From Taibaiella helva (GTDB taxonomy: Bacteria; Bacteroidota; Bacteroidia; Chitinophagales; Chitinophagaceae): a DNA stretch of 64,000 bases. Location of the stretch: positions 1 to 64,000 of the forward strand of contig NZ_QUZZ01000013.1 in NCBI RefSeq assembly GCF_003545695.1, read 5' to 3'. The first letter of the stretch is position 1, and each line of letters starts with the position of its first letter. Shown one piece after another: positions 1 to 64,000 of this stretch. The translations under genes and the position numbers were made by a program. The notes beneath the pieces are model-generated. The model ran no database searches. It saw nothing but the letters and a program-made list of their open reading frames with translations, and was not told where the DNA came from.

Positions 1-47
1 GCTAAAATTAAATCCTTCCGTTCTTCTTCCAGGGGTGTAAGAGACAT
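1..47 (-). CDS. 5' end of an unidentified gene (cut by window edge)
   Basis: On the minus strand an ATG at 47 opens a reading frame that runs off the left edge; the visible residues are MSLTPLEEERKDLIL. A purine-rich AGAGGAAGAAAGGG stretch sits directly before the ATG and could act as ribosome binding site. It would be divergent from the acyltransferase gene. Only 15 residues are visible, so no family can be named. Confidence 0.4.
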   Translation of the reverse strand, partial: MSLTPLEEERKDLIL

Positions 48-149
48 CCCTTTCTTCCTCTTCAGGCTCGCAAATATCTATGCTTAATTATCTTCTCCCC
101 CCAACTTTTACGATTGATCCCTTTTGTATCCTCCGCGAAACCTACTTTC

Positions 150-1253
150 ATGATCCCTGAGAACCATAAAGACAGGTTAACCTACCTCGATTCAGCCCGT
201 GGCATTGCTGCGCTGATGGTAATGTTCGGACACCTCCTTATGTGGAAATACGAGAACAATCATATCATCCATGCGCTTTGTATCATTTTCAATCCCAACG
301 ATGCCGTATCTTTTTTCTTTGTGCTCAGCGGTATGGTGCTTTCCTATCCTTACCTGCAGCTCAATAAAACGCTGGACATCGGCAAATTCTATGTAACCCG
401 TATCTTTCGTATCTACCCGGGCTTCTGGGTGGCCCTGCTGGCCGGTGTGCTGTATGCTTATCGTCAAAGACTGGACGCAGAGCACCTTTCCGCTATCTTC
501 CTGGAGAATACAGAGGGTTTCTGGCAGGAGTTTTTTCTCTTTAAAGGACATAATGTTTTCTATGGGGCCGGCTGGAGCTTATCTGTCGAACTAGTGTATT
601 CCCTGCTGATGCCTTTTCTTATCGCGGTGGCACGCTACAACAGGAAGCTTGTTCCCTGGCTCATCTGGATCAGCCTGGCCACTTCTTCGGTTACCGGCCT
701 TTTTCTCTTTCACTTTGCCCTGGGCCTGTTTATCGGTGCCTATTTCGATCGCTACAATTCTGAAGAAATCCGTCAAACCTTCTGGTACCGTTATCGCGTA
801 TGGTTGCTCATCCTGGCGCTACCCATGTTTTCCATGCGGTACTGGACCAGGATCATGCCCATAGGAGGCTATACCCTCTATGATTTTCTCGATTATCTCA
901 AGCTGGATTTCGCGCACCTTTCCGCATTGACCTCCTTTATCTTTATTATCTGCTTTATTCACTACGGCCGGCTGCGCCGGGCTTTCCAGGCGCCCTTCCT
1001 AGTGTACATCGGCAAAATATCTTATGGTATTTACCTGGTGCACTATGTGCTGGTATCTGCTATGGGCGATTACTGGGAATCGGACATCCTGCCGCTCTTT
1101 CCCAATGCACCTGTTGCCCTGGCCGTTTCGGCTGTGGTTTGCTTTGCGCTGACGATATTGCTGGCCAGTATGATACACTACTGGGTGGAGCTGCCTTTCA
1201 TCCGTTTAGGCAAACGCGTGGTGAAAAAGATGAAGCCGACCATCGGGATTTAA
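150..1253 (+). CDS. acyltransferase 3 family membrane protein (OafA/YrhL type)
   Basis: Integral membrane acyltransferase that would transfer an acyl group (often acetyl) to a cell-surface sugar or lipid. The N-terminal sequence YLDSARGIAALMVMFGHL is the hallmark start of the family, with the family's conserved histidine in the first membrane helix; about ten hydrophobic segments follow and the protein ends in a basic tail. An ATG 12 codons upstream (114) is also open, but the family usually starts shortly before the YLDSARG motif, so 150 is preferred. The acceptor cannot be inferred; the next genes are small and unknown. Confidence 0.85.
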   Translation: MIPENHKDRLTYLDSARGIAALMVMFGHLLMWKYENNHIIHALCIIFNPNDAVSFFFVLSGMVLSYPYLQLNKTLDIGKFYVTRIFRIYPGFWVALLAGVLYAYRQRLDAEHLSAIFLENTEGFWQEFFLFKGHNVFYGAGWSLSVELVYSLLMPFLIAVARYNRKLVPWLIWISLATSSVTGLFLFHFALGLFIGAYFDRYNSEEIRQTFWYRYRVWLLILALPMFSMRYWTRIMPIGGYTLYDFLDYLKLDFAHLSALTSFIFIICFIHYGRLRRAFQAPFLVYIGKISYGIYLVHYVLVSAMGDYWESDILPLFPNAPVALAVSAVVCFALTILLASMIHYWVELPFIRLGKRVVKKMKPTIGI

Positions 1254-1264
1254 ACGGGCTGCGC

Positions 1265-1272
1265 TAATTTTG
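1265..1272 (+). promoter_or_regulatory. -7 promoter element
   Basis: TAATTTTG matches the Bacteroidota TAnnTTTG -7 consensus and lies 21 bases before the ATG at 1294, supporting that start over an upstream in-frame start. No clear -33 TTG at the expected spacing. Confidence 0.5.
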
Positions 1273-1293
1273 CTCCTGCAAATTTCTACATTC

Positions 1294-1545
1294 ATGACCA
1301 CACAACTGATCACAGCCGTATCCCTTAGTGATGAAAAGGGGCTGCAAAAAGACCGGCAGTACCTCTTTTCCCTCCAGGTTTCCGACGAGGGCGTTATCCG
1401 CATCATTACGACCGACGACATCGAAGTGTACTACAGCAGCATTCACGATTTCCTTATTTCCTGGACAAAGATCAGCAGCCTGGGCTGGGCCAATGATAAA
1501 GAAACTTTTCAGAAAATGCTGGAAGAGCTGAAAGGCAATAACTGA
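1294..1545 (+). CDS. small hypothetical protein (83 aa)
   Basis: Unrecognised acidic small protein beginning MTTQLITAVSLSDEKG, with alternating hydrophobic residues suggesting a beta-rich N-terminal half and a helical C-terminus. It has no signal peptide or membrane segment. Start chosen because a -7 box lies 21 bases upstream. It is followed after 6 bases by the 168-residue gene at 1552, so the two are probably co-transcribed. Function unknown. Confidence 0.55.
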   Translation: MTTQLITAVSLSDEKGLQKDRQYLFSLQVSDEGVIRIITTDDIEVYYSSIHDFLISWTKISSLGWANDKETFQKMLEELKGNN

Positions 1546-1551
1546 TGAAAG

Positions 1552-2058
1552 ATGAGGCGATCTGTATGGGGACGTTTTAAGCGTGCAGTGGCTTATTTAT
1601 GGGGTATCCAGCCGCCACCAATGAAAAAGGACGAGGAGCTGGGACTGATGATCTACAGGGAGCATCGGCACGATCCCCGGAAAAGCTATTGGAAATGCTA
1701 TATCCCGCAACAGCCTTATATGTCGGCTGAGGACGACTATGGTCACCGGCTTACCCTGCGTATCATGGCGGGCAAAGAAGGACCGGCTCTTATACAGAGA
1801 GCATTTTATAAAGAAGTAATGGAACGGCATGGAGCAATGCTCCCCGATTTAATTGCGACAATTGAAAGAGAGGGCCGGGAGCAGCATAAAGATCTTTGGG
1901 GTACTGCAAATAGCTGGCGCCTCAGAACGTTTGTTATACCCTCCCTGCACGAGCCGCCCGTTTTGTGGGAAATATGGCTGAGGACAAAAGATGAAGTACG
2001 GGAGGCCACGGTATCCATGCAGGGGTGGGATATTGTTTCTGTATTTTGTGAACGTTAA
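1552..2058 (+). CDS. hypothetical protein (168 aa)
   Basis: Unrecognised soluble protein starting MRRSVWGRFKRAVAYLWG, rich in Trp, Arg and Glu; no signal peptide, membrane helix or cysteine motif. It begins 6 bases after the preceding small gene and ends before a strong hairpin terminator at 2104-2134, so the two genes probably form one transcript. The basic, aromatic N-terminus could be an amphipathic helix. No function is assigned. Confidence 0.6.
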   Translation: MRRSVWGRFKRAVAYLWGIQPPPMKKDEELGLMIYREHRHDPRKSYWKCYIPQQPYMSAEDDYGHRLTLRIMAGKEGPALIQRAFYKEVMERHGAMLPDLIATIEREGREQHKDLWGTANSWRLRTFVIPSLHEPPVLWEIWLRTKDEVREATVSMQGWDIVSVFCER

Positions 2059-2103
2059 GCAACAGGGGAAACCTGCCATATATTCTGTCTGGATGCAGAT
2101 CAT

Positions 2104-2134
2104 AAAAAAACACTGCGTACAGCAGTGTTTTTTT
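2104..2134. terminator. bidirectional terminator
   Basis: 13-base arms (A-tract plus CACTGC and its complement) around a 5-base loop, with T-runs on both sides. It separates the plus-strand gene ending at 2058 from the minus-strand SRPBCC gene ending at 2151 and would serve both. Confidence 0.85.
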
Positions 2135-2150
2135 ATGAGGGTGTTTGTCC

Positions 2151-2579
2151 TTAAGCGCCTTCCACAAATGTTTTGAGGTTTTTGCCGATGAGCTCGGTCC
2201 AGCCGGCGGCAAAGCTTTCCGGAGCAAAATCGGGATGTTTGGGGAAAGTCTCCAGTCCTTCATGTGTGAGGCGAAGCCGGGTCTGGCTGCCTTCCTCAAA
2301 CAGCTCAAAGGTAACGACCGAACTGCCTTCGTAATGTTCATAGGCCCAGCTGTAGCTCAGCTTTTTATTGGGAATCGCTTCTCTGACCTCGCAGTGATGA
2401 ATGTACTGCTCACCTTTATGTCCCTGCCCGGGAAAGCTGAACCTGAAGCCCGGCCTGGCTTCAAAGGCCGACAGGTCGAAATACCACTGCTTCATCTGGT
2501 CCTTGTCGGTGATCGCTTTCCATACCTTAGCCACAGGGGCATTGTACGTTCTTTCGATTACAAAGGGTACGTTTGACAT
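2151..2579 (-). CDS. SRPBCC / AHSA1-type START-like domain protein
   Basis: 142-residue single-domain protein of the activator of Hsp90 ATPase homologue 1-like (AHSA1) group. It opens FVIERTYNAPVAKVWKAITD, the typical first strand and helix, and continues with the W-x-x-L/G-rich strands (GFRFSFPG, LSYSWAYEHYEG) and the long C-terminal helix GWTELIGKNLKTFVEG. These helix-grip proteins bind small hydrophobic ligands; in many bacteria they sit beside an ArsR-type repressor, but no such gene is present here. Its promoter carries two 16-bp palindromes (2622-2663), and the same design precedes a second AHSA1 gene at 13962. Ligand unknown. Confidence 0.85.
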   Translation of the reverse strand: MSNVPFVIERTYNAPVAKVWKAITDKDQMKQWYFDLSAFEARPGFRFSFPGQGHKGEQYIHHCEVREAIPNKKLSYSWAYEHYEGSSVVTFELFEEGSQTRLRLTHEGLETFPKHPDFAPESFAAGWTELIGKNLKTFVEGA

Positions 2580-2621
2580 AACAAATCGCTTTTTAGAAAA
2601 TGAAATTAAGGATATAAATGC

Positions 2622-2637
2622 GTAACTAATCGGTTAC
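2622..2637. promoter_or_regulatory. proximal operator of the SRPBCC gene (16-bp palindrome)
   Basis: GTAACTAATCGGTTAC on the plus strand: GTAAC-N6-GTTAC inverted repeat. It starts at the last base of the minus-strand -7 box and covers the predicted transcription start, where a bound protein would block transcription. Confidence 0.7.
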
Positions 2638-2667
2638 AAATATATGGGTAACTATTCGGTTACACAA
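2637..2667 (-). promoter_or_regulatory. -33/-7 promoter of the SRPBCC gene
   Basis: On the minus strand TTG (2667-2665), a 20-base spacer, then TATATTTG (2644-2637), a full TAnnTTTG match. The spacer length equals that at 11112-11142 and 14519-14549. The ATG is at 2579, giving a leader of roughly 50 bases. Confidence 0.75.
2648..2663. promoter_or_regulatory. distal operator of the SRPBCC gene (16-bp palindrome)
   Basis: GTAACTATTCGGTTAC, differing from the proximal site at one position. It occupies the -33/-7 spacer almost completely; its centre is 26 bp from that of the proximal site. Confidence 0.7.
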
Positions 2668-2833
2668 TATTTTTTCAAAATTTTCAATGTTTGACTTTGC
2701 CTATTGTTTTTATTGAAGCCTGCGACGAGGTGTAATCCCGGCAGCGATCTCCAAAATCGCCGCCAAATCGTTATCTTCGCAGCCCGGAAGCGCTGTCCTG
2801 CTGTCCCTTTCCGGAACTAACTCAGTATCGTCT

Positions 2834-2868
2834 TCTAACATCTAATATCTGACATCTAATATCTAATC
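2834..2868. repeat. ATCTAA-type dispersed repeat module in the aspS leader
   Basis: A run of degenerate units TCTAACATCTAATATCT and relatives, ending 6 bases before the aspS ATG. The same word pattern recurs at 12793-12822 and 23699-23741. Confidence 0.65.
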
Positions 2869-2874
2869 CCAGGA

Positions 2875-4695
2875 ATGTATCGTAGCCACAATTGCGGCGA
2901 GCTCCGCAGCGAACATATTCAATCGACCGTAACCCTTGCCGGTTGGGTGCAGACCGTGCGCAAATTCGGCAGCATCACCTTTGTCGATCTCCGCGACCGT
3001 TATGGCATTACCCAGCTGTACTTTGACGAAGGCATGACACCACGCCTGGACGAGCAACCCCTGGGCCGCGAATTCGTAGTGCAGGCTACAGGAAAAGTGA
3101 TCGAGCGTACCAACAAGAATAACAAGATCCCTACAGGCGATATCGAGATCGAAGTAACAGACTATACTATATTGAATAAGTCTTCAGTGCCTCCTTTTAC
3201 GATAGAAGAAGAGACCGATGGCGGCGAGGAGCTGAGGATGAAGTACCGTTATCTCGATCTCAGGCGCCCTGCGCTGCAGCGTAATATGGAGCTGCGTTAC
3301 CGGGTCAACCGTTCGGCTCGTAATTATATGGATACCCAGGGATTCTACGATATTGAAACGCCTTTCCTGATCCGCTCTACGCCCGAGGGGGCGCGCGACT
3401 TCATCGTGCCTTCCCGTATGAACGAAGGACAATTCTACGCCTTGCCGCAAAGCCCGCAAACCTTTAAGCAATTGCTGATGGTGAGCGGCTACGACCGTTA
3501 CTACCAGATCGTAAAATGCTTCAGGGACGAGGATCTGAGAGCTGACCGTCAACCCGAGTTCACGCAGATCGACTGCGAAATGTCTTTCGTAGAACAGGAG
3601 GATGTGCTGCAGATGTTTGAAGGCCTTACCCGGCACGTCTTTCGCGATGTAAAAGGTATTGAGTTCAGCGAACCTTTCCCGCGTATGACCTGGGCTGAAG
3701 CCATGAAGCTTTATGGTAATGATAAGCCTGACCTGCGTTTCGGCATGCAGCTGGCTGAGCTGAAAGCACCGGCCGGCCTGCTGAACGAGCACGATGAAGC
3801 GATCGACCTTGTCGGCGGCGCTGATTTTAAAGTCATGGATGAAGCAGAGTACGTGGTAGCTATTGCTGCAAAAGGCTGCAGCGAATATACCCGTAAGCAG
3901 CTCGATGAGCTGACCGAATGGGTGAAGCGTCCGCAGATCGGCATGACCGGCCTGATGTATGTGAAATACAATGCCGACGGCAGCCTGAAAAGCTCAGTAG
4001 ACAAATTCTACAACGAAGAGCGCCTGGTACAGTGGGCGCAGCATGTCGATGCTCGTCCCGGCGACCTCGTCCTGGTGCTGGCCGGACCGGCTTCGCGTAC
4101 GCGCAAGGCGATGAGCGAGCTGCGGCTCGAAATGGGTAACCGTCTTGGCCTGCGCAACCGCGATGAGTACAAGCCGCTGTGGGTGCTGGATTTCCCGCTG
4201 CTGGAATTTGCGGAGAATAATGAAGATGGCGGCGGCGCCGGGCGTTGGGTGGCACGGCACCATCCTTTTACCTCACCCAAGCCCGACCAGATCGCCTGGA
4301 TGCAGGACAAGTCCCGCTATCCCTATATACAGGCCAATGCCTATGACCTGGTGCTGAACGGCACTGAGGTTGGCGGTGGCTCTATCCGTATCCACCAGCG
4401 CGACCTGCAGCTGAAGATGTTTGAGGTGCTGGGTATTGATGCGCATGAAGCCCAGGAGAAATTCGGCTTCCTGCTGGGCGCTTTCGAATACGGTGCGCCG
4501 CCGCACGGTGGACTGGCGCTGGGCTTCGACCGGCTCTGCGCCTTGCTGGGTGGTGATGAGACCATCCGCGACTACATTGCTTTCCCCAAGAACAATGCAG
4601 GCCGCGATGTAATGCTCGATGCACCTTCGGCAGTGAACCCCGTTCAGCTGGATGAGCTGAAGCTACAGATTGTCCCCGCTCCCAAAACGGTGTAA
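2875..4695 (+). CDS. aspS: aspartate--tRNA ligase
   Basis: Charges tRNA-Asp with aspartate in the cytoplasm. The N-terminal [10 protein letters not shown] and [20 protein letters not shown] belong to the OB-fold anticodon-binding domain (about 1-110). The class II motifs follow: motif 2 around [18 protein letters not shown] and motif 3 [15 protein letters not shown] near the C-terminus, with the bacterial GAD insertion in between. At 606 residues it has the usual bacterial length. The ATG is only 6 bases after a repeat module, so the repeat forms its leader; AGGA just before the ATG is a weak ribosome binding site. A strong terminator follows at 4715. Confidence 0.97.
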
Positions 4696-4714
4696 GCTTA
4701 TTTCCTTAAAAAGC

Positions 4715-4747
4715 ATCAGCCCGGCTCCTTAACGGAGCCGGGCTGAT
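4715..4747 (+). terminator. aspS terminator
   Basis: 14-bp perfect stem (ATCAGCCCGGCTCC and its complement) with loop TTAAC, 20 bases after the aspS stop, followed by a T-rich stretch. Confidence 0.85.
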
Positions 4748-4779
4748 TTATATACAGATTATTCGGCTGGGACTAGAAA

Positions 4780-4806
4780 CCCCAGGCTGTGCCGTGCAGC
4801 CTGGGG
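4780..4806 (-). terminator. hairpin downstream of the ABC/M1 fusion gene
   Basis: 10-bp stem CCCCAGGCTG / CAGCCTGGGG, 20 bases beyond the minus-strand stop at 4826. The following T-run is short, so termination may be weak. Confidence 0.55.
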
Positions 4807-4825
4807 AGCCGGAGGAGTTCTTCTG

Positions 4826-7800
4826 TTAGTCTGATTCCGTTTCGATCATAATGCCTCCGGGGCCGTTGTTTGCCTTTGCATCTGTATTCACCTTGGGTGG
4901 CTTGCTGCCAAACTTCCAGGTATTGTTGTCCGGTGCGCGGTCGATCAGCTTGTGATAGGGGTCGATACCCGCGCTGGCCGGTTGTTCGTTAACGATGAAG
5001 GTGAAGGTTTTCTCGGGGTGATCCATTTTGATCCGTTGCAGCAGCAGCTCTTTCCCGGTGTTGTCGCCCTTCCTGCCTTTAGTGGTACCGGCCGCAAATA
5101 TGCCCACATCCATGTAATCGGCTACAGGCACTTTTACGTTTTTGCCTACGCTGTCGGCCCTGTATTTAGCCGAGCCTACGGTAAGGCTTACCTGGTAGCG
5201 GCCGTCGGGCAGGCGGGTATAGCTGAGGTCTTTCACATAATTCTCGTAGAGTGTAATGGTCTCAAACATATCCGTGATGATATATTTCAGACTGTCGGGC
5301 GTGGCTGCCCGCAGGTAGCTCACAAATTCGATGGAATTGGTATAAGGCGGGTCTTGAAATTTATACCGCTCCAGGTAGGCTCTGATGGCGTCGTTCAGCA
5401 CATCTTCGCCCAGGTAATCGCGCAGGGCATACATGATCACGCTGCCTTTGTTGTAGTGGATATAATCCTGATTCTCGCACAGCATCAGGGGTACCTCCTT
5501 CTTGCTTTCAAAAGTTCTTCCTACCAAGTATTTGTCCATTTCATAGCGCAGAAACTTTTTCATGGCCTGCCTGCCATATTCTTTTTCCATAACCATCAGC
5601 GCCGAATACTGGCTCATTGTTTCCGACATCAGCACGCTGCCCTGTACATTGCCGCCGATCACCTGATGCGCCCACCATTGGTGCGCTACTTCGTGAGCAG
5701 TTATATAGAACGGCACATCGATCTTCTCCGGGTCCTTATCATCCACTTTGGTAATGAAGCCTACCGATTCGGAGAAAGGGATGGTATTGGGGAAAGACTG
5801 GGCAAAGGAAGCATAGCGCGGAAACTCCAGTATGCGTACCTGGCGGTGCTGGTAGGGGCCGAAGTTGGCGGTATAGTAATCCAGCGAACGCTTGATGCCT
5901 TTGATCATCCGGTCCAGGTTGTACTCATGGCCTTTCTGGTAATAGATCTCGATGTTCACATCTTTCCACTTGTCTTTCTTCACCTGGTAGGCGGCGCTCA
6001 GGTAAGCATAGAAATTGAGGATCGGGCTATCCATCTTATACTGGAAATACCGGCGGCCGTCTTTCGTCCATTCTTTCTTCAGGTAGCCGGGGGCAATGGC
6101 GATCTGGTCGTCGCTGGTGCTCACCGTTGTCTCGAAGCGGATCCAGTCAGCATCGTTGGAGATATAAGTGTTCCTGCGGGCCGCGGAATCGTTTACCGGC
6201 GCCATACGCGGCTTGGGCAGCAGGCCGTATTTCTTCCGGGCTTTGTTGGAGCCCAGCTCCGCTGCGTCATTATAGCCGATGGCCGGGAAGGTCATGTTGT
6301 TAAAGAAGCTGCCGTTGTATACGATGTCCGTTTCCGTACCGCTGTTCGCGAAGCCTGCGGGCCGGTACCATCCGTCAAAGTCGAAGCGGATGGAATCGCC
6401 CGGCTGTACGGGGCTGTTCAGCTTGAAGACACGTATGCCGAACTTCTGGTCGCTTACGATCGTGCTGGCGGGAACTGACGGCTGCAGCCGGCTGAAGTGA
6501 TAATAGCTCTTGTCGCCGCCGGGATAGTCGATATACAGCGTGTCTACAGGCTGCGTATGCTTGTTCTTCAGGTAATAATACCCTTTGACATGTACGCTTC
6601 TTTCCCGCGGGAAAATAGCGACATCGGCCTGCGTGGCTACAATACGCAGCTGCGGTACCTTTTCATAGGATTTGTATTTCTTTTCGAAGGCAACGGCCAG
6701 TTCCTCGCGCTCCTTGCCGGTACTGTACTCATTGAGGACTTTGGTGTTGTAATAGATATAGCCGCCCGTAGCCAGGGCACAGACCGGCAGCAGGAACAAT
6801 GCGATACGGTAAGAGGTGTTGATGCTGCCTTTGGACAGGCGGTAGCGTGCTTTCCAGCCTTTCTCTTTGCCGCGGGCATACAGCATCAGGGCCAGCAGGC
6901 AGAGGAACAGCACAATGCTCATCCAGTAGGTTTTGAACAGCAGCCATACACCGGTAGTGTGGCCGAGGCCGTTCATGTCGGAGTAAGGCATACCGGGCCC
7001 GCTCGAATTGAAGTGGTACAGCGCGAAGCTCCATTCCAGCAGCGAAAAGATGATGCTGGTAAACATAACGGGGACCAGCGACAGGAAGAAGCCCAGGTAT
7101 TTATTGGGTGTAACGACCTGTATCGACAGGCAGAGACCGGCCACGATCATATCGGATACCAGGAGCATCGACGATTCCTGGAGATACTGCAACACATCGA
7201 TCTTGTAAAAGCCCATGGATACTTGTATCATCATACCCGTAAGCGACATGATGAGCAGCAGCACCGCGGTGACATAAAGCAGGCTCAGGTATTTGGAAAA
7301 GAAAAGTACGGCGTTGCTGACAGGGGTGACGCCGATCAGCTCGTCGGTCTTGTTCTCTTTTTCCCGCCAGATGACGTTGCCCGACAGGAAAATGATCATG
7401 AGCAGGATGAAGAGCTGGAAGAAGGGAGAAGCGACTTCCAGTATCTGGTAGGTTACCGGGTAGGTTTCTGTATCGTAGATCGAGCCCATGAACTGTGCGA
7501 TCATGCACATGGTGATGATGCCCAGCAGGGTGAAGATAATGAAAAAGCTGCTACGGGTGATCTTGCGGAACTCGAAGCGGGCCAGGTAAAACAGCTGGCG
7601 CCAGCTTTCGGTGGTGGAAAAGCTTTGCTTCACTTTGGGCAGCAGCGACAGGGAATGTAAAGCGACTTGTTCTGAAGCGGCTTCCTCTTTCCTCCGGAAC
7701 AGGGTGATCGGGCTGAGGAATTGGCTGAAGCGGAAGGAATAAAAGCTGAATGCGGTAACGGCAAAGGCAATGCCCAGCCAGAGCATGCGGTTGTACAGCA

Positions 7801-8533
7801 GCGTGCCCTCCAGCGGGATCATACGGTTGTTCTGCTCATCGGGCGTCCAGTACTGGGTGAGGTGGCTCAGCGCTTCGGCGCCGAAAGGTTCCCAGATGGC
7901 TGCCGTGGCTTTGTTGTCCAGGTCGGCGGTGATATTGCCGGTGATGGTCCTGATCACGAGCAGCACGATACAGAATAAATAAGCCGAAAGCGTGCTGCGG
8001 GTAAAGGTGGTAATGGCGAAAATAATGATCCCCAGCAGCAGGATATTGGGCAGCGTGAACAGCAGGAAGGGTTCGGCAAAGTTCATGAGGCGGAACGGCC
8101 CCATAGCGGGCCCGCCGATGCCGAAGAGGCTGCCGGCCATGTAACCGAGCACCTGCGCCGAAAAGACAAAAAGCGCAGTAAGCAGCACCGACAGGAAGCG
8201 GCCAAAAAAGTAGCCGGCTTTGCCGATAGGTTTGGTAAAGTATAAGGGATGTGTGTTGTATTCGTAATCTTTCTGGATGCCCGTGGCCATAACCGCTACG
8301 AGGATCACGCTGTTGACCAGGCCCATGATACCGGTATTGAGGCCGACGATGATGCCGGCAACGGCAACGGCCGAGTTGCTGACCGTGTTCGAATCGCCGG
8401 TGGCAACATTGAATACACCTGCTGCCAACAGGCCCAGCAGGAGCATCAGGATAAAAAAAATGCCAAAGAAGACATATGTCTGTGGCTTCCTGAAGTTCTG
8501 CTTCAGGTCAAATAGGAAGATCTCTCTGAACAT
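4826..8533 (-). CDS. ABC-2 permease fused to an M1-family aminopeptidase
   Basis: 1235-residue fusion. The first ~600 residues hold two ABC-2-type membrane sets: MFREIFLFDLKQNFRKP followed by six helices, then a second set beginning near LFYLARFEFRKITRSSFF. After a last helix (about residue 590-610) comes a periplasmic M1-type metallopeptidase region with zinc motif HEVAHQWW (H947, E948, H951). The third ligand is probably E971; it follows the second histidine by 19 residues rather than the 18 of classic M1 enzymes. The ATPase gene ends 5 bases upstream, so both form one operon and one transporter. This architecture recurs in Bacteroidota; the substrate is not established. It could cleave peptides at the outer face or act as a sensor. 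Confidence 0.9.
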   Translation of the reverse strand: MFREIFLFDLKQNFRKPQTYVFFGIFFILMLLLGLLAAGVFNVATGDSNTVSNSAVAVAGIIVGLNTGIMGLVNSVILVAVMATGIQKDYEYNTHPLYFTKPIGKAGYFFGRFLSVLLTALFVFSAQVLGYMAGSLFGIGGPAMGPFRLMNFAEPFLLFTLPNILLLGIIIFAITTFTRSTLSAYLFCIVLLVIRTITGNITADLDNKATAAIWEPFGAEALSHLTQYWTPDEQNNRMIPLEGTLLYNRMLWLGIAFAVTAFSFYSFRFSQFLSPITLFRRKEEAASEQVALHSLSLLPKVKQSFSTTESWRQLFYLARFEFRKITRSSFFIIFTLLGIITMCMIAQFMGSIYDTETYPVTYQILEVASPFFQLFILLMIIFLSGNVIWREKENKTDELIGVTPVSNAVLFFSKYLSLLYVTAVLLLIMSLTGMMIQVSMGFYKIDVLQYLQESSMLLVSDMIVAGLCLSIQVVTPNKYLGFFLSLVPVMFTSIIFSLLEWSFALYHFNSSGPGMPYSDMNGLGHTTGVWLLFKTYWMSIVLFLCLLALMLYARGKEKGWKARYRLSKGSINTSYRIALFLLPVCALATGGYIYYNTKVLNEYSTGKEREELAVAFEKKYKSYEKVPQLRIVATQADVAIFPRERSVHVKGYYYLKNKHTQPVDTLYIDYPGGDKSYYHFSRLQPSVPASTIVSDQKFGIRVFKLNSPVQPGDSIRFDFDGWYRPAGFANSGTETDIVYNGSFFNNMTFPAIGYNDAAELGSNKARKKYGLLPKPRMAPVNDSAARRNTYISNDADWIRFETTVSTSDDQIAIAPGYLKKEWTKDGRRYFQYKMDSPILNFYAYLSAAYQVKKDKWKDVNIEIYYQKGHEYNLDRMIKGIKRSLDYYTANFGPYQHRQVRILEFPRYASFAQSFPNTIPFSESVGFITKVDDKDPEKIDVPFYITAHEVAHQWWAHQVIGGNVQGSVLMSETMSQYSALMVMEKEYGRQAMKKFLRYEMDKYLVGRTFESKKEVPLMLCENQDYIHYNKGSVIMYALRDYLGEDVLNDAIRAYLERYKFQDPPYTNSIEFVSYLRAATPDSLKYIITDMFETITLYENYVKDLSYTRLPDGRYQVSLTVGSAKYRADSVGKNVKVPVADYMDVGIFAAGTTKGRKGDNTGKELLLQRIKMDHPEKTFTFIVNEQPASAGIDPYHKLIDRAPDNNTWKFGSKPPKVNTDAKANNGPGGIMIETESD

Positions 8534-8538
8534 GGCGT

Positions 8539-9408
8539 TTAGTTTTTGGTGATGGTAGAGAAGTACACATCTTCCAGGCCGGCAGGTACCGGTTCGAATC
8601 CTTCCCCGGGCCTGCTGTCGGCATAGGTATGAATGATCAGCCTGCCGTCGGACATATGCGAGGAGATGACCTGCATGCGACCGCGGTAATCGTTGATCTC
8701 ATCTTTGGCGATGGCGCTGCGCCATATCTTACCTTCTACGGAAGCTACGGCTTCGGCGGGCGTGCCGTCGAGCATAATGCGACCCTTGTTCATGATCACC
8801 ATCCGGTTGCAGAGGTTCTTCACATCGTCTACGATATGGGTCGAAAGGATCACGATCACCTGCTCGCCGATCTCGCTCAGCAGGTTGTGAAAACGGTTGC
8901 GTTCCATAGGATCCAGGCCGGCCGTGGGTTCGTCCACGATCACCAGCCTGGGGTTGCCCAGTAAGGCCTGGGCTATGCCGAAGCGTTGGCGCATACCGCC
9001 GGAGTAGTCGCTTACATTGCGTTTGCGGGCATCGTAAAGGTTGGTTTGCTGCAGCAGCCCTTCCACGATCTCCTTACGTTCTCCCTTATTGCTGATGCCC
9101 TTCAGCACAGCAAAGTGGTTGAGCAAGTTAAGGGCCGACACCTTGGGATAAAAGCCAAAGTCCTGGGGCAGGTAGCCCAGGGTTTTTCTCAGCTCCGCTT
9201 TCTGCTGCAGCACATCAATATCGCCGAGCTTAATACTGCCGGTATCCGGATCCTGCAAGGTGGCGATGGTACGCATCAGGGTCGATTTGCCGGCGCCGTT
9301 GGGGCCCAGCAGGCCAAACATGCCTTTGCCTATGGTAAGGCTGATGTCGGAGAGGGCTTTCAGGCCGTTAGGGTAAGTCTTGCTTACATTGGAGATCGTG
9401 AGTTCCAT
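8539..9408 (-). CDS. ABC transporter ATP-binding protein
   Basis: Energises the adjacent permease/M1 fusion. It shows Walker A GPNGAGKST, a Q-loop in YLPQDFG, signature YSGGMRQR, Walker B LVIVDEPTAGLD and the switch histidine in LSTHIVDDV. A C-terminal extension of about 70 residues ends ...GLEDVYFSTITKN, typical of ABC-2 ATPases. It is the first gene of a two-gene minus-strand operon, 5 bases before the permease start. Length 289 is normal for the class. Confidence 0.93.
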   Translation of the reverse strand: MELTISNVSKTYPNGLKALSDISLTIGKGMFGLLGPNGAGKSTLMRTIATLQDPDTGSIKLGDIDVLQQKAELRKTLGYLPQDFGFYPKVSALNLLNHFAVLKGISNKGERKEIVEGLLQQTNLYDARKRNVSDYSGGMRQRFGIAQALLGNPRLVIVDEPTAGLDPMERNRFHNLLSEIGEQVIVILSTHIVDDVKNLCNRMVIMNKGRIMLDGTPAEAVASVEGKIWRSAIAKDEINDYRGRMQVISSHMSDGRLIIHTYADSRPGEGFEPVPAGLEDVYFSTITKN

Positions 9409-9732
9409 GCTGTGCTTTTTGAATAGTGGATAAGGCTTTTTCCGGAACGGGGGTTATACCGTCGCATCCCGATAAAAGCGACATGCTTTTCTAAGCACAA
9501 AATAAATAAGTCATTGAAGTAAATGTTTTAATAATTAGACCTATCACCTGAAATTCTCGACAAAAGGTACCGGCGCCCTTTCGTCGAAGGAAATGCCCGG
9601 TTTGTCGAAAGCCCCGGGGAAAGGGGGCCGGTGGAATTTGTGGGCGTTTAGTATGGGATCAAATGAAGCGTTGACAGATGGATACGGTTCAGGTGGATAA
9701 ATCTTAACGATGAATCCGACCTGTCCGGCCAG

Positions 9733-9765
9733 GCCGGTCGGGATGCGCAGCAGCCTGAACGGCGA
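9733..9765 (+). repeat. dispersed repeat, GCCGGTCGGGATGCG...CTGAACGGC family
   Basis: Conserved ends GCCGGTCGGGATGCG and CCTGAACGGCGA around a variable centre. Related copies at 13753-13785 (same strand) and 21407-21438 (opposite strand), with a partial copy at 20941-20958. Confidence 0.65.
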
Positions 9766-9834
9766 CCGTTTCTGATCGGGAATATCTTTGAAAGTAGCGG
9801 TTTACAGCCCGTGGAAGGGTGGGGGGAGGAAAGC

Positions 9835-9866
9835 AGGAAGGCCACCCCTTGCGGGGCGGCCTTCCT
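9835..9866 (-). terminator. ychF terminator
   Basis: 14-base arms (AGGAAGGCCACCCC and near-complement, one A-C mismatch) with a 4-base loop, 21 bases past the ychF stop. Confidence 0.75.
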
Positions 9867-9886
9867 TTGAAATTAAATAATGCTGC

Positions 9887-10984
9887 TTATACGTTGAAGC
9901 GGAAGTGCATCACATCGCCGTCGCTCACGACATACTCTTTCCCTTCGATGCGCAGCTTACCTTTTTCCTTAGCTACGGCTTCGCCGCCCAGGGTCACATA
10001 ATCATCGTAGCCGATCACCTCGGCCTTGATAAAGCCTTTCTCGAAATCGGTATGGATCACACTGGCCGCCTGGGGGGCTTTCCAGCCGCGGTGAATGGTC
10101 CAGGCCCTTACTTCCTGCACGCCTGCAGTAAAGTAAGTAATAAGGTTGAGCAGATGATAGGCAGAGCGGATCAGGCGGTTCAGGCCGGGTTCGGTAAGTC
10201 CGTACTCTGAAAAGAACATTTCTTTATCCTCGTTGCTTTCCAGCTCGGTGATCTGCGCTTCGATATTGTTGTTCATCACGATCACCTCGGCCCCTTCTTC
10301 TTTGGCCACTTTTTGGATCGCTTCGCTGTACTGGTTGCCGGTCAGAATGGCCTTCTCGTCCACATTGGCTACATACAGCACGGGCTTTTCCGTCAGCAGG
10401 AACAGGTCGGCTACCGCCTCACGGTCTTCGCCCTCCAGCTTCAGGCCGCGTATATTCCGGCCCTGCTCCAGGTGGCTTTTGCACTGGAGCAGCACGTCCA
10501 GCACTCTTTTGGCCTTGGGATCGTTCTTAGCGATCTTTTCGGTGCGCGCGATCTTTTTCTCTACGCTTTCCAGGTCTTTCAGCTGCAGCTCGGTATCGAT
10601 GATCTCTTTGTCGCTCACCGGGTTGATGGCGCCTTCATCGCGGAGGATATTGTCGTCCTCGAAGCAACGCACCACGTGAATGATCGCGTCCACCTCGCGG
10701 ATATTGGCCAGGAATTTGTTGCCCAGGCCTTCGCCTTTGGAAGCGCCCTTTACCAGGCCGGCAATGTCCACAAATTCTATGGAAGTAGGCACAATTCGTT
10801 GCGGCTGAACAATTTCAGATAATTTGGCAAGGCGCTCATCCGGTACGTCCACTAAGCCTATATTGGGCTCGATGGTGCAAAAGCGGTAATTGCTGGCTTG
10901 TGCCTTCGCACTGTTGCTCACTGCGTTGAAAAGTGTCGATTTGCCTACATTGGGAAGCCCCACAATGCCTACTTGTAATGCCAT
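9887..10984 (-). CDS. ychF: redox-regulated ATPase YchF (OLA1 family)
   Basis: Universally conserved ribosome-associated P-loop ATPase of the Obg-related group. The start [19 protein letters not shown] carries the P-loop; [20 protein letters not shown] is the switch II region; YVANVDE stands where canonical GTPases have NKxD, explaining ATP preference; a TGS domain ends the protein ([13 protein letters not shown]...DVMHFRFNV). Length 365 is standard. A -7 box TACCTTTG lies 20 bases before the ATG and a strong hairpin lies after the stop, so it is a single-gene transcript. Confidence 0.97.
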
Positions 10985-11004
10985 GTCTTTTTTGAAAATT
11001 TTCG

Positions 11005-11012
11005 CAAAGGTA
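11005..11012 (-). promoter_or_regulatory. -7 element of ychF
   Basis: Minus-strand TACCTTTG, 20 bases upstream of the ATG at 10984; full TAnnTTTG match, no clear -33. Confidence 0.6.
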
Positions 11013-11111
11013 ATCTATTGGCTAAAAAAGAAAAATGCCTTGCCTTTTGCATAGGATATGAAAAGGTTGGGTGCCTACATTTTTATGTGGCTTCCAGGTG
11101 AAAACCTGTAC

Positions 11112-11142
11112 TTGTTCCGATTTAAATTTATTATTAAATTTG
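11112..11142 (+). promoter_or_regulatory. -33/-7 promoter of the 88-aa gene
   Basis: TTG (11112-11114), 20-base spacer, TAAATTTG (11135-11142). One of three promoters in the window with both elements at this exact spacing; leader of about 30 bases to the ATG at 11177. Confidence 0.7.
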
Positions 11143-11176
11143 GTTATCGTTAACCCAAAAACCACTAACAATCGTT

Positions 11177-11443
11177 ATGGAACATACGATGATATTAAAG
11201 GAGGAGATCGGACAGTACGAGATTGTTCCTTCCCAGTTGACCCGCAACCTGCACCTGCAACAGGAGCTGAGCTACGCCGAGCGCCTGGGGAATGAATTCA
11301 AGGGTAAGGCTACGATTACGTTTTCAACTACGCAGGGGGCGCGTACCGTACAAACGACGGTGTGGTCGCTCACTGAAAATGATATCGTTCTTAAAGGCGG
11401 TATTACCGTTCCGCTGAACAGTATTACCGAAGTTCATTTTTAA
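11177..11443 (+). CDS. small hypothetical protein (88 aa)
   Basis: Unrecognised soluble protein starting MEHTMILKEEIGQYEIVPSQ. The second half alternates polar and hydrophobic residues (KGKATITFSTTQGARTVQTT, then VPLNSITEVHF) and looks like a small beta-barrel or Tudor-like fold that might bind nucleic acid or lipid; this is a guess from pattern only. It has the best-formed promoter of the region, so it is likely well expressed. A separate promoter drives the glycosyltransferase that follows 30 bases later. Confidence 0.7.
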   Translation: MEHTMILKEEIGQYEIVPSQLTRNLHLQQELSYAERLGNEFKGKATITFSTTQGARTVQTTVWSLTENDIVLKGGITVPLNSITEVHF

Positions 11444-11457
11444 TGCCTTCGGTTTAG

Positions 11458-11465
11458 TACTTTTG
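11458..11465 (+). promoter_or_regulatory. -7 element of the glycosyltransferase gene
   Basis: TACTTTTG ends 8 bases before the ATG at 11474, so the mRNA would start within a few bases of the start codon. Confidence 0.5.
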
Positions 11466-11473
11466 CGGCCATC

Positions 11474-12595
11474 ATGCGCATTGCTGTTAATACCAGATTA
11501 TTTCTTAAAGGCAAGTTGGAAGGTATCGGCTGGTTCGCTCACGAAACCCTGACCAGGCTGGTGCGGCAGCATCCCGAGCACGAGTTTATCTTCTTCTTCG
11601 ACCGTCCCTATCATAAAGATTTTGTTTTTGCTCCCAATGTAACGCCTGTGGTGCTGAAGCCACAGGCGCGACATCCGGCGCTGTATGTTCTCTGGACCGA
11701 ATGGGCCGTTCCCTATGCCTTACGCAAGTACAGGGCCGATATCTATTTTTCCCCCGACGGCCTGGGCACGCTGCGCTCCAAGGTACCTACCTGCATTACC
11801 ATCCACGACCTGGCCTACCGGCATTACCCGCAGTTTATGGACAAGCTGCACAAATGGCACTATGCCCATTACCTGCCGCGCTTTGCCCAAAAGGCCCGGC
11901 GCATCGTTGCTGTATCGGAATATACCCGCCAGGATATCGTAAAGCAATACGGCATACCCGAAGACAAGATCGATGTGGTCTACAATGGTGCGCATGAAGC
12001 TTATAAGCCCCTCAGCTACGATGAAAAAGAGCAGGTAAAAGCGCAATACACCGAAGGGGAGGAGTTCTTCCTGTTCACCGGCGCCCTGCATCCCCGCAAG
12101 AATGTGGTGAACCTGCTCAAAGCCTTTGTACAGTTCAAGCGCCGGCAGCGCAGTCCTATTAAGCTGGTGATCGTAGGCCGGATGGCCTGGCAGTATGATG
12201 AGATTGCAAAGGCGCGTGAGCTGATGCCTTATAAGGAAGATGTGATCTGGACCGGTTATCTGAATGTCGAAGACCTGGCGCGGGTTACGGCTTCGGCTTA
12301 TGCCCTGGTCTATCCCTCTTTATTTGAAGGTTTTGGTATTCCCATACTGGAAGCGATGACCTGCGATGTGCCGGTGATTGTCTCCAATACTTCTTCCATG
12401 CCAGAAGTCGGCGGCGATGCGGCCCTGCTGGTCGATCCGGCCTCGCCCGAAGATATTGCAGCCAAAATGATGCAGATCTATAAGGATGAAACACTGCGGC
12501 AGAAAATGATCGAGGCTGCCCGCATCCGGAAGCAGCAGTTCAGCTGGGAGCGCTCTGCGCAGCAGTTATGGGAAAGCCTGATGAAGTGTCTTTGA
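11474..12595 (+). CDS. glycosyltransferase family 4 protein
   Basis: GT-B fold retaining glycosyltransferase, expected to move a sugar from a nucleotide-sugar onto a surface polysaccharide or glycolipid at the inner membrane. The N-terminal Rossmann half begins MRIAVNTRLFLKGKLEGIGW. The donor-binding half contains FLFTGALHPRKN and the family signature SLFEGFGIPILEAM with its EX7E pair, followed by the Asn-Thr-Ser-Ser-Met-Pro-Glu-Val-Gly segment that closes the active site. Length 373 is typical. It is isolated from other polysaccharide genes, so its pathway is unknown. Confidence 0.92.
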   Translation: MRIAVNTRLFLKGKLEGIGWFAHETLTRLVRQHPEHEFIFFFDRPYHKDFVFAPNVTPVVLKPQARHPALYVLWTEWAVPYALRKYRADIYFSPDGLGTLRSKVPTCITIHDLAYRHYPQFMDKLHKWHYAHYLPRFAQKARRIVAVSEYTRQDIVKQYGIPEDKIDVVYNGAHEAYKPLSYDEKEQVKAQYTEGEEFFLFTGALHPRKNVVNLLKAFVQFKRRQRSPIKLVIVGRMAWQYDEIAKARELMPYKEDVIWTGYLNVEDLARVTASAYALVYPSLFEGFGIPILEAMTCDVPVIVSNTSSMPEVGGDAALLVDPASPEDIAAKMMQIYKDETLRQKMIEAARIRKQQFSWERSAQQLWESLMKCL

Positions 12596-12598
12596 CAA

Positions 12599-12784
12599 AT
12601 TCCAGGAACTAAATTCCAATGTCCAAATTTCAATAAAGCAGTTGATAGTTAGCAGTCAGCAACCAAAGCTTCAGATTCCAGGAACCAAATTCCAATAGGT
12701 TGAAGTAGTCAGCTGGCAATTTAATTCCAGATTCCGGGATCAATTTCCAATAAGGCAATTGACAGTTAGCAGTCAGCAACCAAA
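12599..12784. repeat. composite intergenic repeat
   Basis: Two imperfect tandem copies of a mixed block: TTCCAGGAAC(T/C)AAATTCCAAT words followed by a GTTGA(T/C)AGTTAGCAGTCAGC block. A 21-base identity (12647-12667 and 12764-12784) marks the second block, 117 bases apart. Related words recur at 23607-23657. Confidence 0.7.
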
Positions 12785-12792
12785 ACTTCAGA

Positions 12793-12822
12793 TGCTAACA
12801 TCTAACATCTAATCTCTAATCT
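12793..12822. repeat. ATCTAA-type dispersed repeat overlapping the scpA stop
   Basis: GCTAACATCTAACATCTAAT-like words running into the 3' end of scpA: the minus-strand stop TAG (12818-12816) is read from a CTAATC unit of the repeat. Confidence 0.65.
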
Positions 12823-13685
12823 TCAGAAAAATCAAGCTCACCGGGATTATTGGGCTGCTCATCGGGTCCGTCCTGGTCTTTGGGCTGCAGGTCTATTTCG
12901 ATATCTTCAGGTCGTGCATCGTTCCATTCGATAATGAAATTGTTGCGCCCGGTACCGATAAGCATCATCAGGTATTTTTGCTGCACCAGTTCCAGCATGG
13001 CCAGGAAAGTGAAGATAGCATGTATGCGGTTTTCACATATCGAGAAGATCACCTCGAAAGAAGCCTTCTTTTTCTGCTTCATTTCTTCGATCAGGTAGAT
13101 GCGTTGCCCTTCCTGTGAATAATTGTACTTGACCACCACGTGCTGTGGCTTTTCGTTGCGGTCCTTGAAGCGCTTCATCACCTTCTCAAAGGTGCTCATT
13201 AGCTTGTACAAGGTCACGGTCTGCACCTCGGTGCCTTCGGCATAGGTCTGGCCCAGCTCCTCCAGCTCCTTGCGGATATTGCCCCGCTTGGTTTGCAGCA
13301 GGCGGTCAGCTTCCATCATGGCCATTGTGGCGGCTGCTTCTTTAAAGCGTTTGTATTCGAGGATCTTGTCGACCAGCTCGTGGCGGGGGTCGATCTCGTT
13401 GCCCTGGGCATCCAGCTCGCGGCGGGGCAGCAGCATTTTGGCCTTGATGCGCATCAGGGTGGAGATAAACAGGATGAATTCGCTGGCCAGCTCAATATTC
13501 AGCGATTCCATTTGATGGATATAATCCAGGAAATCGCGGGTAAGCGTATGGATCGGGATATTGTAAATATCGAGCTCATCCCGCTCAATGAAGAACAGGA
13601 GCAGGTCGAAAGGGCCTTCAAACTGGGGTAGCTTGATCTGGTAACCGGTAGACGCCATAAGAAATTGCTGCGGTATCCCTTCCAT
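12816..13685 (-). CDS. scpA: segregation and condensation protein A (kleisin)
   Basis: Kleisin subunit of the bacterial SMC-ScpAB condensin that organises and segregates the chromosome. The N-terminal YQIKLPQFEGPFDLLLFFIE followed by RDELDIYNIPIHTLTRDFLD is the classic ScpA opening that binds the SMC neck; the middle binds ScpB; the C-terminal winged-helix region includes FLAMLELVQQKYL. The tail is acidic. A second ATG nine codons in (13658, MASTGYQIKLP) is equally plausible as start. No scpB or smc gene is adjacent. The last codon and stop lie in a dispersed repeat. Confidence 0.93.
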   Translation of the reverse strand: MEGIPQQFLMASTGYQIKLPQFEGPFDLLLFFIERDELDIYNIPIHTLTRDFLDYIHQMESLNIELASEFILFISTLMRIKAKMLLPRRELDAQGNEIDPRHELVDKILEYKRFKEAAATMAMMEADRLLQTKRGNIRKELEELGQTYAEGTEVQTVTLYKLMSTFEKVMKRFKDRNEKPQHVVVKYNYSQEGQRIYLIEEMKQKKKASFEVIFSICENRIHAIFTFLAMLELVQQKYLMMLIGTGRNNFIIEWNDARPEDIEIDLQPKDQDGPDEQPNNPGELDFSED

Positions 13686-13752
13686 AAGGGAATTCCGGAC
13701 AGCAAAGTACGCTTATTTTCTTTAAACGGCTGCCGAATCTGATAACAGGCCG

Positions 13753-13785
13753 GCCGGAACGCGATAGCGATCTGAACGGCGAAGG
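13753..13785 (+). repeat. dispersed repeat, GCCGG...GCGATAGCGATCTGAACGGCG copy
   Basis: Same family as 9733-9765, here with GCGATAGCG in the centre, 68 bases upstream of the scpA ATG on the opposite strand. The rest of the 276-base interval 13686-13961 shows only the terminator at 13929. Confidence 0.6.
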
Positions 13786-13928
13786 CTGAAAATGCTTTTG
13801 CTTAGATTGAAAGAAAGATACCTCTTAACTTAATGACATTGCTCTATTTTGGCTACCTGTATGCGGATCTTCAGGAAAAACAATTTTCAGGATCAGCCTA
13901 CAGCACCAGCGCAATGCACAAAAAATAA

Positions 13929-13954
13929 GCCCGCAGCATCGCAACACCGCGGGC
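13929..13954 (-). terminator. terminator of the second SRPBCC gene
   Basis: GCCCGC / GCGGGC stem with a 14-base loop followed, on the minus strand, by TTATTTTTT; 8 bases past the stop at 13962. Confidence 0.65.
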
Positions 13955-13961
13955 ATTGGGA

Positions 13962-14456
13962 TCAGCGGGAAGCCAGCCATTCATCCAGTCCGTTCATGGC
14001 GATGGTAATCCCTTCTTCAAAGCCCATTTCCAGGAGCTTCTTCAGGTCTTCTTCACTGGCAAAAAGAATGGTGCCGGTAACCTTTGTCCCATTGGCGGTT
14101 GCCGCAAATTCATTGGTCCAGTCCAGCCCGGGCAAGGCGGGATTGGGCGTGCCGTTTTCGTCGCAGAACACATCCTGAGCAACAAAAGAAGTCTCCGGCA
14201 CGATCTTGCCATAGATCATTTTTCCCCAGTGCTTTTCGCCTTCCGGTCCTACCATGGCATATTGCCATTGGCCACCTTCACGGAAGTCCATAGATTTGGT
14301 CTCGGCTTTCCAGGGTTTGGGCGCCCACCATTGATCAAGGATATGGCGATCAGTATAGGCTTGCCAAACTATGGCGGGGCTGGCGTCGAATTCGCGTGTC
14401 AGCACTATTTTTTTGTTGGGCAGATCTTTATTGATCTGAACTTGATGCTTGCTCAT
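13962..14456 (-). CDS. SRPBCC / AHSA1-type START-like domain protein
   Basis: 164-residue helix-grip protein of the AHSA1 group. Diagnostic stretches are IVLTREFDASPAIVWQAYTD, LDQWWAPKPWKAETKSMDFR (the WW-PK-W motif common in this subgroup), GGQWQYAMVGPEG and the C-terminal helix. Such proteins bind hydrophobic small molecules; the substrate is unknown. Its promoter has the same operator layout as the SRPBCC gene at 2151, so both are probably controlled by the same regulator. The next upstream gene, a dihydrofolate-reductase-like protein, may be part of the same stress or antibiotic response but has its own promoter. Confidence 0.9.
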   Translation of the reverse strand: MSKHQVQINKDLPNKKIVLTREFDASPAIVWQAYTDRHILDQWWAPKPWKAETKSMDFREGGQWQYAMVGPEGEKHWGKMIYGKIVPETSFVAQDVFCDENGTPNPALPGLDWTNEFAATANGTKVTGTILFASEEDLKKLLEMGFEEGITIAMNGLDEWLASR

Positions 14457-14503
14457 AAATTTTTGTTTTAGAGAATGAGATAAAAGATGAAACGAGTTTA
14501 TTT

Positions 14504-14519
14504 GCTACCATTTGGTTGC
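14504..14519. promoter_or_regulatory. proximal operator of second SRPBCC gene
   Basis: GCTACCATTTGGTTGC, imperfect palindrome, sharing its last base with the -7 box. Equivalent in position to 2622-2637. Confidence 0.65.
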
Positions 14520-14549
14520 AAATTTAAATGCAAATATTCGGTTGCGCAA
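14519..14549 (-). promoter_or_regulatory. -33/-7 promoter of second SRPBCC gene
   Basis: Minus-strand TTG (14549-14547), 20-base spacer, TAAATTTG (14526-14519). Same spacing and same relation to the palindromes as at 2637-2667. Confidence 0.75.
14530..14545. promoter_or_regulatory. distal operator of second SRPBCC gene
   Basis: GCAAATATTCGGTTGC, filling the -33/-7 spacer; centre 26 bp from the proximal site, as in the other promoter. Confidence 0.65.
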
Positions 14550-14588
14550 ATTTTCTTCCCGGTTTTTATAAATTTTTTATCGTTACGC

Positions 14589-15206
14589 TTATTTCCGCTT
14601 GAAGGTATAGGTAATGTGCGCGGCCAGGGGAGAATGGCTGGTTGCTTTCACCGCGATATCATACAGGCCGTCGGTGATATTATCGAACAGGCGTATGCCG
14701 CTGCCCAATAATACGGGAGCTATATGTACCATGGCCTCATCGATATAGCCGGCGTTGAGGTAGGCCCGTATCGTCTCGCCGCCACCTTGTATGCGTACAT
14801 CCTTGCCTTTCGCGCTTTTGCGGGCCAGCTCCAGGGCCTGGTCGATGCCTTCGGTAATAAAATGGAAAGTGGTCGATCCTTTTTGCACCCAGGGGGCACG
14901 TGGTTCATGAGTAAGCACGTATACGTCGGCCTTGAACAGGTCATCGGGCCAGTGGGCTTCTCCTTCCTCGAACATGCGCTTCCCCATAATAAAAGCGCCG
15001 CTGCGCGCTATAACTGCTTTCACCAGGTCATTTTCAGGGCCCTCTTCGCCACGATCTATATCCATCATACCCCAGAAGGCTTTTTGTCCGTACATCCAGT
15101 GATGCAGGGTAGTGCCTTTGTCGCCCAGGGGATTCTGTGGTCCACGGTGTTCTCCGGCGAGGAAGCCATCCAGCGAGACGGCGATATCAAAAATTACTTT
15201 GCTCAT
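14589..15206 (-). CDS. dihydrofolate reductase family protein (RibD C-terminal-like)
   Basis: NADPH-dependent reductase-fold protein of 205 residues. MSKVIFDIAVSLDGFLAGE is the typical family start; GAFIMGKRMFEEGEAHW, VYVLTHEPRAP and VRIQGGGETIRAYLNAGYIDE are the nucleotide-binding and substrate-cleft stretches shared with RibD C-terminal domains. The frame is open 21 codons further upstream, but this ATG has the family start and lies 23 bases after a TAATTTTG box. It is transcribed away from an AraC regulator whose other neighbour is a second member of this family. Physiological substrate unknown. Confidence 0.88.
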   Translation of the reverse strand: MSKVIFDIAVSLDGFLAGEHRGPQNPLGDKGTTLHHWMYGQKAFWGMMDIDRGEEGPENDLVKAVIARSGAFIMGKRMFEEGEAHWPDDLFKADVYVLTHEPRAPWVQKGSTTFHFITEGIDQALELARKSAKGKDVRIQGGGETIRAYLNAGYIDEAMVHIAPVLLGSGIRLFDNITDGLYDIAVKATSHSPLAAHITYTFKRK

Positions 15207-15229
15207 AACAATCCGTGCTTTTTGTATAC

Positions 15230-15237
15230 CAAAATTA
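15230..15237 (-). promoter_or_regulatory. -7 element of the 14589 gene
   Basis: Minus-strand TAATTTTG, 23 bases before the ATG at 15206. Confidence 0.55.
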
Positions 15238-15369
15238 GGGTGCCTTTTATCGCGGAATGGAGGGCTCACGCGACAAAATGAGGGCAGATCGGGACAAAAG
15301 GCCGTTGTGCTGTTCGGGAAAGCCGGTGCTGTGCTATCTTTATAGCGCCCGATCTCCGGAATAAAGCCT

Positions 15370-16152
15370 ATGCAGATACAATCCTTACAGCCGCCACCTG
15401 AACTTGCCGCCTATGTGAAGAATATCATGGTGATCAGGCAGGATACGCCACGTCCCGATTTTGTCCTGCCGCTTTATGCCAATGGGGCTTCCACGTTGGT
15501 CTTCCAGAGCGTTCAGGGGCAGCGCAGCAGCGCTTCAATAGGGCATCTGAGCATTTACGGACAAGCGATAGCGCCCAGTAACCTGCAGCTGCAGGATGCT
15601 TTTGTCCTGATCGCCTACTTCCTGCGCCCCTACGTGATGCAGGCCATTACAGGGATATCCGCATTGGAGCTAACCGACACTGTCGCCGATATGGCTGCGC
15701 TGAAAACAGCCAGGGAAGCAGGCCTGCAGGAACGGTTGCTGGAAGCCCATTCGCTGGAAGCGCAGCTGGAGCTGATCAATGTCTTCCTGTGGAAGCGGGT
15801 AGCCGCCGACCGCATCGACTACAGCCGTATTGCCTTTGCCACCGGCGCTTTACAGCAGGATAACAGCGCTGCCGCATTGAGCCGTCTCCGCGGGCAATTG
15901 TACAGCACCGAGCGCTCTATGCAAAGATTGTTTGAAGAGCAGATCGGTATCTCACCCCGGCAGTATAAAAGAATATGCCAGTTCCAGGCAGCCTTCAGCA
16001 CACTCAACAGCGGCCGGTTTATTCGGCTCAGCGATATCGCCTACGAACAGGGCTTTTCCGACCAAAGCCATTTCGTAAGGGTATTCAAAGAATTTACCGG
16101 TATGACGCCTAAAACTTACCTGGCCCTGCGTTCGGGCTATGTCCCTTCATGA
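15370..16152 (+). CDS. AraC-family transcriptional regulator
   Basis: 260-residue regulator. The N-terminal LQPPPELAAYVKNIMVIRQD and the following ~110 residues match the DUF6597-type sensor domain found in many AraC proteins; the C-terminal ~95 residues form the double helix-turn-helix, seen in STERSMQRLFEEQIGISPRQ and LSDIAYEQGFSDQSHFVRVF plus the closing FTGMTPKTYL. It lies between two dihydrofolate-reductase-like genes, one divergent (14589) and one 69 bases downstream (16222), so it probably controls one or both. Ligand unknown. A near-consensus TATCTTTA box is at 15334. Confidence 0.9.
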   Translation: MQIQSLQPPPELAAYVKNIMVIRQDTPRPDFVLPLYANGASTLVFQSVQGQRSSASIGHLSIYGQAIAPSNLQLQDAFVLIAYFLRPYVMQAITGISALELTDTVADMAALKTAREAGLQERLLEAHSLEAQLELINVFLWKRVAADRIDYSRIAFATGALQQDNSAAALSRLRGQLYSTERSMQRLFEEQIGISPRQYKRICQFQAAFSTLNSGRFIRLSDIAYEQGFSDQSHFVRVFKEFTGMTPKTYLALRSGYVPS

Positions 16153-16196
16153 GCATTTTGTCGGGTCCATTCTATTTTGAGGGTATGCTGCGCGGT

Positions 16197-16204
16197 TACC
16201 TTTG
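16197..16204 (+). promoter_or_regulatory. -7 element of the 16222 gene
   Basis: TACCTTTG ends 17 bases before the ATG at 16222, with a possible -33 TTG at 16177-16179 (spacer 17). Confidence 0.55.
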
Positions 16205-16221
16205 CTAAAAAACAAAACACA

Positions 16222-16773
16222 ATGAGCAAGATCATCGCAACCGTATGGATGTCGTTGGACGGCATCTTCGATGCCAGCCTGATGGCAGAATGGTTCAATC
16301 CTTATCACAGCGACAGCAGGGCCGCGCTTATCGCCCGCAATATCCAGGATTGCAGCGCGATGCTGTATGGCCGCAAGACCTATGAGATGCTGTATCCCTA
16401 CTGGTCTTCGTTGAAGAACAATGAAATGGGTGTGGCCGACAAGCTGAACCGGACGCCCAAATACCTGGTATCGGCTACCTTGAAAGCAGCGCCCTGGGAA
16501 AGCACCACTATTCTCGGTAAAGACTTCGCCGCCAGGCTCCGGGAGATCAAGGCTGACAGCGAGGGCAATATCCTGGTGCAGGGCAGTGGCGAGCTGGTAA
16601 ACGGCCTTATTGCAGAGGGATTGCTCGATGAGCTGAAGGTAATGATCCATCCCTGTATCATGGGCCGTGGGCAACGCTTTTTTAAAGACAATACGCTGAG
16701 CGCACTGGAACGAAAAATGATTAAAGAGCTGGAGCTGGGTGTGCTGGAGATCACTTATGCACCTGTGGGTTAG
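16222..16773 (+). CDS. dihydrofolate reductase family protein
   Basis: 183-residue member of the same fold as the gene at 14589. MSKIIATVWMSLDGIFDASL, AMLYGRKTYEMLYPYWSSLK and NILVQGSGELVNGLIAEGLL are the conserved start, NADPH-loop and C-terminal cleft regions. The in-frame start 15 codons upstream is rejected because the -7 box would lie inside the coding region. Its own promoter suggests it can be expressed independently of the AraC gene just upstream. Substrate unknown. Confidence 0.88.
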   Translation: MSKIIATVWMSLDGIFDASLMAEWFNPYHSDSRAALIARNIQDCSAMLYGRKTYEMLYPYWSSLKNNEMGVADKLNRTPKYLVSATLKAAPWESTTILGKDFAARLREIKADSEGNILVQGSGELVNGLIAEGLLDELKVMIHPCIMGRGQRFFKDNTLSALERKMIKELELGVLEITYAPVG

Positions 16774-17000
16774 CTCCTGCGTAGCTGCTGTTCAGGCTAT
16801 ATAGTACCAATGATATTTAGAGACGCTTCCATGGCGCCCGCAGATGTAAGTATGAACGTCCTCAGCTTGCAAAGTGAAGTATCTCTTCATTCTTTAGAAA
16901 GGATATTTGCTCCTGTTAAAGAGAGGCTTCTCCTCTACTGTAACAACATTGCCATTTTGTTCCGACCGACCCTTACTTTTGAGATGAGTGAGCCATAAAA

Positions 17001-17026
17001 AAAGTCTCCCTGTGCAGGGAGACTTT
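17001..17026 (-). terminator. terminator of the DUF3078 gene
   Basis: Perfect 12-bp stem AAAGTCTCCCTG / complement with a 2-base loop, followed on the minus strand by a T-run; 21 bases past the stop. The remaining bases 16774-17000 contain no recognisable gene; a 62-codon frame at 16810 shows no family features. Confidence 0.8.
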
Positions 17027-17046
17027 GAAATGATATAAAGAGAGGA

Positions 17047-18060
17047 TCAGAACTTATAATTGAAGCCGAAGCTCAGCACCTGCTTGATCTGCCACCAGCC
17101 CAGGCCTTCGTAGGGTTCATCCTTGGCGGTACCATCCGCCAGGGTTTTGACATAGGGCACATCGTTGTCGTAGATGGCCACCACGCCCAGGTTTACCGAG
17201 AAGAATTTATAAAATTTGATCGCGATAAAGTTGTCGAAGAGGATATCGATATTGCCGGGGTTATCTTTTTTTACCAGGATATTGTTCTTATCATATACAT
17301 CTTTGGCCAGGTAATTGCTGTACAGGTCCAGGCGGCTGCGGAAAGAGATGCTCTTGGTCAGATCCTTTACATAACGGGCCGTGAGGTAAGCGCCCAGCTC
17401 GAAGCGGAAAGTCTTTCCATATTCCACGCCGTAAGCGCCTGCATCATCGCGCAGAGTATAATACTTATCCACGAAAGTGGTGCGTACAGCAGCAGGGGAG
17501 AAGAAAACACTGATCTGGCTGCCTTTGCGGTATTCAATACCGGGGGCAAAGGTGAGATAGAGCGGCGAAAGGAACTTGGAAGTGGAAAAGGTGTCCCACT
17601 CCGGCGCATCATAGTTATAGCCTTTGGTAAACTGGGTTTTGGCATTGAACAGCCCGGTAAGGTAGAAGTCGCCGGAATCGCTGAGGCGGTAGCCGTACTT
17701 GGAGGTCAGGTCGATACGGTCATCTGTTTTGCGGGGAACAAAAGAATTGGAATAGGCATAGAACAGGCCATAAGCCGCATCCAGGTTGGTGGTCCATATC
17801 GTGCGCATGTTGTAGCGCGTAATGCTCCCGTTGAAGAGGCCGTTCACCGTAAGCGAAGCCAATTCGCCCCCGGCAGCCCAGTTGTGGAGGATGCCCTGGT
17901 TGATACCGAGATTCAGAACACCTGAATGTATCCAGGCGACGGTGTCGAGGTTTTTGGTCTCGGCGCTCTTTTTGGCGAGGTCTTCATAGTAAGATCCTTG
18001 CTGGGCTTGCATTTGCAGGGCGCCCGCAGCAAAAGCGGAAAGTAGAAGTAGCTTCTTCAT
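17047..18060 (-). CDS. DUF3078 domain-containing protein
   Basis: 337-residue exported protein with signal peptide MKKLLLLSAFAAGALQMQAQ. The mature part has the DUF3078 pattern: LNLGINQGILHNWAAGGELA, then many alternating strands with Tyr/Phe-rich turns and a terminal aromatic residue (LSFGFNYKF), indicating an outer-membrane beta-barrel. Family members are common in Bacteroidota and have no established function. It follows gldB by 68 bases on the same strand and may be co-transcribed with it. A strong terminator follows. Confidence 0.88.
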   Translation of the reverse strand: MKKLLLLSAFAAGALQMQAQQGSYYEDLAKKSAETKNLDTVAWIHSGVLNLGINQGILHNWAAGGELASLTVNGLFNGSITRYNMRTIWTTNLDAAYGLFYAYSNSFVPRKTDDRIDLTSKYGYRLSDSGDFYLTGLFNAKTQFTKGYNYDAPEWDTFSTSKFLSPLYLTFAPGIEYRKGSQISVFFSPAAVRTTFVDKYYTLRDDAGAYGVEYGKTFRFELGAYLTARYVKDLTKSISFRSRLDLYSNYLAKDVYDKNNILVKKDNPGNIDILFDNFIAIKFYKFFSVNLGVVAIYDNDVPYVKTLADGTAKDEPYEGLGWWQIKQVLSFGFNYKF

Positions 18061-18128
18061 TTGCGGTCTTTTTTGTGTTTGGTGTTTATGAGCAAAAAAT
18101 ATGCCAAATTCTTGTGGCGCTGATCCGG

Positions 18129-19163
18129 TCAGGGCTTATATTGAGCGCCTTCCAGTATCTTGCGTGCGTCTTTCATTTCCAGGAGCTCATGCATGCCGGC
18201 CTTCTGCTGTGCGGCATATCGCCTTACGATCTGCCAGCCGATGAAGCTGCCTGTATTGCCGGGACTGTCTCCGGGCATGCCGGCAGAGGAAGGGCCATCG
18301 CTTACATAGCGCATGGTTTTCTGCAGGTTGTTTTCAAACAGGAGATTGTTCTTGATGAAAAAATTGTAGATCAGCGCTTCATTCTCCTTACACCATTTCA
18401 GCTGATCCGCCGTAAAGCCCAGTCTTACTTCATCGCGGATATAAGGCGTTGTCTTCTCCAGGAAATAAAGCTCTTTCCCTTTTTCGATCATCAGCTCGAG
18501 CAGGTTCTTATTTTCGGGATTAAACGGATACTTGTCTTCATAAATGGCCATGCCTGCCCATACCGGTATGTTTTCCGGTGTCATGCGTATGGTTTCGAAC
18601 TGTGATTTATTCAGCTGGCGGTAAGGGAAGAAATCTTCTCCGAGGAACATATCCAGGCCGATGCCCATATTGGTTTCCGATTGCAGCACGGCAGTAATGC
18701 CCCTGATGCCCGATACAAAATAATAAACCTGCTCCGGCAGCTGGAAGCTGCTGTCGTAGTATTTGATGTAGCGGAAAGACTGCTTCAGCCAGTCATCATA
18801 TTTTTTGGTATCGGGGAAAGCGATGTTGACGGTATCCAGCAGGTTGCGGTAGTCCTTCATCGTCAGGAAATCGTACATCATCCGGTTGCTGTCGGTATAT
18901 TGCTGGTTATAGCCGAAGCTGATCAGCGTATCGAGGTAAAAATCCAGGAAGCCCGGGTATTGCTGCTTCAGCTGGCTGAGGCCCGCGGCAACATGATTGG
19001 GATCCAGCGCTGAGAAGTCTTTATAGAAAGGGTAGGAGGTATAGCTGATAGAGATACGGGAAGCATCGGGGGCGGCATCTGTGCCGCTTTCTTTCGGACC
19101 GCAGGAAAACAGGTAGCAAGAGCAGATCAATACCAGGAAACTGTAGCGCAGGTGCTTCGTCAT
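18129..19163 (-). CDS. gldB: gliding motility lipoprotein GldB
   Basis: 344-residue lipoprotein: hydrophobic leader followed by lipobox LFSC with acylated Cys around residue 21. GldB is required for gliding in Flavobacterium; its exact biochemical role is not established. Family-type stretches include FYLDTLISFGYNQQ, GIGLDMFLGEDFFPYR, IPVWAGMAIYEDKYPF and GSFIGWQIVRRYAA near the end. It has its own -7 box (19183) and is followed by DUF3078 on the same strand. Its presence with PorV2/PorU2 in this window indicates a type IX secretion/gliding system. Confidence 0.88.
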   Translation of the reverse strand: MTKHLRYSFLVLICSCYLFSCGPKESGTDAAPDASRISISYTSYPFYKDFSALDPNHVAAGLSQLKQQYPGFLDFYLDTLISFGYNQQYTDSNRMMYDFLTMKDYRNLLDTVNIAFPDTKKYDDWLKQSFRYIKYYDSSFQLPEQVYYFVSGIRGITAVLQSETNMGIGLDMFLGEDFFPYRQLNKSQFETIRMTPENIPVWAGMAIYEDKYPFNPENKNLLELMIEKGKELYFLEKTTPYIRDEVRLGFTADQLKWCKENEALIYNFFIKNNLLFENNLQKTMRYVSDGPSSAGMPGDSPGNTGSFIGWQIVRRYAAQQKAGMHELLEMKDARKILEGAQYKP

Positions 19164-19182
19164 GTGGGTAAGCGTTTTGGCG

Positions 19183-19190
19183 CAAAACTA
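19183..19190 (-). promoter_or_regulatory. -7 element of gldB
   Basis: Minus-strand TAGTTTTG, 19 bases before the ATG at 19163. Confidence 0.55.
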
Positions 19191-19262
19191 ATCAAATTCG
19201 GGAGAAAGCTCAGCTGCACTTACCAAACAGCCTGGAGTACCGTCTATCTGTTATAGAATGCT

Positions 19263-19270
19263 TAACTTTG
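19263..19270 (+). promoter_or_regulatory. -7 element of the thioredoxin-like gene
   Basis: TAACTTTG ends 5 bases before the ATG at 19276. This rules out the upstream in-frame ATG (19258) and implies an mRNA with almost no leader. Confidence 0.6.
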
Positions 19271-19275
19271 AACCG

Positions 19276-19872
19276 ATGCGCAGCATACTTCTATGTCTCA
19301 CCTGTTTACTTCTTCTGCCCGCTTTTTCTTCAGCACAATATGTGATGGAGGAAGAGGATCATGTGCATGACTTTACATTTCCGAAATCGGATGTCTACAA
19401 TACCCTTCGCTGGCAAAAGAAAGAGATCCGCAGCGGCAGGGAATATGATCTCTATAACCAGATGGACAGCGGCCTGGTGATCATCCACGAATACGTGATG
19501 ATGAACTGCCGGCCCTGCATTACGGCCGGTAAAGGCCTGGAGAAGATCGTGAGTTCCATGCGCAAGCTGTATCCCGGCCGTATCCGCTATTTCCAGACGG
19601 TTTATGAAGATGAGACCAATGCGGCGACGATGAAGAAGTGGGTAAAAGAAAACGGCTTTACGCCCGATGCGGTATTTATCAAAGGTGCGGAGGAAGTTAA
19701 GTTTTATGGCGGCATGGGTATGCCTACTATTCTGGTGCTGGGCGGCGGCAAGCGGCACAAAGGCTATTACAGGCGCCTGGGCTATTCGCCACGGGACAAT
19801 GGCGTTATCATCAAAGCAGTAAGACGCGCCCTGGATCTTTCGGTCAATAAATTTGAAGCAGCGGAAAAATGA
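19276..19872 (+). CDS. exported thioredoxin-like protein
   Basis: 198-residue protein with signal peptide MRSILLCLTCLLLLPAFSSA. The active-site motif is C78-R-P-C81 in EYVMMNCRPCITAGKG, followed by an alpha/beta thioredoxin pattern with a cis-Pro-like GMPTILVLGGG. It is probably a periplasmic disulfide oxidoreductase. Its stop overlaps the start of a dihaem cytochrome-c peroxidase by 4 bases (ATGA), so they are translationally coupled; a role in keeping haem-binding cysteines reduced or in peroxide defence is an inference from this pairing. Confidence 0.8.
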   Translation: MRSILLCLTCLLLLPAFSSAQYVMEEEDHVHDFTFPKSDVYNTLRWQKKEIRSGREYDLYNQMDSGLVIIHEYVMMNCRPCITAGKGLEKIVSSMRKLYPGRIRYFQTVYEDETNAATMKKWVKENGFTPDAVFIKGAEEVKFYGGMGMPTILVLGGGKRHKGYYRRLGYSPRDNGVIIKAVRRALDLSVNKFEAAEK

Positions 19873-20933
19873 AACGGCTGACGGTCATAGCGATCATAGC
19901 GCTGCTGTTCTCGGCAGCAGGCCTGGCGGGCAAGGACAAGCGCAAACGCTCGGGGCTTACTCCCTATAAAATTCCCTTGCCCGAATTCGTCGGCGACTAC
20001 TTTGATAAAATGCCGGTGGATGAAGAGAACCCGCTTACGGAGGAAGGGATCGCCCTGGGACGCCGCTTGTTTTACGACAAAAGGCTGAGCGCCGACAATA
20101 CGCTCAGCTGTGGTTCCTGTCACCAGCAGCGCTTTGCCTTTGCCGATAACCGTGCCTTCAGCCTGGGCGTTCACGACAGCCTGGGCATCATCAATACCAT
20201 GCCTTTGTTCAATCTGGGCTGGGGCCGCGCTTTCTTTTGGGACGGGCGGGCGGCTTCCCTGCGCGAGCAGGTGACCGAGCCCCTGATCAACCAGCGGGAG
20301 ATGGCCGGTACCTGGGCTGATGTGCTGGATAAGCTGCAGCAGGATAAAGATTATCCCCTTTTATTTAAAAAGGTGTTCGGATCGGAGAAGATCAACAGCA
20401 CTATGGTATCGAAAGCGCTTACCCAGTTTGAGCTGACCCTTGTATCTTTCGGCACCCGCTTCGACCGCTATTATTTCGACGGACAGGCCGATGCGTTGAC
20501 GAAGCAGGAAGAGCGTGGGCTCGATATCTTTTTCGGCTTCGGCAATTGCAATCATTGTCATAGCGATGTGCTGCTGACCGACAATTATTTCCGCAACAAC
20601 GGTCTGGACCTCGACCCGCAGCCAGGCCTGTACAATACCACAGGTAAAGCGGCGGACCGGGGCAGAATGAAAGTGCCTTCGCTCCGTAATATCGCGCTCA
20701 CTGCGCCCTATATGCACGATGGACGCTTCAGCACTTTGGAAGAGGTGCTGACCTTCTACAGCAGCGGCATTCACCAGAAAAGCCCCAATGTAGACGAGCA
20801 CATCGTCCCGCTTGGAAAAGGTCTGTTCCTGACACCGGAGCAAAAGGCCGACCTGGTGGCTTTCCTCAATACGCTTACGGATTCTTCCTTTATCCGCAAT
20901 CCCGCTTTCAGCGATCCTAATCCGCCCCGTTAG
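19869..20933 (+). CDS. dihaem cytochrome-c peroxidase (MauG/CcpA family)
   Basis: 354-residue periplasmic protein with an N-terminal hydrophobic leader. Two c-type haem motifs are visible: CGSCH at 81-85 and CNHCH at 227-231. The surrounding stretches (EGIALGRRLFYDKRLSADNT, FFWDGRAASLREQVTEPL, KVPSLRNIALTAPYMHDGRF) are diagnostic for the family. It would reduce hydrogen peroxide with electrons from a cytochrome, although MauG relatives oxidise proteins. It is translationally coupled to the thioredoxin-like gene upstream. Confidence 0.93.
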   Translation: MKRLTVIAIIALLFSAAGLAGKDKRKRSGLTPYKIPLPEFVGDYFDKMPVDEENPLTEEGIALGRRLFYDKRLSADNTLSCGSCHQQRFAFADNRAFSLGVHDSLGIINTMPLFNLGWGRAFFWDGRAASLREQVTEPLINQREMAGTWADVLDKLQQDKDYPLLFKKVFGSEKINSTMVSKALTQFELTLVSFGTRFDRYYFDGQADALTKQEERGLDIFFGFGNCNHCHSDVLLTDNYFRNNGLDLDPQPGLYNTTGKAADRGRMKVPSLRNIALTAPYMHDGRFSTLEEVLTFYSSGIHQKSPNVDEHIVPLGKGLFLTPEQKADLVAFLNTLTDSSFIRNPAFSDPNPPR

Positions 20934-20940
20934 CCTCAAT

Positions 20941-20958
20941 TATCGCATCCCGACCGGC
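20941..20958 (-). repeat. partial copy of the GCCGGTCGGGA repeat
   Basis: TATCGCATCCCGACCGGC on the plus strand; the other end of the unit is missing. Lies 7 bases past the peroxidase stop. Confidence 0.55.
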
Positions 20959-21001
20959 ATGTTGTATCTGTAGTGAAAGGTGTGATCATGATCCCTATCT
21001 T

Positions 21002-21034
21002 CTTTTTTGCTTCGCCAAAAAAGAAGCAAAAAAG
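21002..21034. repeat. hairpin repeat CTTTTTTGCTTC / GAAGCAAAAAAG
   Basis: 12-bp perfect inverted repeat around a 9-base loop. On either strand it could also terminate transcription; for the peroxidase gene ending at 20933 this is the first hairpin encountered. Confidence 0.6.
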
Positions 21035-21210
21035 GCGACACAAATTCAATGGCTCCGCAGAAATTGTGAGGCCAACGCACCCCGGCTTTGTTTCTATCAC
21101 CCTGCTTTGAACGGTATCATCAGCTTATGCGGGAATGTAAATTCAACATCGTCAGGCTATATGCCGCTGTATCGTCGTGAGCTGCGCCGCTGGATCTGTA
21201 TACAGCATAC

Positions 21211-21254
21211 TGTCATCCTGAACGTAGCTTGCGCAGCATGCGGAATGAAGGATC
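21211..21254. repeat. TGTCATCCTGAACG...AATGAAGGATC repeat-like segment
   Basis: Starts TGTCATCCTGAACGTAGC and ends GGAATGAAGGATC; partly self-complementary. The pattern resembles short intergenic repeats seen in many unrelated bacterial genomes. Confidence 0.45.
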
Positions 21255-21406
21255 CGGATCGCCTGTTCATTGATCTGTAATGTCTTTCGACGTTCAGATG
21301 GCTACACGCAAGAGTTCGCAATGTTCGCAACGCAGGAAATACATTTCTTTGCGCCGCTGCGTCTCTGTGGCAATACTGCACGCTGTTTAAGCTAAAAGCA
21401 GCCTCT

Positions 21407-21438
21407 GCCGTTCAGGCCGCTATCGCGTCCCGACCGGC
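21407..21438 (-). repeat. dispersed repeat overlapping the 3' end of the ketosynthase-like gene
   Basis: GCCGTTCAGGCCGC followed by TATCGCGTCCCGACCGGC: full-length copy of the 9733/13753 family. Read on the minus strand it encodes the last residues and the TAG stop of the gene at 21420. Confidence 0.65.
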
Positions 21439-22505
21439 GCGTTGGAAAGCAGCACCAGGTTGTGGTTCAGGCCGCGGTAATGATTGTAGTAGAGTATTTT
21501 TTCGGGACGGAAAGCCTGGCCTTCCGGTCGTCGGTACCAGGCCGCATCGGGCAGTGTATGGCCATCCAGTAGTTGACAAAGCATCCAGAGCGCAAAGCCG
21601 CCGGAGGTTTCGTATTCTCCGCAAAGATGCTTAAAGCCTAATATGGGCAAAGTATCGGGAAAGCTTTGCTGCAGCGCTTCATAATAAGGCAGGTCCCTCT
21701 CGTCTCCATTAACGCCCAGCACCAGCATATCGATCTCTTGTGGCCGCCAGCCGGTCCTGGAGATCAGGGTATGGGCTTCCCGGCCGATGTCTGTCAGCGG
21801 TGTTTTATAAGCTGTTTGTATCGCGTGGATACCGGCAATAGCGCCGGCATTGCTGTTGCTGAGCATAAAGAAAGCGGCGCCTTCCCCGGCCAGCGTTCCA
21901 GGGCTTCCGCTTTGCTGCCACAAAGGGCGGCTGCTGTCCCGGTCTGCTTTCCAGTAGCCGATCTTGCTCTTGACCAGGAAATATTCCGATGTCATTTCAT
22001 CAAAGCAGCCCACCAGGTAGTGTTGCGGCTCCGGAGCCGTATGCAGCTTCAGCTGCGCGTCGTAGAGGGAGACTTCAAATGAGCTGCCCCGGTGCACATA
22101 GGTCTGGTTGTAGCCGGTAGCCTTTGTCTGCAGCGCAATGGCGCCGTTGATGGCATTGTAAGTGGAAAGGATGAAAGGCGTAGGGTTGAGCGACGCTTCC
22201 TGGTATTCGCTCAGCTCTTTCACAAACTTTTCCGTATCCGTCATGCTACCCTTGCCCGTACCGGTAATGATGCCGTCGGGCCGTGCGATCCCCGAGCGCT
22301 TGAGGCAGTTCATGCCGGTATAGACACCCATGCGCAGCATGCGGCTCATACGCCGGAGCTGCATCGGCGGGATCTCAGTCGTATAATCCGGTTCGATAGC
22401 CCGGAGCACGCCGTGGGTATCGGTTACCAATGGATGGAACAATTGTATTCCGTCCTGGTGCTGCGGACTGACGGCGCTGGTATGGGTAATATAAACGGGT
22501 TTCAA
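21420..22505 (-). CDS. ketosynthase-like protein lacking the catalytic residues (chain-length-factor type)
   Basis: 361-residue thiolase-fold protein. The ketosynthase frame is visible in DGIITGTGKGSMTDTEKFV, LAGEGAAFFML and GGFALWMLCQLL, but the nucleophile Cys position reads YVHRGSSFE (R139/G140), the NAHGT position reads GVNGDERD, and the final Lys/His loop reads FKHLCGE without the histidine. It therefore cannot condense by itself and may act as partner of the intact ketosynthase encoded at 23728, like chain-length factors in aryl polyene and type II polyketide systems. Its last codons lie in a dispersed repeat. Confidence 0.75.
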   Translation of the reverse strand: MKPVYITHTSAVSPQHQDGIQLFHPLVTDTHGVLRAIEPDYTTEIPPMQLRRMSRMLRMGVYTGMNCLKRSGIARPDGIITGTGKGSMTDTEKFVKELSEYQEASLNPTPFILSTYNAINGAIALQTKATGYNQTYVHRGSSFEVSLYDAQLKLHTAPEPQHYLVGCFDEMTSEYFLVKSKIGYWKADRDSSRPLWQQSGSPGTLAGEGAAFFMLSNSNAGAIAGIHAIQTAYKTPLTDIGREAHTLISRTGWRPQEIDMLVLGVNGDERDLPYYEALQQSFPDTLPILGFKHLCGEYETSGGFALWMLCQLLDGHTLPDAAWYRRPEGQAFRPEKILYYNHYRGLNHNLVLLSNAPVGTR

Positions 22506-22597
22506 CGAAGCAGATTTAAATGTCCCGCAAGGGAATGGCTATACGGGAGACTGGCCACAAAGAAACTCTTTTTTGAGCGAATACGCCGGAATTGCGG

Positions 22598-23557
22598 TTA
22601 CTTTTTTGCCCGGATATCGCTTATGATCAGGTCGGCATGCACCCTTGAATTTTCAATGAACCATTTATGGGTTTCGAGGCCACCACAAACCACACCGGCG
22701 AGATAGAGTCCGGGTACATTGGTCTCCATCGTCAGCGGGTTATGCTCGGGTCTTCTGAGCCCATCGTCGGAGAGCCGCACGCCGCACTGTTCCAGCCAAT
22801 GATAATCGGGCCGGTAACCGGTAAGCGCCAGCACAGCATCGTTTTCCAATGTCAACGGCCCTCCCGGCGTTTGCAGGTCGACCTCATGCTCACGAATGGC
22901 TGTTATGCCGGAGCTGAAATAGGCTTTGATGCTGCCTTCTGCAATACGGTTCTCTATATCCGGCCTGACCCAGTATTTCACCCTTTCGCCTATGGCCGGC
23001 TTACGCACGATCATTGTCACCTCAGCGCCTTTGCGCCACAGCTCAAGCGCCGCGTCCACAGCGGAATTGCTGGCGCCGGCAACGATCACTTTCCGGAAAG
23101 CATAGGGGTGGGCTTCTTTGTAATAATGCTGCACTTTAGGCAGCGATTCGCCGGGAACATCCAGCAGTATGGGGATATCGTAAAAGCCGGTAGCGATAAT
23201 CACTTTGCGGGCCTGGTAGCGAGCCTTGCCGGTGTGTACAGTAAAGTTATCTTCCTCTTTATGCACCGTCTGCACCGCTTCATACAGGTGTATGTTCAGA
23301 TCGTGGCGTCGCGTGACGCTGCGGTAGTATTCAAGCGCTTCCTGGCGGCCGGGCTTCGGCGCAATGCATTGAAAGGGTATATTGCCGATCTCCAGCCGCT
23401 CGGCGGTAGAGAAGAAGGTCATGTATAAAGGATAATGGTAAATGCTGTTGACCAGGGCGCCTTTTTCCAGGATCAGGTAAGAAAGGGATTGCTCTTTTGC
23501 AGCGATACCGCAGGCCAGGCCTATAGGTCCGCCGCCGATAATAATGAGATCCAGCAT
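22598..23557 (-). CDS. ypdA: YpdA-type NAD(P)-dependent oxidoreductase (putative bacillithiol disulfide reductase)
   Basis: 319-residue flavoprotein. MLDLIIIGGGPIGLACGIAA is the FAD-binding Rossmann start; VIIATGFYDIP and VIVAGASNSAVDAALELW mark the second nucleotide-binding domain; ALTGYRPDYHW and GLYLAGVVCGGLETHKWFIE close the FAD site. It lacks the CxxC of thioredoxin reductases, as YpdA does. Upstream in-frame codons lie beyond the -7 box at 23578, so the start is 23557. It stands between two ketosynthase-type genes; whether it serves thiol redox balance or lipid/polyene synthesis there is unclear. Confidence 0.85.
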   Translation of the reverse strand: MLDLIIIGGGPIGLACGIAAKEQSLSYLILEKGALVNSIYHYPLYMTFFSTAERLEIGNIPFQCIAPKPGRQEALEYYRSVTRRHDLNIHLYEAVQTVHKEEDNFTVHTGKARYQARKVIIATGFYDIPILLDVPGESLPKVQHYYKEAHPYAFRKVIVAGASNSAVDAALELWRKGAEVTMIVRKPAIGERVKYWVRPDIENRIAEGSIKAYFSSGITAIREHEVDLQTPGGPLTLENDAVLALTGYRPDYHWLEQCGVRLSDDGLRRPEHNPLTMETNVPGLYLAGVVCGGLETHKWFIENSRVHADLIISDIRAKK

Positions 23558-23577
23558 GCTGTTTTGCTTTGTGGCCG

Positions 23578-23585
23578 CAAAGATA
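23578..23585 (-). promoter_or_regulatory. -7 element of ypdA
   Basis: Minus-strand TATCTTTG, 20 bases before the ATG at 23557; repeats begin just upstream. Confidence 0.55.
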
Positions 23586-23606
23586 TTCGAAAGTCCGGAT
23601 GTAAGC

Positions 23607-23657
23607 TCCAATGTCCAAATTCCAATGTCCAAAGACAAAGCGGTTGACAGTTAGCAG
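23607..23657. repeat. TCCAATGTCCAAATTCC / GTTGACAGTTAGCAG repeat block
   Basis: Contains TCCAATGTCCAAATTCCAAT words (from 23607) and GTTGACAGTTAGCAG (23643-23657), the same two modules in the same order as in 12599-12784. Confidence 0.65.
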
Positions 23658-23698
23658 CTTCTGATACTCAATAGTCAACACTTATAACTGCTTGCACT

Positions 23699-23741
23699 AC
23701 TCTAATCTAAAATCTAATATCTAGCATCTAAGATCTTAGAT
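23699..23741. repeat. ATCTAA-type repeat overlapping the ketosynthase stop
   Basis: Units such as TCTAATCTAAAATCTAATAT and ATCTAAGATCTTAG. Read on the minus strand it encodes the final Asn-Leu-Arg-Ser and the TAG stop of the gene at 23728. Confidence 0.65.
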
Positions 23742-24939
23742 TAACATCTCCCAGAACCAAAGACACATTGTTGCCGCCGAAGCCGAAAGAATTGGCGAGG
23801 GCATAGCGGACGGGGGTATTGCGCAGCAGTTTTTTTTGCGGCACGATGCCGATCTCTTCCATTGGCGTTTCAAAACGCAGGTTAGGAGGAATGAAGGAAC
23901 CGCGTATCGCCAGGCAGCAAATGATCGCACCTACGGCGCCGCTGGCGGCAAGGGTATGTCCCGTGAAGGCTTTGGTCGAGCTGAAATGGGGATAGTCCTG
24001 GTTACCGAACAACCGTTCGATAGCGGTGCCTTCCGACAGGTCATTGCCCAGCGTCGCAGTGCCATGGGCATTGATATAGTCGATTGCTTCCTTATCCAGG
24101 CCGGCTACGGATAGGGCTTCCTGCATGGTCAGCAGGGCGCCGGCGCCGTCGGGGGAAGGGGCGGTGGGATGATGGGCTTCATTGGTATTGCCATAGCCGG
24201 CCAGCACGGCTATCGCCGCGGCGTCCCTTTCTTTTGCTGAGGTCTCCGATTCCAGGATGAGGTAAGCAGCACCTTCGCCCAGGTTCAGCCCGTTGCGGTG
24301 CTGGTCGAAAGGCCGGGTAGGCTTTTTGTCCACGTTTTTAAGCGCGTTGAAACCGTTCAGCGTAAAGCGGGTGAGGGCGTCGGCGCCGCCGCAGATCGCT
24401 ATATCCGCTTCCCCGCTTTCGATCATGCGGGCGCCCAGCTGCAGGGCATTGGCCGATGAAGAGCAGGCTGTGCTGATAGTCGTCTGGAAGCCCCTGAGAT
24501 CGAAGTAGTCGGCCATACGCTGGGTACAGTCGGCGCAATCGAGGGAATCGATATAGCTGAGAAAATCTCCTTCCGTTGCGGGCGAGATCATGTCGGAATA
24601 AAGGTTCTCCACATCGCTCATACCGCCTACAGTAGTGGCGTTGATAAAAGCAATTTTTTTGGGGGCTCGTTGTTCGGGAGGGAGTGTCTTCAGGGTCTCG
24701 CGAAGGGCATGAAGGCCCAGCAGGGTAGTGCGGCTGAACCCTGCTCCCGGCAGGTTCAGCGCTGCTGCCAGCTGTTCATTGGTTTGCTTTACCTCGCCTA
24801 CCACCATTTCGTTACGGTGACGGGTCTGGAGGATATTGGGATGGCCGAGCACTTCTTTTTCCTCCAGGATCGCCTGCAGGTTTTCAGCAACGGTATTGCC
24901 CAGAGCGGTGATCATGCCTATGCCGGTGATCTGGACCAT
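23728..24939 (-). CDS. beta-ketoacyl-[ACP] synthase (FabF-like)
   Basis: 403-residue condensing enzyme with a complete catalytic set: Cys159 in STACSSSAN, His292 in NAHGTAT, Lys323 and His328 in STKAFTGHTLAASG, and the glycine-rich end NSFGFGGNNVSLVLG. It would extend an acyl chain on the acyl carrier protein encoded 152 bases upstream. With the catalytically dead ketosynthase-like protein at 21420 it may form a heterodimer. This is not the housekeeping fabF context; flexirubin, aryl polyene or specialised lipid synthesis are possible. The stop codon lies in a repeat module. Confidence 0.9.
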   Translation of the reverse strand: MVQITGIGMITALGNTVAENLQAILEEKEVLGHPNILQTRHRNEMVVGEVKQTNEQLAAALNLPGAGFSRTTLLGLHALRETLKTLPPEQRAPKKIAFINATTVGGMSDVENLYSDMISPATEGDFLSYIDSLDCADCTQRMADYFDLRGFQTTISTACSSSANALQLGARMIESGEADIAICGGADALTRFTLNGFNALKNVDKKPTRPFDQHRNGLNLGEGAAYLILESETSAKERDAAAIAVLAGYGNTNEAHHPTAPSPDGAGALLTMQEALSVAGLDKEAIDYINAHGTATLGNDLSEGTAIERLFGNQDYPHFSSTKAFTGHTLAASGAVGAIICCLAIRGSFIPPNLRFETPMEEIGIVPQKKLLRNTPVRYALANSFGFGGNNVSLVLGDVNLRS

Positions 24940-25091
24940 GTGAGGGAAGAAGTAAGCATATGGGGTAAAAAAATAAAGCTGTCAGGAAGGCAGGGACCGG
25001 CCCCGATGCTGAAGTCCGGGTATTGTGCCGGATCGGCGGGCGGATTTTCCTCTGGCTTTCCAGACAGCCTTTTTGCCGGAGCAATCCTGGT

Positions 25092-25349
25092 TTAGAATTT
25101 CCGGTTGGCTTCGATATAGTCGGCCATCGTTTGTACCGAAGCCAGGATGCTGCGGCCTTCACGGGCGTCTTCGATCTTGATTCCGTAATTGCGTTCGAGC
25201 AATACCATCAGTTCCAGTGAGTCGATGCTGTCGAGTCCCAGCCCGTCGCCGAACAGAGGGGCATTATCGTCGATATCTTCGGGTTTCATACCCTGAAGGT
25301 TCAGCGATTCAATAATCTGTTGCTTTAAAGTTACTTTCAGATCTTCCAT
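25092..25349 (-). CDS. acyl carrier protein
   Basis: 85-residue carrier protein. Ser41 in GLGLDSIDSLEL is the phosphopantetheine attachment site; the four-helix pattern and acidic surface (PEDIDDNAPLFGDG) are typical. It is first in a minus-strand series with the ketosynthase (23728), ypdA and the ketosynthase-like gene, so it is probably the dedicated carrier of that pathway and not the main fatty-acid ACP. A -7 box TACCTTTG lies 20 bases before the ATG. Confidence 0.93.
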   Translation of the reverse strand: MEDLKVTLKQQIIESLNLQGMKPEDIDDNAPLFGDGLGLDSIDSLELMVLLERNYGIKIEDAREGRSILASVQTMADYIEANRKF

Positions 25350-25369
25350 GTAAGCTATAGTGAAAGCCG

Positions 25370-25377
25370 CAAAGGTA
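25370..25377 (-). promoter_or_regulatory. -7 element of the ACP gene
   Basis: Minus-strand TACCTTTG, 20 bases before the ATG at 25349. Confidence 0.55.
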
Positions 25378-25433
25378 ATTCAAAAAATGAATTATTAAAA
25401 GCAGCTATGTGGAATGCGTGTTTTAGCGGAGGC

Positions 25434-26492
25434 TTATTTTACCGGCTTCGGATCGTATTGCGCCGGCTGCAGCAGGTTGGTCTTCCGCCAGTTTTCAAAT
25501 GCATTGTACTCCTTGCTGTTGACCTTTACCCAGAGCGAAAATTCCTGTGAATTATCCACTGCGCCGAAAAGCCATTGGTTGTAGGCATCGTAAACGCCAT
25601 CGCGCAGCATTTTGTCCTGGTACGACATGAGGGTAAAAGGATAATTGACCGAATAGTCTTTGCTGTAGGCCAGCATGAAGCGGCTGCGCAGCATGATCAG
25701 GTTCTCGGTATTCAGCCCTTCGCTGATGGCCGGTGCGCTTTGCAGCATCAGCTTTTTGAAGATATCGGTGAAGCTGCGTGTCCGGCTTTCGCCTTTGGCC
25801 GTGGCTTTAAAGCCCGGCAAGGCCTCGTCCTTTCCCGGTGTAAAGAGCTTGCGGTATGCATCGATCATCATCTTCTTGATCTCGGTAGTGCGGGAGGAGG
25901 CAGGGTCGAGATTGACATAGATCTCGCCGTAGATGAGCGCCCATACCGCATCGTCGTTCTGGTAATAGATCTTGGCGGCATTATAATAATTCATCGGGTA
26001 GGAGGGCTCGGTCCTGATGCCCGCGCTATAAGCCTCCAGCGCATCTTTCGTATTCTTATCCGAATTGAGCAGGTTGCCTTTGCTGTTGTAGAGGAGGCCC
26101 GAATTGCTGTATTTGGTCAGGCCTTCGTTCAGCAATCTTTTGGCCTTGCCGGTATTGCCCAGCGCGTTTTCCACGGCGCTGGCCACCTGGTAGGTCTGCT
26201 CATCGGCCGCTTCGGAAGAAACTACAGGATCAATGATCTCTTTGGCTTTCTTGGTGTCGCCCGACAGCAGGTAAGTATAAGCGAGGTCGCGGCGGAGCGA
26301 TACTTCCGACGGCGCCTGGCGTATTGCCTGGCTGAACATCATGATGGCATTGGCATAATCGCCGCGGCCGAGATAAGTGCGGGCGCTTTCCTGCATGCGC
26401 TTTACATCGGCGGTCATGTCTTCCTGCGCCAGTGCCGGCAGGCTGCTGAATACCAGCAGGGCAATATTAAGTAGATGACGTTTTTTGAACAT
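25434..26492 (-). CDS. exported TPR protein (DUF4919-like)
   Basis: 352-residue protein with signal peptide MFKKRHLLNIALLVFSSLPALA. Residues ~25-200 are tetratricopeptide repeats (RTYLGRGDYANAIMMFSQAI, AYTYLLSGDTKKAKEIID, AYSAGIRTEPSYPMNYYNAA). The C-terminal ~120 residues (FMLAYSKDYSVNYPFTLMSY ... AVDNSQEFSLWVKVNSKEYN) resemble a DUF4919-type domain; I recognise this only loosely. Probably a periplasmic scaffold. It has a -7 box at 26524 and stands alone. Confidence 0.75.
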   Translation of the reverse strand: MFKKRHLLNIALLVFSSLPALAQEDMTADVKRMQESARTYLGRGDYANAIMMFSQAIRQAPSEVSLRRDLAYTYLLSGDTKKAKEIIDPVVSSEAADEQTYQVASAVENALGNTGKAKRLLNEGLTKYSNSGLLYNSKGNLLNSDKNTKDALEAYSAGIRTEPSYPMNYYNAAKIYYQNDDAVWALIYGEIYVNLDPASSRTTEIKKMMIDAYRKLFTPGKDEALPGFKATAKGESRTRSFTDIFKKLMLQSAPAISEGLNTENLIMLRSRFMLAYSKDYSVNYPFTLMSYQDKMLRDGVYDAYNQWLFGAVDNSQEFSLWVKVNSKEYNAFENWRKTNLLQPAQYDPKPVK

Positions 26493-26523
26493 TTGCTGTT
26501 ACAATAATAAACGGGAACGGGGA

Positions 26524-26531
26524 CAAAAATA
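26524..26531 (-). promoter_or_regulatory. -7 element of the TPR gene
   Basis: Minus-strand TATTTTTG, 31 bases before the ATG at 26492. Confidence 0.5.
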
Positions 26532-26592
26532 AGGCATGCCGGCACAAAAGACGCTTCTTTTTTGCCGTTGCAGGGCATCGCTTCATACTGCT

Positions 26593-27750
26593 TTACAGTA
26601 TGGGATGCCGTTTGAATTCTTTTTGCCGGTCAAACAGGTAACGGTAAGTGCTGAGCCGGCGGGTGATCGTGGCGCCCAGACTGTAGGCGATATTAATCAT
26701 TTTAGGATTGAAATCGCCGATCCACTGCATTTCATAATCTTTATAAGGTGTTTTGAAGCAGATCACCTTGGAGCCTTCCAGGATGAGGTAGGCGTCGAGG
26801 CCTTTGCCTTGCCATTCAGGCACCACGCCGAAAAGAATGCCCAGGAAACGTTCGTTCTTACCAAAGCGCTGCAGCCACAGGAATTTAAGCTTCTGCAACA
26901 GCCCGAACTTACCGTTCATGTGCTTGAAGTACTGGTTGAGGTCGGGCAGGTTGAGCCAGCAGGCCACCGGCTCTTCCTTATAGTAAACGAACCAGCTCAG
27001 CCTTTCGTCCATTACCGGCTTCATGGTCTGGAACATTTTGATCACCTGGCGCTCTTCAAGGGTTTTGCCTTCGCCATGGCTGGCCCAGGCCTTATTGTAG
27101 ACCTTTGTAAAATCGCGGGCGTATTTTTCCAGCTGCTTCTTCCTGATCGGTTCGGCATGCAGGTCTTTGTTGCGGGACAGCTCTTCGTGCCGGACATAAA
27201 ATTTATCCTGGAACTCGTAAACGGCACGCATGCCAAAGCATTCCTGGTTGAAATAGACCTGGAAGCCGTAGCGTTCAAACAGCTCCTTATAATAGGGCGG
27301 GTTGTAGTTCATGCAGTAAAGCGGTTCGCGGAATCCTTCGATCAGCAGGCCCCACCAGCGCTCCCGCTCGCCGAAATTGATCGGCCCGTCCATGGCTTCC
27401 ATACCTTGCGCTTTCAGCCAGTCGCGGCAATGATCCAGCATAAAATTAGCAGCGGCCTGGTCGTTGATGCATTCGAAAAAACCGACGCCTCCCGTAGGCT
27501 GTGCCTGCTTGTACTTTTTATTGATGAAGGCTGCTATGCGGCCGATCACTTCCTGTTGCCCGTTCAGCAGCAGCCAGCGTTTGCAGGTGCCATGCCTGAA
27601 GAATTTATTCTTCGCCGGGTCGAAGACATCTTCGATATCTTTATCCAACGGGCGGATCCAGTTGGGATCATCTTTATATATGTCGAGGGGAAGCTCCAGG
27701 AATTGCCTGATGTGGTGCGCGTTGCTGACTTCGGTTAGCTGGAAATTCAT
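26593..27750 (-). CDS. GNAT-like acyltransferase family protein (385 aa)
   Basis: Soluble protein with two acyl-CoA N-acyltransferase-like halves. The N-terminal half has FLELPLDIYKDDPNWIRPLD and GRIAAFINKKY, then PINFGERERWWGLLIEGF; the C-terminal half has RFLGILFGVVPEWQGKGLDA, whose Q-G-K-G loop resembles the CoA pyrophosphate site. Related proteins of this length occur widely in Bacteroidota without known substrate. The start is fixed by a -7 box that ends only 4 bases before the ATG, so the mRNA is probably leaderless. Confidence 0.75.
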   Translation of the reverse strand: MNFQLTEVSNAHHIRQFLELPLDIYKDDPNWIRPLDKDIEDVFDPAKNKFFRHGTCKRWLLLNGQQEVIGRIAAFINKKYKQAQPTGGVGFFECINDQAAANFMLDHCRDWLKAQGMEAMDGPINFGERERWWGLLIEGFREPLYCMNYNPPYYKELFERYGFQVYFNQECFGMRAVYEFQDKFYVRHEELSRNKDLHAEPIRKKQLEKYARDFTKVYNKAWASHGEGKTLEERQVIKMFQTMKPVMDERLSWFVYYKEEPVACWLNLPDLNQYFKHMNGKFGLLQKLKFLWLQRFGKNERFLGILFGVVPEWQGKGLDAYLILEGSKVICFKTPYKDYEMQWIGDFNPKMINIAYSLGATITRRLSTYRYLFDRQKEFKRHPIL

Positions 27751-27754
27751 GAAG

Positions 27755-27762
27755 CAAATGTA
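27755..27762 (-). promoter_or_regulatory. -7 element of the GNAT-like gene
   Basis: Minus-strand TACATTTG; only 4 bases separate it from the ATG at 27750. Confidence 0.6.
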
Positions 27763-27931
27763 AAAATTTTTATGCGCTCCCGTATGATGGGGCGCCGGTC
27801 ATTGTTTCCTGACGGGATGATAGGTGCCCGGTAAGAATATACCCTTCGAAAAATGACGCAAAGCTTACAAAAACCGTTTGCGGAAATCCCTACGGGAACA
27901 GTTCGCTTTTTTTGACAGGGAACAGACACAC

Positions 27932-27970
27932 TTTTCCCGATTTTGAAAGTTTTTTTCCCGATTATGAAAA
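27932..27970 (+). promoter_or_regulatory. direct repeat upstream of the TonB receptor promoter
   Basis: TTTTCCCGATTTTGAAAG (27932-27949) and TTTTCCCGATTATGAAAA (27953-27970), start-to-start 21 bp. The second copy ends where a -33 element would be for the -7 box at 27991, a position suited to an activator. The rest of the 344-base interval 27751-28094 shows no gene. Confidence 0.55.
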
Positions 27971-27990
27971 CCTCTGGCCCGGCGCGGTTC

Positions 27991-27998
27991 TAATTTTG
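27991..27998 (+). promoter_or_regulatory. -7 element of the TonB receptor gene
   Basis: TAATTTTG; no -33 TTG at the usual spacing. The leader to the ATG at 28095 would be about 95 bases and contains a small hairpin (CAGGCAGGTTTTGCCTG). Confidence 0.5.
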
Positions 27999-28094
27999 CA
28001 GCGCCAAAAGCCGCCAGGCAGGTTTTGCCTGATGATCAATGCCCTATCCCTTGAGCTTTTCTACATTCCCATTTTTGCAAAATAGTATAGACAA

Positions 28095-30473
28095 ATGAAC
28101 AAAATCTTTATGATTTTTGGCCTGTTGGGTGCCAGTGCGGCTGCCTATGCCCAATCAGGAATCCTTAAGGGCCGCATCCTCAATGCCGACGGCGTTCCTG
28201 CGGCCCAGGTAACCCTGCGTCTCGATCATAGTGATGAAGAAACCTCGACGGACGAGCAGGGTCGCTTTACAATGGAAGCCGATGCCGGCAAACATAAGCT
28301 TTATGTACATGCCGTAGGCACGCAAAGCAAAACGGTGGAGTTCACCATCAGCGACGATCAGACCCTTACCCTTACCGATATCCAATTGAAAAAAGGCAAT
28401 ACTGATCTTGATGAAGTGGTGATCGGGGCCAACCGCCAGGCCTATACTGCCGAAAAAACTTCTAACAGCCTGAAACTGCAGACACCCTTGCTGGAAGTGC
28501 CGCAGAACATACAGATCGTTACCGGTAAGGTACTTGCCGACCAGCAGATCACCAGCATGAGCGACGGTGTGCTGCGCAATGTGAGCGGCGCCAACCGCCA
28601 GGAGCACTGGGGCGACCTTTACACCAATATTACCATGCGCGGTTCGCAGATCCAGGCCTTCCGTAATGGCTTCAACGTGGTGAACTCTTTCTGGGGGCCG
28701 CTTACGGAGGACATGAGCATGGTAGACCATATCGAATTCGTCAAAGGGCCTGCAGGCTTTATGCTGGCCAACGGCGATCCTTCCGGCTTATACAATGTGG
28801 TGACCAAAAAGCCTACTGGTGAAACCAAAGGCGAGGCCAGCTTCATGATGGGCAGCTACGATTTCTACCGCGCATCGCTCGATCTCGACGGCAAGCTGAG
28901 CAAAAATGGCAAGCTGCTGTACCGTATCAATCTTGCCGGTCAGAAGAAAGGCTCTTTCCGCCCCAATGAATTTAACGACCGCTATACCGTTGCTCCGGTA
29001 ATCGCTTACCAGATCAGCGACCGCACCCGCCTGACCGCCGAATACACTTATCAGCGCGCCAATATGACGGACGTTGGCTCTTACTATGTGTTCTCCACAG
29101 ATGGCTATGCCACGCTACCCCGCAACTTTACGGCCGTACCGCCCGGCCTGGCGCCTACCAATATCAACGATCATAGCCTCTACCTCACGCTCAACCACCA
29201 GCTCAGCGACGACTGGAAGCTGACCGTGCAGACCGCTTATTTCAACTATAACCAGACCGGGTCCAGCATGTGGCCAAAGGATGTAATGCCCGGCGGCAAG
29301 ATGATCCGCTCTGTAGGGATCTGGGATGCCAAAAGCCAGATGACCCTGGGACAGGCCTTTATCAATGGTAAGGTGCACACCGGGCCGGTAACGCACCGCA
29401 TCCTGGCCGGCCTGGATGTGGGTACTAAAAAATACTATGCCGATTGGTCGCGCGCTTATCCGCTCGACTCTGCCGGCGCGCCTTTCGATACCCAAAACCC
29501 GGTAAACGGTGTGCCCGATCTCGGCTATCCGAAATTTGACCGGACGCTCAGCCTGGAACAGCGGGCAACGGCGAACGGCGGCATCATCGACCAGCGCTAT
29601 ACCGGCATCTATGTGCAGGACGAGCTGGCTTTCTTTGAAGACCGCCTGCGGCTGACGCTGGCGGCGCGCTACACTACCGTTGAGCAGGCTTACTACGGCA
29701 CGCAGAGCGCCAACCGGTTCACACCCCGCGCAGGACTCAGCTATTCTATCGACCGGAACACGGCCGTGTATACCTTGTATGACGAGGCTTTCGTACCGCA
29801 ATCAGGCATCCTGCTGGGTGGCAAGGCGGCCAGTCCCATCACGGGCAACAATATCGAGGCCGGCGTGAAACGAGATTGGTTCGATGGTAAATGGAACACG
29901 ACTTTATCGGTATACCGCATTATCAAGAACCATGAGATCACCGGCATTCCCAATTCCAGCTTCAGCATGGAGATTGGCCAGAAGCTGGCCCAGGGCGTAG
30001 AGTTTGATATCCGGGGTACGCTGTTCCCCGGCTTCAACGTGATCGCCAACTATGCCTATACCGATGCTAAAGTCAATAAGGTGAATGCCGGCATCGGCGA
30101 AAGTATTGCCTATGACGGGCAGCGTGTAGCGGGCTCCAACCGCCATACGGTCAATGCCTGGCTGAGCTATAAAGTGCAGCATGGTGTGCTGGAAGGCCTG
30201 GGTATTTCCGGCGGCTGCACCTGGCTTGGCGACAGGGCTACCGGCTCTTACAGCGACAAGCAGCCGGAGCAGAACCTGCCCGATTACTTTAAGCTGGATG
30301 GCGGCCTGTTCTATGAGGCAGGTAAGATCAGGCTCACTTTGAACGTGTTCAACATACTGGATACTTATCTTTACAGCGGCGCTTACTATACCAATTATTT
30401 CAGCAACCCGGCGTACTCCTGGCAGGCTGAGGCTGGCCGCAACTGGCGCATGGGCGTAAGCTACCGCTTCTAA
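28095..30473 (+). CDS. TonB-dependent siderophore receptor
   Basis: 792-residue outer-membrane receptor for an iron chelate. Signal peptide 1-19 (MNKIFMIFGLLGASAAAYA); carboxypeptidase-regulatory-like domain about 22-105 (GILKGRILNADGVPAAQVTL); plug domain with VPQNIQIVTGKVLADQQITS, GVLRNVSGANRQEHWGDLY and VDHIEFVKGPAGFMLANGDP, the pattern of the FhuA/FecA siderophore class; a barrel ending in WRMGVSYRF. It is followed after 97 bases by a PepSY membrane protein, a common receptor/reductase pair for ferric siderophores. The receptor's ligand cannot be read from sequence. I see no Fur box. Confidence 0.93.
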   Translation: MNKIFMIFGLLGASAAAYAQSGILKGRILNADGVPAAQVTLRLDHSDEETSTDEQGRFTMEADAGKHKLYVHAVGTQSKTVEFTISDDQTLTLTDIQLKKGNTDLDEVVIGANRQAYTAEKTSNSLKLQTPLLEVPQNIQIVTGKVLADQQITSMSDGVLRNVSGANRQEHWGDLYTNITMRGSQIQAFRNGFNVVNSFWGPLTEDMSMVDHIEFVKGPAGFMLANGDPSGLYNVVTKKPTGETKGEASFMMGSYDFYRASLDLDGKLSKNGKLLYRINLAGQKKGSFRPNEFNDRYTVAPVIAYQISDRTRLTAEYTYQRANMTDVGSYYVFSTDGYATLPRNFTAVPPGLAPTNINDHSLYLTLNHQLSDDWKLTVQTAYFNYNQTGSSMWPKDVMPGGKMIRSVGIWDAKSQMTLGQAFINGKVHTGPVTHRILAGLDVGTKKYYADWSRAYPLDSAGAPFDTQNPVNGVPDLGYPKFDRTLSLEQRATANGGIIDQRYTGIYVQDELAFFEDRLRLTLAARYTTVEQAYYGTQSANRFTPRAGLSYSIDRNTAVYTLYDEAFVPQSGILLGGKAASPITGNNIEAGVKRDWFDGKWNTTLSVYRIIKNHEITGIPNSSFSMEIGQKLAQGVEFDIRGTLFPGFNVIANYAYTDAKVNKVNAGIGESIAYDGQRVAGSNRHTVNAWLSYKVQHGVLEGLGISGGCTWLGDRATGSYSDKQPEQNLPDYFKLDGGLFYEAGKIRLTLNVFNILDTYLYSGAYYTNYFSNPAYSWQAEAGRNWRMGVSYRF

Positions 30474-30570
30474 AGCAGCGTATTTTTTGACGTAACAACA
30501 TGCAAACCCGGTACGCGGGTTTGCATTGGCTTCCCGGAAAGCGCTGCAGTGCAGCAAGACAAACAGAGCT

Positions 30571-31785
30571 ATGAACAAAGCGGATACCAAGGCGGGTAAA
30601 AAGAAAAAGGGAGGGCCTTCGCCTTTCAAAAAGGCTGTGGGCAAAGTGCACCTCTGGCTGGGCCTGGCCTCCGGACTCATTGTTTGCTTTCTGGGCATTA
30701 CCGGCTGTATGCTGGCCTTTGAACGGGAAATTGAAAATGCTACCCAAAGCTTCCGCTTTGTACAGGAACAGCCGAAAGCTTTGTTGCCTCCTTCAACGCT
30801 CGAAGCGATTGCCAGGCAGCAGCTCCGGGGCAAAAAGCTGCATAGCCTGTCCTACGAGCCGGGACATTCGGCTATCGCGTCTTTCTACAACGGCGACCCG
30901 GAATATTATTACCTGGTATTCATCGATCCCTATACGGGCAAGGTGCTCCATACCCGCGATATGAGCCGGGACTTTTTCAGAGTGGTGATCAATGGTCATT
31001 TCTACCTCTGGCTGCCGCCGAAGATAGGGCAGCCGATCGTGGCCTCAGCTACCCTCATCTTTGTCGTATTACTGATTACCGGCATCATCCTCTGGTGGCC
31101 CAGGAACAAAGCGGCGCGGAAGCAGCGGTTTACTGTCAAGCTGAATGCCAAATGGCGCCGCACTAATTACGATCTGCACAACGTGCTGGGCTTTTACATG
31201 AGCTGGATCATCATCTTCATCGCTTTCACCGGTCTGGTGTGGGGCTTTGAATGGTTTGCCAAAACCGTATTCTGGACCACTTCCGGCGGCAAGGCCATGA
31301 CGGAGTTCAGTGCGCCCTTATCCGATACCACAGCGATGACGCCAGGGGAAGGCCGGCCCGCAGCGGATATCCTGTGGCAAAGGATGCGGCAGGAAAACCC
31401 CGGCTACCGCGGTGTGATGGAAGTGCATATACCGGAGGGGCCTAACGCTGCCCTGGAAATCGCGCTCAATCCCGATGGCGGTACCTACTGGAAAGCCGAC
31501 TACCGTTTTTTCGACCAGTACACGTTGAAGGAAATGGACGTGCGGCACACTTATGGCAAGCTGAAGCAAACGACCATGGCCGAAAAGATACAGCGCATGA
31601 ACTACGATATCCACGTGGGCGCTGTGGCCGGTATTGCCGGTAAAATAATGGCCTTCCTGGCCAGCCTCATCTGTGCCAGCATGCCGGTGACCGGCTTTCT
31701 TATCTGGTGGGGCCGCAAGTACAAAAGCAAAAAGGAAAAAGCGGGAACAGCGAAGCCGGCGGCCCGTAAGGCTGCCGTGGTCTAG
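30571..31785 (+). CDS. PepSY-associated TM helix protein (putative ferric-siderophore reductase)
   Basis: 404-residue inner-membrane protein with a Lys-rich N-terminus, then VGKVHLWLGLASGLIVCFLG (first helix), a PepSY-like periplasmic domain, further helices (ATLIFVVLLITGIILWWPRN; NVLGFYMSWIIIFIAFTGLV) and a last helix before a basic tail. Conserved His residues in HLWLG, HNVLGFYMSW and YDIHVGAVAG are candidate haem ligands. Start at 30571 because the upstream 15 codons lack family features. Directly downstream of the siderophore receptor; relatives reduce the metal of imported siderophores. Its stop overlaps the convergent gene's stop at CTAG. Confidence 0.88.
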   Translation: MNKADTKAGKKKKGGPSPFKKAVGKVHLWLGLASGLIVCFLGITGCMLAFEREIENATQSFRFVQEQPKALLPPSTLEAIARQQLRGKKLHSLSYEPGHSAIASFYNGDPEYYYLVFIDPYTGKVLHTRDMSRDFFRVVINGHFYLWLPPKIGQPIVASATLIFVVLLITGIILWWPRNKAARKQRFTVKLNAKWRRTNYDLHNVLGFYMSWIIIFIAFTGLVWGFEWFAKTVFWTTSGGKAMTEFSAPLSDTTAMTPGEGRPAADILWQRMRQENPGYRGVMEVHIPEGPNAALEIALNPDGGTYWKADYRFFDQYTLKEMDVRHTYGKLKQTTMAEKIQRMNYDIHVGAVAGIAGKIMAFLASLICASMPVTGFLIWWGRKYKSKKEKAGTAKPAARKAAVV

Positions 31786-32549
31786 CGACTGGAAGGTGCT
31801 GAACCTTTGCCCGGCTGCCCGAACTGCGGCAGCAGGACGCCGAGGCTAAGGCCGGTATAGCGGAGCCGCACTGCGGGCCTGCCTCCAGGTTCTTTCAGGT
31901 AGACGCTGTACAGGCTTTGTTCATGGAACAGGCGCAGCACAAAGCGGGAACGAAAGACATAGCTCAGCTGCAGCCGGATACCGGCATCAAAAACACTCAT
32001 CGTGCCTTCATAGGTGTTTTTCGTCTGCATCAGTCCTTTGGACACTTTGTTGCCCCGGAACCAATCTTCGTAAACATCCCCCTGTGCCGATTGTCGTGTG
32101 AAGTAATCGTTGCCGCCGCTGAGCAGGAAGGCATAGTTCATGCCGCCGCCCAGCAGCAGAGTGTGGTTGCGTTGCTGCAGGAGCGCATAGTTCAGCTGGA
32201 TGGGTATGCTGAGGTAATGCAAGGTATATCGGGTATCGAACAGTATCTGCCGGGTATGGTTTGTGTAGTAAACGGTAAACTCGTCGATGCCGCGGAAGCC
32301 TTTCCTGCTGTAGATCAGGCCGGGTTCCAGGCTCAGGCGGCTGCTGAACGGGATCAGCGCCGAAATGCCCGCATTGGGTGTGATCCGGGGGCTGATGTCG
32401 ACCCTGTAGCGGGCATCTCCTTTATCAATACGGCTATTGACCGAGCCATAAGCCATGCCTGCTCCTCCATGGACAAGCCAGGCCAGCCGCGCGCCGGCAG
32501 TTGCGGGCTGAAGAAAGCATAGGGCGAGAATGAGCTGCAGCGGTCGCAT
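31782..32549 (-). CDS. outer-membrane beta-barrel protein (PorT-like)
   Basis: 255-residue exported protein; leader MRPLQLILALCFLQPATAGA. The mature part alternates strands and turns: GISALIPFSSRLSLEPGLIY, TRYTLHYLSIPIQLNYALLQ, HTLLLGGGMNYAFLLSGG, consistent with the PorT/outer-membrane beta-barrel domain common in Bacteroidota. The first ATG is used; an upstream TTG would only add two residues. The function may be structural. It converges on the PepSY gene and both stops share CTAG. Confidence 0.75.
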   Translation of the reverse strand: MRPLQLILALCFLQPATAGARLAWLVHGGAGMAYGSVNSRIDKGDARYRVDISPRITPNAGISALIPFSSRLSLEPGLIYSRKGFRGIDEFTVYYTNHTRQILFDTRYTLHYLSIPIQLNYALLQQRNHTLLLGGGMNYAFLLSGGNDYFTRQSAQGDVYEDWFRGNKVSKGLMQTKNTYEGTMSVFDAGIRLQLSYVFRSRFVLRLFHEQSLYSVYLKEPGGRPAVRLRYTGLSLGVLLPQFGQPGKGSAPSSR

Positions 32550-32600
32550 CAGCAAAGAACGGTATAAGGACAGTTAGTATTTTGCAAAGGCATGCCTATT

Positions 32601-34103
32601 TTAACGGAGGGTGAGAAAAGCCTTTCCCAGGTATTCGGCAAGATCGCCGGCGATAAGGGCTTCCTCCGACAAGGTTGCTGCGGCAAGATCTCCCGCCAGG
32701 CCATGCAGATAAACACCCAGCAATGCTGCATCCCGTGCTGTATAGCCCTGGGCCAGCAGACCGGTAAGGATACCGGTCAGCACATCGCCACTGCCTCCTG
32801 TGGCCATCCCCGGATTGCCGGTGGTATTGTACCAGCATTCGCCGTTGGGCAGCAGCACCGCGGTATGATGTCCTTTCAATACGATACACACATTATACTT
32901 CATAGCCTTGGCCCTGCCGAGCTCCACCTGGAGCATACTGCCGGGAGAAGGGCCGAAGAGCCGTGTAAATTCTTTAGGATGCGGCGTCAGGATAGAGCCG
33001 GCGGTAAGCAGGTTCAGGTAAGTTTCTTTAGCCGATAAAATATTCAGGGCATCGGCATCGAGCACTAAGGGTTTATCATACTGTTCGAGGAAAGCCACCA
33101 GAGCCTTTACTGTTTCCGGCGCCTGTCCCAGTCCGGGCCCGATGCCGGTTGCGCTGTCCTCCGTGCTGACCTCGATGCGGTCGATATGCTTTTGTCCCGC
33201 CGGGAGGAACATGGCTTCGGGTTGGGTAGCCTGCAGGATCTCGTAGCCGCAGGAAGGCGCCTGGGTATAGACCAGCCCGGCGCCGCTGTGCAAAGCGGCC
33301 CGGGTGCTCAGGGCTATGGCGCCGATCTTGCCGTAGCTGCCGCCGATCAGCATTGCTTTGCCATAAGTTCCTTTATGGCCCGATGCCTTGCGGGGACGGT
33401 AGATGGCGCATGCGGTGTCGCGGTCTATGGTGTGGTATTGGGAATGCGTGGCTTCCTGCCAGGTCCTGCTCAGGCCGATGTCGAGCACGTGGACCTTGCC
33501 GGTAAAAGGCTCCGCTTCGGTATGCAGGAAGCTGCGTTTCCAGAACTGAAAGCTGAGGGTATGCCGGGCCTGTATCACTGCTGCTCCGGGCTGGGGCAGG
33601 CTGTCGGCAGGCAGGCCGCTGGGTATATCTATGGCTATCTTTTCGTTGGGCAGCTCGTTCAGCTCCCTGACAAAAGCCGCAGGCCAGCCTTCCAGCGGTC
33701 GGTTCAGGCCGGTGCCGAACAACGCATCGATAATGAGGATATGCTCCGGCAGCTCGGTAACAAACATGCCGGGGTTCAGAATCTGCACTTCGTCGGGCGC
33801 CAGCTGGTGCAGCGAGGTAAAGTTATGCGTAGCGTCGGGACTGAATTGACCGGTATGCTTCAATACAACAGCGCGGGCCGAAAAGCCTTCCTGCAGCAGT
33901 ATACGGGTGAGCGCCAGGCCATCGCCGCCATTGTTGCCCATGCCACAAACAACCAGCATGGGGGTATCACGGTGGTATTGCGCGGCAATCCATTGGTAGC
34001 AGCTGGCGGCGGCGCGTTCCATCAGCAGAGCAGAGCTGATCCCTTCCTGCCTGATGGTGAAGGCGTCGCCATCTCTGATCTGCTGAGCGCTGAAGATTTT
34101 CAT
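32601..34103 (-). CDS. nnr: bifunctional NAD(P)H-hydrate epimerase / ADP-dependent dehydratase
   Basis: 500-residue repair enzyme that restores damaged NAD(P)H hydrates. N-terminal YjeF epimerase domain (about 1-210): MKIFSAQQIRDGDAFTI, CGMGNNGGDGLALTRILLQE, IDALFGTGLNRPLEGW, IDIPSGLPAD. C-terminal ribokinase-like dehydratase (about 225-500): KGTYGKAMLIGGSYGKIGA, LDADALNIL, LTPHPKEFTRLFG, and the Gly-rich NPGMATGGSGDVLTGILTG. Length and domain order are standard. It precedes the outer-membrane gene at 31782 by 51 bases on the same strand. Confidence 0.95.
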   Translation of the reverse strand: MKIFSAQQIRDGDAFTIRQEGISSALLMERAAASCYQWIAAQYHRDTPMLVVCGMGNNGGDGLALTRILLQEGFSARAVVLKHTGQFSPDATHNFTSLHQLAPDEVQILNPGMFVTELPEHILIIDALFGTGLNRPLEGWPAAFVRELNELPNEKIAIDIPSGLPADSLPQPGAAVIQARHTLSFQFWKRSFLHTEAEPFTGKVHVLDIGLSRTWQEATHSQYHTIDRDTACAIYRPRKASGHKGTYGKAMLIGGSYGKIGAIALSTRAALHSGAGLVYTQAPSCGYEILQATQPEAMFLPAGQKHIDRIEVSTEDSATGIGPGLGQAPETVKALVAFLEQYDKPLVLDADALNILSAKETYLNLLTAGSILTPHPKEFTRLFGPSPGSMLQVELGRAKAMKYNVCIVLKGHHTAVLLPNGECWYNTTGNPGMATGGSGDVLTGILTGLLAQGYTARDAALLGVYLHGLAGDLAAATLSEEALIAGDLAEYLGKAFLTLR

Positions 34104-34126
34104 AGGACCGGTTTTTTACAGGAAAA

Positions 34127-34154
34127 AATATGCGGAACATTTGTTCCGCATATT
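34127..34154 (-). terminator. tyrS terminator
   Basis: 13-bp perfect stem (AATATGCGGAACA and complement), 2-base loop, then T-run on the minus strand; 10 bases past the tyrS stop. Confidence 0.85.
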
Positions 34155-34164
34155 ATCAATTTAC

Positions 34165-35448
34165 TTACTCAAAAACGGCGAGGTAATAATCCTTCTTACC
34201 TTTCTGGATCAGTGTGTATCTTTCATTCAGCAAATGTGCTTCATTCAGCGAGAGTTCAGCCCCGCTTACTTTGCTTTTATTGATGCTTACACCACCTTGC
34301 TGTAACATTTTGCGTGCTTCTCCCTTAGAGCTGAAGATGCCGGTATCAGCGAGGAACTGGATCAGGTCTACGCCTTCTTTCAGGTTGTCTTTTTTAAAAG
34401 TTACCTGGGGTACACCTTCCATCACTTCCAGCAGCTGCTTTTCATTCAGCGCGGCGAGCGCGTCGGTGGTGTCTTTGCCAAAAAGGATATTGCTGGCTTG
34501 CTGCGCAAAGTCCAGGTCCTCCTTGCTGTGCACCATCGTGGTTATCTCTTCGGCCAGGCGCTTTTGCAGGTTACGCAGATGTGGCGCTTCATCATGTGCT
34601 TTGACCAGCTCGGCGATCTCTTCCACCGGGATAAAAGTAAAGATGCTGATCAGGTTCTTTGCGTCTGCATCGGTCACATTGAGCCAATACTGGTAGAACT
34701 GGTAGGGCGATGTCTTCTCCCGGTCGAGCCAGATGTTGCCGGATTCGGTCTTGCCGAATTTACCGCCATCGGCTTTTTTAAGCAGCGGACAGGTAAAGGC
34801 AAAGGCATCGCTGCCGCCTTTGCGGCGGATCAGCTCGGTACCGGTAACGATATTGCCCCACTGGTCGGCGCCACCGAACTGAAGCTTGATATTGCGTTCC
34901 TTATTTAAGTAGTAGAAGTCGTAACCCTGTATCAGCTGGTAGCTGAACTCGGTAAAGGACAGGCCATACTCCAGTCGTTTCTGCACCGAATCTTTGGCCA
35001 GCATATAATTGACGGTAAGGTGCTTGCCGATATCGCGGATGAAATCAAGAAAAGTATAGTCCTTCAGCCAGTCGTGGTTGTTAACCAGCTCGGCCTTATT
35101 GGGTTTGCTGTCGTCAAAATCCAGGAATTTTTCCAACTGCTTGCGGATGCCGGCGATATTGCGCTGCAGCGTCTCGTCGTCGAGCAGGTTGCGTTCTGCC
35201 GACTTGCCGGTGGGGTCGCCGATCATACCGGTAGCGCCGCCGATAAGGGCATAGGGTTTATGGCCCGATTTTTGCATATGCATCAGCAGTATGATCGGAA
35301 GCATGCTGCCGATATGCAGGCTGTCGGCTGTGGGATCAAAGCCTACGTAGCCCGAGGTCATCTCTTTGGCAAGTTGTTCCTCTGTTCCGGGAATAATGTC
35401 TTGTAGAAGGCCTCGTTTTTGCAGCTCGGGTATGAAATTATGAAACAC
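34165..35448 (-). CDS. tyrS: tyrosine--tRNA ligase
   Basis: 427-residue class I synthetase for tRNA-Tyr. The first signature is HIGS at 45-48 in [14 protein letters not shown]; the second is KFGKTESG, the TyrS form of [25 protein letters not shown] and [20 protein letters not shown] line the tyrosyl-adenylate pocket. An S4 RNA-binding domain closes the protein ([20 protein letters not shown]). Standard length. It has its own terminator and is divergent from porV2; no clear TAnnTTTG box is seen for it. Confidence 0.97.
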
Positions 35449-35583
35449 TGTATGTCATTTATAGTGGTAAAAAAAGGACCAAATTAGTACACATCGAAAG
35501 CTAATTCAGGGCCTGCAAAAATAATAGCGTTTTAAATAATGGACAAGATTTTCAAACAGGTTAAAGAATATGTTAATCTTCGC

Positions 35584-35591
35584 TAACTTTG
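35584..35591 (+). promoter_or_regulatory. -7 element of the porV2-porU2 region
   Basis: TAACTTTG, giving an unusually long leader of ~115 bases before the ATG at 35712. The leader includes a possible 18-codon upstream frame (35621-35677). Confidence 0.55.
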
Positions 35592-35711
35592 TTGCTAAAT
35601 CATCGCAAAATTTAATATATATGAGGGGCAATATTAGAATTGCCTTTCCGTTATGGCTGCGATGCCTTGTCTCTTGATGACGGGTATTTAAATGTACGGA
35701 GAAGATCTTTT

Positions 35712-36899
35712 ATGAAGCAAACTATACTGTCGCTGTTTTTACTGGGGTCTGTTGCTGGGGCGCATGCACAAAGCAGGATTTATGTCAATGAATACCTGAA
35801 TATCGGTGTGGGCGCCAGGGGGCTGGCTATGGCCGGCGCTACGGCCGCTTCCACATCTGATGTGTATTCCGGCTATTGGAACCCGGCGGGCCTCGTCAAT
35901 ATGCAATCTGATATTCAGGCCGGCCTGATGCATGCCGAATACTTCGCCGGTATCTTTAAGTATGATTATGGCGCGGTGGCCATTCCGCTTAAGAACAAGG
36001 ACCGTGCGCTGGGTATTTCGTTCATCCGTTTTGCCACAGACAACATTCCCTATACCCTCGACTACGTACAGCCTGATGGCTCTTTTGATGAAAGCAAGTT
36101 GAAAGATTTTTCTGCCGGCGATTATGCCGTATTGCTTTCTTATGCGCAAAAGCTGAATATTTTTAAAAAGAACCCCGATATTCATACCAGCATCGGGGCC
36201 AACGCCAAAGTGCTTTACCGTAATGTTGGCAGCATGGCCAATGCCTGGGGCTTTGGCCTGGATATCGGCCTGCAGGCCCGATACAAAAAATGGCGCTTCG
36301 GACTCGCGGCTAAAGATATCACCACCAGCTACACGGCCTGGTCGTTTCACCTTACCGACGAAGAAAAGGCCAAATTCTCGGCAACCGGTAACGAGATCCC
36401 CATCAAATCCTATGAAGTAATGCTGCCCCGGTTCAACTTCGGGGTAGGGCGCAGCTTCCTGAAGGAAAGCAGCGATATACAAGTGCTGGCCGAGCTGGGC
36501 TTCGACATCACCACCGATGGTAAAAGAAATACGATCATCGCTTCGAAGCCGATCAGCATCGACCCGCGGCTGGGTGTGGAAGCCAGCTATAAGAACGCGA
36601 TCTTCGTACGCGCCGGGATCGGTAATTTTTATAAGGCCCTGGACAATGCCGATACCAACAACATCAGGAAATACACTGTATTCCAGCCCTCGGTAGGTGT
36701 AGGCTTTAAAATCAAAAGCTTTTCGGTGGATTATGCCTTTACAAGCTTGCAGATGCAGGACAATCCTTTGATGTCGCATGTGGTGTCTATACGGTTGGAC
36801 ATCATGCGGTCGAAAAAGCCGAAGGCGGAAGAAGCTGCTCCTGCACAGCCCCCGGCAGTGCCTGCTGTAGCACCTGCTGAGCCCAAAAAAGATAAATAA
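35712..36899 (+). CDS. porV2: PorV2-type outer-membrane protein of the type IX secretion system
   Basis: 395-residue barrel protein of the PorV/PorQ family. Signal peptide MKQTILSLFLLGSVAGAHAQ; the mature start VNEYLNIGVGARGLAMAGAT followed by YSGYWNPAGLVNMQSDIQAG is the family hallmark (FadL-like barrel). The C-terminus is a Pro/Ala/Lys-rich tail. PorV shuttles secreted cargo to the PorU sortase on the cell surface in Porphyromonas; the pairing here with the PorU-like gene 37 bases downstream supports the same division of labour for this second (V2/U2) set. Earlier in-frame codons are excluded because they precede the signal peptide. Confidence 0.88.
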   Translation: MKQTILSLFLLGSVAGAHAQSRIYVNEYLNIGVGARGLAMAGATAASTSDVYSGYWNPAGLVNMQSDIQAGLMHAEYFAGIFKYDYGAVAIPLKNKDRALGISFIRFATDNIPYTLDYVQPDGSFDESKLKDFSAGDYAVLLSYAQKLNIFKKNPDIHTSIGANAKVLYRNVGSMANAWGFGLDIGLQARYKKWRFGLAAKDITTSYTAWSFHLTDEEKAKFSATGNEIPIKSYEVMLPRFNFGVGRSFLKESSDIQVLAELGFDITTDGKRNTIIASKPISIDPRLGVEASYKNAIFVRAGIGNFYKALDNADTNNIRKYTVFQPSVGVGFKIKSFSVDYAFTSLQMQDNPLMSHVVSIRLDIMRSKKPKAEEAAPAQPPAVPAVAPAEPKKDK

Positions 36900-36936
36900 A
36901 AACCCTGCCGGATCGCCGGCGCTATATTGTGATACG

Positions 36937-39900
36937 ATGAAGACAAGAAAAATACATTGCACTGTATTAACGGGTTTGCTGATCGCGCTGCTCCTGTCTG
37001 CAACAACCGTTCAGAACAGCTTCGCCCAACCGTTCAGCAACTCCTGGATCAGCTTCAGCAATACCTATTATAAGTTTAAGATCGGGCAGGATGGTATATA
37101 CCGGATCACCAAAGCCCAGCTGGACGCCATAGGCATGGGCGCCGCAACCGGCAACCAGTTTGCCGTGTACCGGGAAGGGCAGGAGGTACCGGTCTACACA
37201 TCCACCACCGGCAGCTTCGGCAGCAACGACTATATCGAGTTTTATGGCGCCAAAGCGAATGGAAAGATCGATACCAAGCTGTATACCGATCCGTCCTATC
37301 AGCCTAACATAGACGTCAACCTGATCTCGGATACCGCTTTTTACTTTCTTACCTTTGATAACAATGTCCACCAGCGGTTGTTCCTGGTGAGCAATGCCAT
37401 TCCTTCACCGGCTCCGGTCCCGGCCCCTTATTGTTTTTCGAAAGTTTATCCTGCCCAGCCGATCCGTGGAGCACTTGACCAGGGCAGATCTTATGGCGGA
37501 AACGTAGAATATTATTATTCCTCCGATTACGATCTGGGCGAAGGCTATTGCTATGGCCCACCGTCAGCGGGTTCAACCGTAAATGTCGCTACCCCGGCAG
37601 TATACTCCGGTGGACCGGCGGCCAGTATTTCCTTCGTTATTAACGGGCAATCAAAAGTAGCCACACAGCATCATCCCTATTTGTCGCTCAACGGGAGCAA
37701 TATATTCGACACCACCTATGCGCCGTTTATGATGGTAAAGCGGACGCTTTCCCTGTCTCCGGCGCAGTTAAGCAGCAGCAACCAGCTGTCGGTTTCCGAT
37801 GTATTTAATTTTCAGAATCTGGGCATGTCGATCCGTTACCCGAGAACGTATGATTTTTCCGGGAGCTTCAGCACAAAGGCCAGTTTCCAGATGCCAGCGT
37901 CGGATCGTTACCTGGAAATAACCGGGTTCAATACCGGCGGACAGCCGCCGAGACTTTATGATCTGACCAATAACAGGATCTATTCCGGCACGGAAACTGG
38001 CGGTGTCGTTAAATTCTACCTGGATCCCAGCGCCGGTCCCAGGGATGTTTTTCTCGGTAGCGCCGGCACTATCAATAGCGTACCTTACTTTGTACCGGTT
38101 TCCTTCAGGGATTATACCAATACCGCTAACCAAGGCGATTACATCATTCTGACACACAAAAGCTGGATCAATGCCTCTCCCAGCTACGTCAATGAATTTA
38201 AAAGCTACCGGAGCAGCATGGCCGGCGGGTCTTACCATCCGGTAGTTGTGGACGTATCGGAGCTTTACGACCAGTTTGGGTACGGCTATGAATACCATCC
38301 TTCCAGCGTCAGGGATTTTATCGGTTATGCGCTGGCGACATGGACCACGAAGCCCCGTTTCCTGTTCATCATCGGCAGGGGATATTCCTATAATTACTAC
38401 CTGGGATATCTTGGCAGTCCCCAGGCGCTGGTGCCTGTACCCACATGGGGACATCCGGGCTCTGACAATTTGTTTTCCAGCTTTAACAACAGCCAGAAGC
38501 CGGCTTTAGCTACCGGCAGGCTTTCCGCCTGGACCAATGAGGAGATCGGGAACTACCTGGAAAAAGTAAAAGTTTATGAGGCGGCGATCCGGCCATTGGC
38601 TGTGCCCACTGTGGAACATGAATTCTGGAAAAAGAAGGCGCTTCATATCGCCGGTTCGCCTATCCTGAGCGAGCAGAACAACCTGGTGGCTTCGCTGAAC
38701 GTGTGCGCCGGTATACTGGCCGATACGCTTATCGGTGGCATCGCCGCCACGATCAGGAAATCGACAACCGACCCGGTGGAGCAGGTCAACAATTCGGTCA
38801 TTGACTCCATGATGAATAACGGGATCCGCTTTACTTCTTTTTATGGCCATGGATCAACCTCAGGTTTTGATTTTAACCTGAACACGCCCGACCAGTACCA
38901 CTCCCGGCCAAAGTTCCCGGTATTCTCCTCTTTTGCCTGTGAGGTAGCGGATATCTTCGCCAATTCGTCGGTAAGAACCATTAGCGAACAGTATATCAAC
39001 TCCGTTTCGGGCGGTTCAATAGCGATGATCGCGGCCAACAATTTCGGTTGGACGGGAACGCTGGACGTTTACATGCAAAATCTTTACCGGAGCTGGTCGT
39101 TCAGGCAATTCGGTAAAACGCTGGGAGAGCAATACCAGCAGAACCTGGTTTACCTCAAGGACCATGCCTCGTCGGATTTTATGGATATTCATATCCAGAC
39201 CATGCTGTTCCAGGGCGATCCGGCACTGGCTACCTATAGCCCTGAAAAGCCCGACTTCGCCATAGAAGAGAGCGGCTTGTCAGCCGATCCGGCCAATGTA
39301 AATACTACTCTGGATTCTTTTACATTGAAGGCAGTGGTCTATAGCCTGGGACGCTCCACCAGGGATACCGTCCTGGTAAGATTGCAACATACTCTTCCGG
39401 GATCAGGTACTGTGCTGTTCTCCGATTCGGTGCGCTTACCCAGGCTGCTGAGCTCGGATACAGTATCGTTCCGGGTACCGGTTGATCCCAACCGCGATAT
39501 CGGCCTGAATAACTATACGGTAATGGTAGACGCCGCTGAGCGGTTCGACGAGCTGTCGGAGGCTAATAACCAGGCGACGCTGCAGATATTTATCTATTCC
39601 GAGAACCTGCAGCCGGTCTATCCCCCTGAGTTTGCCATTGTGCACGATCAGGGGATTACCTTAAAAGCCTCCACGTTGAATGCTTTCGCCGATATGAGAA
39701 ACTATAAGCTGGAGATCGATACCACAGAGGCCTTCAACAGCTCAGCGCTGCAGACGACACAAATTGCGAGTATGGGTGGGGTGATCAAATGGAAGCCCAA
39801 TGTTACTTATAAAGATAGCGTGGTCTATTACTGGCGGGCAGCGCCCGATGAGCTGATCAATGGCGCCTATGCCTGGAGCAACAGCTCGTTTATCTACCTG

Positions 39901-42000
39901 GCCGGAGGCGCTGAAGGATGGAATCAGTCGCATTATTTCCAATATAAAAAGAATGAGCCTTATTTAGGATTACAGCTACCTGCAAGCAGCCGCCGCTTTC
40001 AGTTCAGTCCGGTAACCAATGTGCTGAAGGTCGAAGACAAAGTGGTGAACATGACGCTCAATGACCTCAGCAGTGTAAGGCATTCGCTGAACGACCAGGT
40101 GCTCGATAACTATGGCTGCGGATTTTCGCTGACCACATTTAAATCAGGATCGGTACAGGTATTGGTTATCGACTCTACTTCAGGAAAGCCCTGGGTCAAT
40201 ACCAAAGAAGGGCTTTATGGCTCTATCGCCTACTGTGGAAGTCTACCGGTTCCGCCGCCACGGTATATGTTCGAGTATCTTACCGCCGATGCGGCGTCCC
40301 GCGAGCGTGCCAGGGCCTTCATCGAAAGTATTCCCACCGGTAATTATGTCATGATCAAAAACCTGATCCTGAACGGACCGCCGGGCCCGGTATGGGATGG
40401 TAAGGCCATTAACGAATGGCAGGCGGATACCCAGGTCTACGGCTCCGGAAGATCTCTGTATCACGCGTTTAAGAACCTTGGCTTTGACCAGATCGACCAG
40501 TTTACCTATAAAAGGGCCTTCGCCTTCTTCAGGAAAAAAGGCGATAACAGTTTCCCGGTAACGCAGGCGCTGAGTGTAGGCGTTGATGATAAAATACTAT
40601 TCGAGGCACCTTTTTACAGCTATCCGGATACAGGTATCATGCAGACTGCGTTGGTGGGGCCTGCTAAAGAATGGCAGACCCTGAAATGGCGGGTCTCCGC
40701 ACTGGATAACCCTGTGAACGATTCGCCTTATGTCGCCGTCTATGGTATCGACACCGTTAACCAGGAAACCCTGCTGTATTCGGGTGCAGACAAAGAAGTG
40801 CCGCTATCTTTTATTTCCGCCGTTCAATATCCCAAACTCCGGCTTAAATGGTTCAGTGTCGATAATATCGCCCGTACCAGTCCTTACCTGGATTACTGGC
40901 GGGTGCTGTACAGCCCGGTGCCGGAAGCGGCGCTCAATGCTGCAACGCATTTTGAATATATCGATTCGCTGAATGAAGGACAGCAGGGAAAGTTGCGGTT
41001 AGCCATCGAAAACCTTACGCCGCTGCCCATGGACAGCATGCTTGTCAACTTCAAGATCATCGATGCCAGCAATGTCAAACATGACCTGGTCAGTAAACGT
41101 TTCCGTAAGCTGGCAGGTAACGATACCTTGATCGCGTCGCTGGATTTTGATCCTTCCGCTTATCACGGCAAGAATTTCCTGTATATCGAAGCCAATCCCG
41201 ATAACGATCAGCCGGAGCAATACCATCCCAACAATCTGGGGTACCTCAGCCTGTTTGTGAATGCAGATAAATACAACCCGTTGCTGGATGTTACCTTCGA
41301 TGGTGTGCGTATTCTCGATAAGGATATCGTATCTGCCAAGCCCTTTATCAAGGCATTGATGCGCGACGAGAACAAATATATGCCGCTCAACGATACGGCG
41401 CTGATGAACGTACAGCTGCTTTATCCCAACCAGACTACGCCGGTGGCCATACCTATGGATGGAACGATCTGTAAATTCATTCCTGCCGATACAGCCAATG
41501 GCCGCAAGAATGAATCCCGTATTGAATTCAGGCCTACGCTCAACGAGGACGGGGTGTACAAGCTTATTGTATCGGGTAGAGACAAAGTAGGTAACCAGGC
41601 CAACAATGCTCTTAAATACGAGATCAATTTTACAGTGGAGAACAAGCCTTCAATTACCAATGTGCTGAATTATCCTAATCCGTTCTCTACTGCTACGCAG
41701 TTCATCTTTACTATGACCGGCTCAGAGATCCCCTCCCAGTTCAAGATACAGATACTTACCGTTACCGGTAAAGTAGTCAGGGAGATCAAGAAATACGAGC
41801 TGGGCAACCTGCATATCGGCCGCAACATTACGGAGTACCGCTGGGACGGAAAGGATGAGTACGGGCAGGTACTGGGCAACGGTGTGTACCTGTATAGGGT
41901 CATTACCTCGATCAGGGGCGAAGATGTTGAGCACCGCAGGAATACTGCCGTAGACAAGTATTTTAAAAATGGTTATGGCAAGCTATATATTATGCGATAA
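36937..42000 (+). CDS. porU2: PorU2-type C25 cysteine peptidase / putative type IX sortase
   Basis: 1687-residue surface protein, longer than classic PorU (about 1150). Signal peptide about 1-31. The gingipain-type C25 domain spans about 400-780 with catalytic His638 in SFYGHGSTSG and Cys668 in FSSFACEVADIF. Several Ig-like/beta-rich segments follow (a CARDB-like stretch around ANVNTTLDSFTLKAVVYSLG). The C-terminus is FlgD-like: NYPNPFSTATQFIF ... YRWDGKDEYGQVLGNGVYLY. It would cleave sorting domains of type IX cargo and attach it to surface lipopolysaccharide; that role for U2 proteins is an inference from PorU. In an operon with porV2. Confidence 0.88.
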   Translation: MKTRKIHCTVLTGLLIALLLSATTVQNSFAQPFSNSWISFSNTYYKFKIGQDGIYRITKAQLDAIGMGAATGNQFAVYREGQEVPVYTSTTGSFGSNDYIEFYGAKANGKIDTKLYTDPSYQPNIDVNLISDTAFYFLTFDNNVHQRLFLVSNAIPSPAPVPAPYCFSKVYPAQPIRGALDQGRSYGGNVEYYYSSDYDLGEGYCYGPPSAGSTVNVATPAVYSGGPAASISFVINGQSKVATQHHPYLSLNGSNIFDTTYAPFMMVKRTLSLSPAQLSSSNQLSVSDVFNFQNLGMSIRYPRTYDFSGSFSTKASFQMPASDRYLEITGFNTGGQPPRLYDLTNNRIYSGTETGGVVKFYLDPSAGPRDVFLGSAGTINSVPYFVPVSFRDYTNTANQGDYIILTHKSWINASPSYVNEFKSYRSSMAGGSYHPVVVDVSELYDQFGYGYEYHPSSVRDFIGYALATWTTKPRFLFIIGRGYSYNYYLGYLGSPQALVPVPTWGHPGSDNLFSSFNNSQKPALATGRLSAWTNEEIGNYLEKVKVYEAAIRPLAVPTVEHEFWKKKALHIAGSPILSEQNNLVASLNVCAGILADTLIGGIAATIRKSTTDPVEQVNNSVIDSMMNNGIRFTSFYGHGSTSGFDFNLNTPDQYHSRPKFPVFSSFACEVADIFANSSVRTISEQYINSVSGGSIAMIAANNFGWTGTLDVYMQNLYRSWSFRQFGKTLGEQYQQNLVYLKDHASSDFMDIHIQTMLFQGDPALATYSPEKPDFAIEESGLSADPANVNTTLDSFTLKAVVYSLGRSTRDTVLVRLQHTLPGSGTVLFSDSVRLPRLLSSDTVSFRVPVDPNRDIGLNNYTVMVDAAERFDELSEANNQATLQIFIYSENLQPVYPPEFAIVHDQGITLKASTLNAFADMRNYKLEIDTTEAFNSSALQTTQIASMGGVIKWKPNVTYKDSVVYYWRAAPDELINGAYAWSNSSFIYLAGGAEGWNQSHYFQYKKNEPYLGLQLPASSRRFQFSPVTNVLKVEDKVVNMTLNDLSSVRHSLNDQVLDNYGCGFSLTTFKSGSVQVLVIDSTSGKPWVNTKEGLYGSIAYCGSLPVPPPRYMFEYLTADAASRERARAFIESIPTGNYVMIKNLILNGPPGPVWDGKAINEWQADTQVYGSGRSLYHAFKNLGFDQIDQFTYKRAFAFFRKKGDNSFPVTQALSVGVDDKILFEAPFYSYPDTGIMQTALVGPAKEWQTLKWRVSALDNPVNDSPYVAVYGIDTVNQETLLYSGADKEVPLSFISAVQYPKLRLKWFSVDNIARTSPYLDYWRVLYSPVPEAALNAATHFEYIDSLNEGQQGKLRLAIENLTPLPMDSMLVNFKIIDASNVKHDLVSKRFRKLAGNDTLIASLDFDPSAYHGKNFLYIEANPDNDQPEQYHPNNLGYLSLFVNADKYNPLLDVTFDGVRILDKDIVSAKPFIKALMRDENKYMPLNDTALMNVQLLYPNQTTPVAIPMDGTICKFIPADTANGRKNESRIEFRPTLNEDGVYKLIVSGRDKVGNQANNALKYEINFTVENKPSITNVLNYPNPFSTATQFIFTMTGSEIPSQFKIQILTVTGKVVREIKKYELGNLHIGRNITEYRWDGKDEYGQVLGNGVYLYRVITSIRGEDVEHRRNTAVDKYFKNGYGKLYIMR

Positions 42001-42042
42001 AAATCTTTGATGACCGGAAATCAGCTTGCTTTCTGATCTTTG

Positions 42043-42071
42043 AAACCCCGTAGCTTTGCTGCGGGGTTTTT
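42043..42071 (+). terminator. porU2 terminator containing a -7 box
   Basis: 12-bp stem AAACCCCGTAGC / GCTGCGGGGTTT (one T-G pair), loop TTT, then T-run; starts 43 bases past the porU2 stop. TAGCTTTG at the top of the hairpin matches the -7 consensus of the next gene. Confidence 0.8.
42051..42058 (+). promoter_or_regulatory. -7 element of the PIG-L gene
   Basis: TAGCTTTG within the terminator hairpin, with a TTG at 42026-42028 (spacer 22). ATG follows at 42087. Confidence 0.5.
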
Positions 42072-42086
42072 AAATGCAACTTATTG

Positions 42087-44531
42087 ATGAAGAAATTCTT
42101 TACGCTCTTTGCGTTGACCGGCCTGTCGCTTTCCCTGCAGGCGCAACAGTACCGCCCTATGCCTTCTGCGGAGATCTACCAGAAGCTGCAGCAGTTGAAT
42201 GTACTGGGTACCGTAATGTATGTTGCGGCGCATCCCGATGATGAGAATACCCGCCTGATCTCTTACCTGGTACATCACGATCATGTGCGCACCGTCTACC
42301 TTTCGCTGACCCGTGGCGATGGCGGACAGAATATACTCGGCAACGAACAAGGCAGCACGCTCGGCCTTATCCGCACGCATGAGCTTATGGAAGCCCGCAA
42401 GATCGATGGCGCCGAGCAGCTGTTCACCCATGTAATCGATTTCGGATACACCAAATCTCCGGAAGAGACCTTCAAATTCTGGAACCGGAACAAGCTAACC
42501 GACGATGTGATGGCTGCTTTTCAGCAATATCGCCCCGATGTGATCATCTGCCGCTTTCCTACTACGGGCGAGGGCGGTCACGGACAGCATACAGTTTCAG
42601 CCATTGTTGCCGGAGACGCTTTTAAACACCTGGAACAAATGAAGCAATCGGGTAAGCCGGTTTGGGTGCCTACCCGTTTATTTTTCAATGCCTTCCGGTT
42701 CGGTAGCATGAATACTACCAGCGAAGACCAGTTCAAGGTGCCCGTCAATCAGTTCGATCCGTTGCTGGGTGAAGGTTATGGCGAAATGGCCGGCCGCAGC
42801 CGCAGCATTCACAAAAGCCAGGGCGCCGGTACGCCGCAGTCGGTAGGCATCAATAACGAGTATTTTAAGCTGCTGGCCGGCGCGCCGGCAACCAATTCTT
42901 TATATGATGGCATCGACCTGAGCTGGGGCAGGGTAGGCCGCAAAGAGATAGGAGAACATATACAAGCCGTGATCGACGGCTTCAATTTTAAAGACCCCTC
43001 CCAAAGTCTGCACGCTTTGGCAGCGATCAGGAAGGAGATCAATACCGTCAGCGATCCCTACTGGAAAAATCAGAAGCTGAGCGAGCTGAACGATATCGTC
43101 GCCTCCTGCGCCGGCGTGATGCTGGAAGCCCTTACCGATAACCCCGAATCCGTGGCGGGCAAAACGATACCGGTTACCGTCAATGTAATTACCCGCAGCA
43201 AGGTACCGGTAAGCCTCGAATCGATCGGCTTCCCGGTGGCGGTAGCACAGGGCAGTGTACAGCCTGCAGCCTTATCCCCCGACATGCTGCAGTCTTTTAA
43301 ATATGACATCCGGCTGAATACCGACCAGCCACTTACCGAACCTTACTGGCTGCGGTATGCCGCCTCTACCGGCGCTTACCAGTACGACAGCGTTTATGCC
43401 GGCGCACCCGAAACACCTAACCGGCTGGCAGCTACGGTGACGTTTAAAGTAGCAGGAGAAGTCTTCTCTTCCGCAGCGCCTGTTTCCTATAAAAAACTGG
43501 ATCCCGTAAAAGGCGACGTGGTGCAACAGCTGCGTATCGTCCCCGAAGTTTCTGTCGCACCCCTGCATGCGCTGTTTATCTATGATGAAGGAAAAAGCAA
43601 AAGGATAGGAGTGCGTGTCAGAACTTATGGTGCGGTAAGCAATGCCCGTTTAGTGATCCACTTAAAAGACAAGGAACTGGCCGTCCAGTCCCTGGGGCAG
43701 CTCAGGAACGGCCTGGATACCCTGTACAGCATCGAGGTGCCGGTGACAGGCTTGTCTGGTGAGCATGATGAGCTGCTGTGTTCGGTTGAAGCCGGTGGCA
43801 AAATCTATAACCGGGAGCTGCACCTGATCCAGTATCCTCATTTACCCGACCTGCAATACCTTACCGATGCCTCGATGAAGATCGTACGGAAAGACTGGAA
43901 GGCAGCCGTGAAAAAGATCGGGTACATCGAAGGCGCAGGCGATCATGTTGCTGAAGTGCTGGGCCAGACCGGCCTGGACGTAGACCAGGTGCCCGAGAGC
44001 GCGATGAGCAATGCTGCCTACCTGTCGCAGTTCGATGCTATAGTGCTGGGCGTACGCGCTTACAATACAAAGAAACAGATCAGCAGCTGGATGCCTGTAT
44101 TGATGCAATATGTCGCCAATGGCGGCACGCTGCTGGTGCAGTACAATACCAACCAGAACCTGCAGACCAGTCAATACGGGCCTTACCCCTTCAGCATTTC
44201 AAGAGACAGGGTAACGGAAGAAGATGCTACAGTAACCTTTACTGATCCCCAGGCCCGGCTGCTGCATTTTCCCAATGAGATCACCGGAAAAGACTTTGAT
44301 CACTGGGTGCAGGAGAGGGGGATTTATTATCCCACCGGCCTCGACCCGCATTACAAGACCTTATTGTCGATGCATGACACAGGAGAAAAGCCTTTGGAAA
44401 GCGCAATCATTTATACCCCTTACGGCAAAGGCCGGTTTATTTATACTTCCCTAGTTTTTTTCAGGCAATTGCCTGCGGGTAACAATGGGGCGATTAAGCT
44501 GATGATGAACCTGCTCTCTGCAGGTAAATAG
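42087..44531 (+). CDS. secreted PIG-L family deacetylase
   Basis: 814-residue exported protein with signal peptide MKKFFTLFALTGLSLSLQAQ. The LmbE/PIG-L zinc hydrolase domain occupies about 35-330: AHPDDE (48-53) and the later GEGGHGQH (His165, His168) supply the metal ligands. Residues beyond about 340 form beta-rich domains of unknown role, ending in a GATase-like region with VLGVRAYNTKKQISSWMPVL and YGKGRFIYTSLVFFRQLPAG. Such enzymes remove N-acetyl groups from sugars. A TTG codon just before the ATG is not needed. A promoter lies in the preceding terminator. Confidence 0.88.
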   Translation: MKKFFTLFALTGLSLSLQAQQYRPMPSAEIYQKLQQLNVLGTVMYVAAHPDDENTRLISYLVHHDHVRTVYLSLTRGDGGQNILGNEQGSTLGLIRTHELMEARKIDGAEQLFTHVIDFGYTKSPEETFKFWNRNKLTDDVMAAFQQYRPDVIICRFPTTGEGGHGQHTVSAIVAGDAFKHLEQMKQSGKPVWVPTRLFFNAFRFGSMNTTSEDQFKVPVNQFDPLLGEGYGEMAGRSRSIHKSQGAGTPQSVGINNEYFKLLAGAPATNSLYDGIDLSWGRVGRKEIGEHIQAVIDGFNFKDPSQSLHALAAIRKEINTVSDPYWKNQKLSELNDIVASCAGVMLEALTDNPESVAGKTIPVTVNVITRSKVPVSLESIGFPVAVAQGSVQPAALSPDMLQSFKYDIRLNTDQPLTEPYWLRYAASTGAYQYDSVYAGAPETPNRLAATVTFKVAGEVFSSAAPVSYKKLDPVKGDVVQQLRIVPEVSVAPLHALFIYDEGKSKRIGVRVRTYGAVSNARLVIHLKDKELAVQSLGQLRNGLDTLYSIEVPVTGLSGEHDELLCSVEAGGKIYNRELHLIQYPHLPDLQYLTDASMKIVRKDWKAAVKKIGYIEGAGDHVAEVLGQTGLDVDQVPESAMSNAAYLSQFDAIVLGVRAYNTKKQISSWMPVLMQYVANGGTLLVQYNTNQNLQTSQYGPYPFSISRDRVTEEDATVTFTDPQARLLHFPNEITGKDFDHWVQERGIYYPTGLDPHYKTLLSMHDTGEKPLESAIIYTPYGKGRFIYTSLVFFRQLPAGNNGAIKLMMNLLSAGK

Positions 44532-44561
44532 CGATGTCGGGATGTATTGTTGATCCCATTT

Positions 44562-44592
44562 ATCAGTAGGGAAGTAGCAGTATGCTGCTGAT
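44562..44592. repeat. degenerate palindromic repeat
   Basis: ATCAGTAGGGAAGTAGCAG followed by TATGCTGCTGAT; a decayed relative of the palindrome 6 bases further on (44598-44634). Confidence 0.45.
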
Positions 44593-44597
44593 ATCAT

Positions 44598-44634
44598 ACC
44601 AGTAGGGGCGTAGCACTGCTACGTCCCTACTGGT
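44598..44634. repeat. 37-bp palindrome with GACGTAGCA-type core
   Basis: 18-base arms (ACCAGTAGGGGCGTAGCA and near-complement, one G-T pair) around a single C. Shares the CGTAGCA(N)TGCTACG core with 47971-48017. Lies between the converging PIG-L and beta-lactamase genes and may also terminate both. Confidence 0.7.
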
Positions 44635-44651
44635 AATGGTAAATGATGCTT

Positions 44652-45551
44652 TTACTTATCGCTGTAATGATCCCACACGGCTTTTGCAACGATGGCGATC
44701 AGGTGCGCGCCCCTGGCGGTACCACCCTTAAAGTCCGATACATAAACGACCAGAGCGATATGCCTTCCATTGGGCAGGCTGATAATGCCCACATCATTGG
44801 TGGCAGCTGTCAGGCCCTGCTCATTGGTATCCGAAGTCCCGGTCTTGTGGGTAACAACTGCCTGCGCCGGCAGCAGGCCTTTAATACGATCGGCGGGGTT
44901 TTCGCTATCCGTCATAATCTGCCACAGGAATTGCTGGTGCTCCGGAGAGAGCAGTTTCTTCCGGTAAAACTGCTGAAGCAATTGCAGCATAGCATCCGGT
45001 CGGCAGCTGTTGGTGTACTGCACCGGCCAGGCCATCCTCATTTCCGCCTCCGTAGCCTTTATAGCCATACCCTTGATGCCCAATGACTTTATATACTGAT
45101 CCACAACAAGTGTGCCGTCCGCCAGACGGAATAAGGCATCGCAGGCATTGTTGTCGCTCTTCTTTACACTATAGGAAAGAAGCTCACCCAGGGTAATCCG
45201 GATCTGTTCCTCTTTATGATCCCGTAGCATAGGACTCCAGGTATTGGCTTCCATATTCTTCCGGGAAAGGCTTACCGGCGTGGATAAAGGCTTTTTTTCC
45301 TGCTCCATCTGATGCAGTACGGCTATCGCCAGTGGGAACTTGAATACGCTTTGCATGGGAAAGCTGTCGTTGCCGTTGATGAGCAGCTTGTCGCCGGTAT
45401 CCAGGTCAAGCACACCGACACCGATATGGGCACGGGCGGTATCCACGATGCCTTGTAAAGATTGGCGAAGCGCCTCAGCCCTGTCTTTACGGGCAAAGCC
45501 GGGTATTGCGGCCAGCAGGAGCAGAAGCGCGAAAGAATGGCGTAAAAGCAT
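44652..45551 (-). CDS. class A beta-lactamase, subclass A2 (CfxA/PER-like)
   Basis: 299-residue periplasmic serine hydrolase that opens beta-lactam rings. Signal peptide MLLRHSFALLLLLAAIPGFA. Catalytic motifs: S68-V-F-K71, S132-D-N134 within SVKKSDNNACDALF, E168 in IKATEAEM (the Glu166 equivalent), and K236-T-G238 in VTHKTGTSD. SDNNACD and VQYTN are typical of the A2 group found in Bacteroidota and PER enzymes. The first ATG is used; upstream codons begin with TTG. It follows rdgB by 38 bases on the same strand, so it may be expressed by read-through; no nearby regulator. Confidence 0.93.
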   Translation of the reverse strand: MLLRHSFALLLLLAAIPGFARKDRAEALRQSLQGIVDTARAHIGVGVLDLDTGDKLLINGNDSFPMQSVFKFPLAIAVLHQMEQEKKPLSTPVSLSRKNMEANTWSPMLRDHKEEQIRITLGELLSYSVKKSDNNACDALFRLADGTLVVDQYIKSLGIKGMAIKATEAEMRMAWPVQYTNSCRPDAMLQLLQQFYRKKLLSPEHQQFLWQIMTDSENPADRIKGLLPAQAVVTHKTGTSDTNEQGLTAATNDVGIISLPNGRHIALVVYVSDFKGGTARGAHLIAIVAKAVWDHYSDK

Positions 45552-45589
45552 GGGCTTATGTATTGAGCATAACCGGAAGAACAATGCTG

Positions 45590-46171
45590 TTATTGCTCCG
45601 GCTGGTTGAGAAAGGCAATGAAGCTGCGCATGGCTTCGCTACGATGACTGATCCTGTTTTTAATGTCCTGTGCCAACTCACCAAAAGTGTCTGTATATCC
45701 GTTTGGCACAAATAAGGGATCGTAGCCGAAGCCGCCTGTACCCCGGGGTATATGGACCAGGTGACCGTAGCACCGGCCTTCAAAGTAATGTGTGCCATCG
45801 TCTCCAATATAGCAGATCACTGCCTGGTAATAAGCTTCGGGCGCGTCCATGGCTTCAATAGCGGCCAGCAGCTTGCGGTTGTTGGCCGCATCATCGGCCG
45901 GCTCACCGGCATAGCGGGCGCTGTAGACACCGGGGGCGCCATTAAGCGCCGGTACAACAAGCCCGCTGTCGTCGGCAAAGCAGGGCAGACCCGTTTGGCG
46001 ATACACATAATCAGCCTTTGCCCAGGCATTCTCCCTGAAGGTATCGAAGGGTTCTTTTATCGGTTCGGTAATACCAGCTTCTAATAATGAAAATATTTTT
46101 AGATTATTATTTACTAAAGTTTGAACTTCAGCTATTTTACCTTTATTATTAGAAGCAAAAATGAGTTTCAT
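45590..46171 (-). CDS. rdgB: XTP/dITP diphosphatase (RdgB/HAM1)
   Basis: 193-residue house-cleaning pyrophosphatase that hydrolyses ITP, dITP and XTP. Motifs: MKLIFASNNKGKIAEVQTLV, FADDSGLVVPALNGAPGVYS, GYDPLFVPNGYTDTFGEL and ISHRSEAMRSF, all conserved in the family. Standard length. The first ~30 codons are AT-rich like the gene upstream, whereas the rest matches the local average. Followed by the beta-lactamase gene after 38 bases. Confidence 0.95.
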   Translation of the reverse strand: MKLIFASNNKGKIAEVQTLVNNNLKIFSLLEAGITEPIKEPFDTFRENAWAKADYVYRQTGLPCFADDSGLVVPALNGAPGVYSARYAGEPADDAANNRKLLAAIEAMDAPEAYYQAVICYIGDDGTHYFEGRCYGHLVHIPRGTGGFGYDPLFVPNGYTDTFGELAQDIKNRISHRSEAMRSFIAFLNQPEQ

Positions 46172-46195
46172 AGAAAAATAGATAGAAAAAGGAAA

Positions 46196-46654
46196 TCAGG
46201 ATAAGAAATGGATCTTCAACGCATTCTGCCAAAGATCATTTTTGATCTGCTGGCTATTCAGGATCCCGGCGAGCGATGTCGTTTTAATGAAAACTCTATT
46301 GTCAAATCTATTTATTTGATTTTCAGTAAACGAAATGTTTAAGTTTAAGTCTTTTTCAGATATGCCGAACAGTAAAATTTCTTTAATGTTTTCAAACTTC
46401 CGGTAAAAAGACCAGGAATTTGGGTTTTGGTCAACTTTATACGCTTCTTTTTGTAATTTACAGGCAATCAATATTTTTTCCAGTTGTTCCATCTCTTCCG
46501 GCATTCTTTCGAATGGCCGGCACAATACCAGTGTCCTGACAGTTAGTAATTCCTCACTAATATTTTTTTCAGCCTTATCTTTATGATTAATGATTTTATT
46601 GTTAGAAAATAAAATATTGTAAAAATTATTATTTTTAGTATTTAACATTATCAT
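46196..46654 (-). CDS. AT-rich hypothetical protein (152 aa)
   Basis: Unrecognised protein with an Asn/Lys/Ile-rich N-terminus (MIMLNTKNNNFYNILFSN) and a better structured remainder: TVRTLVLCRPFERMPEEMEQ, ENIKEILLFGISEKDLNLNI and FIKTTSLAGILNSQQIKNDL. The G+C is visibly lower (about one third by eye) than in neighbours. The spacing to rdgB is 24 bases on the same strand. It may be a fast-evolving replication or regulatory factor, comparable to small DNA polymerase III subunits such as psi, but I have no motif proof. A second ATG at 46648 is possible. Confidence 0.6.
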   Translation of the reverse strand: MIMLNTKNNNFYNILFSNNKIINHKDKAEKNISEELLTVRTLVLCRPFERMPEEMEQLEKILIACKLQKEAYKVDQNPNSWSFYRKFENIKEILLFGISEKDLNLNISFTENQINRFDNRVFIKTTSLAGILNSQQIKNDLWQNALKIHFLS

Positions 46655-46772
46655 ATTATTGTAAAATATCCTATTGATAAACGAAGGCGGGAAAATTTTC
46701 GTTCCTTTGCACCGTCAAAGATAGCGATTGCAGAAAGAAAGTTAATTTAAAACAGAGTAAATCGTAAAATTT

Positions 46773-47843
46773 ATGAATGTTTCTATGCTTAACATCAATG
46801 TCCGGAAAACGGAGAAAAGCAGAGTCCATCCTTTCACCAAGGAGAATCTTGTATTTGGTAAAGAATATTCCGACCACATGCTGGTTTGCGATTATAAAGA
46901 TGGCGAATGGAAAACACCGGAAATTGTACCTTTTGAAAATTTCAGCCTGAGCCCGGCGACCTCTTTCATTCACTATGGTCAGGCGATTTTCGAAGGGGTA
47001 AAGGCATACCGGCAGCCCGATGGCTCTGTAGCCGTTTTCAGGCCGCACGACAACTGGGCGCGTCTTAATGTATCGGCTCACCGTATGGGTATGCCCGAGC
47101 TTCCCGAAGAGATCTTCATGGAAGGCTTGCGCCAGCTGATCGAGCTGGATGCCGAGTGGGTACCCGGCGAAGCGGAAACTTCCCTGTATATCCGCCCTTT
47201 CATGATCGCCATGGATGAGTTCATCGGCGTTCGCCCTTCCGATACTTACCGTTTTGCGATTATTACCAGCCCTGCCGGCGCTTATTACAATAAGCCTGTG
47301 CGTATTTACGTACAGGATCATTATGTACGCGCTGCAAAAGGTGGCATTGGCTTTACTAAAGCTGCAGGTAACTACGGCGCCAGCATGCTGCCCTCCGCCG
47401 AAGTGCGCAAAATGGGCTATGATCAGAACCTGTGGACCGACGCGGTAGAGAACAAATATGTGCAGGAGATCGGTACCATGAACGTATTTTTCATTGTGGA
47501 CGGCGTTGCGCTTACCCCCGATCTGAACAGCGGCACTATCCTGGCCGGTGTTACCCGCGCCAGCATCATTACCCTGCTCAAGGAAAATGGTATTAAAGTA
47601 GAAGAGCGCCCCATCAGCATCGACGAGCTGATTGAAGCGCAGAAGAGCGGCAAGTTGCAGGAAGCATTTGGCAGCGGTACCGCTGCCTCTATGTCCTTTA
47701 TCTCCGACCTGACCTACAAAGAAGAGACTCTGCACCTGCCCGATGTGGCGACCTGGAGCATTTCACCAAAAATCAAAGCACAGCTCGACGATATCCGTTA
47801 TGGTCGCGTACCCGATACCTACGGCTGGCGCTTTAAGGTATAA
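46773..47843 (+). CDS. ilvE: branched-chain-amino-acid aminotransferase
   Basis: 356-residue PLP enzyme of fold type IV that interconverts Leu, Ile and Val with their 2-oxo acids. Family stretches: HYGQAIFEGVKAYRQPDGSV, RPFMIAMDEFIGVRPSDTY, GGIGFTKAAGNYGASMLP (with the PLP lysine in TKAAGNY), QEIGTMNVFFIVDG and LNSGTILAGVTRASIITLLK. It belongs to the longer (BCAT-II-like) group common in Bacteroidota. No full TAnnTTTG box; TTCCTTTG at 46720 is one base off. A strong terminator follows. Confidence 0.95.
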   Translation: MNVSMLNINVRKTEKSRVHPFTKENLVFGKEYSDHMLVCDYKDGEWKTPEIVPFENFSLSPATSFIHYGQAIFEGVKAYRQPDGSVAVFRPHDNWARLNVSAHRMGMPELPEEIFMEGLRQLIELDAEWVPGEAETSLYIRPFMIAMDEFIGVRPSDTYRFAIITSPAGAYYNKPVRIYVQDHYVRAAKGGIGFTKAAGNYGASMLPSAEVRKMGYDQNLWTDAVENKYVQEIGTMNVFFIVDGVALTPDLNSGTILAGVTRASIITLLKENGIKVEERPISIDELIEAQKSGKLQEAFGSGTAASMSFISDLTYKEETLHLPDVATWSISPKIKAQLDDIRYGRVPDTYGWRFKV

Positions 47844-47869
47844 TCCATCTATCCGCAGGATAGGTTCGA

Positions 47870-47901
47870 AGCAGCTGCCCAAGCGGGCAGCTGCTTTTTT
47901 T
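47870..47901 (+). terminator. ilvE terminator
   Basis: 11-bp stem AGCAGCTGCCC / GGGCAGCTGCT, 4-base loop, then seven T; 27 bases past the ilvE stop. Confidence 0.88.
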
Positions 47902-47970
47902 AGCAGGAGTTGCCTTCATCGGAAGAGCTTAATGTTGATCAACAGCACTAAAAGGGCAGGACCCCGATAG

Positions 47971-48017
47971 CCTGAATACATAGAGACGTAGCATTGCTAC
48001 GTCTCTATGTATTCAGG
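47971..48017. repeat. 47-bp perfect palindrome (MITE/REP-like)
   Basis: 23-base arms, perfectly complementary, around one T; core GACGTAGCATTGCTACGTC. Lies in the 255-base gap between ilvE and the converging transporter gene. Similar palindromes occur in other Bacteroidota and in cyanobacteria. Confidence 0.8.
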
Positions 48018-48098
48018 GGTATGCCGTTATTTTAGCATTTGTTATGGGAATGGTGCCATGCTGTGTCTTTATGCATTCAGGTATTTAAATGGTCAACG

Positions 48099-49694
48099 CT
48101 ATTTGACCTCCTGCATCATCTTCCGTACGATGGGTGAAATGATGATCAGCAGCACACCTGCGCCCAGCGCATACAGGGCCAGCATGAAATAGCCGTCGGT
48201 ATAGATCTGCAGCTTTTCGATCAGGGAATAGGTCTTACCTTCCTTCACTTCGGCAAGGCTTGCGCCCACCAGTCCCGCTACATATTGCCCGTAAGCGCTG
48301 GCCAGGAACCACATGCCCATCATCATCCCCTGCAGGCGGCCCGGCGAGAGCTTGGTCATGATCGACAGGCCAATGGGCGACAGGCACAGCTCTCCGATGG
48401 TTACCACCAGGTAAGCTACCGTAAACACATCGAGCGAGGTAACGCCTTTGGCATCGGCAAAAAAGCGTGTGGCGTAAAAAACATAATAGGCCAGGGCCAG
48501 GAATACGAAACCCAGGCCGAATTTCACTACGGTATTGGGCTCTATCCGGCGTTTACTCATCCACAGCCATAGCACACCGATCACAGGCGCCAGGATGATC
48601 ACAAACAGGGCGTTGGCGGCATTGTTTACGCCATTGGGATCCAGGTGGAGAAAGCCCAGCATCTTGTCGCTCAGGTTCTCTGCGGCAAATACGCTCAGCG
48701 AGCCGCCGCTCTGCTCATAAATACCCCAGAAAAAGATAGAGAAGATAATGAACACCAAAGCGGCGCCCAGCTTTTTCCGTTCGGCAGGGGTACACTTGCT
48801 CATTTCATAGAACAGGTACACCAGCGTCAGCGGGCCAATGGTCCACATAAAATAATTGGTGTACTCTGTTTTCGATACCATAGCCATGATCACCGGGATC
48901 AGGGCCAGGGAGCCCAGGTAAACGACATATTCATACCATTTGCGGCTCCTGCCCGGAGCTGCCGGACCGGCCACTTTAGGATCGCCGCTGAAGATCGTAT
49001 CGGATTCCATACCCTGGTTAGCCACCGGTTTGGGCAGCAGCGGCGAAAGACCGATAGGACCCAGGGTCTTTTGGGTAAACAGGAAGGTAACCAGGCTGAT
49101 GGTCATCACCACAGCGGCAAGGCTGAAGGCGACGTTCCAGGTATGATCGGCGGGAATCAGGGAGCTCAGCACCTGTCCTTTGCCGATAGCAACGCAAAGA
49201 TAGCCACCCAGCAACGCGCCGATATTGATGCCGGAATAGAAAAGAGAGAAGCCGGCATCCCTGCGGTCGTCACTGTTGCGGTAAAGCGAGCCTACCATGG
49301 TAGAGATATTGGGCTTGAAGAAACCCGTGCCGATGATGGTAAAGCTGATCCCCAGGAAGAAGAACCGGTGCGGGTCATAAGCCAGAATGCAACTGCCGAC
49401 GATCATGAGGATACCGCCCCAGAACAGGGATTTGCGGAAGCCCAGTATCTTGTCGGCAAACAGCCCCCCGATAAACGTAAAAGCATATACGAAAGCCTGC
49501 GTAGCGCCGTATTGCAGGTTGGCATCCTTTTCATTGAACATCAGCTGATGGATCATGAAGAAGGTAAGCATGCCCCGCATGCCGTAGAAGCAGAAACGCT
49601 CCCACATTTCACTGAAGAAAAGGTACCACAGTTGTTTGGGATATTTTCCCTTGAAGTCCTGGATCTGATCCAGGGTCAGCGTCCGGTTGTCCAT
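48099..49694 (-). CDS. POT-family peptide MFS transporter (1 of 3)
   Basis: 531-residue proton-coupled oligopeptide transporter of the inner membrane. The E-x-x-E-R-F motif is in FFSEMWERFCFYGMRGMLTF; GTGFFKPNISTMVGSLYRNS and DAGFSLFYSGINIGALLGGY are the PTR2 signatures; about 14 hydrophobic segments. It is the most downstream of three consecutive paralogues (48099, 49767, 51554) on the minus strand. A terminator precedes it and a near-consensus -7 (TAGCTTTA at 49723-49716) overlaps that terminator, so it probably has its own promoter. Confidence 0.92.
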   Translation of the reverse strand: MDNRTLTLDQIQDFKGKYPKQLWYLFFSEMWERFCFYGMRGMLTFFMIHQLMFNEKDANLQYGATQAFVYAFTFIGGLFADKILGFRKSLFWGGILMIVGSCILAYDPHRFFFLGISFTIIGTGFFKPNISTMVGSLYRNSDDRRDAGFSLFYSGINIGALLGGYLCVAIGKGQVLSSLIPADHTWNVAFSLAAVVMTISLVTFLFTQKTLGPIGLSPLLPKPVANQGMESDTIFSGDPKVAGPAAPGRSRKWYEYVVYLGSLALIPVIMAMVSKTEYTNYFMWTIGPLTLVYLFYEMSKCTPAERKKLGAALVFIIFSIFFWGIYEQSGGSLSVFAAENLSDKMLGFLHLDPNGVNNAANALFVIILAPVIGVLWLWMSKRRIEPNTVVKFGLGFVFLALAYYVFYATRFFADAKGVTSLDVFTVAYLVVTIGELCLSPIGLSIMTKLSPGRLQGMMMGMWFLASAYGQYVAGLVGASLAEVKEGKTYSLIEKLQIYTDGYFMLALYALGAGVLLIIISPIVRKMMQEVK

Positions 49695-49720
49695 GCGCAG
49701 CGCTTTGAGGGTGTTTAAAG

Positions 49721-49749
49721 CTAAAGCCTCCTGTAACAGGAGGCTTTAG
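49721..49749 (-). terminator. terminator between transporter genes
   Basis: Perfect 13-bp stem CTAAAGCCTCCTG / complement with loop TAA. It ends the middle transporter transcript, 18 bases past its stop. Confidence 0.8.
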
Positions 49750-49766
49750 CGGTAAAAGAGAATTGT

Positions 49767-51326
49767 TTATCGGATGCCGCGCATCATCTTCAGCAGGGTG
49801 CCGCTCAGCACGAACAGGATAATTGAAGCGACACCGGTCATGATGATGAACACCATAAAGAAGTCATAAAGGTTGTTGATCGCATAGCCGAACAGGTGCG
49901 GAATCTTCACTCCCTTGGCCAGATCTTCGGCGCTGGGCGGGATCAGAGCGCTCAGGGTACCGGCCAGCTTATTGGCAGCAGCGTTGGCCAGGAACCAGGT
50001 ACCCATCAGCAGGGAGGAGAAGCGCAGGGGCGACAGCTTGGATACCATCGACAGGCCGATCGGAGACAGGCACAGCTCACCCATAGTGTGCAGCAGGTAC
50101 AGGGCCATCAGCCACCACATGCTGATTTTGACATTGCTGTCAACGCCATGTACGCCCACCGCAATCACGATATAGCCGAGGCACAGCAACAGCAGGCCGT
50201 AGGCCATTTTGCGGGGCGAAGCGGGCTCCAGGTTACGTTTGCTCAGCATGGCCCAGATCACAGAAAAGATCGGCGCCAGGGTAATAATGGCGAGCGGGTT
50301 TACCGACTGGAACCAGGAAGCCGGCATTTCCCAGCTGCCGATGTTACGGTTGGTCTGCTGCTCGGCAAAAATGGTAAGGGAGGCGCCGGCTTGTTCAAAG
50401 GCGCTCCAGAAGAAGATCACGAAGAAGGCCAGGATGAAGATCACGAGGATGCGGCTCCGCTCTTCGGAAGTAATGCTTTTATCGGTAAGAATCGCTACCG
50501 GGATCACGATCATAGCGCCGTAGATCAGGTAACCGATAATGTCGGCATCTGACTTGAACAGGTCTTTGAAGTTGAGCAGGAAAAAGATGAGGGCAATCGT
50601 ACCCACGATCATGCTGATCCCTTTTATATCCAGGCCTTTGATCGGCAGGCCGATTCCTTGCTTTTCGCTATTGACCAGCATCTTGCCCTTGAACAGGACA
50701 AAGGTGATGATACCGATGATCATGCCGATACAGGCTGCCAGAAAGCCCCATTTGAAATCCACTTTCTCGGCAAGGCTGCCGCAGATGAGGGGAGAGAAGA
50801 AAGCGCCCAGGTTGATGCCCATGTAGAATATCGTGAAGGCTCCGTCGATGCGGCTGTCCCCTTTGGGATAAAGCTGTCCTACCATACTGGATATGTTCGG
50901 TTTGAAGAAGCCGTTGCCGATAATGAGGAAAGTGAGGCCGGCCCACATCATGGTGATGGCCGCCCCGCCTGCCGTAGAAGCACTGAGGAACATCAGGAAC
51001 TGGCCTATAGCCATAAGAACACCACCGATGACGATGCTGCGGCGATTACCCAGGTAGCGGTCGCTCAGGTAGCCGCCCAGCAGGGGAGTGAGGTACACCA
51101 GTCCGGTATAGCTTCCGTAAATGTTGGAAGCATCCTGGTTGGTCATCAGCAGCATCTTGGTCATGAACAGCACGAAGATGGCACGCATACCATAATAGCT
51201 GAAGCGCTCCCACATTTCGGTAAAGAACAGCAGGTAGAGACCTTTAGGATGCCCTTTGGAAGTTCCCGGCACTTCCGGGGCGGGCATGTCCTTGTTCAAT
51301 CCATCGATAGTAGTTGTTTGAGACAT
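49767..51326 (-). CDS. POT-family peptide MFS transporter (2 of 3)
   Basis: 519-residue paralogue of the flanking transporters. FFTEMWERFSYYGMRAIFVL carries the E-x-x-E-R-F motif; GNGFFKPNISSMVGQLYPKG and DGAFTIFYMGINLGAFFSPL are PTR2 signatures; MGELCLSPIGLSMVSKLSPL is a conserved later helix. It would take up di- and tripeptides with protons. A terminator closes its transcript. The 227 bases upstream hold no gene and no full -7 box on this strand. Confidence 0.93.
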   Translation of the reverse strand: MSQTTTIDGLNKDMPAPEVPGTSKGHPKGLYLLFFTEMWERFSYYGMRAIFVLFMTKMLLMTNQDASNIYGSYTGLVYLTPLLGGYLSDRYLGNRRSIVIGGVLMAIGQFLMFLSASTAGGAAITMMWAGLTFLIIGNGFFKPNISSMVGQLYPKGDSRIDGAFTIFYMGINLGAFFSPLICGSLAEKVDFKWGFLAACIGMIIGIITFVLFKGKMLVNSEKQGIGLPIKGLDIKGISMIVGTIALIFFLLNFKDLFKSDADIIGYLIYGAMIVIPVAILTDKSITSEERSRILVIFILAFFVIFFWSAFEQAGASLTIFAEQQTNRNIGSWEMPASWFQSVNPLAIITLAPIFSVIWAMLSKRNLEPASPRKMAYGLLLLCLGYIVIAVGVHGVDSNVKISMWWLMALYLLHTMGELCLSPIGLSMVSKLSPLRFSSLLMGTWFLANAAANKLAGTLSALIPPSAEDLAKGVKIPHLFGYAINNLYDFFMVFIIMTGVASIILFVLSGTLLKMMRGIR

Positions 51327-51553
51327 TCGTAGTAGTTAAATTTTTATTATGAATAAAAAAACGGTGGGGAAAGGTAGTTATTTTTTCGGATCGGCAAGAT
51401 ACCTGTGGAAAATTACCCCCAATTTTCCCCCGATCCTTTGCTATGACCCGCCAGGAGGATCAGTGTTTAATCGCTCACCATTTTTTTAACCTGCCTCGTT
51501 ATGGGCCATATTACTTTTGACGACATGTTGGTTTGATGTCCGGGGGACACCAT

Positions 51554-53206
51554 TTATTTCAAACCTTTTTCGCGCATGATCCGGTTCAGCCAGCGCAGCA
51601 TCACGAAGCCGATTGCGGCCGAGGCCAGCAGCAAAACACAGTTGAAGAGGAAGAAGTGGGCTTTGTTCTCATAGCTGTACCAGGTACTGGCCAGGATACC
51701 CGACAGCTTGTTGCCGATAGAAGTCGACAGGAAAAAGCCGCCCATCATCAGCGCGGTGATCCGCGGCGGGCTCAGCTTCGATACCAGGGAAAGGCCCATC
51801 GGGCTAAGGAACAGCTCGCCCACGGTGATCACACCATAGCAAGCGATCAGCCATAAAGGCGAAACCTTGATGGCGCCGTTGCCGCCGATATAGACCGCGG
51901 CTACCATAACGAGTGTGGACAATGCAGAGATGAGCAAGCCAATGGCGATCTTGGAAGGCGTGCTCGGCTCTTTTCCTTTCCGGCGCAGCAAGGCAAAGAA
52001 AGCTACTACAACCGGTGTCAGGATAATGACCCATGCGGGATTGACGGACTGGAACAGCTCGGTATTCATCAGGTATACCGGGCGCCCGTCCTGCGGAATG
52101 CTTTCCGGTGCGGCATTGCGGAAGTAGATGTCTTTTCCCTCTTCCTTGATCACTTTTCCGTCGGCATCTTTTTCGGCCCTGAACTGGTCGTCGTAACGGG
52201 TCACGGTACCGATGGCCGATGGAATTTCTTCAGCAAGAAAGAGCGCCGCTACAGGCTTCTCCACGCTTTCGGAAACCTGCCGGTCGGTATAGAATTTGGC
52301 CCAGCGGGTAAGGGCGGTACCATTTTGCTTGAACACCGCCCAGAACATGACGCTCACGGCAAAGATAGCCAGCAGCGCGGCGATTGGCCTCTTGTCTTCC
52401 TTATTGGCGCGCAGCAGCAGGGAAATGAAAAAGCCGATCACGGGTATTGTGGCAAAGATAAAAGCATCGGTGCTGTCGCTGCCCAGCAGGTTGCCGGGAA
52501 TCACCCAGCCCAGCACACCGGCCGCAATGGCCGGCAGGAATACGACAGAAAGCACCTTGCCGATGCCCATATCGCCGGCCACGGCCGGTTTCAGCACATT
52601 CACATGCCGGTAATGCTTCAGCCCTATGGTAAAGATGATAAGCCCCAGGAACATGCCTACACCTGCTGTAATGAAGGCAGCATGCCAGCCGATCTTGTTG
52701 CGCATAAAGGCGGCGATGATGTTGCAGACGAAAGCGCCGATATTGATGCCCATGTAAAAGATATTGTAGCCAGCGTCCTTTTTATCTTTATAAGGCTCTT
52801 CCGAATACAGGTTGCCCAGCAGGGTGGAGATGCTGGGCTTGAAAAAGCCGTTGCCGATAATGATCAGCGCTATGGAAGTATAGAAGCCGGCCAGCCCCGG
52901 CACGGCCAGGCCTATATAGCCGACGCCCATCAATGCGCCGCCGAGATAAACCGACCTTATATAGCCCAGCTTGCGGTCGGCCAGGAAGCCACCTAGGAAA
53001 GGGGTGAGGTAGGTGAAGGCGATGAAGGTTCCGAAAATATCATCGGCATTGGCATCGGGAAAACCCATGCCGCCTTTTTCGACGTCGATCATATACAATA
53101 CGAAGATGCCGAGCATCAGGTAATAGCCGAAGCGTTCCCACATTTCCGTAAAAAAAAGAAAAGGTAATCCTTTGGGGTGGTTGCGTTGCGGTGTCTTAGA
53201 CGTCAT
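51554..53206 (-). CDS. POT-family peptide MFS transporter (3 of 3)
   Basis: 550-residue transporter, more diverged than the other two. FFTEMWERFGYYLMLGIFVL holds the E-x-x-E-R-F motif and GNGFFKPSISTLLGNLYSEE and DAGYNIFYMGINIGAFVCNI the PTR2 signatures. An extra hydrophilic insertion of about 60 residues (TVTRYDDQFRAEKDADGKVI...) sits between helices in the second half. Start is the first ATG; an upstream TTG frame is unlikely. It diverges from pth. Confidence 0.92.
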   Translation of the reverse strand: MTSKTPQRNHPKGLPFLFFTEMWERFGYYLMLGIFVLYMIDVEKGGMGFPDANADDIFGTFIAFTYLTPFLGGFLADRKLGYIRSVYLGGALMGVGYIGLAVPGLAGFYTSIALIIIGNGFFKPSISTLLGNLYSEEPYKDKKDAGYNIFYMGINIGAFVCNIIAAFMRNKIGWHAAFITAGVGMFLGLIIFTIGLKHYRHVNVLKPAVAGDMGIGKVLSVVFLPAIAAGVLGWVIPGNLLGSDSTDAFIFATIPVIGFFISLLLRANKEDKRPIAALLAIFAVSVMFWAVFKQNGTALTRWAKFYTDRQVSESVEKPVAALFLAEEIPSAIGTVTRYDDQFRAEKDADGKVIKEEGKDIYFRNAAPESIPQDGRPVYLMNTELFQSVNPAWVIILTPVVVAFFALLRRKGKEPSTPSKIAIGLLISALSTLVMVAAVYIGGNGAIKVSPLWLIACYGVITVGELFLSPMGLSLVSKLSPPRITALMMGGFFLSTSIGNKLSGILASTWYSYENKAHFFLFNCVLLLASAAIGFVMLRWLNRIMREKGLK

Positions 53207-53285
53207 TAGCGATAATTTGATCAACGGGCAAAATAAGCATTTAAAAATACCTGGACAAGAAGAAGAAGGCCTTGGTGAAACAAAT

Positions 53286-53293
53286 TACCTTTG
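53286..53293 (+). promoter_or_regulatory. -7 element of pth
   Basis: TACCTTTG ends 19 bases before the ATG at 53313. Confidence 0.55.
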
Positions 53294-53312
53294 CGCTCTT
53301 TAATATTGCAGT

Positions 53313-53873
53313 ATGAAATATCTTATAGTCGGACTGGGCAATATCGGTGCGGAATATGATGCAACCCGACACAATATAGGCTTTGACGTGGCCGATGCTT
53401 TCGTGCTCAAGCATGGCGGCAGCTTTAAGCTGGATCGGCATGCCTATGTGGCCGAGGTTAAATGGAAGGGCAAGCAATTTGTGGTGATCAAGCCTACGAC
53501 ATTCATGAACCTGAGCGGGAAAGCCGTAAAATACTGGCTGGATAAGGAAAAGATACCTGTTGAGCAAATGCTGGTGATCGTCGACGAGATGGCTTTGCCT
53601 ATAGAGACCATCCGGGTAAGGGCTTCCGGTTCTCATGCCGGGCACAACGGCCTGCGCGACATCCAGGAAGTGCTGGGCTCTCCGGCTTACCCGCGGCTGC
53701 GCTTTGGCATCGGCAACGATTTCCCGAAAGGCAGGCAGGTGGAATTTGTGCTGGGCAAATGGCGCAGCGATGAATTGCCTTATGTAACAGATAAGATACT
53801 GAAATCGGTTGAGGTGATCGAAAGCTTCGCCACTATCGGTATCGAACGTACCATGAATGTCTACAATAAATAG
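53313..53873 (+). CDS. pth: peptidyl-tRNA hydrolase
   Basis: 186-residue enzyme that frees tRNA from stalled peptidyl-tRNA. MKYLIVGLGNIGAEYDATRH includes the catalytic His in the N-x-x-x-D-x-T-R-H-N-I-G start; PTTFMNLSGKAVKYW, VIVDEMALPIETIRVRASGS and HAGHNGLRDIQEVLG are conserved. Only 4 bases separate its stop from the M1 peptidase ATG, so the two are co-transcribed. Confidence 0.97.
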   Translation: MKYLIVGLGNIGAEYDATRHNIGFDVADAFVLKHGGSFKLDRHAYVAEVKWKGKQFVVIKPTTFMNLSGKAVKYWLDKEKIPVEQMLVIVDEMALPIETIRVRASGSHAGHNGLRDIQEVLGSPAYPRLRFGIGNDFPKGRQVEFVLGKWRSDELPYVTDKILKSVEVIESFATIGIERTMNVYNK

Positions 53874-53877
53874 AGCT

Positions 53878-55491
53878 ATGAGATGGTTATACCTTTTACT
53901 GGCTGTTTGGTTACCCTTTTGCGTTGCAGCGCAGTCCAGCAATAGCGCGCATTGCACCAACACACCGGCAAGGGCCTGGTGGAAGGCAAACAGCTACGAT
54001 ATCCTTTTACAGGTCGATAGCGTTACGGGATACCTGGATGGCCGGGTACTGATCCGTGCGCAGGTTACAGATCAGCCGCAGGATTCCCTGCAGATCGACC
54101 TGGTACAGCCACTCCGGATCAAAGGGGTAACGTATGGCGAGAAGCCCGCCGCGAAGCTGCGGCAGCAGGAGAATGTCTGGTACATCTATGACGATTTCCG
54201 TAAGCTGAAGAAGGGAGACATATTCGAGCTAGAGATCAGCTACGGAGGTGATCCGATAAAGGCGAAGCAGGCGCCCTGGGATGGTGGGCTGGTGTTGTCG
54301 AAGGACCGGCAGGGCAGGCCCTGGATCGGCATGGCCTGTCAGGGGCAAGGCGCCAGCTTGTGGCTACCCTGCAAAGACTTCCAGGGCGAAGAACCTGATA
54401 GTGTCTCCTTGTCGCTTATTGCCCCCGGAGATATGCAGGCTATTGGCAATGGCAGGCTGATGCAAAAGCAGGACGAAGGTAAGCTGGGTACAGTGTGGAC
54501 CTGGCAGGTACGCAACCCGATCAATCTGTATGATATTTCTTTTTATATCGGCCATTACGCGCATTGGTCCGATACGCTTCATGGCGCCAAAGGACCACTG
54601 TCCCTGGACTATTATGTACTGCGTGCCAACCTGGACAAGGCAAAGAAACATTTCGAGGTAGTGAAGCCGATGCTGCGCTGCTTTGAAGATAAGCTGGGTC
54701 CTTATCCTTTCTATGAAGACGGCTATAAGCTGGTAGAAGCACCTTACCTGGGCATGGAGCACCAAAGCGCCGTGGCTTACGGCAATGAATATAAAATGGG
54801 TTATCGAGGCAAAGACCGCAGCCGTACTGGCGCCGGGCTGGACTTCGATTTTATCATCGTGCATGAAAGCGGTCATGAATGGTTCGGCAACAGCATCACG
54901 GCTTACGATAAGGCCGATACCTGGATACACGAAGGATTCACGACCTATACCGAAACGATCTTTGAGGAATGTCTGAAAGGTAAGGAGCGTGCATTCCTGT
55001 ACCAGCGGGGTAAAAAAGACATTGTGCGGAACGATGCCCCGCCCCAGGGACAATTCGGTTTATGCGACGAAGGCAGCGATGATCATTACGATAAAGCAGC
55101 GTTGATGATCCACATGATCCGCATGATCATGAACGATGACAGCCGATTTTTCGGTATGCTGCAAGAGATGAACCGGAAATATTACCACCAGATCGTAGAG
55201 GGTAAAACGATCGAGCAGTTCATGATCGGCTATTCAGGGAAGGACCTCGCCGGGGTATTTGATCAGTACCTGCGGCGTGCAATGCTGCCTGTACTGGCTT
55301 TTAAGCTGGAGAAAGGTGTGCTGTATTACCAATGGAAGAATTGTGTGCCGGGATTCAATATGCCCGTATCCTTTACATTCGACGGCAAGGTACAATGGCT
55401 GTATCCTACGGAGCAGCAGCAGCAGATGCCGGTTACTGCCAAAGATATTGTTGCCGGCGAAGATTTCCTGGTGGACTATGAATGGGACTAA
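53878..55491 (+). CDS. exported M1-family metallopeptidase
   Basis: 537-residue zinc aminopeptidase with signal peptide MRWLYLLLAVWLPFCVAAQ. GMEHQSAVAYGNEY is the substrate-anchoring GxMEN-like motif; zinc ligands are His329, His333 (HESGHEWFG) and Glu352 in WIHEGFTTYTE, with the standard 18-residue gap. Shorter than full M1 enzymes, lacking the large C-terminal domain, as in many Bacteroidota. An in-frame start 7 codons upstream overlaps pth and is not preferred. Its stop codon lies in the left arm of a 21-bp inverted repeat. Confidence 0.92.
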   Translation: MRWLYLLLAVWLPFCVAAQSSNSAHCTNTPARAWWKANSYDILLQVDSVTGYLDGRVLIRAQVTDQPQDSLQIDLVQPLRIKGVTYGEKPAAKLRQQENVWYIYDDFRKLKKGDIFELEISYGGDPIKAKQAPWDGGLVLSKDRQGRPWIGMACQGQGASLWLPCKDFQGEEPDSVSLSLIAPGDMQAIGNGRLMQKQDEGKLGTVWTWQVRNPINLYDISFYIGHYAHWSDTLHGAKGPLSLDYYVLRANLDKAKKHFEVVKPMLRCFEDKLGPYPFYEDGYKLVEAPYLGMEHQSAVAYGNEYKMGYRGKDRSRTGAGLDFDFIIVHESGHEWFGNSITAYDKADTWIHEGFTTYTETIFEECLKGKERAFLYQRGKKDIVRNDAPPQGQFGLCDEGSDDHYDKAALMIHMIRMIMNDDSRFFGMLQEMNRKYYHQIVEGKTIEQFMIGYSGKDLAGVFDQYLRRAMLPVLAFKLEKGVLYYQWKNCVPGFNMPVSFTFDGKVQWLYPTEQQQQMPVTAKDIVAGEDFLVDYEWD

Positions 55492-55531
55492 CTCTTATAG
55501 GATTTTAAACCCTATAAGAGTTAGTCCCATT
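55481..55531. terminator. inverted repeat spanning the ends of two convergent genes
   Basis: 21-base arms (55481-55501 and 55511-55531) are perfect complements around a 9-base AT-rich loop. The left arm contains the M1 stop (55489-55491); the right arm reaches into the stop codon of the anti-sigma gene (55530-55532). Probable bidirectional terminator. Confidence 0.8.
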
Positions 55532-56639
55532 ATTTCTTCTGCAGCTCATCGAGCTGTTTCTGTGCAGCTTTCTTCTGCGGCGCATTGGCATCCACGACCC
55601 GCTCAAACAGCTTGATCGCTTTCCTGCGTTTATCGAGATTTTTGTTACAGAGTGCAGAGTAGTACACGGCATCCCAGTGGCGGGGATCGCTCTTATCCGA
55701 TTCAGCCGATTTGAAGTAGAGCAATGCGCTGGCATAGTTCTTCTCCTTGTATTTCTGCATACCCAGCTCGAAATCGCTGAGCGCTTTTTTGGCTTCCCTG
55801 GGCTCGTCCTTTTTCTCTTCCTCTTTTTTGGGCGCTGGTGCTGCCGCAACCACCGCCTTTTTGGCCACAATATCGGAAGCCACTTTGGTCGATTCTTCAG
55901 CTGTTTCCGCACTGCGCACCAGGGCACCGTCCTGGCTAATGTCGGCCCTGCTTAGCGCAGCAATCTTGTTGAGGCTGTCTTTATGTGCCTTTTGTTTGGC
56001 TTCCTGGCGTACGAGCAGCACCGAATCTTTCCGTTTCTTTTCACGGGCCAGGTCGGCTGCTTTTTGCTCTTCAGCCTGCATCACGGCAGCCAGCTGAGGA
56101 TTGGCGGTATCTGCGACCGGCGCTGCCGTTTTATCCACCGTTTCCTGTTCCCGTTGTGCCAGCTGCGGCGTGGAAGAGGAGGGCTCTTTGTTCGCGACAA
56201 AATACCAAAGGGCGCCTATGCCCAGCACAAGCAGCGCAGCGATACCGATGGGGCGTCCCCAGCCACTTGTCCGGCGCAGCTGCCGTGTGGCGCCGGTTTC
56301 CTGCGCAGCAGCCTGAGGTGTGGTTGTACGGGTGGGCGCCTGGACCGGCGGCTTTTCCTGGCGGATCAGCGGGGTAGGCTCTTTCTTTTCTTTGGGTTTT
56401 TCTTTAGGGGCAACGTAAGGCAGCACCGGCGGTACCAGGTTGGCCAATAGCTTTTCCGCTTCAGCCTGGGTTTCCAGCCCCTCCAGGGCATCATTGCACA
56501 GCGCACAGGTGCTTAGGTGCAGCTCCACGGCCCGTAATTCTTCGGGATACAGCGTATGCCGCATGTAGCCCAGCAATTGTCCTTTGCTGAGGCAGGCGCT
56601 GTTGGCCAGTATCTGTAATATCCTTTCGTCGCTGTTCAT
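55530..56639 (-). CDS. anti-sigma-factor-like membrane protein with C-terminal TPR
   Basis: 369-residue membrane protein. A zinc-finger anti-sigma motif H41-x3-C45-x2-C48 (HLSTCALC) lies in the cytoplasmic N-terminus; a Pro/Lys-rich linker leads to one membrane helix at about 130-148 (IGIAALLVLGIGALWYFV); the remainder is an Ala/Lys/Glu-rich stalk and a TPR-like end (FELGMQKYKEKNYASALLYF, AVYYSALCNKNLDKRRKAIK). It follows the sigma factor gene by 9 bases and is probably its membrane-bound antagonist, with the TPR end sensing in the periplasm. Confidence 0.82.
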   Translation of the reverse strand: MNSDERILQILANSACLSKGQLLGYMRHTLYPEELRAVELHLSTCALCNDALEGLETQAEAEKLLANLVPPVLPYVAPKEKPKEKKEPTPLIRQEKPPVQAPTRTTTPQAAAQETGATRQLRRTSGWGRPIGIAALLVLGIGALWYFVANKEPSSSTPQLAQREQETVDKTAAPVADTANPQLAAVMQAEEQKAADLAREKKRKDSVLLVRQEAKQKAHKDSLNKIAALSRADISQDGALVRSAETAEESTKVASDIVAKKAVVAAAPAPKKEEEKKDEPREAKKALSDFELGMQKYKEKNYASALLYFKSAESDKSDPRHWDAVYYSALCNKNLDKRRKAIKLFERVVDANAPQKKAAQKQLDELQKK

Positions 56640-56648
56640 CTGTGGCGT

Positions 56649-57212
56649 TTAGCTTATTTTCTGCTGCAGGCAATTCTTCAGGTTCCTTCTTCCGTTCTGG
56701 ATATGGCTTTTCACCTGCTTGTCGGAGAAGCCGGTGAGGGTAGCTGTTTCATTGTAGCTTTTCTGATCGAGGTAGAAGCGGGTAATGCAGGTACGCTGCT
56801 CTTCATTCAATCCTTTCAGGCACATATTCAGGTACAGGAGAAGCTGCTCCTCATTTACCTTATGATGCAGGGTATCTTCAAATTCCACAATGTCCATGTC
56901 CCATTCTGCTACTGTTTTCCGGTTGGGATCATTTTTGCGCAGTTCCATCAGGCAATGGTTCCGGATCACCTGGTAAAACCAGGGCTTGAACTTACGTACC
57001 TGGTACTGGTGCACATCCGTCCACAGTTTGGTAAAGATCACCTGGACGGCATCTTTGGCGGGTTCGGCGCTTTTCAGGTATTTAATGCAGACGCCCAGCG
57101 CGAGATGGACATAGCGCTGGTATAGCGTACCGAAGGCTTCCTGGTCCTGCTTGGAGATGATACGGTGCACCAGGTCTTCGTCGGTCAGGTTTCTGTAATT
57201 ATTTGTGGACAA
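56649..57212 (-). CDS. ECF-type RNA polymerase sigma factor
   Basis: 187-residue sigma-70 family factor. Region 2: LVHRIISKQDQEAFGTLYQR and AKDAVQVIFTKLWTDVHQYQ with FKPWFYQVIRNHCLMELRKN (-10 recognition helix). Region 4: LNEEQRTCITRFYLDQKSYN and GFSDKQVKSHIQNGRRNLKN (helix-turn-helix). It is the first gene of a two-gene operon with the anti-sigma-like protein. The regulon is unknown. Confidence 0.93.
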   Translation of the reverse strand: MSTNNYRNLTDEDLVHRIISKQDQEAFGTLYQRYVHLALGVCIKYLKSAEPAKDAVQVIFTKLWTDVHQYQVRKFKPWFYQVIRNHCLMELRKNDPNRKTVAEWDMDIVEFEDTLHHKVNEEQLLLYLNMCLKGLNEEQRTCITRFYLDQKSYNETATLTGFSDKQVKSHIQNGRRNLKNCLQQKIS

Positions 57213-57328
57213 GCGTTTATACGTTTAGAAAAGCAACACTGGCTGTAAAAATAGGGTATTCTGAAGTTATCAAACACTTAAAACGAATAAATATTCTTAG
57301 CCTTCCACTAAATTAAACATAAAGCTTC

Positions 57329-57336
57329 TAGCTTTG
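57329..57336 (+). promoter_or_regulatory. -7 element of the GNAT gene
   Basis: TAGCTTTG ends 5 bases before the ATG at 57342, implying a leaderless or near-leaderless mRNA. Confidence 0.6.
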
Positions 57337-57341
57337 TATTT

Positions 57342-57821
57342 ATGGTAGCAGCAACAGCAGTAAAAGTAAGGCCAGCACAGCGTTCCGACGCAGCGGCCAT
57401 GATGTCGCTGATCCGTGAGCTGGCCCTTTACGAAAAGGCTCCGGAGCAGGTAACCGTGACGGAGGATCATTTTGTCGAAAGCGGTTTCGGGCCTCAGTCG
57501 GTATGGTGGGCCCTGGTCGCTGCAGCACCGGATCCAGGTGGGGAAGGGGAGCAGATCGTAGGATTTGCCTTGTATTATGTCCGTTATTCTACCTGGAAAG
57601 GGCAGCGCATGTACCTGGAAGATATCATTGTAACGGAGGCCTGGCGGGGAAAAGGTATCGGCAGCCTGCTGATGGACAACCTTATCGCGACGGCCCGCGA
57701 AAAGCAGTTCAGCGGTATGATGTGGCAGGTGCTCGACTGGAACGAACCGGCCATCGGCTTTTACCGCAAATACGGCGTGCAGTTCGATCCGGCCTGGGTA
57801 AACGTAAGCCTGGAGCTGTAA
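57342..57821 (+). CDS. GNAT family N-acetyltransferase (diamine acetyltransferase-like)
   Basis: 159-residue acetyl-CoA-dependent transferase. VKVRPAQRSDAAAMMSLIRE is the first strand/helix; MYLEDIIVTEAWRGKGIGSL contains the CoA-binding R/Q-x-x-G-x-G/A loop; WQVLDWNEPAIGFYRKYGVQ is the C-terminal signature shared with spermidine/diamine N-acetyltransferases, including the Tyr acid. The acceptor amine is not certain. Monocistronic by appearance. Confidence 0.9.
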   Translation: MVAATAVKVRPAQRSDAAAMMSLIRELALYEKAPEQVTVTEDHFVESGFGPQSVWWALVAAAPDPGGEGEQIVGFALYYVRYSTWKGQRMYLEDIIVTEAWRGKGIGSLLMDNLIATAREKQFSGMMWQVLDWNEPAIGFYRKYGVQFDPAWVNVSLEL

Positions 57822-57891
57822 ATTTTTTTCCGGTAAAATAATGCAGGCATAACAGAATAGCAGTATTTTAGCAGCCAACTAATATTCGTGT

Positions 57892-58653
57892 ATGGAAGTA
57901 GAAATCAAATCGCTCGGTAAGTTCAAATTCGTCGAAGAGGGCGAAGGGGAGCCGCTTATATTACTGCACGGACTTTTTGGGGCCCTGAGCAACTTCAAGG
58001 ATCTTTTCGATCACTTCAAGGCGAAATACAGGGTTATTATTCCTATGCTGCCCTTGTTCGATCTCGGCCTGGATACCGGTGTCGGCGCATTGGCCAAGTA
58101 TGTTCAGAAATTTATCGAAACCCGCCAGTTTGACAAGGTGCATCTGATGGGCAATTCGCTGGGTGGCCATGTAGGCCTGATCTATACCCTGCATAACCAG
58201 GAAAAAGTAAAGACGCTGACGCTGACAGGAAGCTCCGGACTGTTTGAAAATGGTATGGGCGAAACCTATCCCAAGCGTGGCGATTATGAATATATCCGTA
58301 AGAAAACCGAGCTGACCTTTTACGATCCCAATATTGCGACCAAGGACCTGGTAGATGAAGTCTATTCCATTGTGAACAATCGCCTGAAAGCGATCAAGAT
58401 CATAGCCCTCGCCAAATCGGCCATCCGGAACAACCTGAGCGAGGAGCTGCGCGATATCAAGGTACCTACCTGCCTCATATGGGGTAAGAACGATACGGTA
58501 ACGCCGCCAATGGTAGCGGAAGAGTTCAAGCAGCTGTTGCCCAATTCGGAGCTGTATTGGATCGACAAATGTGGCCATGCACCCATGATGGAAGTTCCGG
58601 CCGAGTTTAACCGCCTGCTGTCTGACTTCCTGGCGCGCCATAGCCATAACTAA
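57892..58653 (+). CDS. alpha/beta hydrolase
   Basis: 253-residue serine hydrolase fold. Oxyanion region LILLHGLFG; nucleophile Ser89 in MGNSLGGH; acid in IWGKNDTVTPP; catalytic His in DKCGHAPMMEVP. No signal peptide, so cytoplasmic. The lid region (about 125-180) resembles ester or C-C bond hydrolases. Substrate unknown; neighbours give no pathway. Confidence 0.9.
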   Translation: MEVEIKSLGKFKFVEEGEGEPLILLHGLFGALSNFKDLFDHFKAKYRVIIPMLPLFDLGLDTGVGALAKYVQKFIETRQFDKVHLMGNSLGGHVGLIYTLHNQEKVKTLTLTGSSGLFENGMGETYPKRGDYEYIRKKTELTFYDPNIATKDLVDEVYSIVNNRLKAIKIIALAKSAIRNNLSEELRDIKVPTCLIWGKNDTVTPPMVAEEFKQLLPNSELYWIDKCGHAPMMEVPAEFNRLLSDFLARHSHN

Positions 58654-58753
58654 TGCAATAATGCTATCAGTATTCCTTATGTGCTGCAATGCATCTCTGG
58701 AACGGATTTTGTCATAGCTAAAGTAAGTGGCAGAAGTACCTGTAGCGTAAAAA

Positions 58754-59425
58754 ATGTCAATCATGTTCATTCAGCAGTTTATTTCACCGGATATACCCGT
58801 ACTGCACCCCGAGGATTCGGGCGATAAAGCCCTGCAGCTGATGCAGGAGTTTCATCTGCCGCATCTGTCCCTGGTGGAAGGAGAGGAATATAAAGCCCTG
58901 ATCAGGGAAGATGACCTGTTGAACTGGGAAACTCCCGAAGCGCCTTTGTCCTCAGCCGATTTCCTGCAGTTCAGGCCGGTTGTCTACGGTAACCAGCATC
59001 CTTATGAGGCCGTACGCCGTGCCGTACAGCAGCATATTACCATCGTGCCCGTGATCAATGAACAGAACAAATACCTGGGCGCCGTAAGCGGGCATGATCT
59101 GCTCGAGTACCTGGGCAATAATTCCGGCCTGGATCAGTCCGGCGGTATCGTGGTGCTGGAAATGAAGCCGGTCAATTATTCGCTTTCGGAGATCGCCCGC
59201 ATCTGTGAGAACAACGATGTGATCCTGCTCAATGTGCAGGTATTTACTTATCCCGGCAGCGAGCTGATGGAAGTGGTGTTGAAAACGAATACCAAAGAGA
59301 TACAATCCCTGATCGCCTCTTTCGACCGCTATGAATACACGGTGAAAGAAGTATTCGGCGATATGCCGGCTATAGAAAGCATGATCGATCGCTACCAGTC
59401 GCTAATGCACTATATCAATATGTAA
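58754..59425 (+). CDS. CBS-domain protein
   Basis: 223-residue cytoplasmic protein with a tandem CBS pair in the first ~135 residues (FISPDIPVLHPEDSGDKALQ; HPYEAVRRAVQQHITIVPVI; YLGAVSGHDLLEYLG) and an ACT-like C-terminal part (SGGIVVLEMKPVNYSLSEIA; VILLNVQVFTYPGSELMEVV). Such proteins sense adenine nucleotides. A second ATG at 58763 is possible. A hairpin terminator follows at 59490. Confidence 0.82.
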   Translation: MSIMFIQQFISPDIPVLHPEDSGDKALQLMQEFHLPHLSLVEGEEYKALIREDDLLNWETPEAPLSSADFLQFRPVVYGNQHPYEAVRRAVQQHITIVPVINEQNKYLGAVSGHDLLEYLGNNSGLDQSGGIVVLEMKPVNYSLSEIARICENNDVILLNVQVFTYPGSELMEVVLKTNTKEIQSLIASFDRYEYTVKEVFGDMPAIESMIDRYQSLMHYINM

Positions 59426-59489
59426 GCAACACCGGCGCAATGCAACGCCTGGCATAACTGAAAAGAGCATAAGCTTTTGCTTTTTGTAT

Positions 59490-59522
59490 AAATGCCGCAC
59501 CTGCCGGTGCAGCATTTTTTTT
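59490..59522 (+). terminator. terminator after the CBS gene
   Basis: Stem AAATGC-C-GCACC / GGTGC-A-GCATTT with one internal mismatch and loop TGCC, followed by a run of T. Confidence 0.75.
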
Positions 59523-59577
59523 ATTTTGGCCGCCCTTCAGGACACTATCGTACTTCGCCGGCCCGCACAAATCTTTG

Positions 59578-59585
59578 TACATTTG
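59578..59585 (+). promoter_or_regulatory. -7 element of the ABC ATPase gene
   Basis: TACATTTG; ATG at 59624, giving a leader of about 35 bases. Confidence 0.5.
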
Positions 59586-59623
59586 TGGCAGCAGCAGGAG
59601 AACAAAACCTGCCGCGACCGCAT

Positions 59624-60379
59624 ATGGCAATCATCAGCGTGCAGGACCTGGTCAAGAAATACGGCGACTTCACCGCCGTGAACGGCTTGAGCTTTGAAGT
59701 GGAAGAAGGCGAGATATTTGGTTTGCTGGGCCCCAATGGCGCCGGGAAAACGACGACGCTCGAGATCATCGAAACGCTGAGAACGAAAACTTCGGGTACC
59801 GTGATCGTCGATGGCAAGAACCTGGATAGCCACCCCCAGGAGATCAAAAAAGTGATCGGGGTGCAGCTGCAGGCTGCCGGCTTTTATCCCAACCTGAACC
59901 TGAAGGAGCTGATCGAGCTGTTTTCGGGCTTGTACAATGCCCCTGCAGATCCGCTCGCGCTGCTGCGCAGCGTTAACCTGGAAGATAAGGCACGCAGTAA
60001 GTTCAAGGAGTTATCTGGCGGGCAGAAGCAGCGGTTCTCCATCGCCACGACGCTTATCAATAAGCCCCGCATTATTTTTCTTGACGAGCCGACCACCGGC
60101 CTCGATCCCCAGGCCCGGCGCAACCTTTGGGACCTCATCCGGCAGCTGCGGCAATCGGGCACTACTGTCGTGATCACCACGCATTATATGGATGAAGCGG
60201 AAGAGTTGTGCGACCGTGTCGCCATTGTCGACAGCGGCCGGATCGTATCCCTCAATACGCCTGACAACCTGATCGATAACCTCATCGCTTCGGGCTTTGA
60301 ACGGAAAAAGAAAGTAAAGGAGGCCAACCTGGAAGATGTATTCATCGCGCTTACCGGCAAGGAGCTTCGGGAAGGCTGA
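59624..60379 (+). CDS. ABC transporter ATP-binding protein (orphan)
   Basis: 252-residue ATPase of the ABC-2 export type. Walker A GPNGAGKTTT, Q-loop GVQLQAAGFYP, signature LSGGQKQRF, Walker B IIFLDEPTTGLD, switch His in ITTHYMDEAEE. The upstream in-frame extension crosses a terminator and a promoter and is rejected. Unlike most such ATPases it has no permease gene next to it, so the partner must be encoded elsewhere. Confidence 0.92.
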   Translation: MAIISVQDLVKKYGDFTAVNGLSFEVEEGEIFGLLGPNGAGKTTTLEIIETLRTKTSGTVIVDGKNLDSHPQEIKKVIGVQLQAAGFYPNLNLKELIELFSGLYNAPADPLALLRSVNLEDKARSKFKELSGGQKQRFSIATTLINKPRIIFLDEPTTGLDPQARRNLWDLIRQLRQSGTTVVITTHYMDEAEELCDRVAIVDSGRIVSLNTPDNLIDNLIASGFERKKKVKEANLEDVFIALTGKELREG

Positions 60380-60433
60380 TTATTTGCTGCTTCATTGCAA
60401 TCATGTCATCAATCACCTATACAACCATATCCT

Positions 60434-61852
60434 ATGAGAACAATCCTGAGCTGCCTGCTGCTGCAGGCTTGCAGCCTGGCCGTAACGGCACAGCCTGTAC
60501 CGGCGCCCCAGGGCGGCGGATCTTACCGCACAGAGGCTTTGCCTTGCCTGCTACCGGCCGATTACCAGCGCATCAACAGCATGCTGGAAAAGAATATTGC
60601 ACAATTGAAAGCGGAAGGAAAACTGGCCGCTGACTGGGGAACATCTCAACCTGCGGATGCCAAGCCGACTGCAGGCACTTTTATCTGGCCACTGCGCCAG
60701 GAACCCGGCTTCAGCTACAACAGCTATTATGGTATCAGCAATTATGTAGACCTTGACCCTCTTTATCCCAACCAGGTAAAGGACTGGAATTGCGGCGCAC
60801 GTACTTACGACCAGGCCTCGGGATACAATCACCAGGGCGTGGATATTTTTCTTTGGCCTTTTTCCCAGCAGATGCAGGAAAATCAGCAGGTGGCCATCGT
60901 CGCTGCTGCCGATGGCGTGATCATCGGGAAAGACGATGGTAATCCGGATCACAGCTGTGCGCTCAATAATGCGGCATGGAATGCGGTATACATCGGTAAC
61001 AGCGACGGGACTATATGCTGGTACGGACATATGAAGACCGGCTCGCAAACGGCTAAAGGGCCAGGACAAAGTGTAGTAGCGGGCGAATTCCTGGGTTATG
61101 TTGGTAGCTCCGGCAACTCTACCGGGCCACACCTGCATTTTGAGACCCACACGGGATCAGGCGATATCCTTGATCCTTTTGTCGGGCCCTGTCGTCCCGG
61201 CGCCAGCTTATGGGCCAACCAGAAGCCTTATATTGAGCCTACGATCAATACCCTGATGACGCACGGCCATGCACCTGTATTTCCCGATTGCCCGCAGCTG
61301 GAAACGATCAATGCGCAAAGTCTTTTTCATCCCGGTGATACGCTGTTCGCAGCCGCCTATTATCACGATCAAAATCCCGCATCGCCCTCAATCTACACAC
61401 TTTACCGGCCGGATAATTCCGTGTTCCAGACCTGGACGCATTCCTCACCGCAATATTACAATGCCAGCTACTGGTATTGGTACTGGAAGGTAGGAGCCAG
61501 CTGGCCTTCCGGCGACTGGCGGTTTGAAGTGAGCTATGAAGGCCATACTGTCAACCACGTCTTTAAGGTGGAAGCCGGCAGCGGTATTGCCAGGATTAAT
61601 GCGGGCAGCGATGCGTTGGTTATTGTGCCTAATCCCAACCACGGTATCTTTACCATAGAAGGCCTGGCCTCTCAGCTGGAGACCCTGTCTTACCGGGTAA
61701 CCAATGTAGCCGGCAGAACAGTGGCAACGGGCCATATCGCTAAGGGATCGGGCAGAGTGGCGCTGGCACAGCAGCAGCCGAAAGGTATTTACATCCTCCA
61801 GCTTGATGAAGCAAAAGGCCACAGGTCTTATCTCCGTTTCCTGATCCGTTAA
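60434..61852 (+). CDS. secreted M23 peptidase with type IX sorting tail
   Basis: 472-residue protein with signal peptide MRTILSCLLLQACSLAVTAQ. The LytM/M23 zinc domain (about 120-270) has complete ligands: HQGVD (H-x3-D) in GYNHQGVDIFLWP, GTICWYGHMKTGS, and HLHFE. The C-terminal ~80 residues (VPNPNHGIFTIEGL ... GKGIYILQL-like KGIYILQLDEAKG) are a type A sorting domain of the type IX secretion system, so it should be exported to the surface and anchored or released. It likely cuts peptidoglycan cross-bridges or peptides. A shared terminator separates it from the convergent gene. Confidence 0.9.
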   Translation: MRTILSCLLLQACSLAVTAQPVPAPQGGGSYRTEALPCLLPADYQRINSMLEKNIAQLKAEGKLAADWGTSQPADAKPTAGTFIWPLRQEPGFSYNSYYGISNYVDLDPLYPNQVKDWNCGARTYDQASGYNHQGVDIFLWPFSQQMQENQQVAIVAAADGVIIGKDDGNPDHSCALNNAAWNAVYIGNSDGTICWYGHMKTGSQTAKGPGQSVVAGEFLGYVGSSGNSTGPHLHFETHTGSGDILDPFVGPCRPGASLWANQKPYIEPTINTLMTHGHAPVFPDCPQLETINAQSLFHPGDTLFAAAYYHDQNPASPSIYTLYRPDNSVFQTWTHSSPQYYNASYWYWYWKVGASWPSGDWRFEVSYEGHTVNHVFKVEAGSGIARINAGSDALVIVPNPNHGIFTIEGLASQLETLSYRVTNVAGRTVATGHIAKGSGRVALAQQQPKGIYILQLDEAKGHRSYLRFLIR

Positions 61853-61874
61853 AGTGACCGCTCCTGGATAGCAA

Positions 61875-61918
61875 AACCGGCTTCAGATACCTGCTATAAG
61901 GTTGATCTGAAGCCGGTT
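61875..61918. terminator. bidirectional terminator between the two M23-type genes
   Basis: 14-bp stem AACCGGCTTCAGAT / ATCTGAAGCCGGTT with a 16-base loop; T-rich on the plus side. Confidence 0.75.
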
Positions 61919-61939
61919 CTTAATAGGTACGTAAAAAAG

Positions 61940-63430
61940 TTAACGCGCGATCCAGTCCGAAGGGTTGACGGTAACCGGGCTGTTGTTGCTGCCTACTTTC
62001 CATACCTGGAAGTTAAGTATATTCTCGCCGTCGTCGTTTTTACCGGCGCGGCCGATCACCTGCCTGCTGCTGACCTTATCGCCTTCCCTTACCGAAGTGG
62101 AAGCCATGTTGGTGTATACCGTAAAATATTCGCCATGGCTCACCATGACCATAATACCGTTGATATTGGCTACGGTGCGCACCACGCCTTCAAACACGGT
62201 GCGTACCGGCGCACCTTCGCCGGTGGTAATGTCGATGCCGATATTGTTCTCAATCACGCTGGGGAAAAGCTTGTTGGGGTGCCGGCCGTAATTGCCCGAT
62301 ATAAACCCTTTCTCTACGGGCCAGGGCAGGCGTCCGCGGTTGGCCGCAAAATTGTTGGACAATGCCTGTACCTCCGGTGTAAGGCTTAGCTTGTACGACG
62401 GCTTTTCTACCGATGCGGCCGGAGGCGGTGTATAGGATGATCGTGTCGCTTCAGATGCATTGGTTGCGGGTTTCGTATTGCCTGTGGCCGGCGGTTTGGA
62501 GGCGTTGTTGCCACTTGAAGAAGGTCTACCGGTATTGAGTGTTACGGTCTGGTTGCCGGCCTGGTAAGTATTGCCGTCGTTGCGTGCTGCCTGCTGTTGT
62601 GCGGCGGCCCGGCGGCGCGCCTCTTCTTCTGCGGCCTTCTTACGGGCCAGGGCAGCTTCTTCCGCGGCTCTCCGGCGGGCTTCCTCTTCTGCTTTCTTAC
62701 GCGCCAGCTCAATCTCACGCCTGATCTGGTCCTTGATAGCGGCTTCCAGCTTGCGTGCTGTCTTTTGGTTTTGCTGTATTTGCGCTACCAGTTCTTTCTC
62801 GCGACCTTTCAGCTCTGTAACCAGCTGATTGGTCTGTTGGGTTTCCGCCTGGATCTCGTTTTTCTGTATCTCTTCGGCCTGCAGCAATTTACCTTTTTGT
62901 GTCTTCTGGGTGTTGAGCACGCCGATCTTCTGTTTCAGCTGAGCCTGGGTAACACGGATTTTTTCCGCCTGCTCTTTACGGTAGTCGCGGTATTTGCGCA
63001 GGTATTGCATGCGCCGGATCGCATCATTAAAGTCATTGGCCGAGAACAGGAAGGCCATCATATTCTGGCTGGTGCGGTGCTTGTAGGCATACCGGATCGA
63101 TTGCGCATAGCTGGCCTTCAGCTTTTCGAGGTTGCTGTTGAGGGTGTTAATCTCCTGCGAGGACAGCTGGATGCTGCCATCGATGCCGGAGAGCTCGGTA
63201 TTGATATTGCTGATCAGCTTTTGCCGGGCCTCGAGCTTGGCCGTAAGCGCCCTCAGCTCGCCCATAGTGGCTTTTTTATCCTGTTTGGTCGCTTCAAGCT
63301 GCTGCTGGGTGCTGGCAATCTCGTTCAGCAGGTTGGCCCTGCGCTTTTCGAGATCGCTCCGGGAGGGCTGCTGCGCCCGTACGCACAGGGCGCTCAGGAG
63401 CAGGCAAAAAGAAAAAATATATAAACGCAT
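61940..63430 (-). CDS. EnvC-like murein hydrolase activator (coiled coil plus degenerate LytM domain)
   Basis: 496-residue exported protein; signal peptide MRLYIFSFCLLLSALCVRAQ. Residues ~25-260 form a coiled coil (LEKRRANLLNEIASTQQQLE), then an Ala/Arg/Glu-rich helix, a low-complexity linker and a C-terminal M23 fold. The zinc ligands are lost: NNIGIDI replaces H-x-G-x-D, YTNMAS replaces YAHLS, and LNFQVW replaces the HxH motif. This matches EnvC/NlpD-type activators that switch on amidases during cell division. The long upstream open frame is ignored because a -7 box (63461) and signal peptide define the start. Confidence 0.88.
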   Translation of the reverse strand: MRLYIFSFCLLLSALCVRAQQPSRSDLEKRRANLLNEIASTQQQLEATKQDKKATMGELRALTAKLEARQKLISNINTELSGIDGSIQLSSQEINTLNSNLEKLKASYAQSIRYAYKHRTSQNMMAFLFSANDFNDAIRRMQYLRKYRDYRKEQAEKIRVTQAQLKQKIGVLNTQKTQKGKLLQAEEIQKNEIQAETQQTNQLVTELKGREKELVAQIQQNQKTARKLEAAIKDQIRREIELARKKAEEEARRRAAEEAALARKKAAEEEARRRAAAQQQAARNDGNTYQAGNQTVTLNTGRPSSSGNNASKPPATGNTKPATNASEATRSSYTPPPAASVEKPSYKLSLTPEVQALSNNFAANRGRLPWPVEKGFISGNYGRHPNKLFPSVIENNIGIDITTGEGAPVRTVFEGVVRTVANINGIMVMVSHGEYFTVYTNMASTSVREGDKVSSRQVIGRAGKNDDGENILNFQVWKVGSNNSPVTVNPSDWIAR

Positions 63431-63460
63431 GAAGGGTGAATCTGTTTTTAGGCCGAAGGG

Positions 63461-63468
63461 CAAAGCTA
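63461..63468 (-). promoter_or_regulatory. -7 element of the EnvC-like gene
   Basis: Minus-strand TAGCTTTG, 30 bases before the ATG at 63430. Confidence 0.55.
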
Positions 63469-63604
63469 ATAAAAGGATGCCAAAATGCACGGATAAACTA
63501 TACGGCGATTGCCTGCCGGGAATATCCCGGCGCCGTATCCTCATCGCTTTCCCCATCTGATGAGCGAATTTGCAAAATTCCATAAGGGAACAGGCTTTCT
63601 TTCC

Positions 63605-63612
63605 TATATTTG
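63605..63612 (+). promoter_or_regulatory. -7 element of the rfbF-like gene
   Basis: TATATTTG, 36 bases before the ATG at 63649 (or 24 before the alternative at 63637). Confidence 0.5.
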
Positions 63613-63648
63613 CGCATTGCAGAGATGATCTGCTCAATGAACTATCAG

Positions 63649-64000
63649 ATGAAAGTTGTCATTTTTGCCGGGGGGCGCGGCACCCGCATTTCAGAAGAAT
63701 CCATGCTTCGTCCCAAACCGATGATCGAGATCGGGGGTAAACCTATCCTGTGGCATATCATGAAGATCTATGCCGCTTACGGACATACGGAATTTATTAT
63801 TTGTCTGGGCTATAAGGGCTGGATCATCAAAGAATATTTTGCCAACTATTTCCTGCATAATGCGGATATGAAAGTGGACCTGGCCAGCAATTCCATGGAG
63901 ATACTGCAAAATAACGCGGAGCCGTTTAAGATATCGCTGATCGAGACGGGGCTGGATACCATGACGGCCGGAAGGCTGAAACGGGTGTTGCCCTATACCG
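63649..64000 (+). CDS. rfbF: glucose-1-phosphate cytidylyltransferase (5' part)
   Basis: First 117 codons of a sugar-nucleotide transferase that makes CDP-glucose from CTP and glucose-1-phosphate, the entry step to CDP-linked deoxysugars of surface polysaccharides. MKVVIFAGGRGTRISEES is the nucleotide-binding start; RPKPMIEIGGKPILWHIMKI, FIICLGYKGWIIKEYFANYF and SLIETGLDTMTAGRLKR are diagnostic for RfbF. Another in-frame ATG lies 4 codons upstream (63637). The gene continues past the window; more polysaccharide genes may follow. Confidence 0.9.
   Translation, partial: MKVVIFAGGRGTRISEESMLRPKPMIEIGGKPILWHIMKIYAAYGHTEFIICLGYKGWIIKEYFANYFLHNADMKVDLASNSMEILQNNAEPFKISLIETGLDTMTAGRLKRVLPYT

Follow-up and report, generated by a model that had tools for sequence, protein, structure and literature searches.

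A degenerate heptanucleotide-repeat array between a glycosyltransferase gene and scpA of Taibaiella helva, and related arrays in other intergenic spacers

Results

One array of 7-base units fills the glycosyltransferase/scpA gap

The window analysed here is the whole 64,000-nt stretch at the start of contig NZ_QUZZ01000013.1 (C3) of the T. helva genome (G000; 4.82 Mb, 34 contigs). Within it, a gene for a GT4-type glycosyltransferase (11474–12595, plus strand) and scpA, encoding segregation and condensation protein A (12816–13685, minus strand), are separated by a gap of 220 nt by gene calls, and this gap is filled by a repeat block at 12596–12822 that was recognized by sequence reading and a period test. 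The block, whose C-rich strand is the plus strand, starts at the glycosyltransferase stop codon TGA (12593–12595) and ends in the scpA stop codon TAG (12816–12818, minus strand), which lies in its ATCTAA-type end (12794–12822).

The initial annotation described three module types in fixed order, namely TTCCAAT/TCCAAATT words, GTTGACAGTTAGCAG-type words and ATCTAA words. The words are indeed present on one strand and their order recurs at 23604–23742, but they represent versions of a single 7-base unit that mostly keep to one register: when the first part of the block is split into sevens (AATTCCA, GGAACTA, AATTCCA, ATGTCCA, AATTTCA, ATAAAGC, AGTTGAT, AGTTAGC, AGTCAGC, AACCAAA), the supposed modules share one register, and the variants TTCCAAA, TTCTAAA and ATCTAAA differ by single steps. 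With lags 7, 14, 21 and 28 pooled and 300 first-order shuffles for each stretch, the z score of period 7 was 5.8 for the block as a whole (4.7 for its first half) and 6.8 for the second block, while the other periods from 4 to 12 reached z of at most 0.3 in the block and 0.5 in any tested stretch. The middle word region (12630–12672) is by itself weakly 7-periodic (z = 1.9). The block is a single degenerate tandem array of 7-base units, not three unrelated modules.

The array also carries an internal duplication. The 21-base identity AGTTAGCAGTCAGCAACCAAA, which contains the GTTAGCAG-type middle word and had been noted before as duplicated 117 bp apart, was found at 12647–12667 and 12764–12784 (both plus strand). 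It belongs to a 73-nt pair detected by a repeat search (12624–12696 and 12741–12813, plus strand) that is 79% identical at the same offset of 117, which is no multiple of 7; a repeat scan of the block gave 2.9 copies of about 55 nt with 66% matches. Because of this duplication the first block reads as more than a single pass through the order (TCCAA, middle, TCCAA, TCCAA, middle, ATCTAA).

In agreement with the initial annotation, the block has no coding capacity and no terminal repeats, with no inverted pair of at least 10 nt in 12560–12860, and an insertion sequence or miniature transposon was rejected on this ground. The conserved ends and target duplications suggested for an element are not discernible, as the array spans gene end to gene end. 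No Rfam family matched at gathering score across the window, and a plasmid collection searched with the block gave no match. Single-strand folding of the block was somewhat better than that of shuffles (z = -2.41 as DNA, -2.28 as plus-strand RNA and -3.45 as minus-strand RNA).

Two further arrays were found in the window. The second, on the plus strand, consists of TCCAATG/TCCAAAT words (23604–23633), the middle word GTTGACAGTTAGCAG (23642–23657), CTTATAACTGCTTGCA, a variant of the CTTACAATCGCTTACA core (23681–23696), and an ATCTAA-type end (23698–23742) that contains the stop codon TAG (23728–23730, minus strand) of a beta-ketoacyl synthase gene, here called fabF (23728–24939, minus strand). 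For scpA and for the ketoacyl synthase gene, the TAG stop is supplied by a TTAGA unit of the respective array. The second block holds three inverted pairs of at least 10 nt, all internal to the ATCTAA words or distant and none at the array ends, including an 18-nt, 83% pair within the ATCTAA words at 23703–23743. The third array (2833–2870, plus strand) has ATCTAA words only and lies about 9 nt upstream of the start of aspS, encoding aspartate-tRNA ligase (2875–4695, plus strand).

Words follow one order across the T. helva genome

Word searches were extended to the whole T. helva genome. The ATCTAA word pair ATCTAAYATCTAA gave 37 matches at 23 places and none for the reversed pattern, TCCAANNTCCAA gave 23 matches versus 12 in the control, and AGTTRRCAGTYRRCA with at most one mismatch gave 10 versus 4, with five of the ten inside the window; by these last counts the middle word is rare compared with the others. 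For the analysis of order, five parts were labelled on the C-rich strand: E (AAGTATC/AGGTACC), D (TTCCAAAT), the middle part (CTGCCAACTGC/GTTGACAGTTAGCAG or CAATACCCAATACC), T (a core near CTTACAATCGCTTACA) and A (ATCTAACATCTAAT). The places in the T. helva genome suggest a linear order of E, D, middle, T and A, in which the middle part was placed by eye. At one locus (L010) all five parts are packed into about 130 nt that run up to a start codon.

The TTCCAA words preceded the ATCTAA words (D before A) at all 15 scorable places, which are those of 36 that had at least two of each word (the other 21 were dropped), with the strand set by the majority of both words together; the opposite strand was free of either word at nine of the 15. 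The modules therefore do not occur in random order and orientation in this genome, which is the pattern that the initial annotation had named as contrary to its composite. Pairwise counts over the 36 places, taken only where there was enough of both words, gave E before A in 14/14, T before A in 16/17, E before T in 10/12, D before T in 11/14 and E before D in 7/9. Among the 15 array spacers of the survey described below, D, E and T each preceded A in 6/6 and D preceded T in 3/4. Where the exact forms of the two words lay within 300 nt of each other, strand and order agreed at five of six places, the sixth (C21:467 kb) having them on opposite strands.

One order on a single strand at many loci is what a non-autonomous mobile element with an invariant composition, copied to many spacers and since decayed, would leave behind, and a common non-tandem core would fit such an element as well: the T-core pattern TTACANNNNYTTACA had 15 matches versus 4 in the control in T. 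helva, seven of the 15 in known arrays (10 versus 9 in G001, 14 versus 4 in G002 and 13 versus 9 in G003, all of the same genus). However, the block lacks inverted ends and the arrays are limited by gene ends, and we consider this explanation distinctly unlikely, also in view of the species comparison below. An order-4 word model did not serve to delimit elements and was used for display; it returned 65 matches versus 115 in the reversed control at threshold 9, 23 versus 16 at threshold 12 and 21 versus 2 at threshold 15.

A word-free survey places the arrays at gene ends

Arrays were also located irrespective of their words, as windows of 35 nt in which 23 or more positions matched at a given lag, after removal of low-complexity sequence, in 864 kb of T. 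helva (C21:1–400000, C28:100001–300000, C11:250001–450000 and the window). Word matches were already known in the stretches of C21, C28 and C11, as in those sampled from G001, G002 and G366 (the G381 stretch held none known), so the densities are too high for whole genomes. At lag 7, 21 windows were found in spacers, 0.0 in five shuffles and none in coding sequence; a first pass without the low-complexity filter gave 16, 0.2 and 0, respectively. Lag 14 gave 15 windows in spacers and the remaining lags from 4 to 16 gave 0 to 2, and coding sequence exceeded one window only at lags divisible by 3. The shortness of the words and the rarity of the middle word in the genome could speak for a chance clustering of A+T-rich words, but the shuffle, coding-sequence and reversed-pattern controls all oppose it and make it extremely improbable.

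Arrays were present in 15 of 503 spacers of 45–600 nt, counted with genes called by script (coding fraction 0.83–0.88), such that some of these spacers contain missed genes; at least two of the 15 (C21:281 kb and C11:349 kb) resemble plain A/T-rich runs. The mean autocorrelation of all spacers was uninformative, being dominated by the period-3 signal of missed genes. An array end lay at most 10 nt from a gene in 12 of the 15 (expected 7.7, p = 0.0065), and seven arrays overlap a gene call by 4–12 nt. An avoidance of divergent gaps was not significant (1/109 versus 14/394, p = 0.21).

The arrays are strand-biased, with a mean absolute GC skew of 0.54 in 25 array windows versus 0.19 in 1464 other spacer windows. 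This bias would suit a selected regulatory or RNA-level signal, such as a leader, a 3' end, a Rho-type termination site or a protein-binding array, and so would the lack of a terminator-like hairpin in the gap of the block (simple scan). However, the orientation of the arrays to transcription is mixed: of ten arrays between genes of the same direction, the RNA would be C-rich in six, G-rich in three and equal in one. A transcription-linked polarity was therefore rejected, and a selected signal is an unlikely explanation overall, with further evidence on both sides coming from the comparisons that follow.

Array places are shared with a sister species, and the words differ

Among named organisms, Taibaiella koreensis gave the best scpA match (90%). 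It keeps the glycosyltransferase neighbour (91%), and its gap too is occupied by an array, made of GTATTAAG, TTGGAATT and TTGCCAACTGC words; the same-genus genome G002 is identical to it over 700 bases around the scpA-side gap. ScpA ends in LDFSED in the window and in LGFSAE in T. koreensis, by which the array meets scpA at the same residue in both species. The scpA loci of G003 and G001 had no glycosyltransferase match, nor an array in the 700 nt inspected. Across 80 scpA loci (623 kb), eight lag-7 windows were found in five loci versus three in one shuffle set, and two of these signals are accounted for by the T. koreensis copy of the gap.

Spacers of at least 42 nt were compared with the sister species G002 where the neighbouring gene pair is conserved in the sampled stretches. 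Of 114 such common spacers, three had an array in T. helva and three in G002, and these were the same three (p = 4e-6); none had an array in one species and not in the other. At one of them (C28:210698), TTAGATA units in T. helva stand against TTGGGTA/TTGAGTA units in G002, with CCTGATACCTGATAC kept. Since the same three spacers carry other words in the sister species, the place of an array is inherited and its words turn over. With G001, 26 spacers were common and neither genome had an array in them. These results do not support the suggestion of a mobile non-autonomous element, as array gain or loss is not seen among the 114 spacers shared with G002 and the differing words exclude recent copying. 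The fabF gap points the other way, having arrays in T. helva and G002 and only 55 nt without an array in G001. For a selected signal, the replacement of the supposed signal words between sister species is likewise unfavourable, while an ATCTAA-/ATCTGA-type array about 10 nt or less from the aspS start is kept in all four genus genomes, with differing unit numbers, and favours it.

The word pair ATCTAAYATCTAA had 239 matches in G001, 33 in G002 and 24 in G003, and at most 8 each in the other 55 of 59 genomes. In G001 and in the G002 sample the order is not fixed: D stood before A in four cases and after it in three in the former, and in two and one, respectively, in the latter.

Two further observations concern G001. 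A repeat of about 90 nt ending in CTTCGCTGCGCTCAGGATGACA is present at 12 of 20 loci (L221–L240) in up to eight copies and leads straight into an ATCTAA array at five loci; similar sequences are widespread in bacteria. One contig (C1, L228) ends at 1,781,507 inside an ATCTAAC array, the last listed match ending at 1,781,504, and long arrays may break assemblies.

Seven-base arrays in other Bacteroidota

Three ATCTAAY units in a row were found in 8 of 395 genomes across the phylum, T. helva included, versus 2 for the reversed control, and three TTCCAAA units in 17 versus 10. The reversed-control matches, too, are 7-base arrays, only with different words, and this explains the modest excess for TTCCAAA; at least one TTCCAAA locus (L285) resembles coding sequence. 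Among 35 loci of other genera, five have both words twice, with D first in three and A first in two. An ATCTAAC-type array lies directly upstream of leuS both in T. helva (C6) and in G329, a genome of another family (loci L013 and L275); this recurrence would favour a selected signal, but it was noticed post hoc.

Arrays of G366, from another family of the class, use many words (GTTTCAG, GCTTTAA, TTTTAGA), and TTCCAAA, TTCTAAA and ATCTAAA grade into each other along one of them. As G366 and G381 were selected for word matches, period 7 in these genomes is no survey result. The G366 arrays tend to inverted arms, the score within a spacer being 14.9 versus 12.1 when permuted (p = 0.011), with the direct similarity of the spacer halves raised as well (p = 0.002); a separate arm test was positive in 2/20 array spacers versus 25/120 spacers without arrays. 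The inverted-arm test was borderline in G381 (p = 0.053). In T. helva, arm complementarity was below the permuted value (8.2 versus 11.0, p = 0.986); with this and the lack of inverted pairs in the block, a palindromic repeat family (REP and the like) or hairpin element was rejected. In one G366 region (C1:1000001–1400000, L329–L348), the gap ends bear complementary 7-base arrays, for example GTTTCAG and CCTGAAAC, and the word varies by gap.

Discussion

Relation to known heptamer repeats

With a tandem unit of 7 bases and an intergenic location at many loci, the block belongs to the known intergenic heptanucleotide tandem repeats, in an unusually structured form: its units are degenerate, with several words per array rather than near-identical copies of one unit, although pure ATCTAAC runs are present in some T. 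helva arrays (C8). The short tandemly repeated repetitive sequences of cyanobacteria also have heptanucleotide units in many intergenic copies, and they are set apart here by description, having other units.

They and the intergenic heptamers of Beggiatoaceae and Xanthomonas are the closest known counterparts of the T. helva arrays. The TAACTGA repeats of Beggiatoaceae occur at many intergenic loci, often just before start codons, and a few Bacteroidetes have mixed heptamers (MacGregor 2015, PMC4679880). They resemble the present arrays in their 7-base intergenic units, overlap with gene ends and unit stop codons, but have one fixed unit where several degenerate words follow a fixed order here (PMC4679880). 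The GGGAATC/GGGGAYT repeats of Xanthomonas and Nostoc (Rehm 2015, PMC4692102) lie mostly between the same genes in two Xanthomonas species, with much variation in length and sequence, as here; unlike here, they have a single G-rich unit with quadruplex potential. Heptamer-derived satellite families are similarly tandem and dispersed in one genome, the example in Chloroflexus being a single unit, unlike the multi-word arrays of T. helva (PMC6749651). Doublets of TAACTGA (either strand) and of GGGAATC were absent from five samples. An ordered multi-word heptamer array was not found in the literature, searched mostly without subscription journals, nor was anything on such arrays among the listed papers on Taibaiella repeats.

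Origin and turnover of the arrays

Taken together, the block is probably one of a set of old intergenic heptanucleotide-repeat spacers in which slippage or unequal exchange rewrites the units where they stand. Each spacer would consist of tandem 7-base units of degenerate sequence that for the most part share register and strand. It would lengthen, shorten and be rewritten by one or a few units per step through replication slippage, as we infer, or unequal exchange, and occasionally a larger segment would be duplicated in tandem, as in the 73-nt pair. For the heptanucleotide repeats of bacterial spacers, a polymerase slippage that is tuned to 7 bases has been proposed (PMC4679880, PMC4692102). 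The slippage-driven origin raised in the initial annotation fits the 7-base register, the 73-nt internal duplication and the decay of unit similarity with distance: in 14 T. helva array spacers, the in-register excess of similarity fell through 0.18, 0.16, 0.12, 0.10, 0.04, 0.04, 0.03, 0.02 and 0.01 to 0.00. The decay is not clean in G366, where the excess reaches a plateau near 0.06.

Local tandem duplication with point mutation would explain the register, the degenerate words and the turnover in place. That many loci have one order is left unexplained by slippage or local duplication alone; the fixed order may derive from an ancestral composite in the lineage, whose early spread seems a somewhat likelier source than directional drift. 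Two features would let arrays persist: their intergenic place, where steps of 7 bases are nearly harmless, and their ATCTAA end, which has stop codons on either strand and can extend into the last codon of a gene. The arrays are most likely tolerated spacers and untranslated ends, a putative assignment.

A broader system is unlikely. In it, place, polarity and the word order of the lineage would be inherited in 7-base-register elements of Bacteroidota spacers. The words would not change by random slippage; an active homogenising mechanism, for example templated synthesis or gene conversion from array to array, would rewrite them blockwise, and the leuS words in another family and the inverted arms elsewhere in the class would be forms of one system. 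As the arrays keep strand, register and order, and orthologous arrays of the sister species have other words, the tempo and direction of rewriting are measurable per locus, and slippage, gene conversion and selection differ in their predictions for it.

Further repeats in the window

Apart from the arrays, gene gaps of the window contain three long inverted repeats, near-perfect and centred on a single base, at 47971–48017, 49714–49756 and 55481–55531 (arms of 23, 21 and 25 nt, respectively); they are perhaps terminators. A 26-nt tandem repeat with TAACTAATCGGTTACA at 2614–2670 is perhaps an operator; a similar sequence precedes a divergent gene in G002 and G003.
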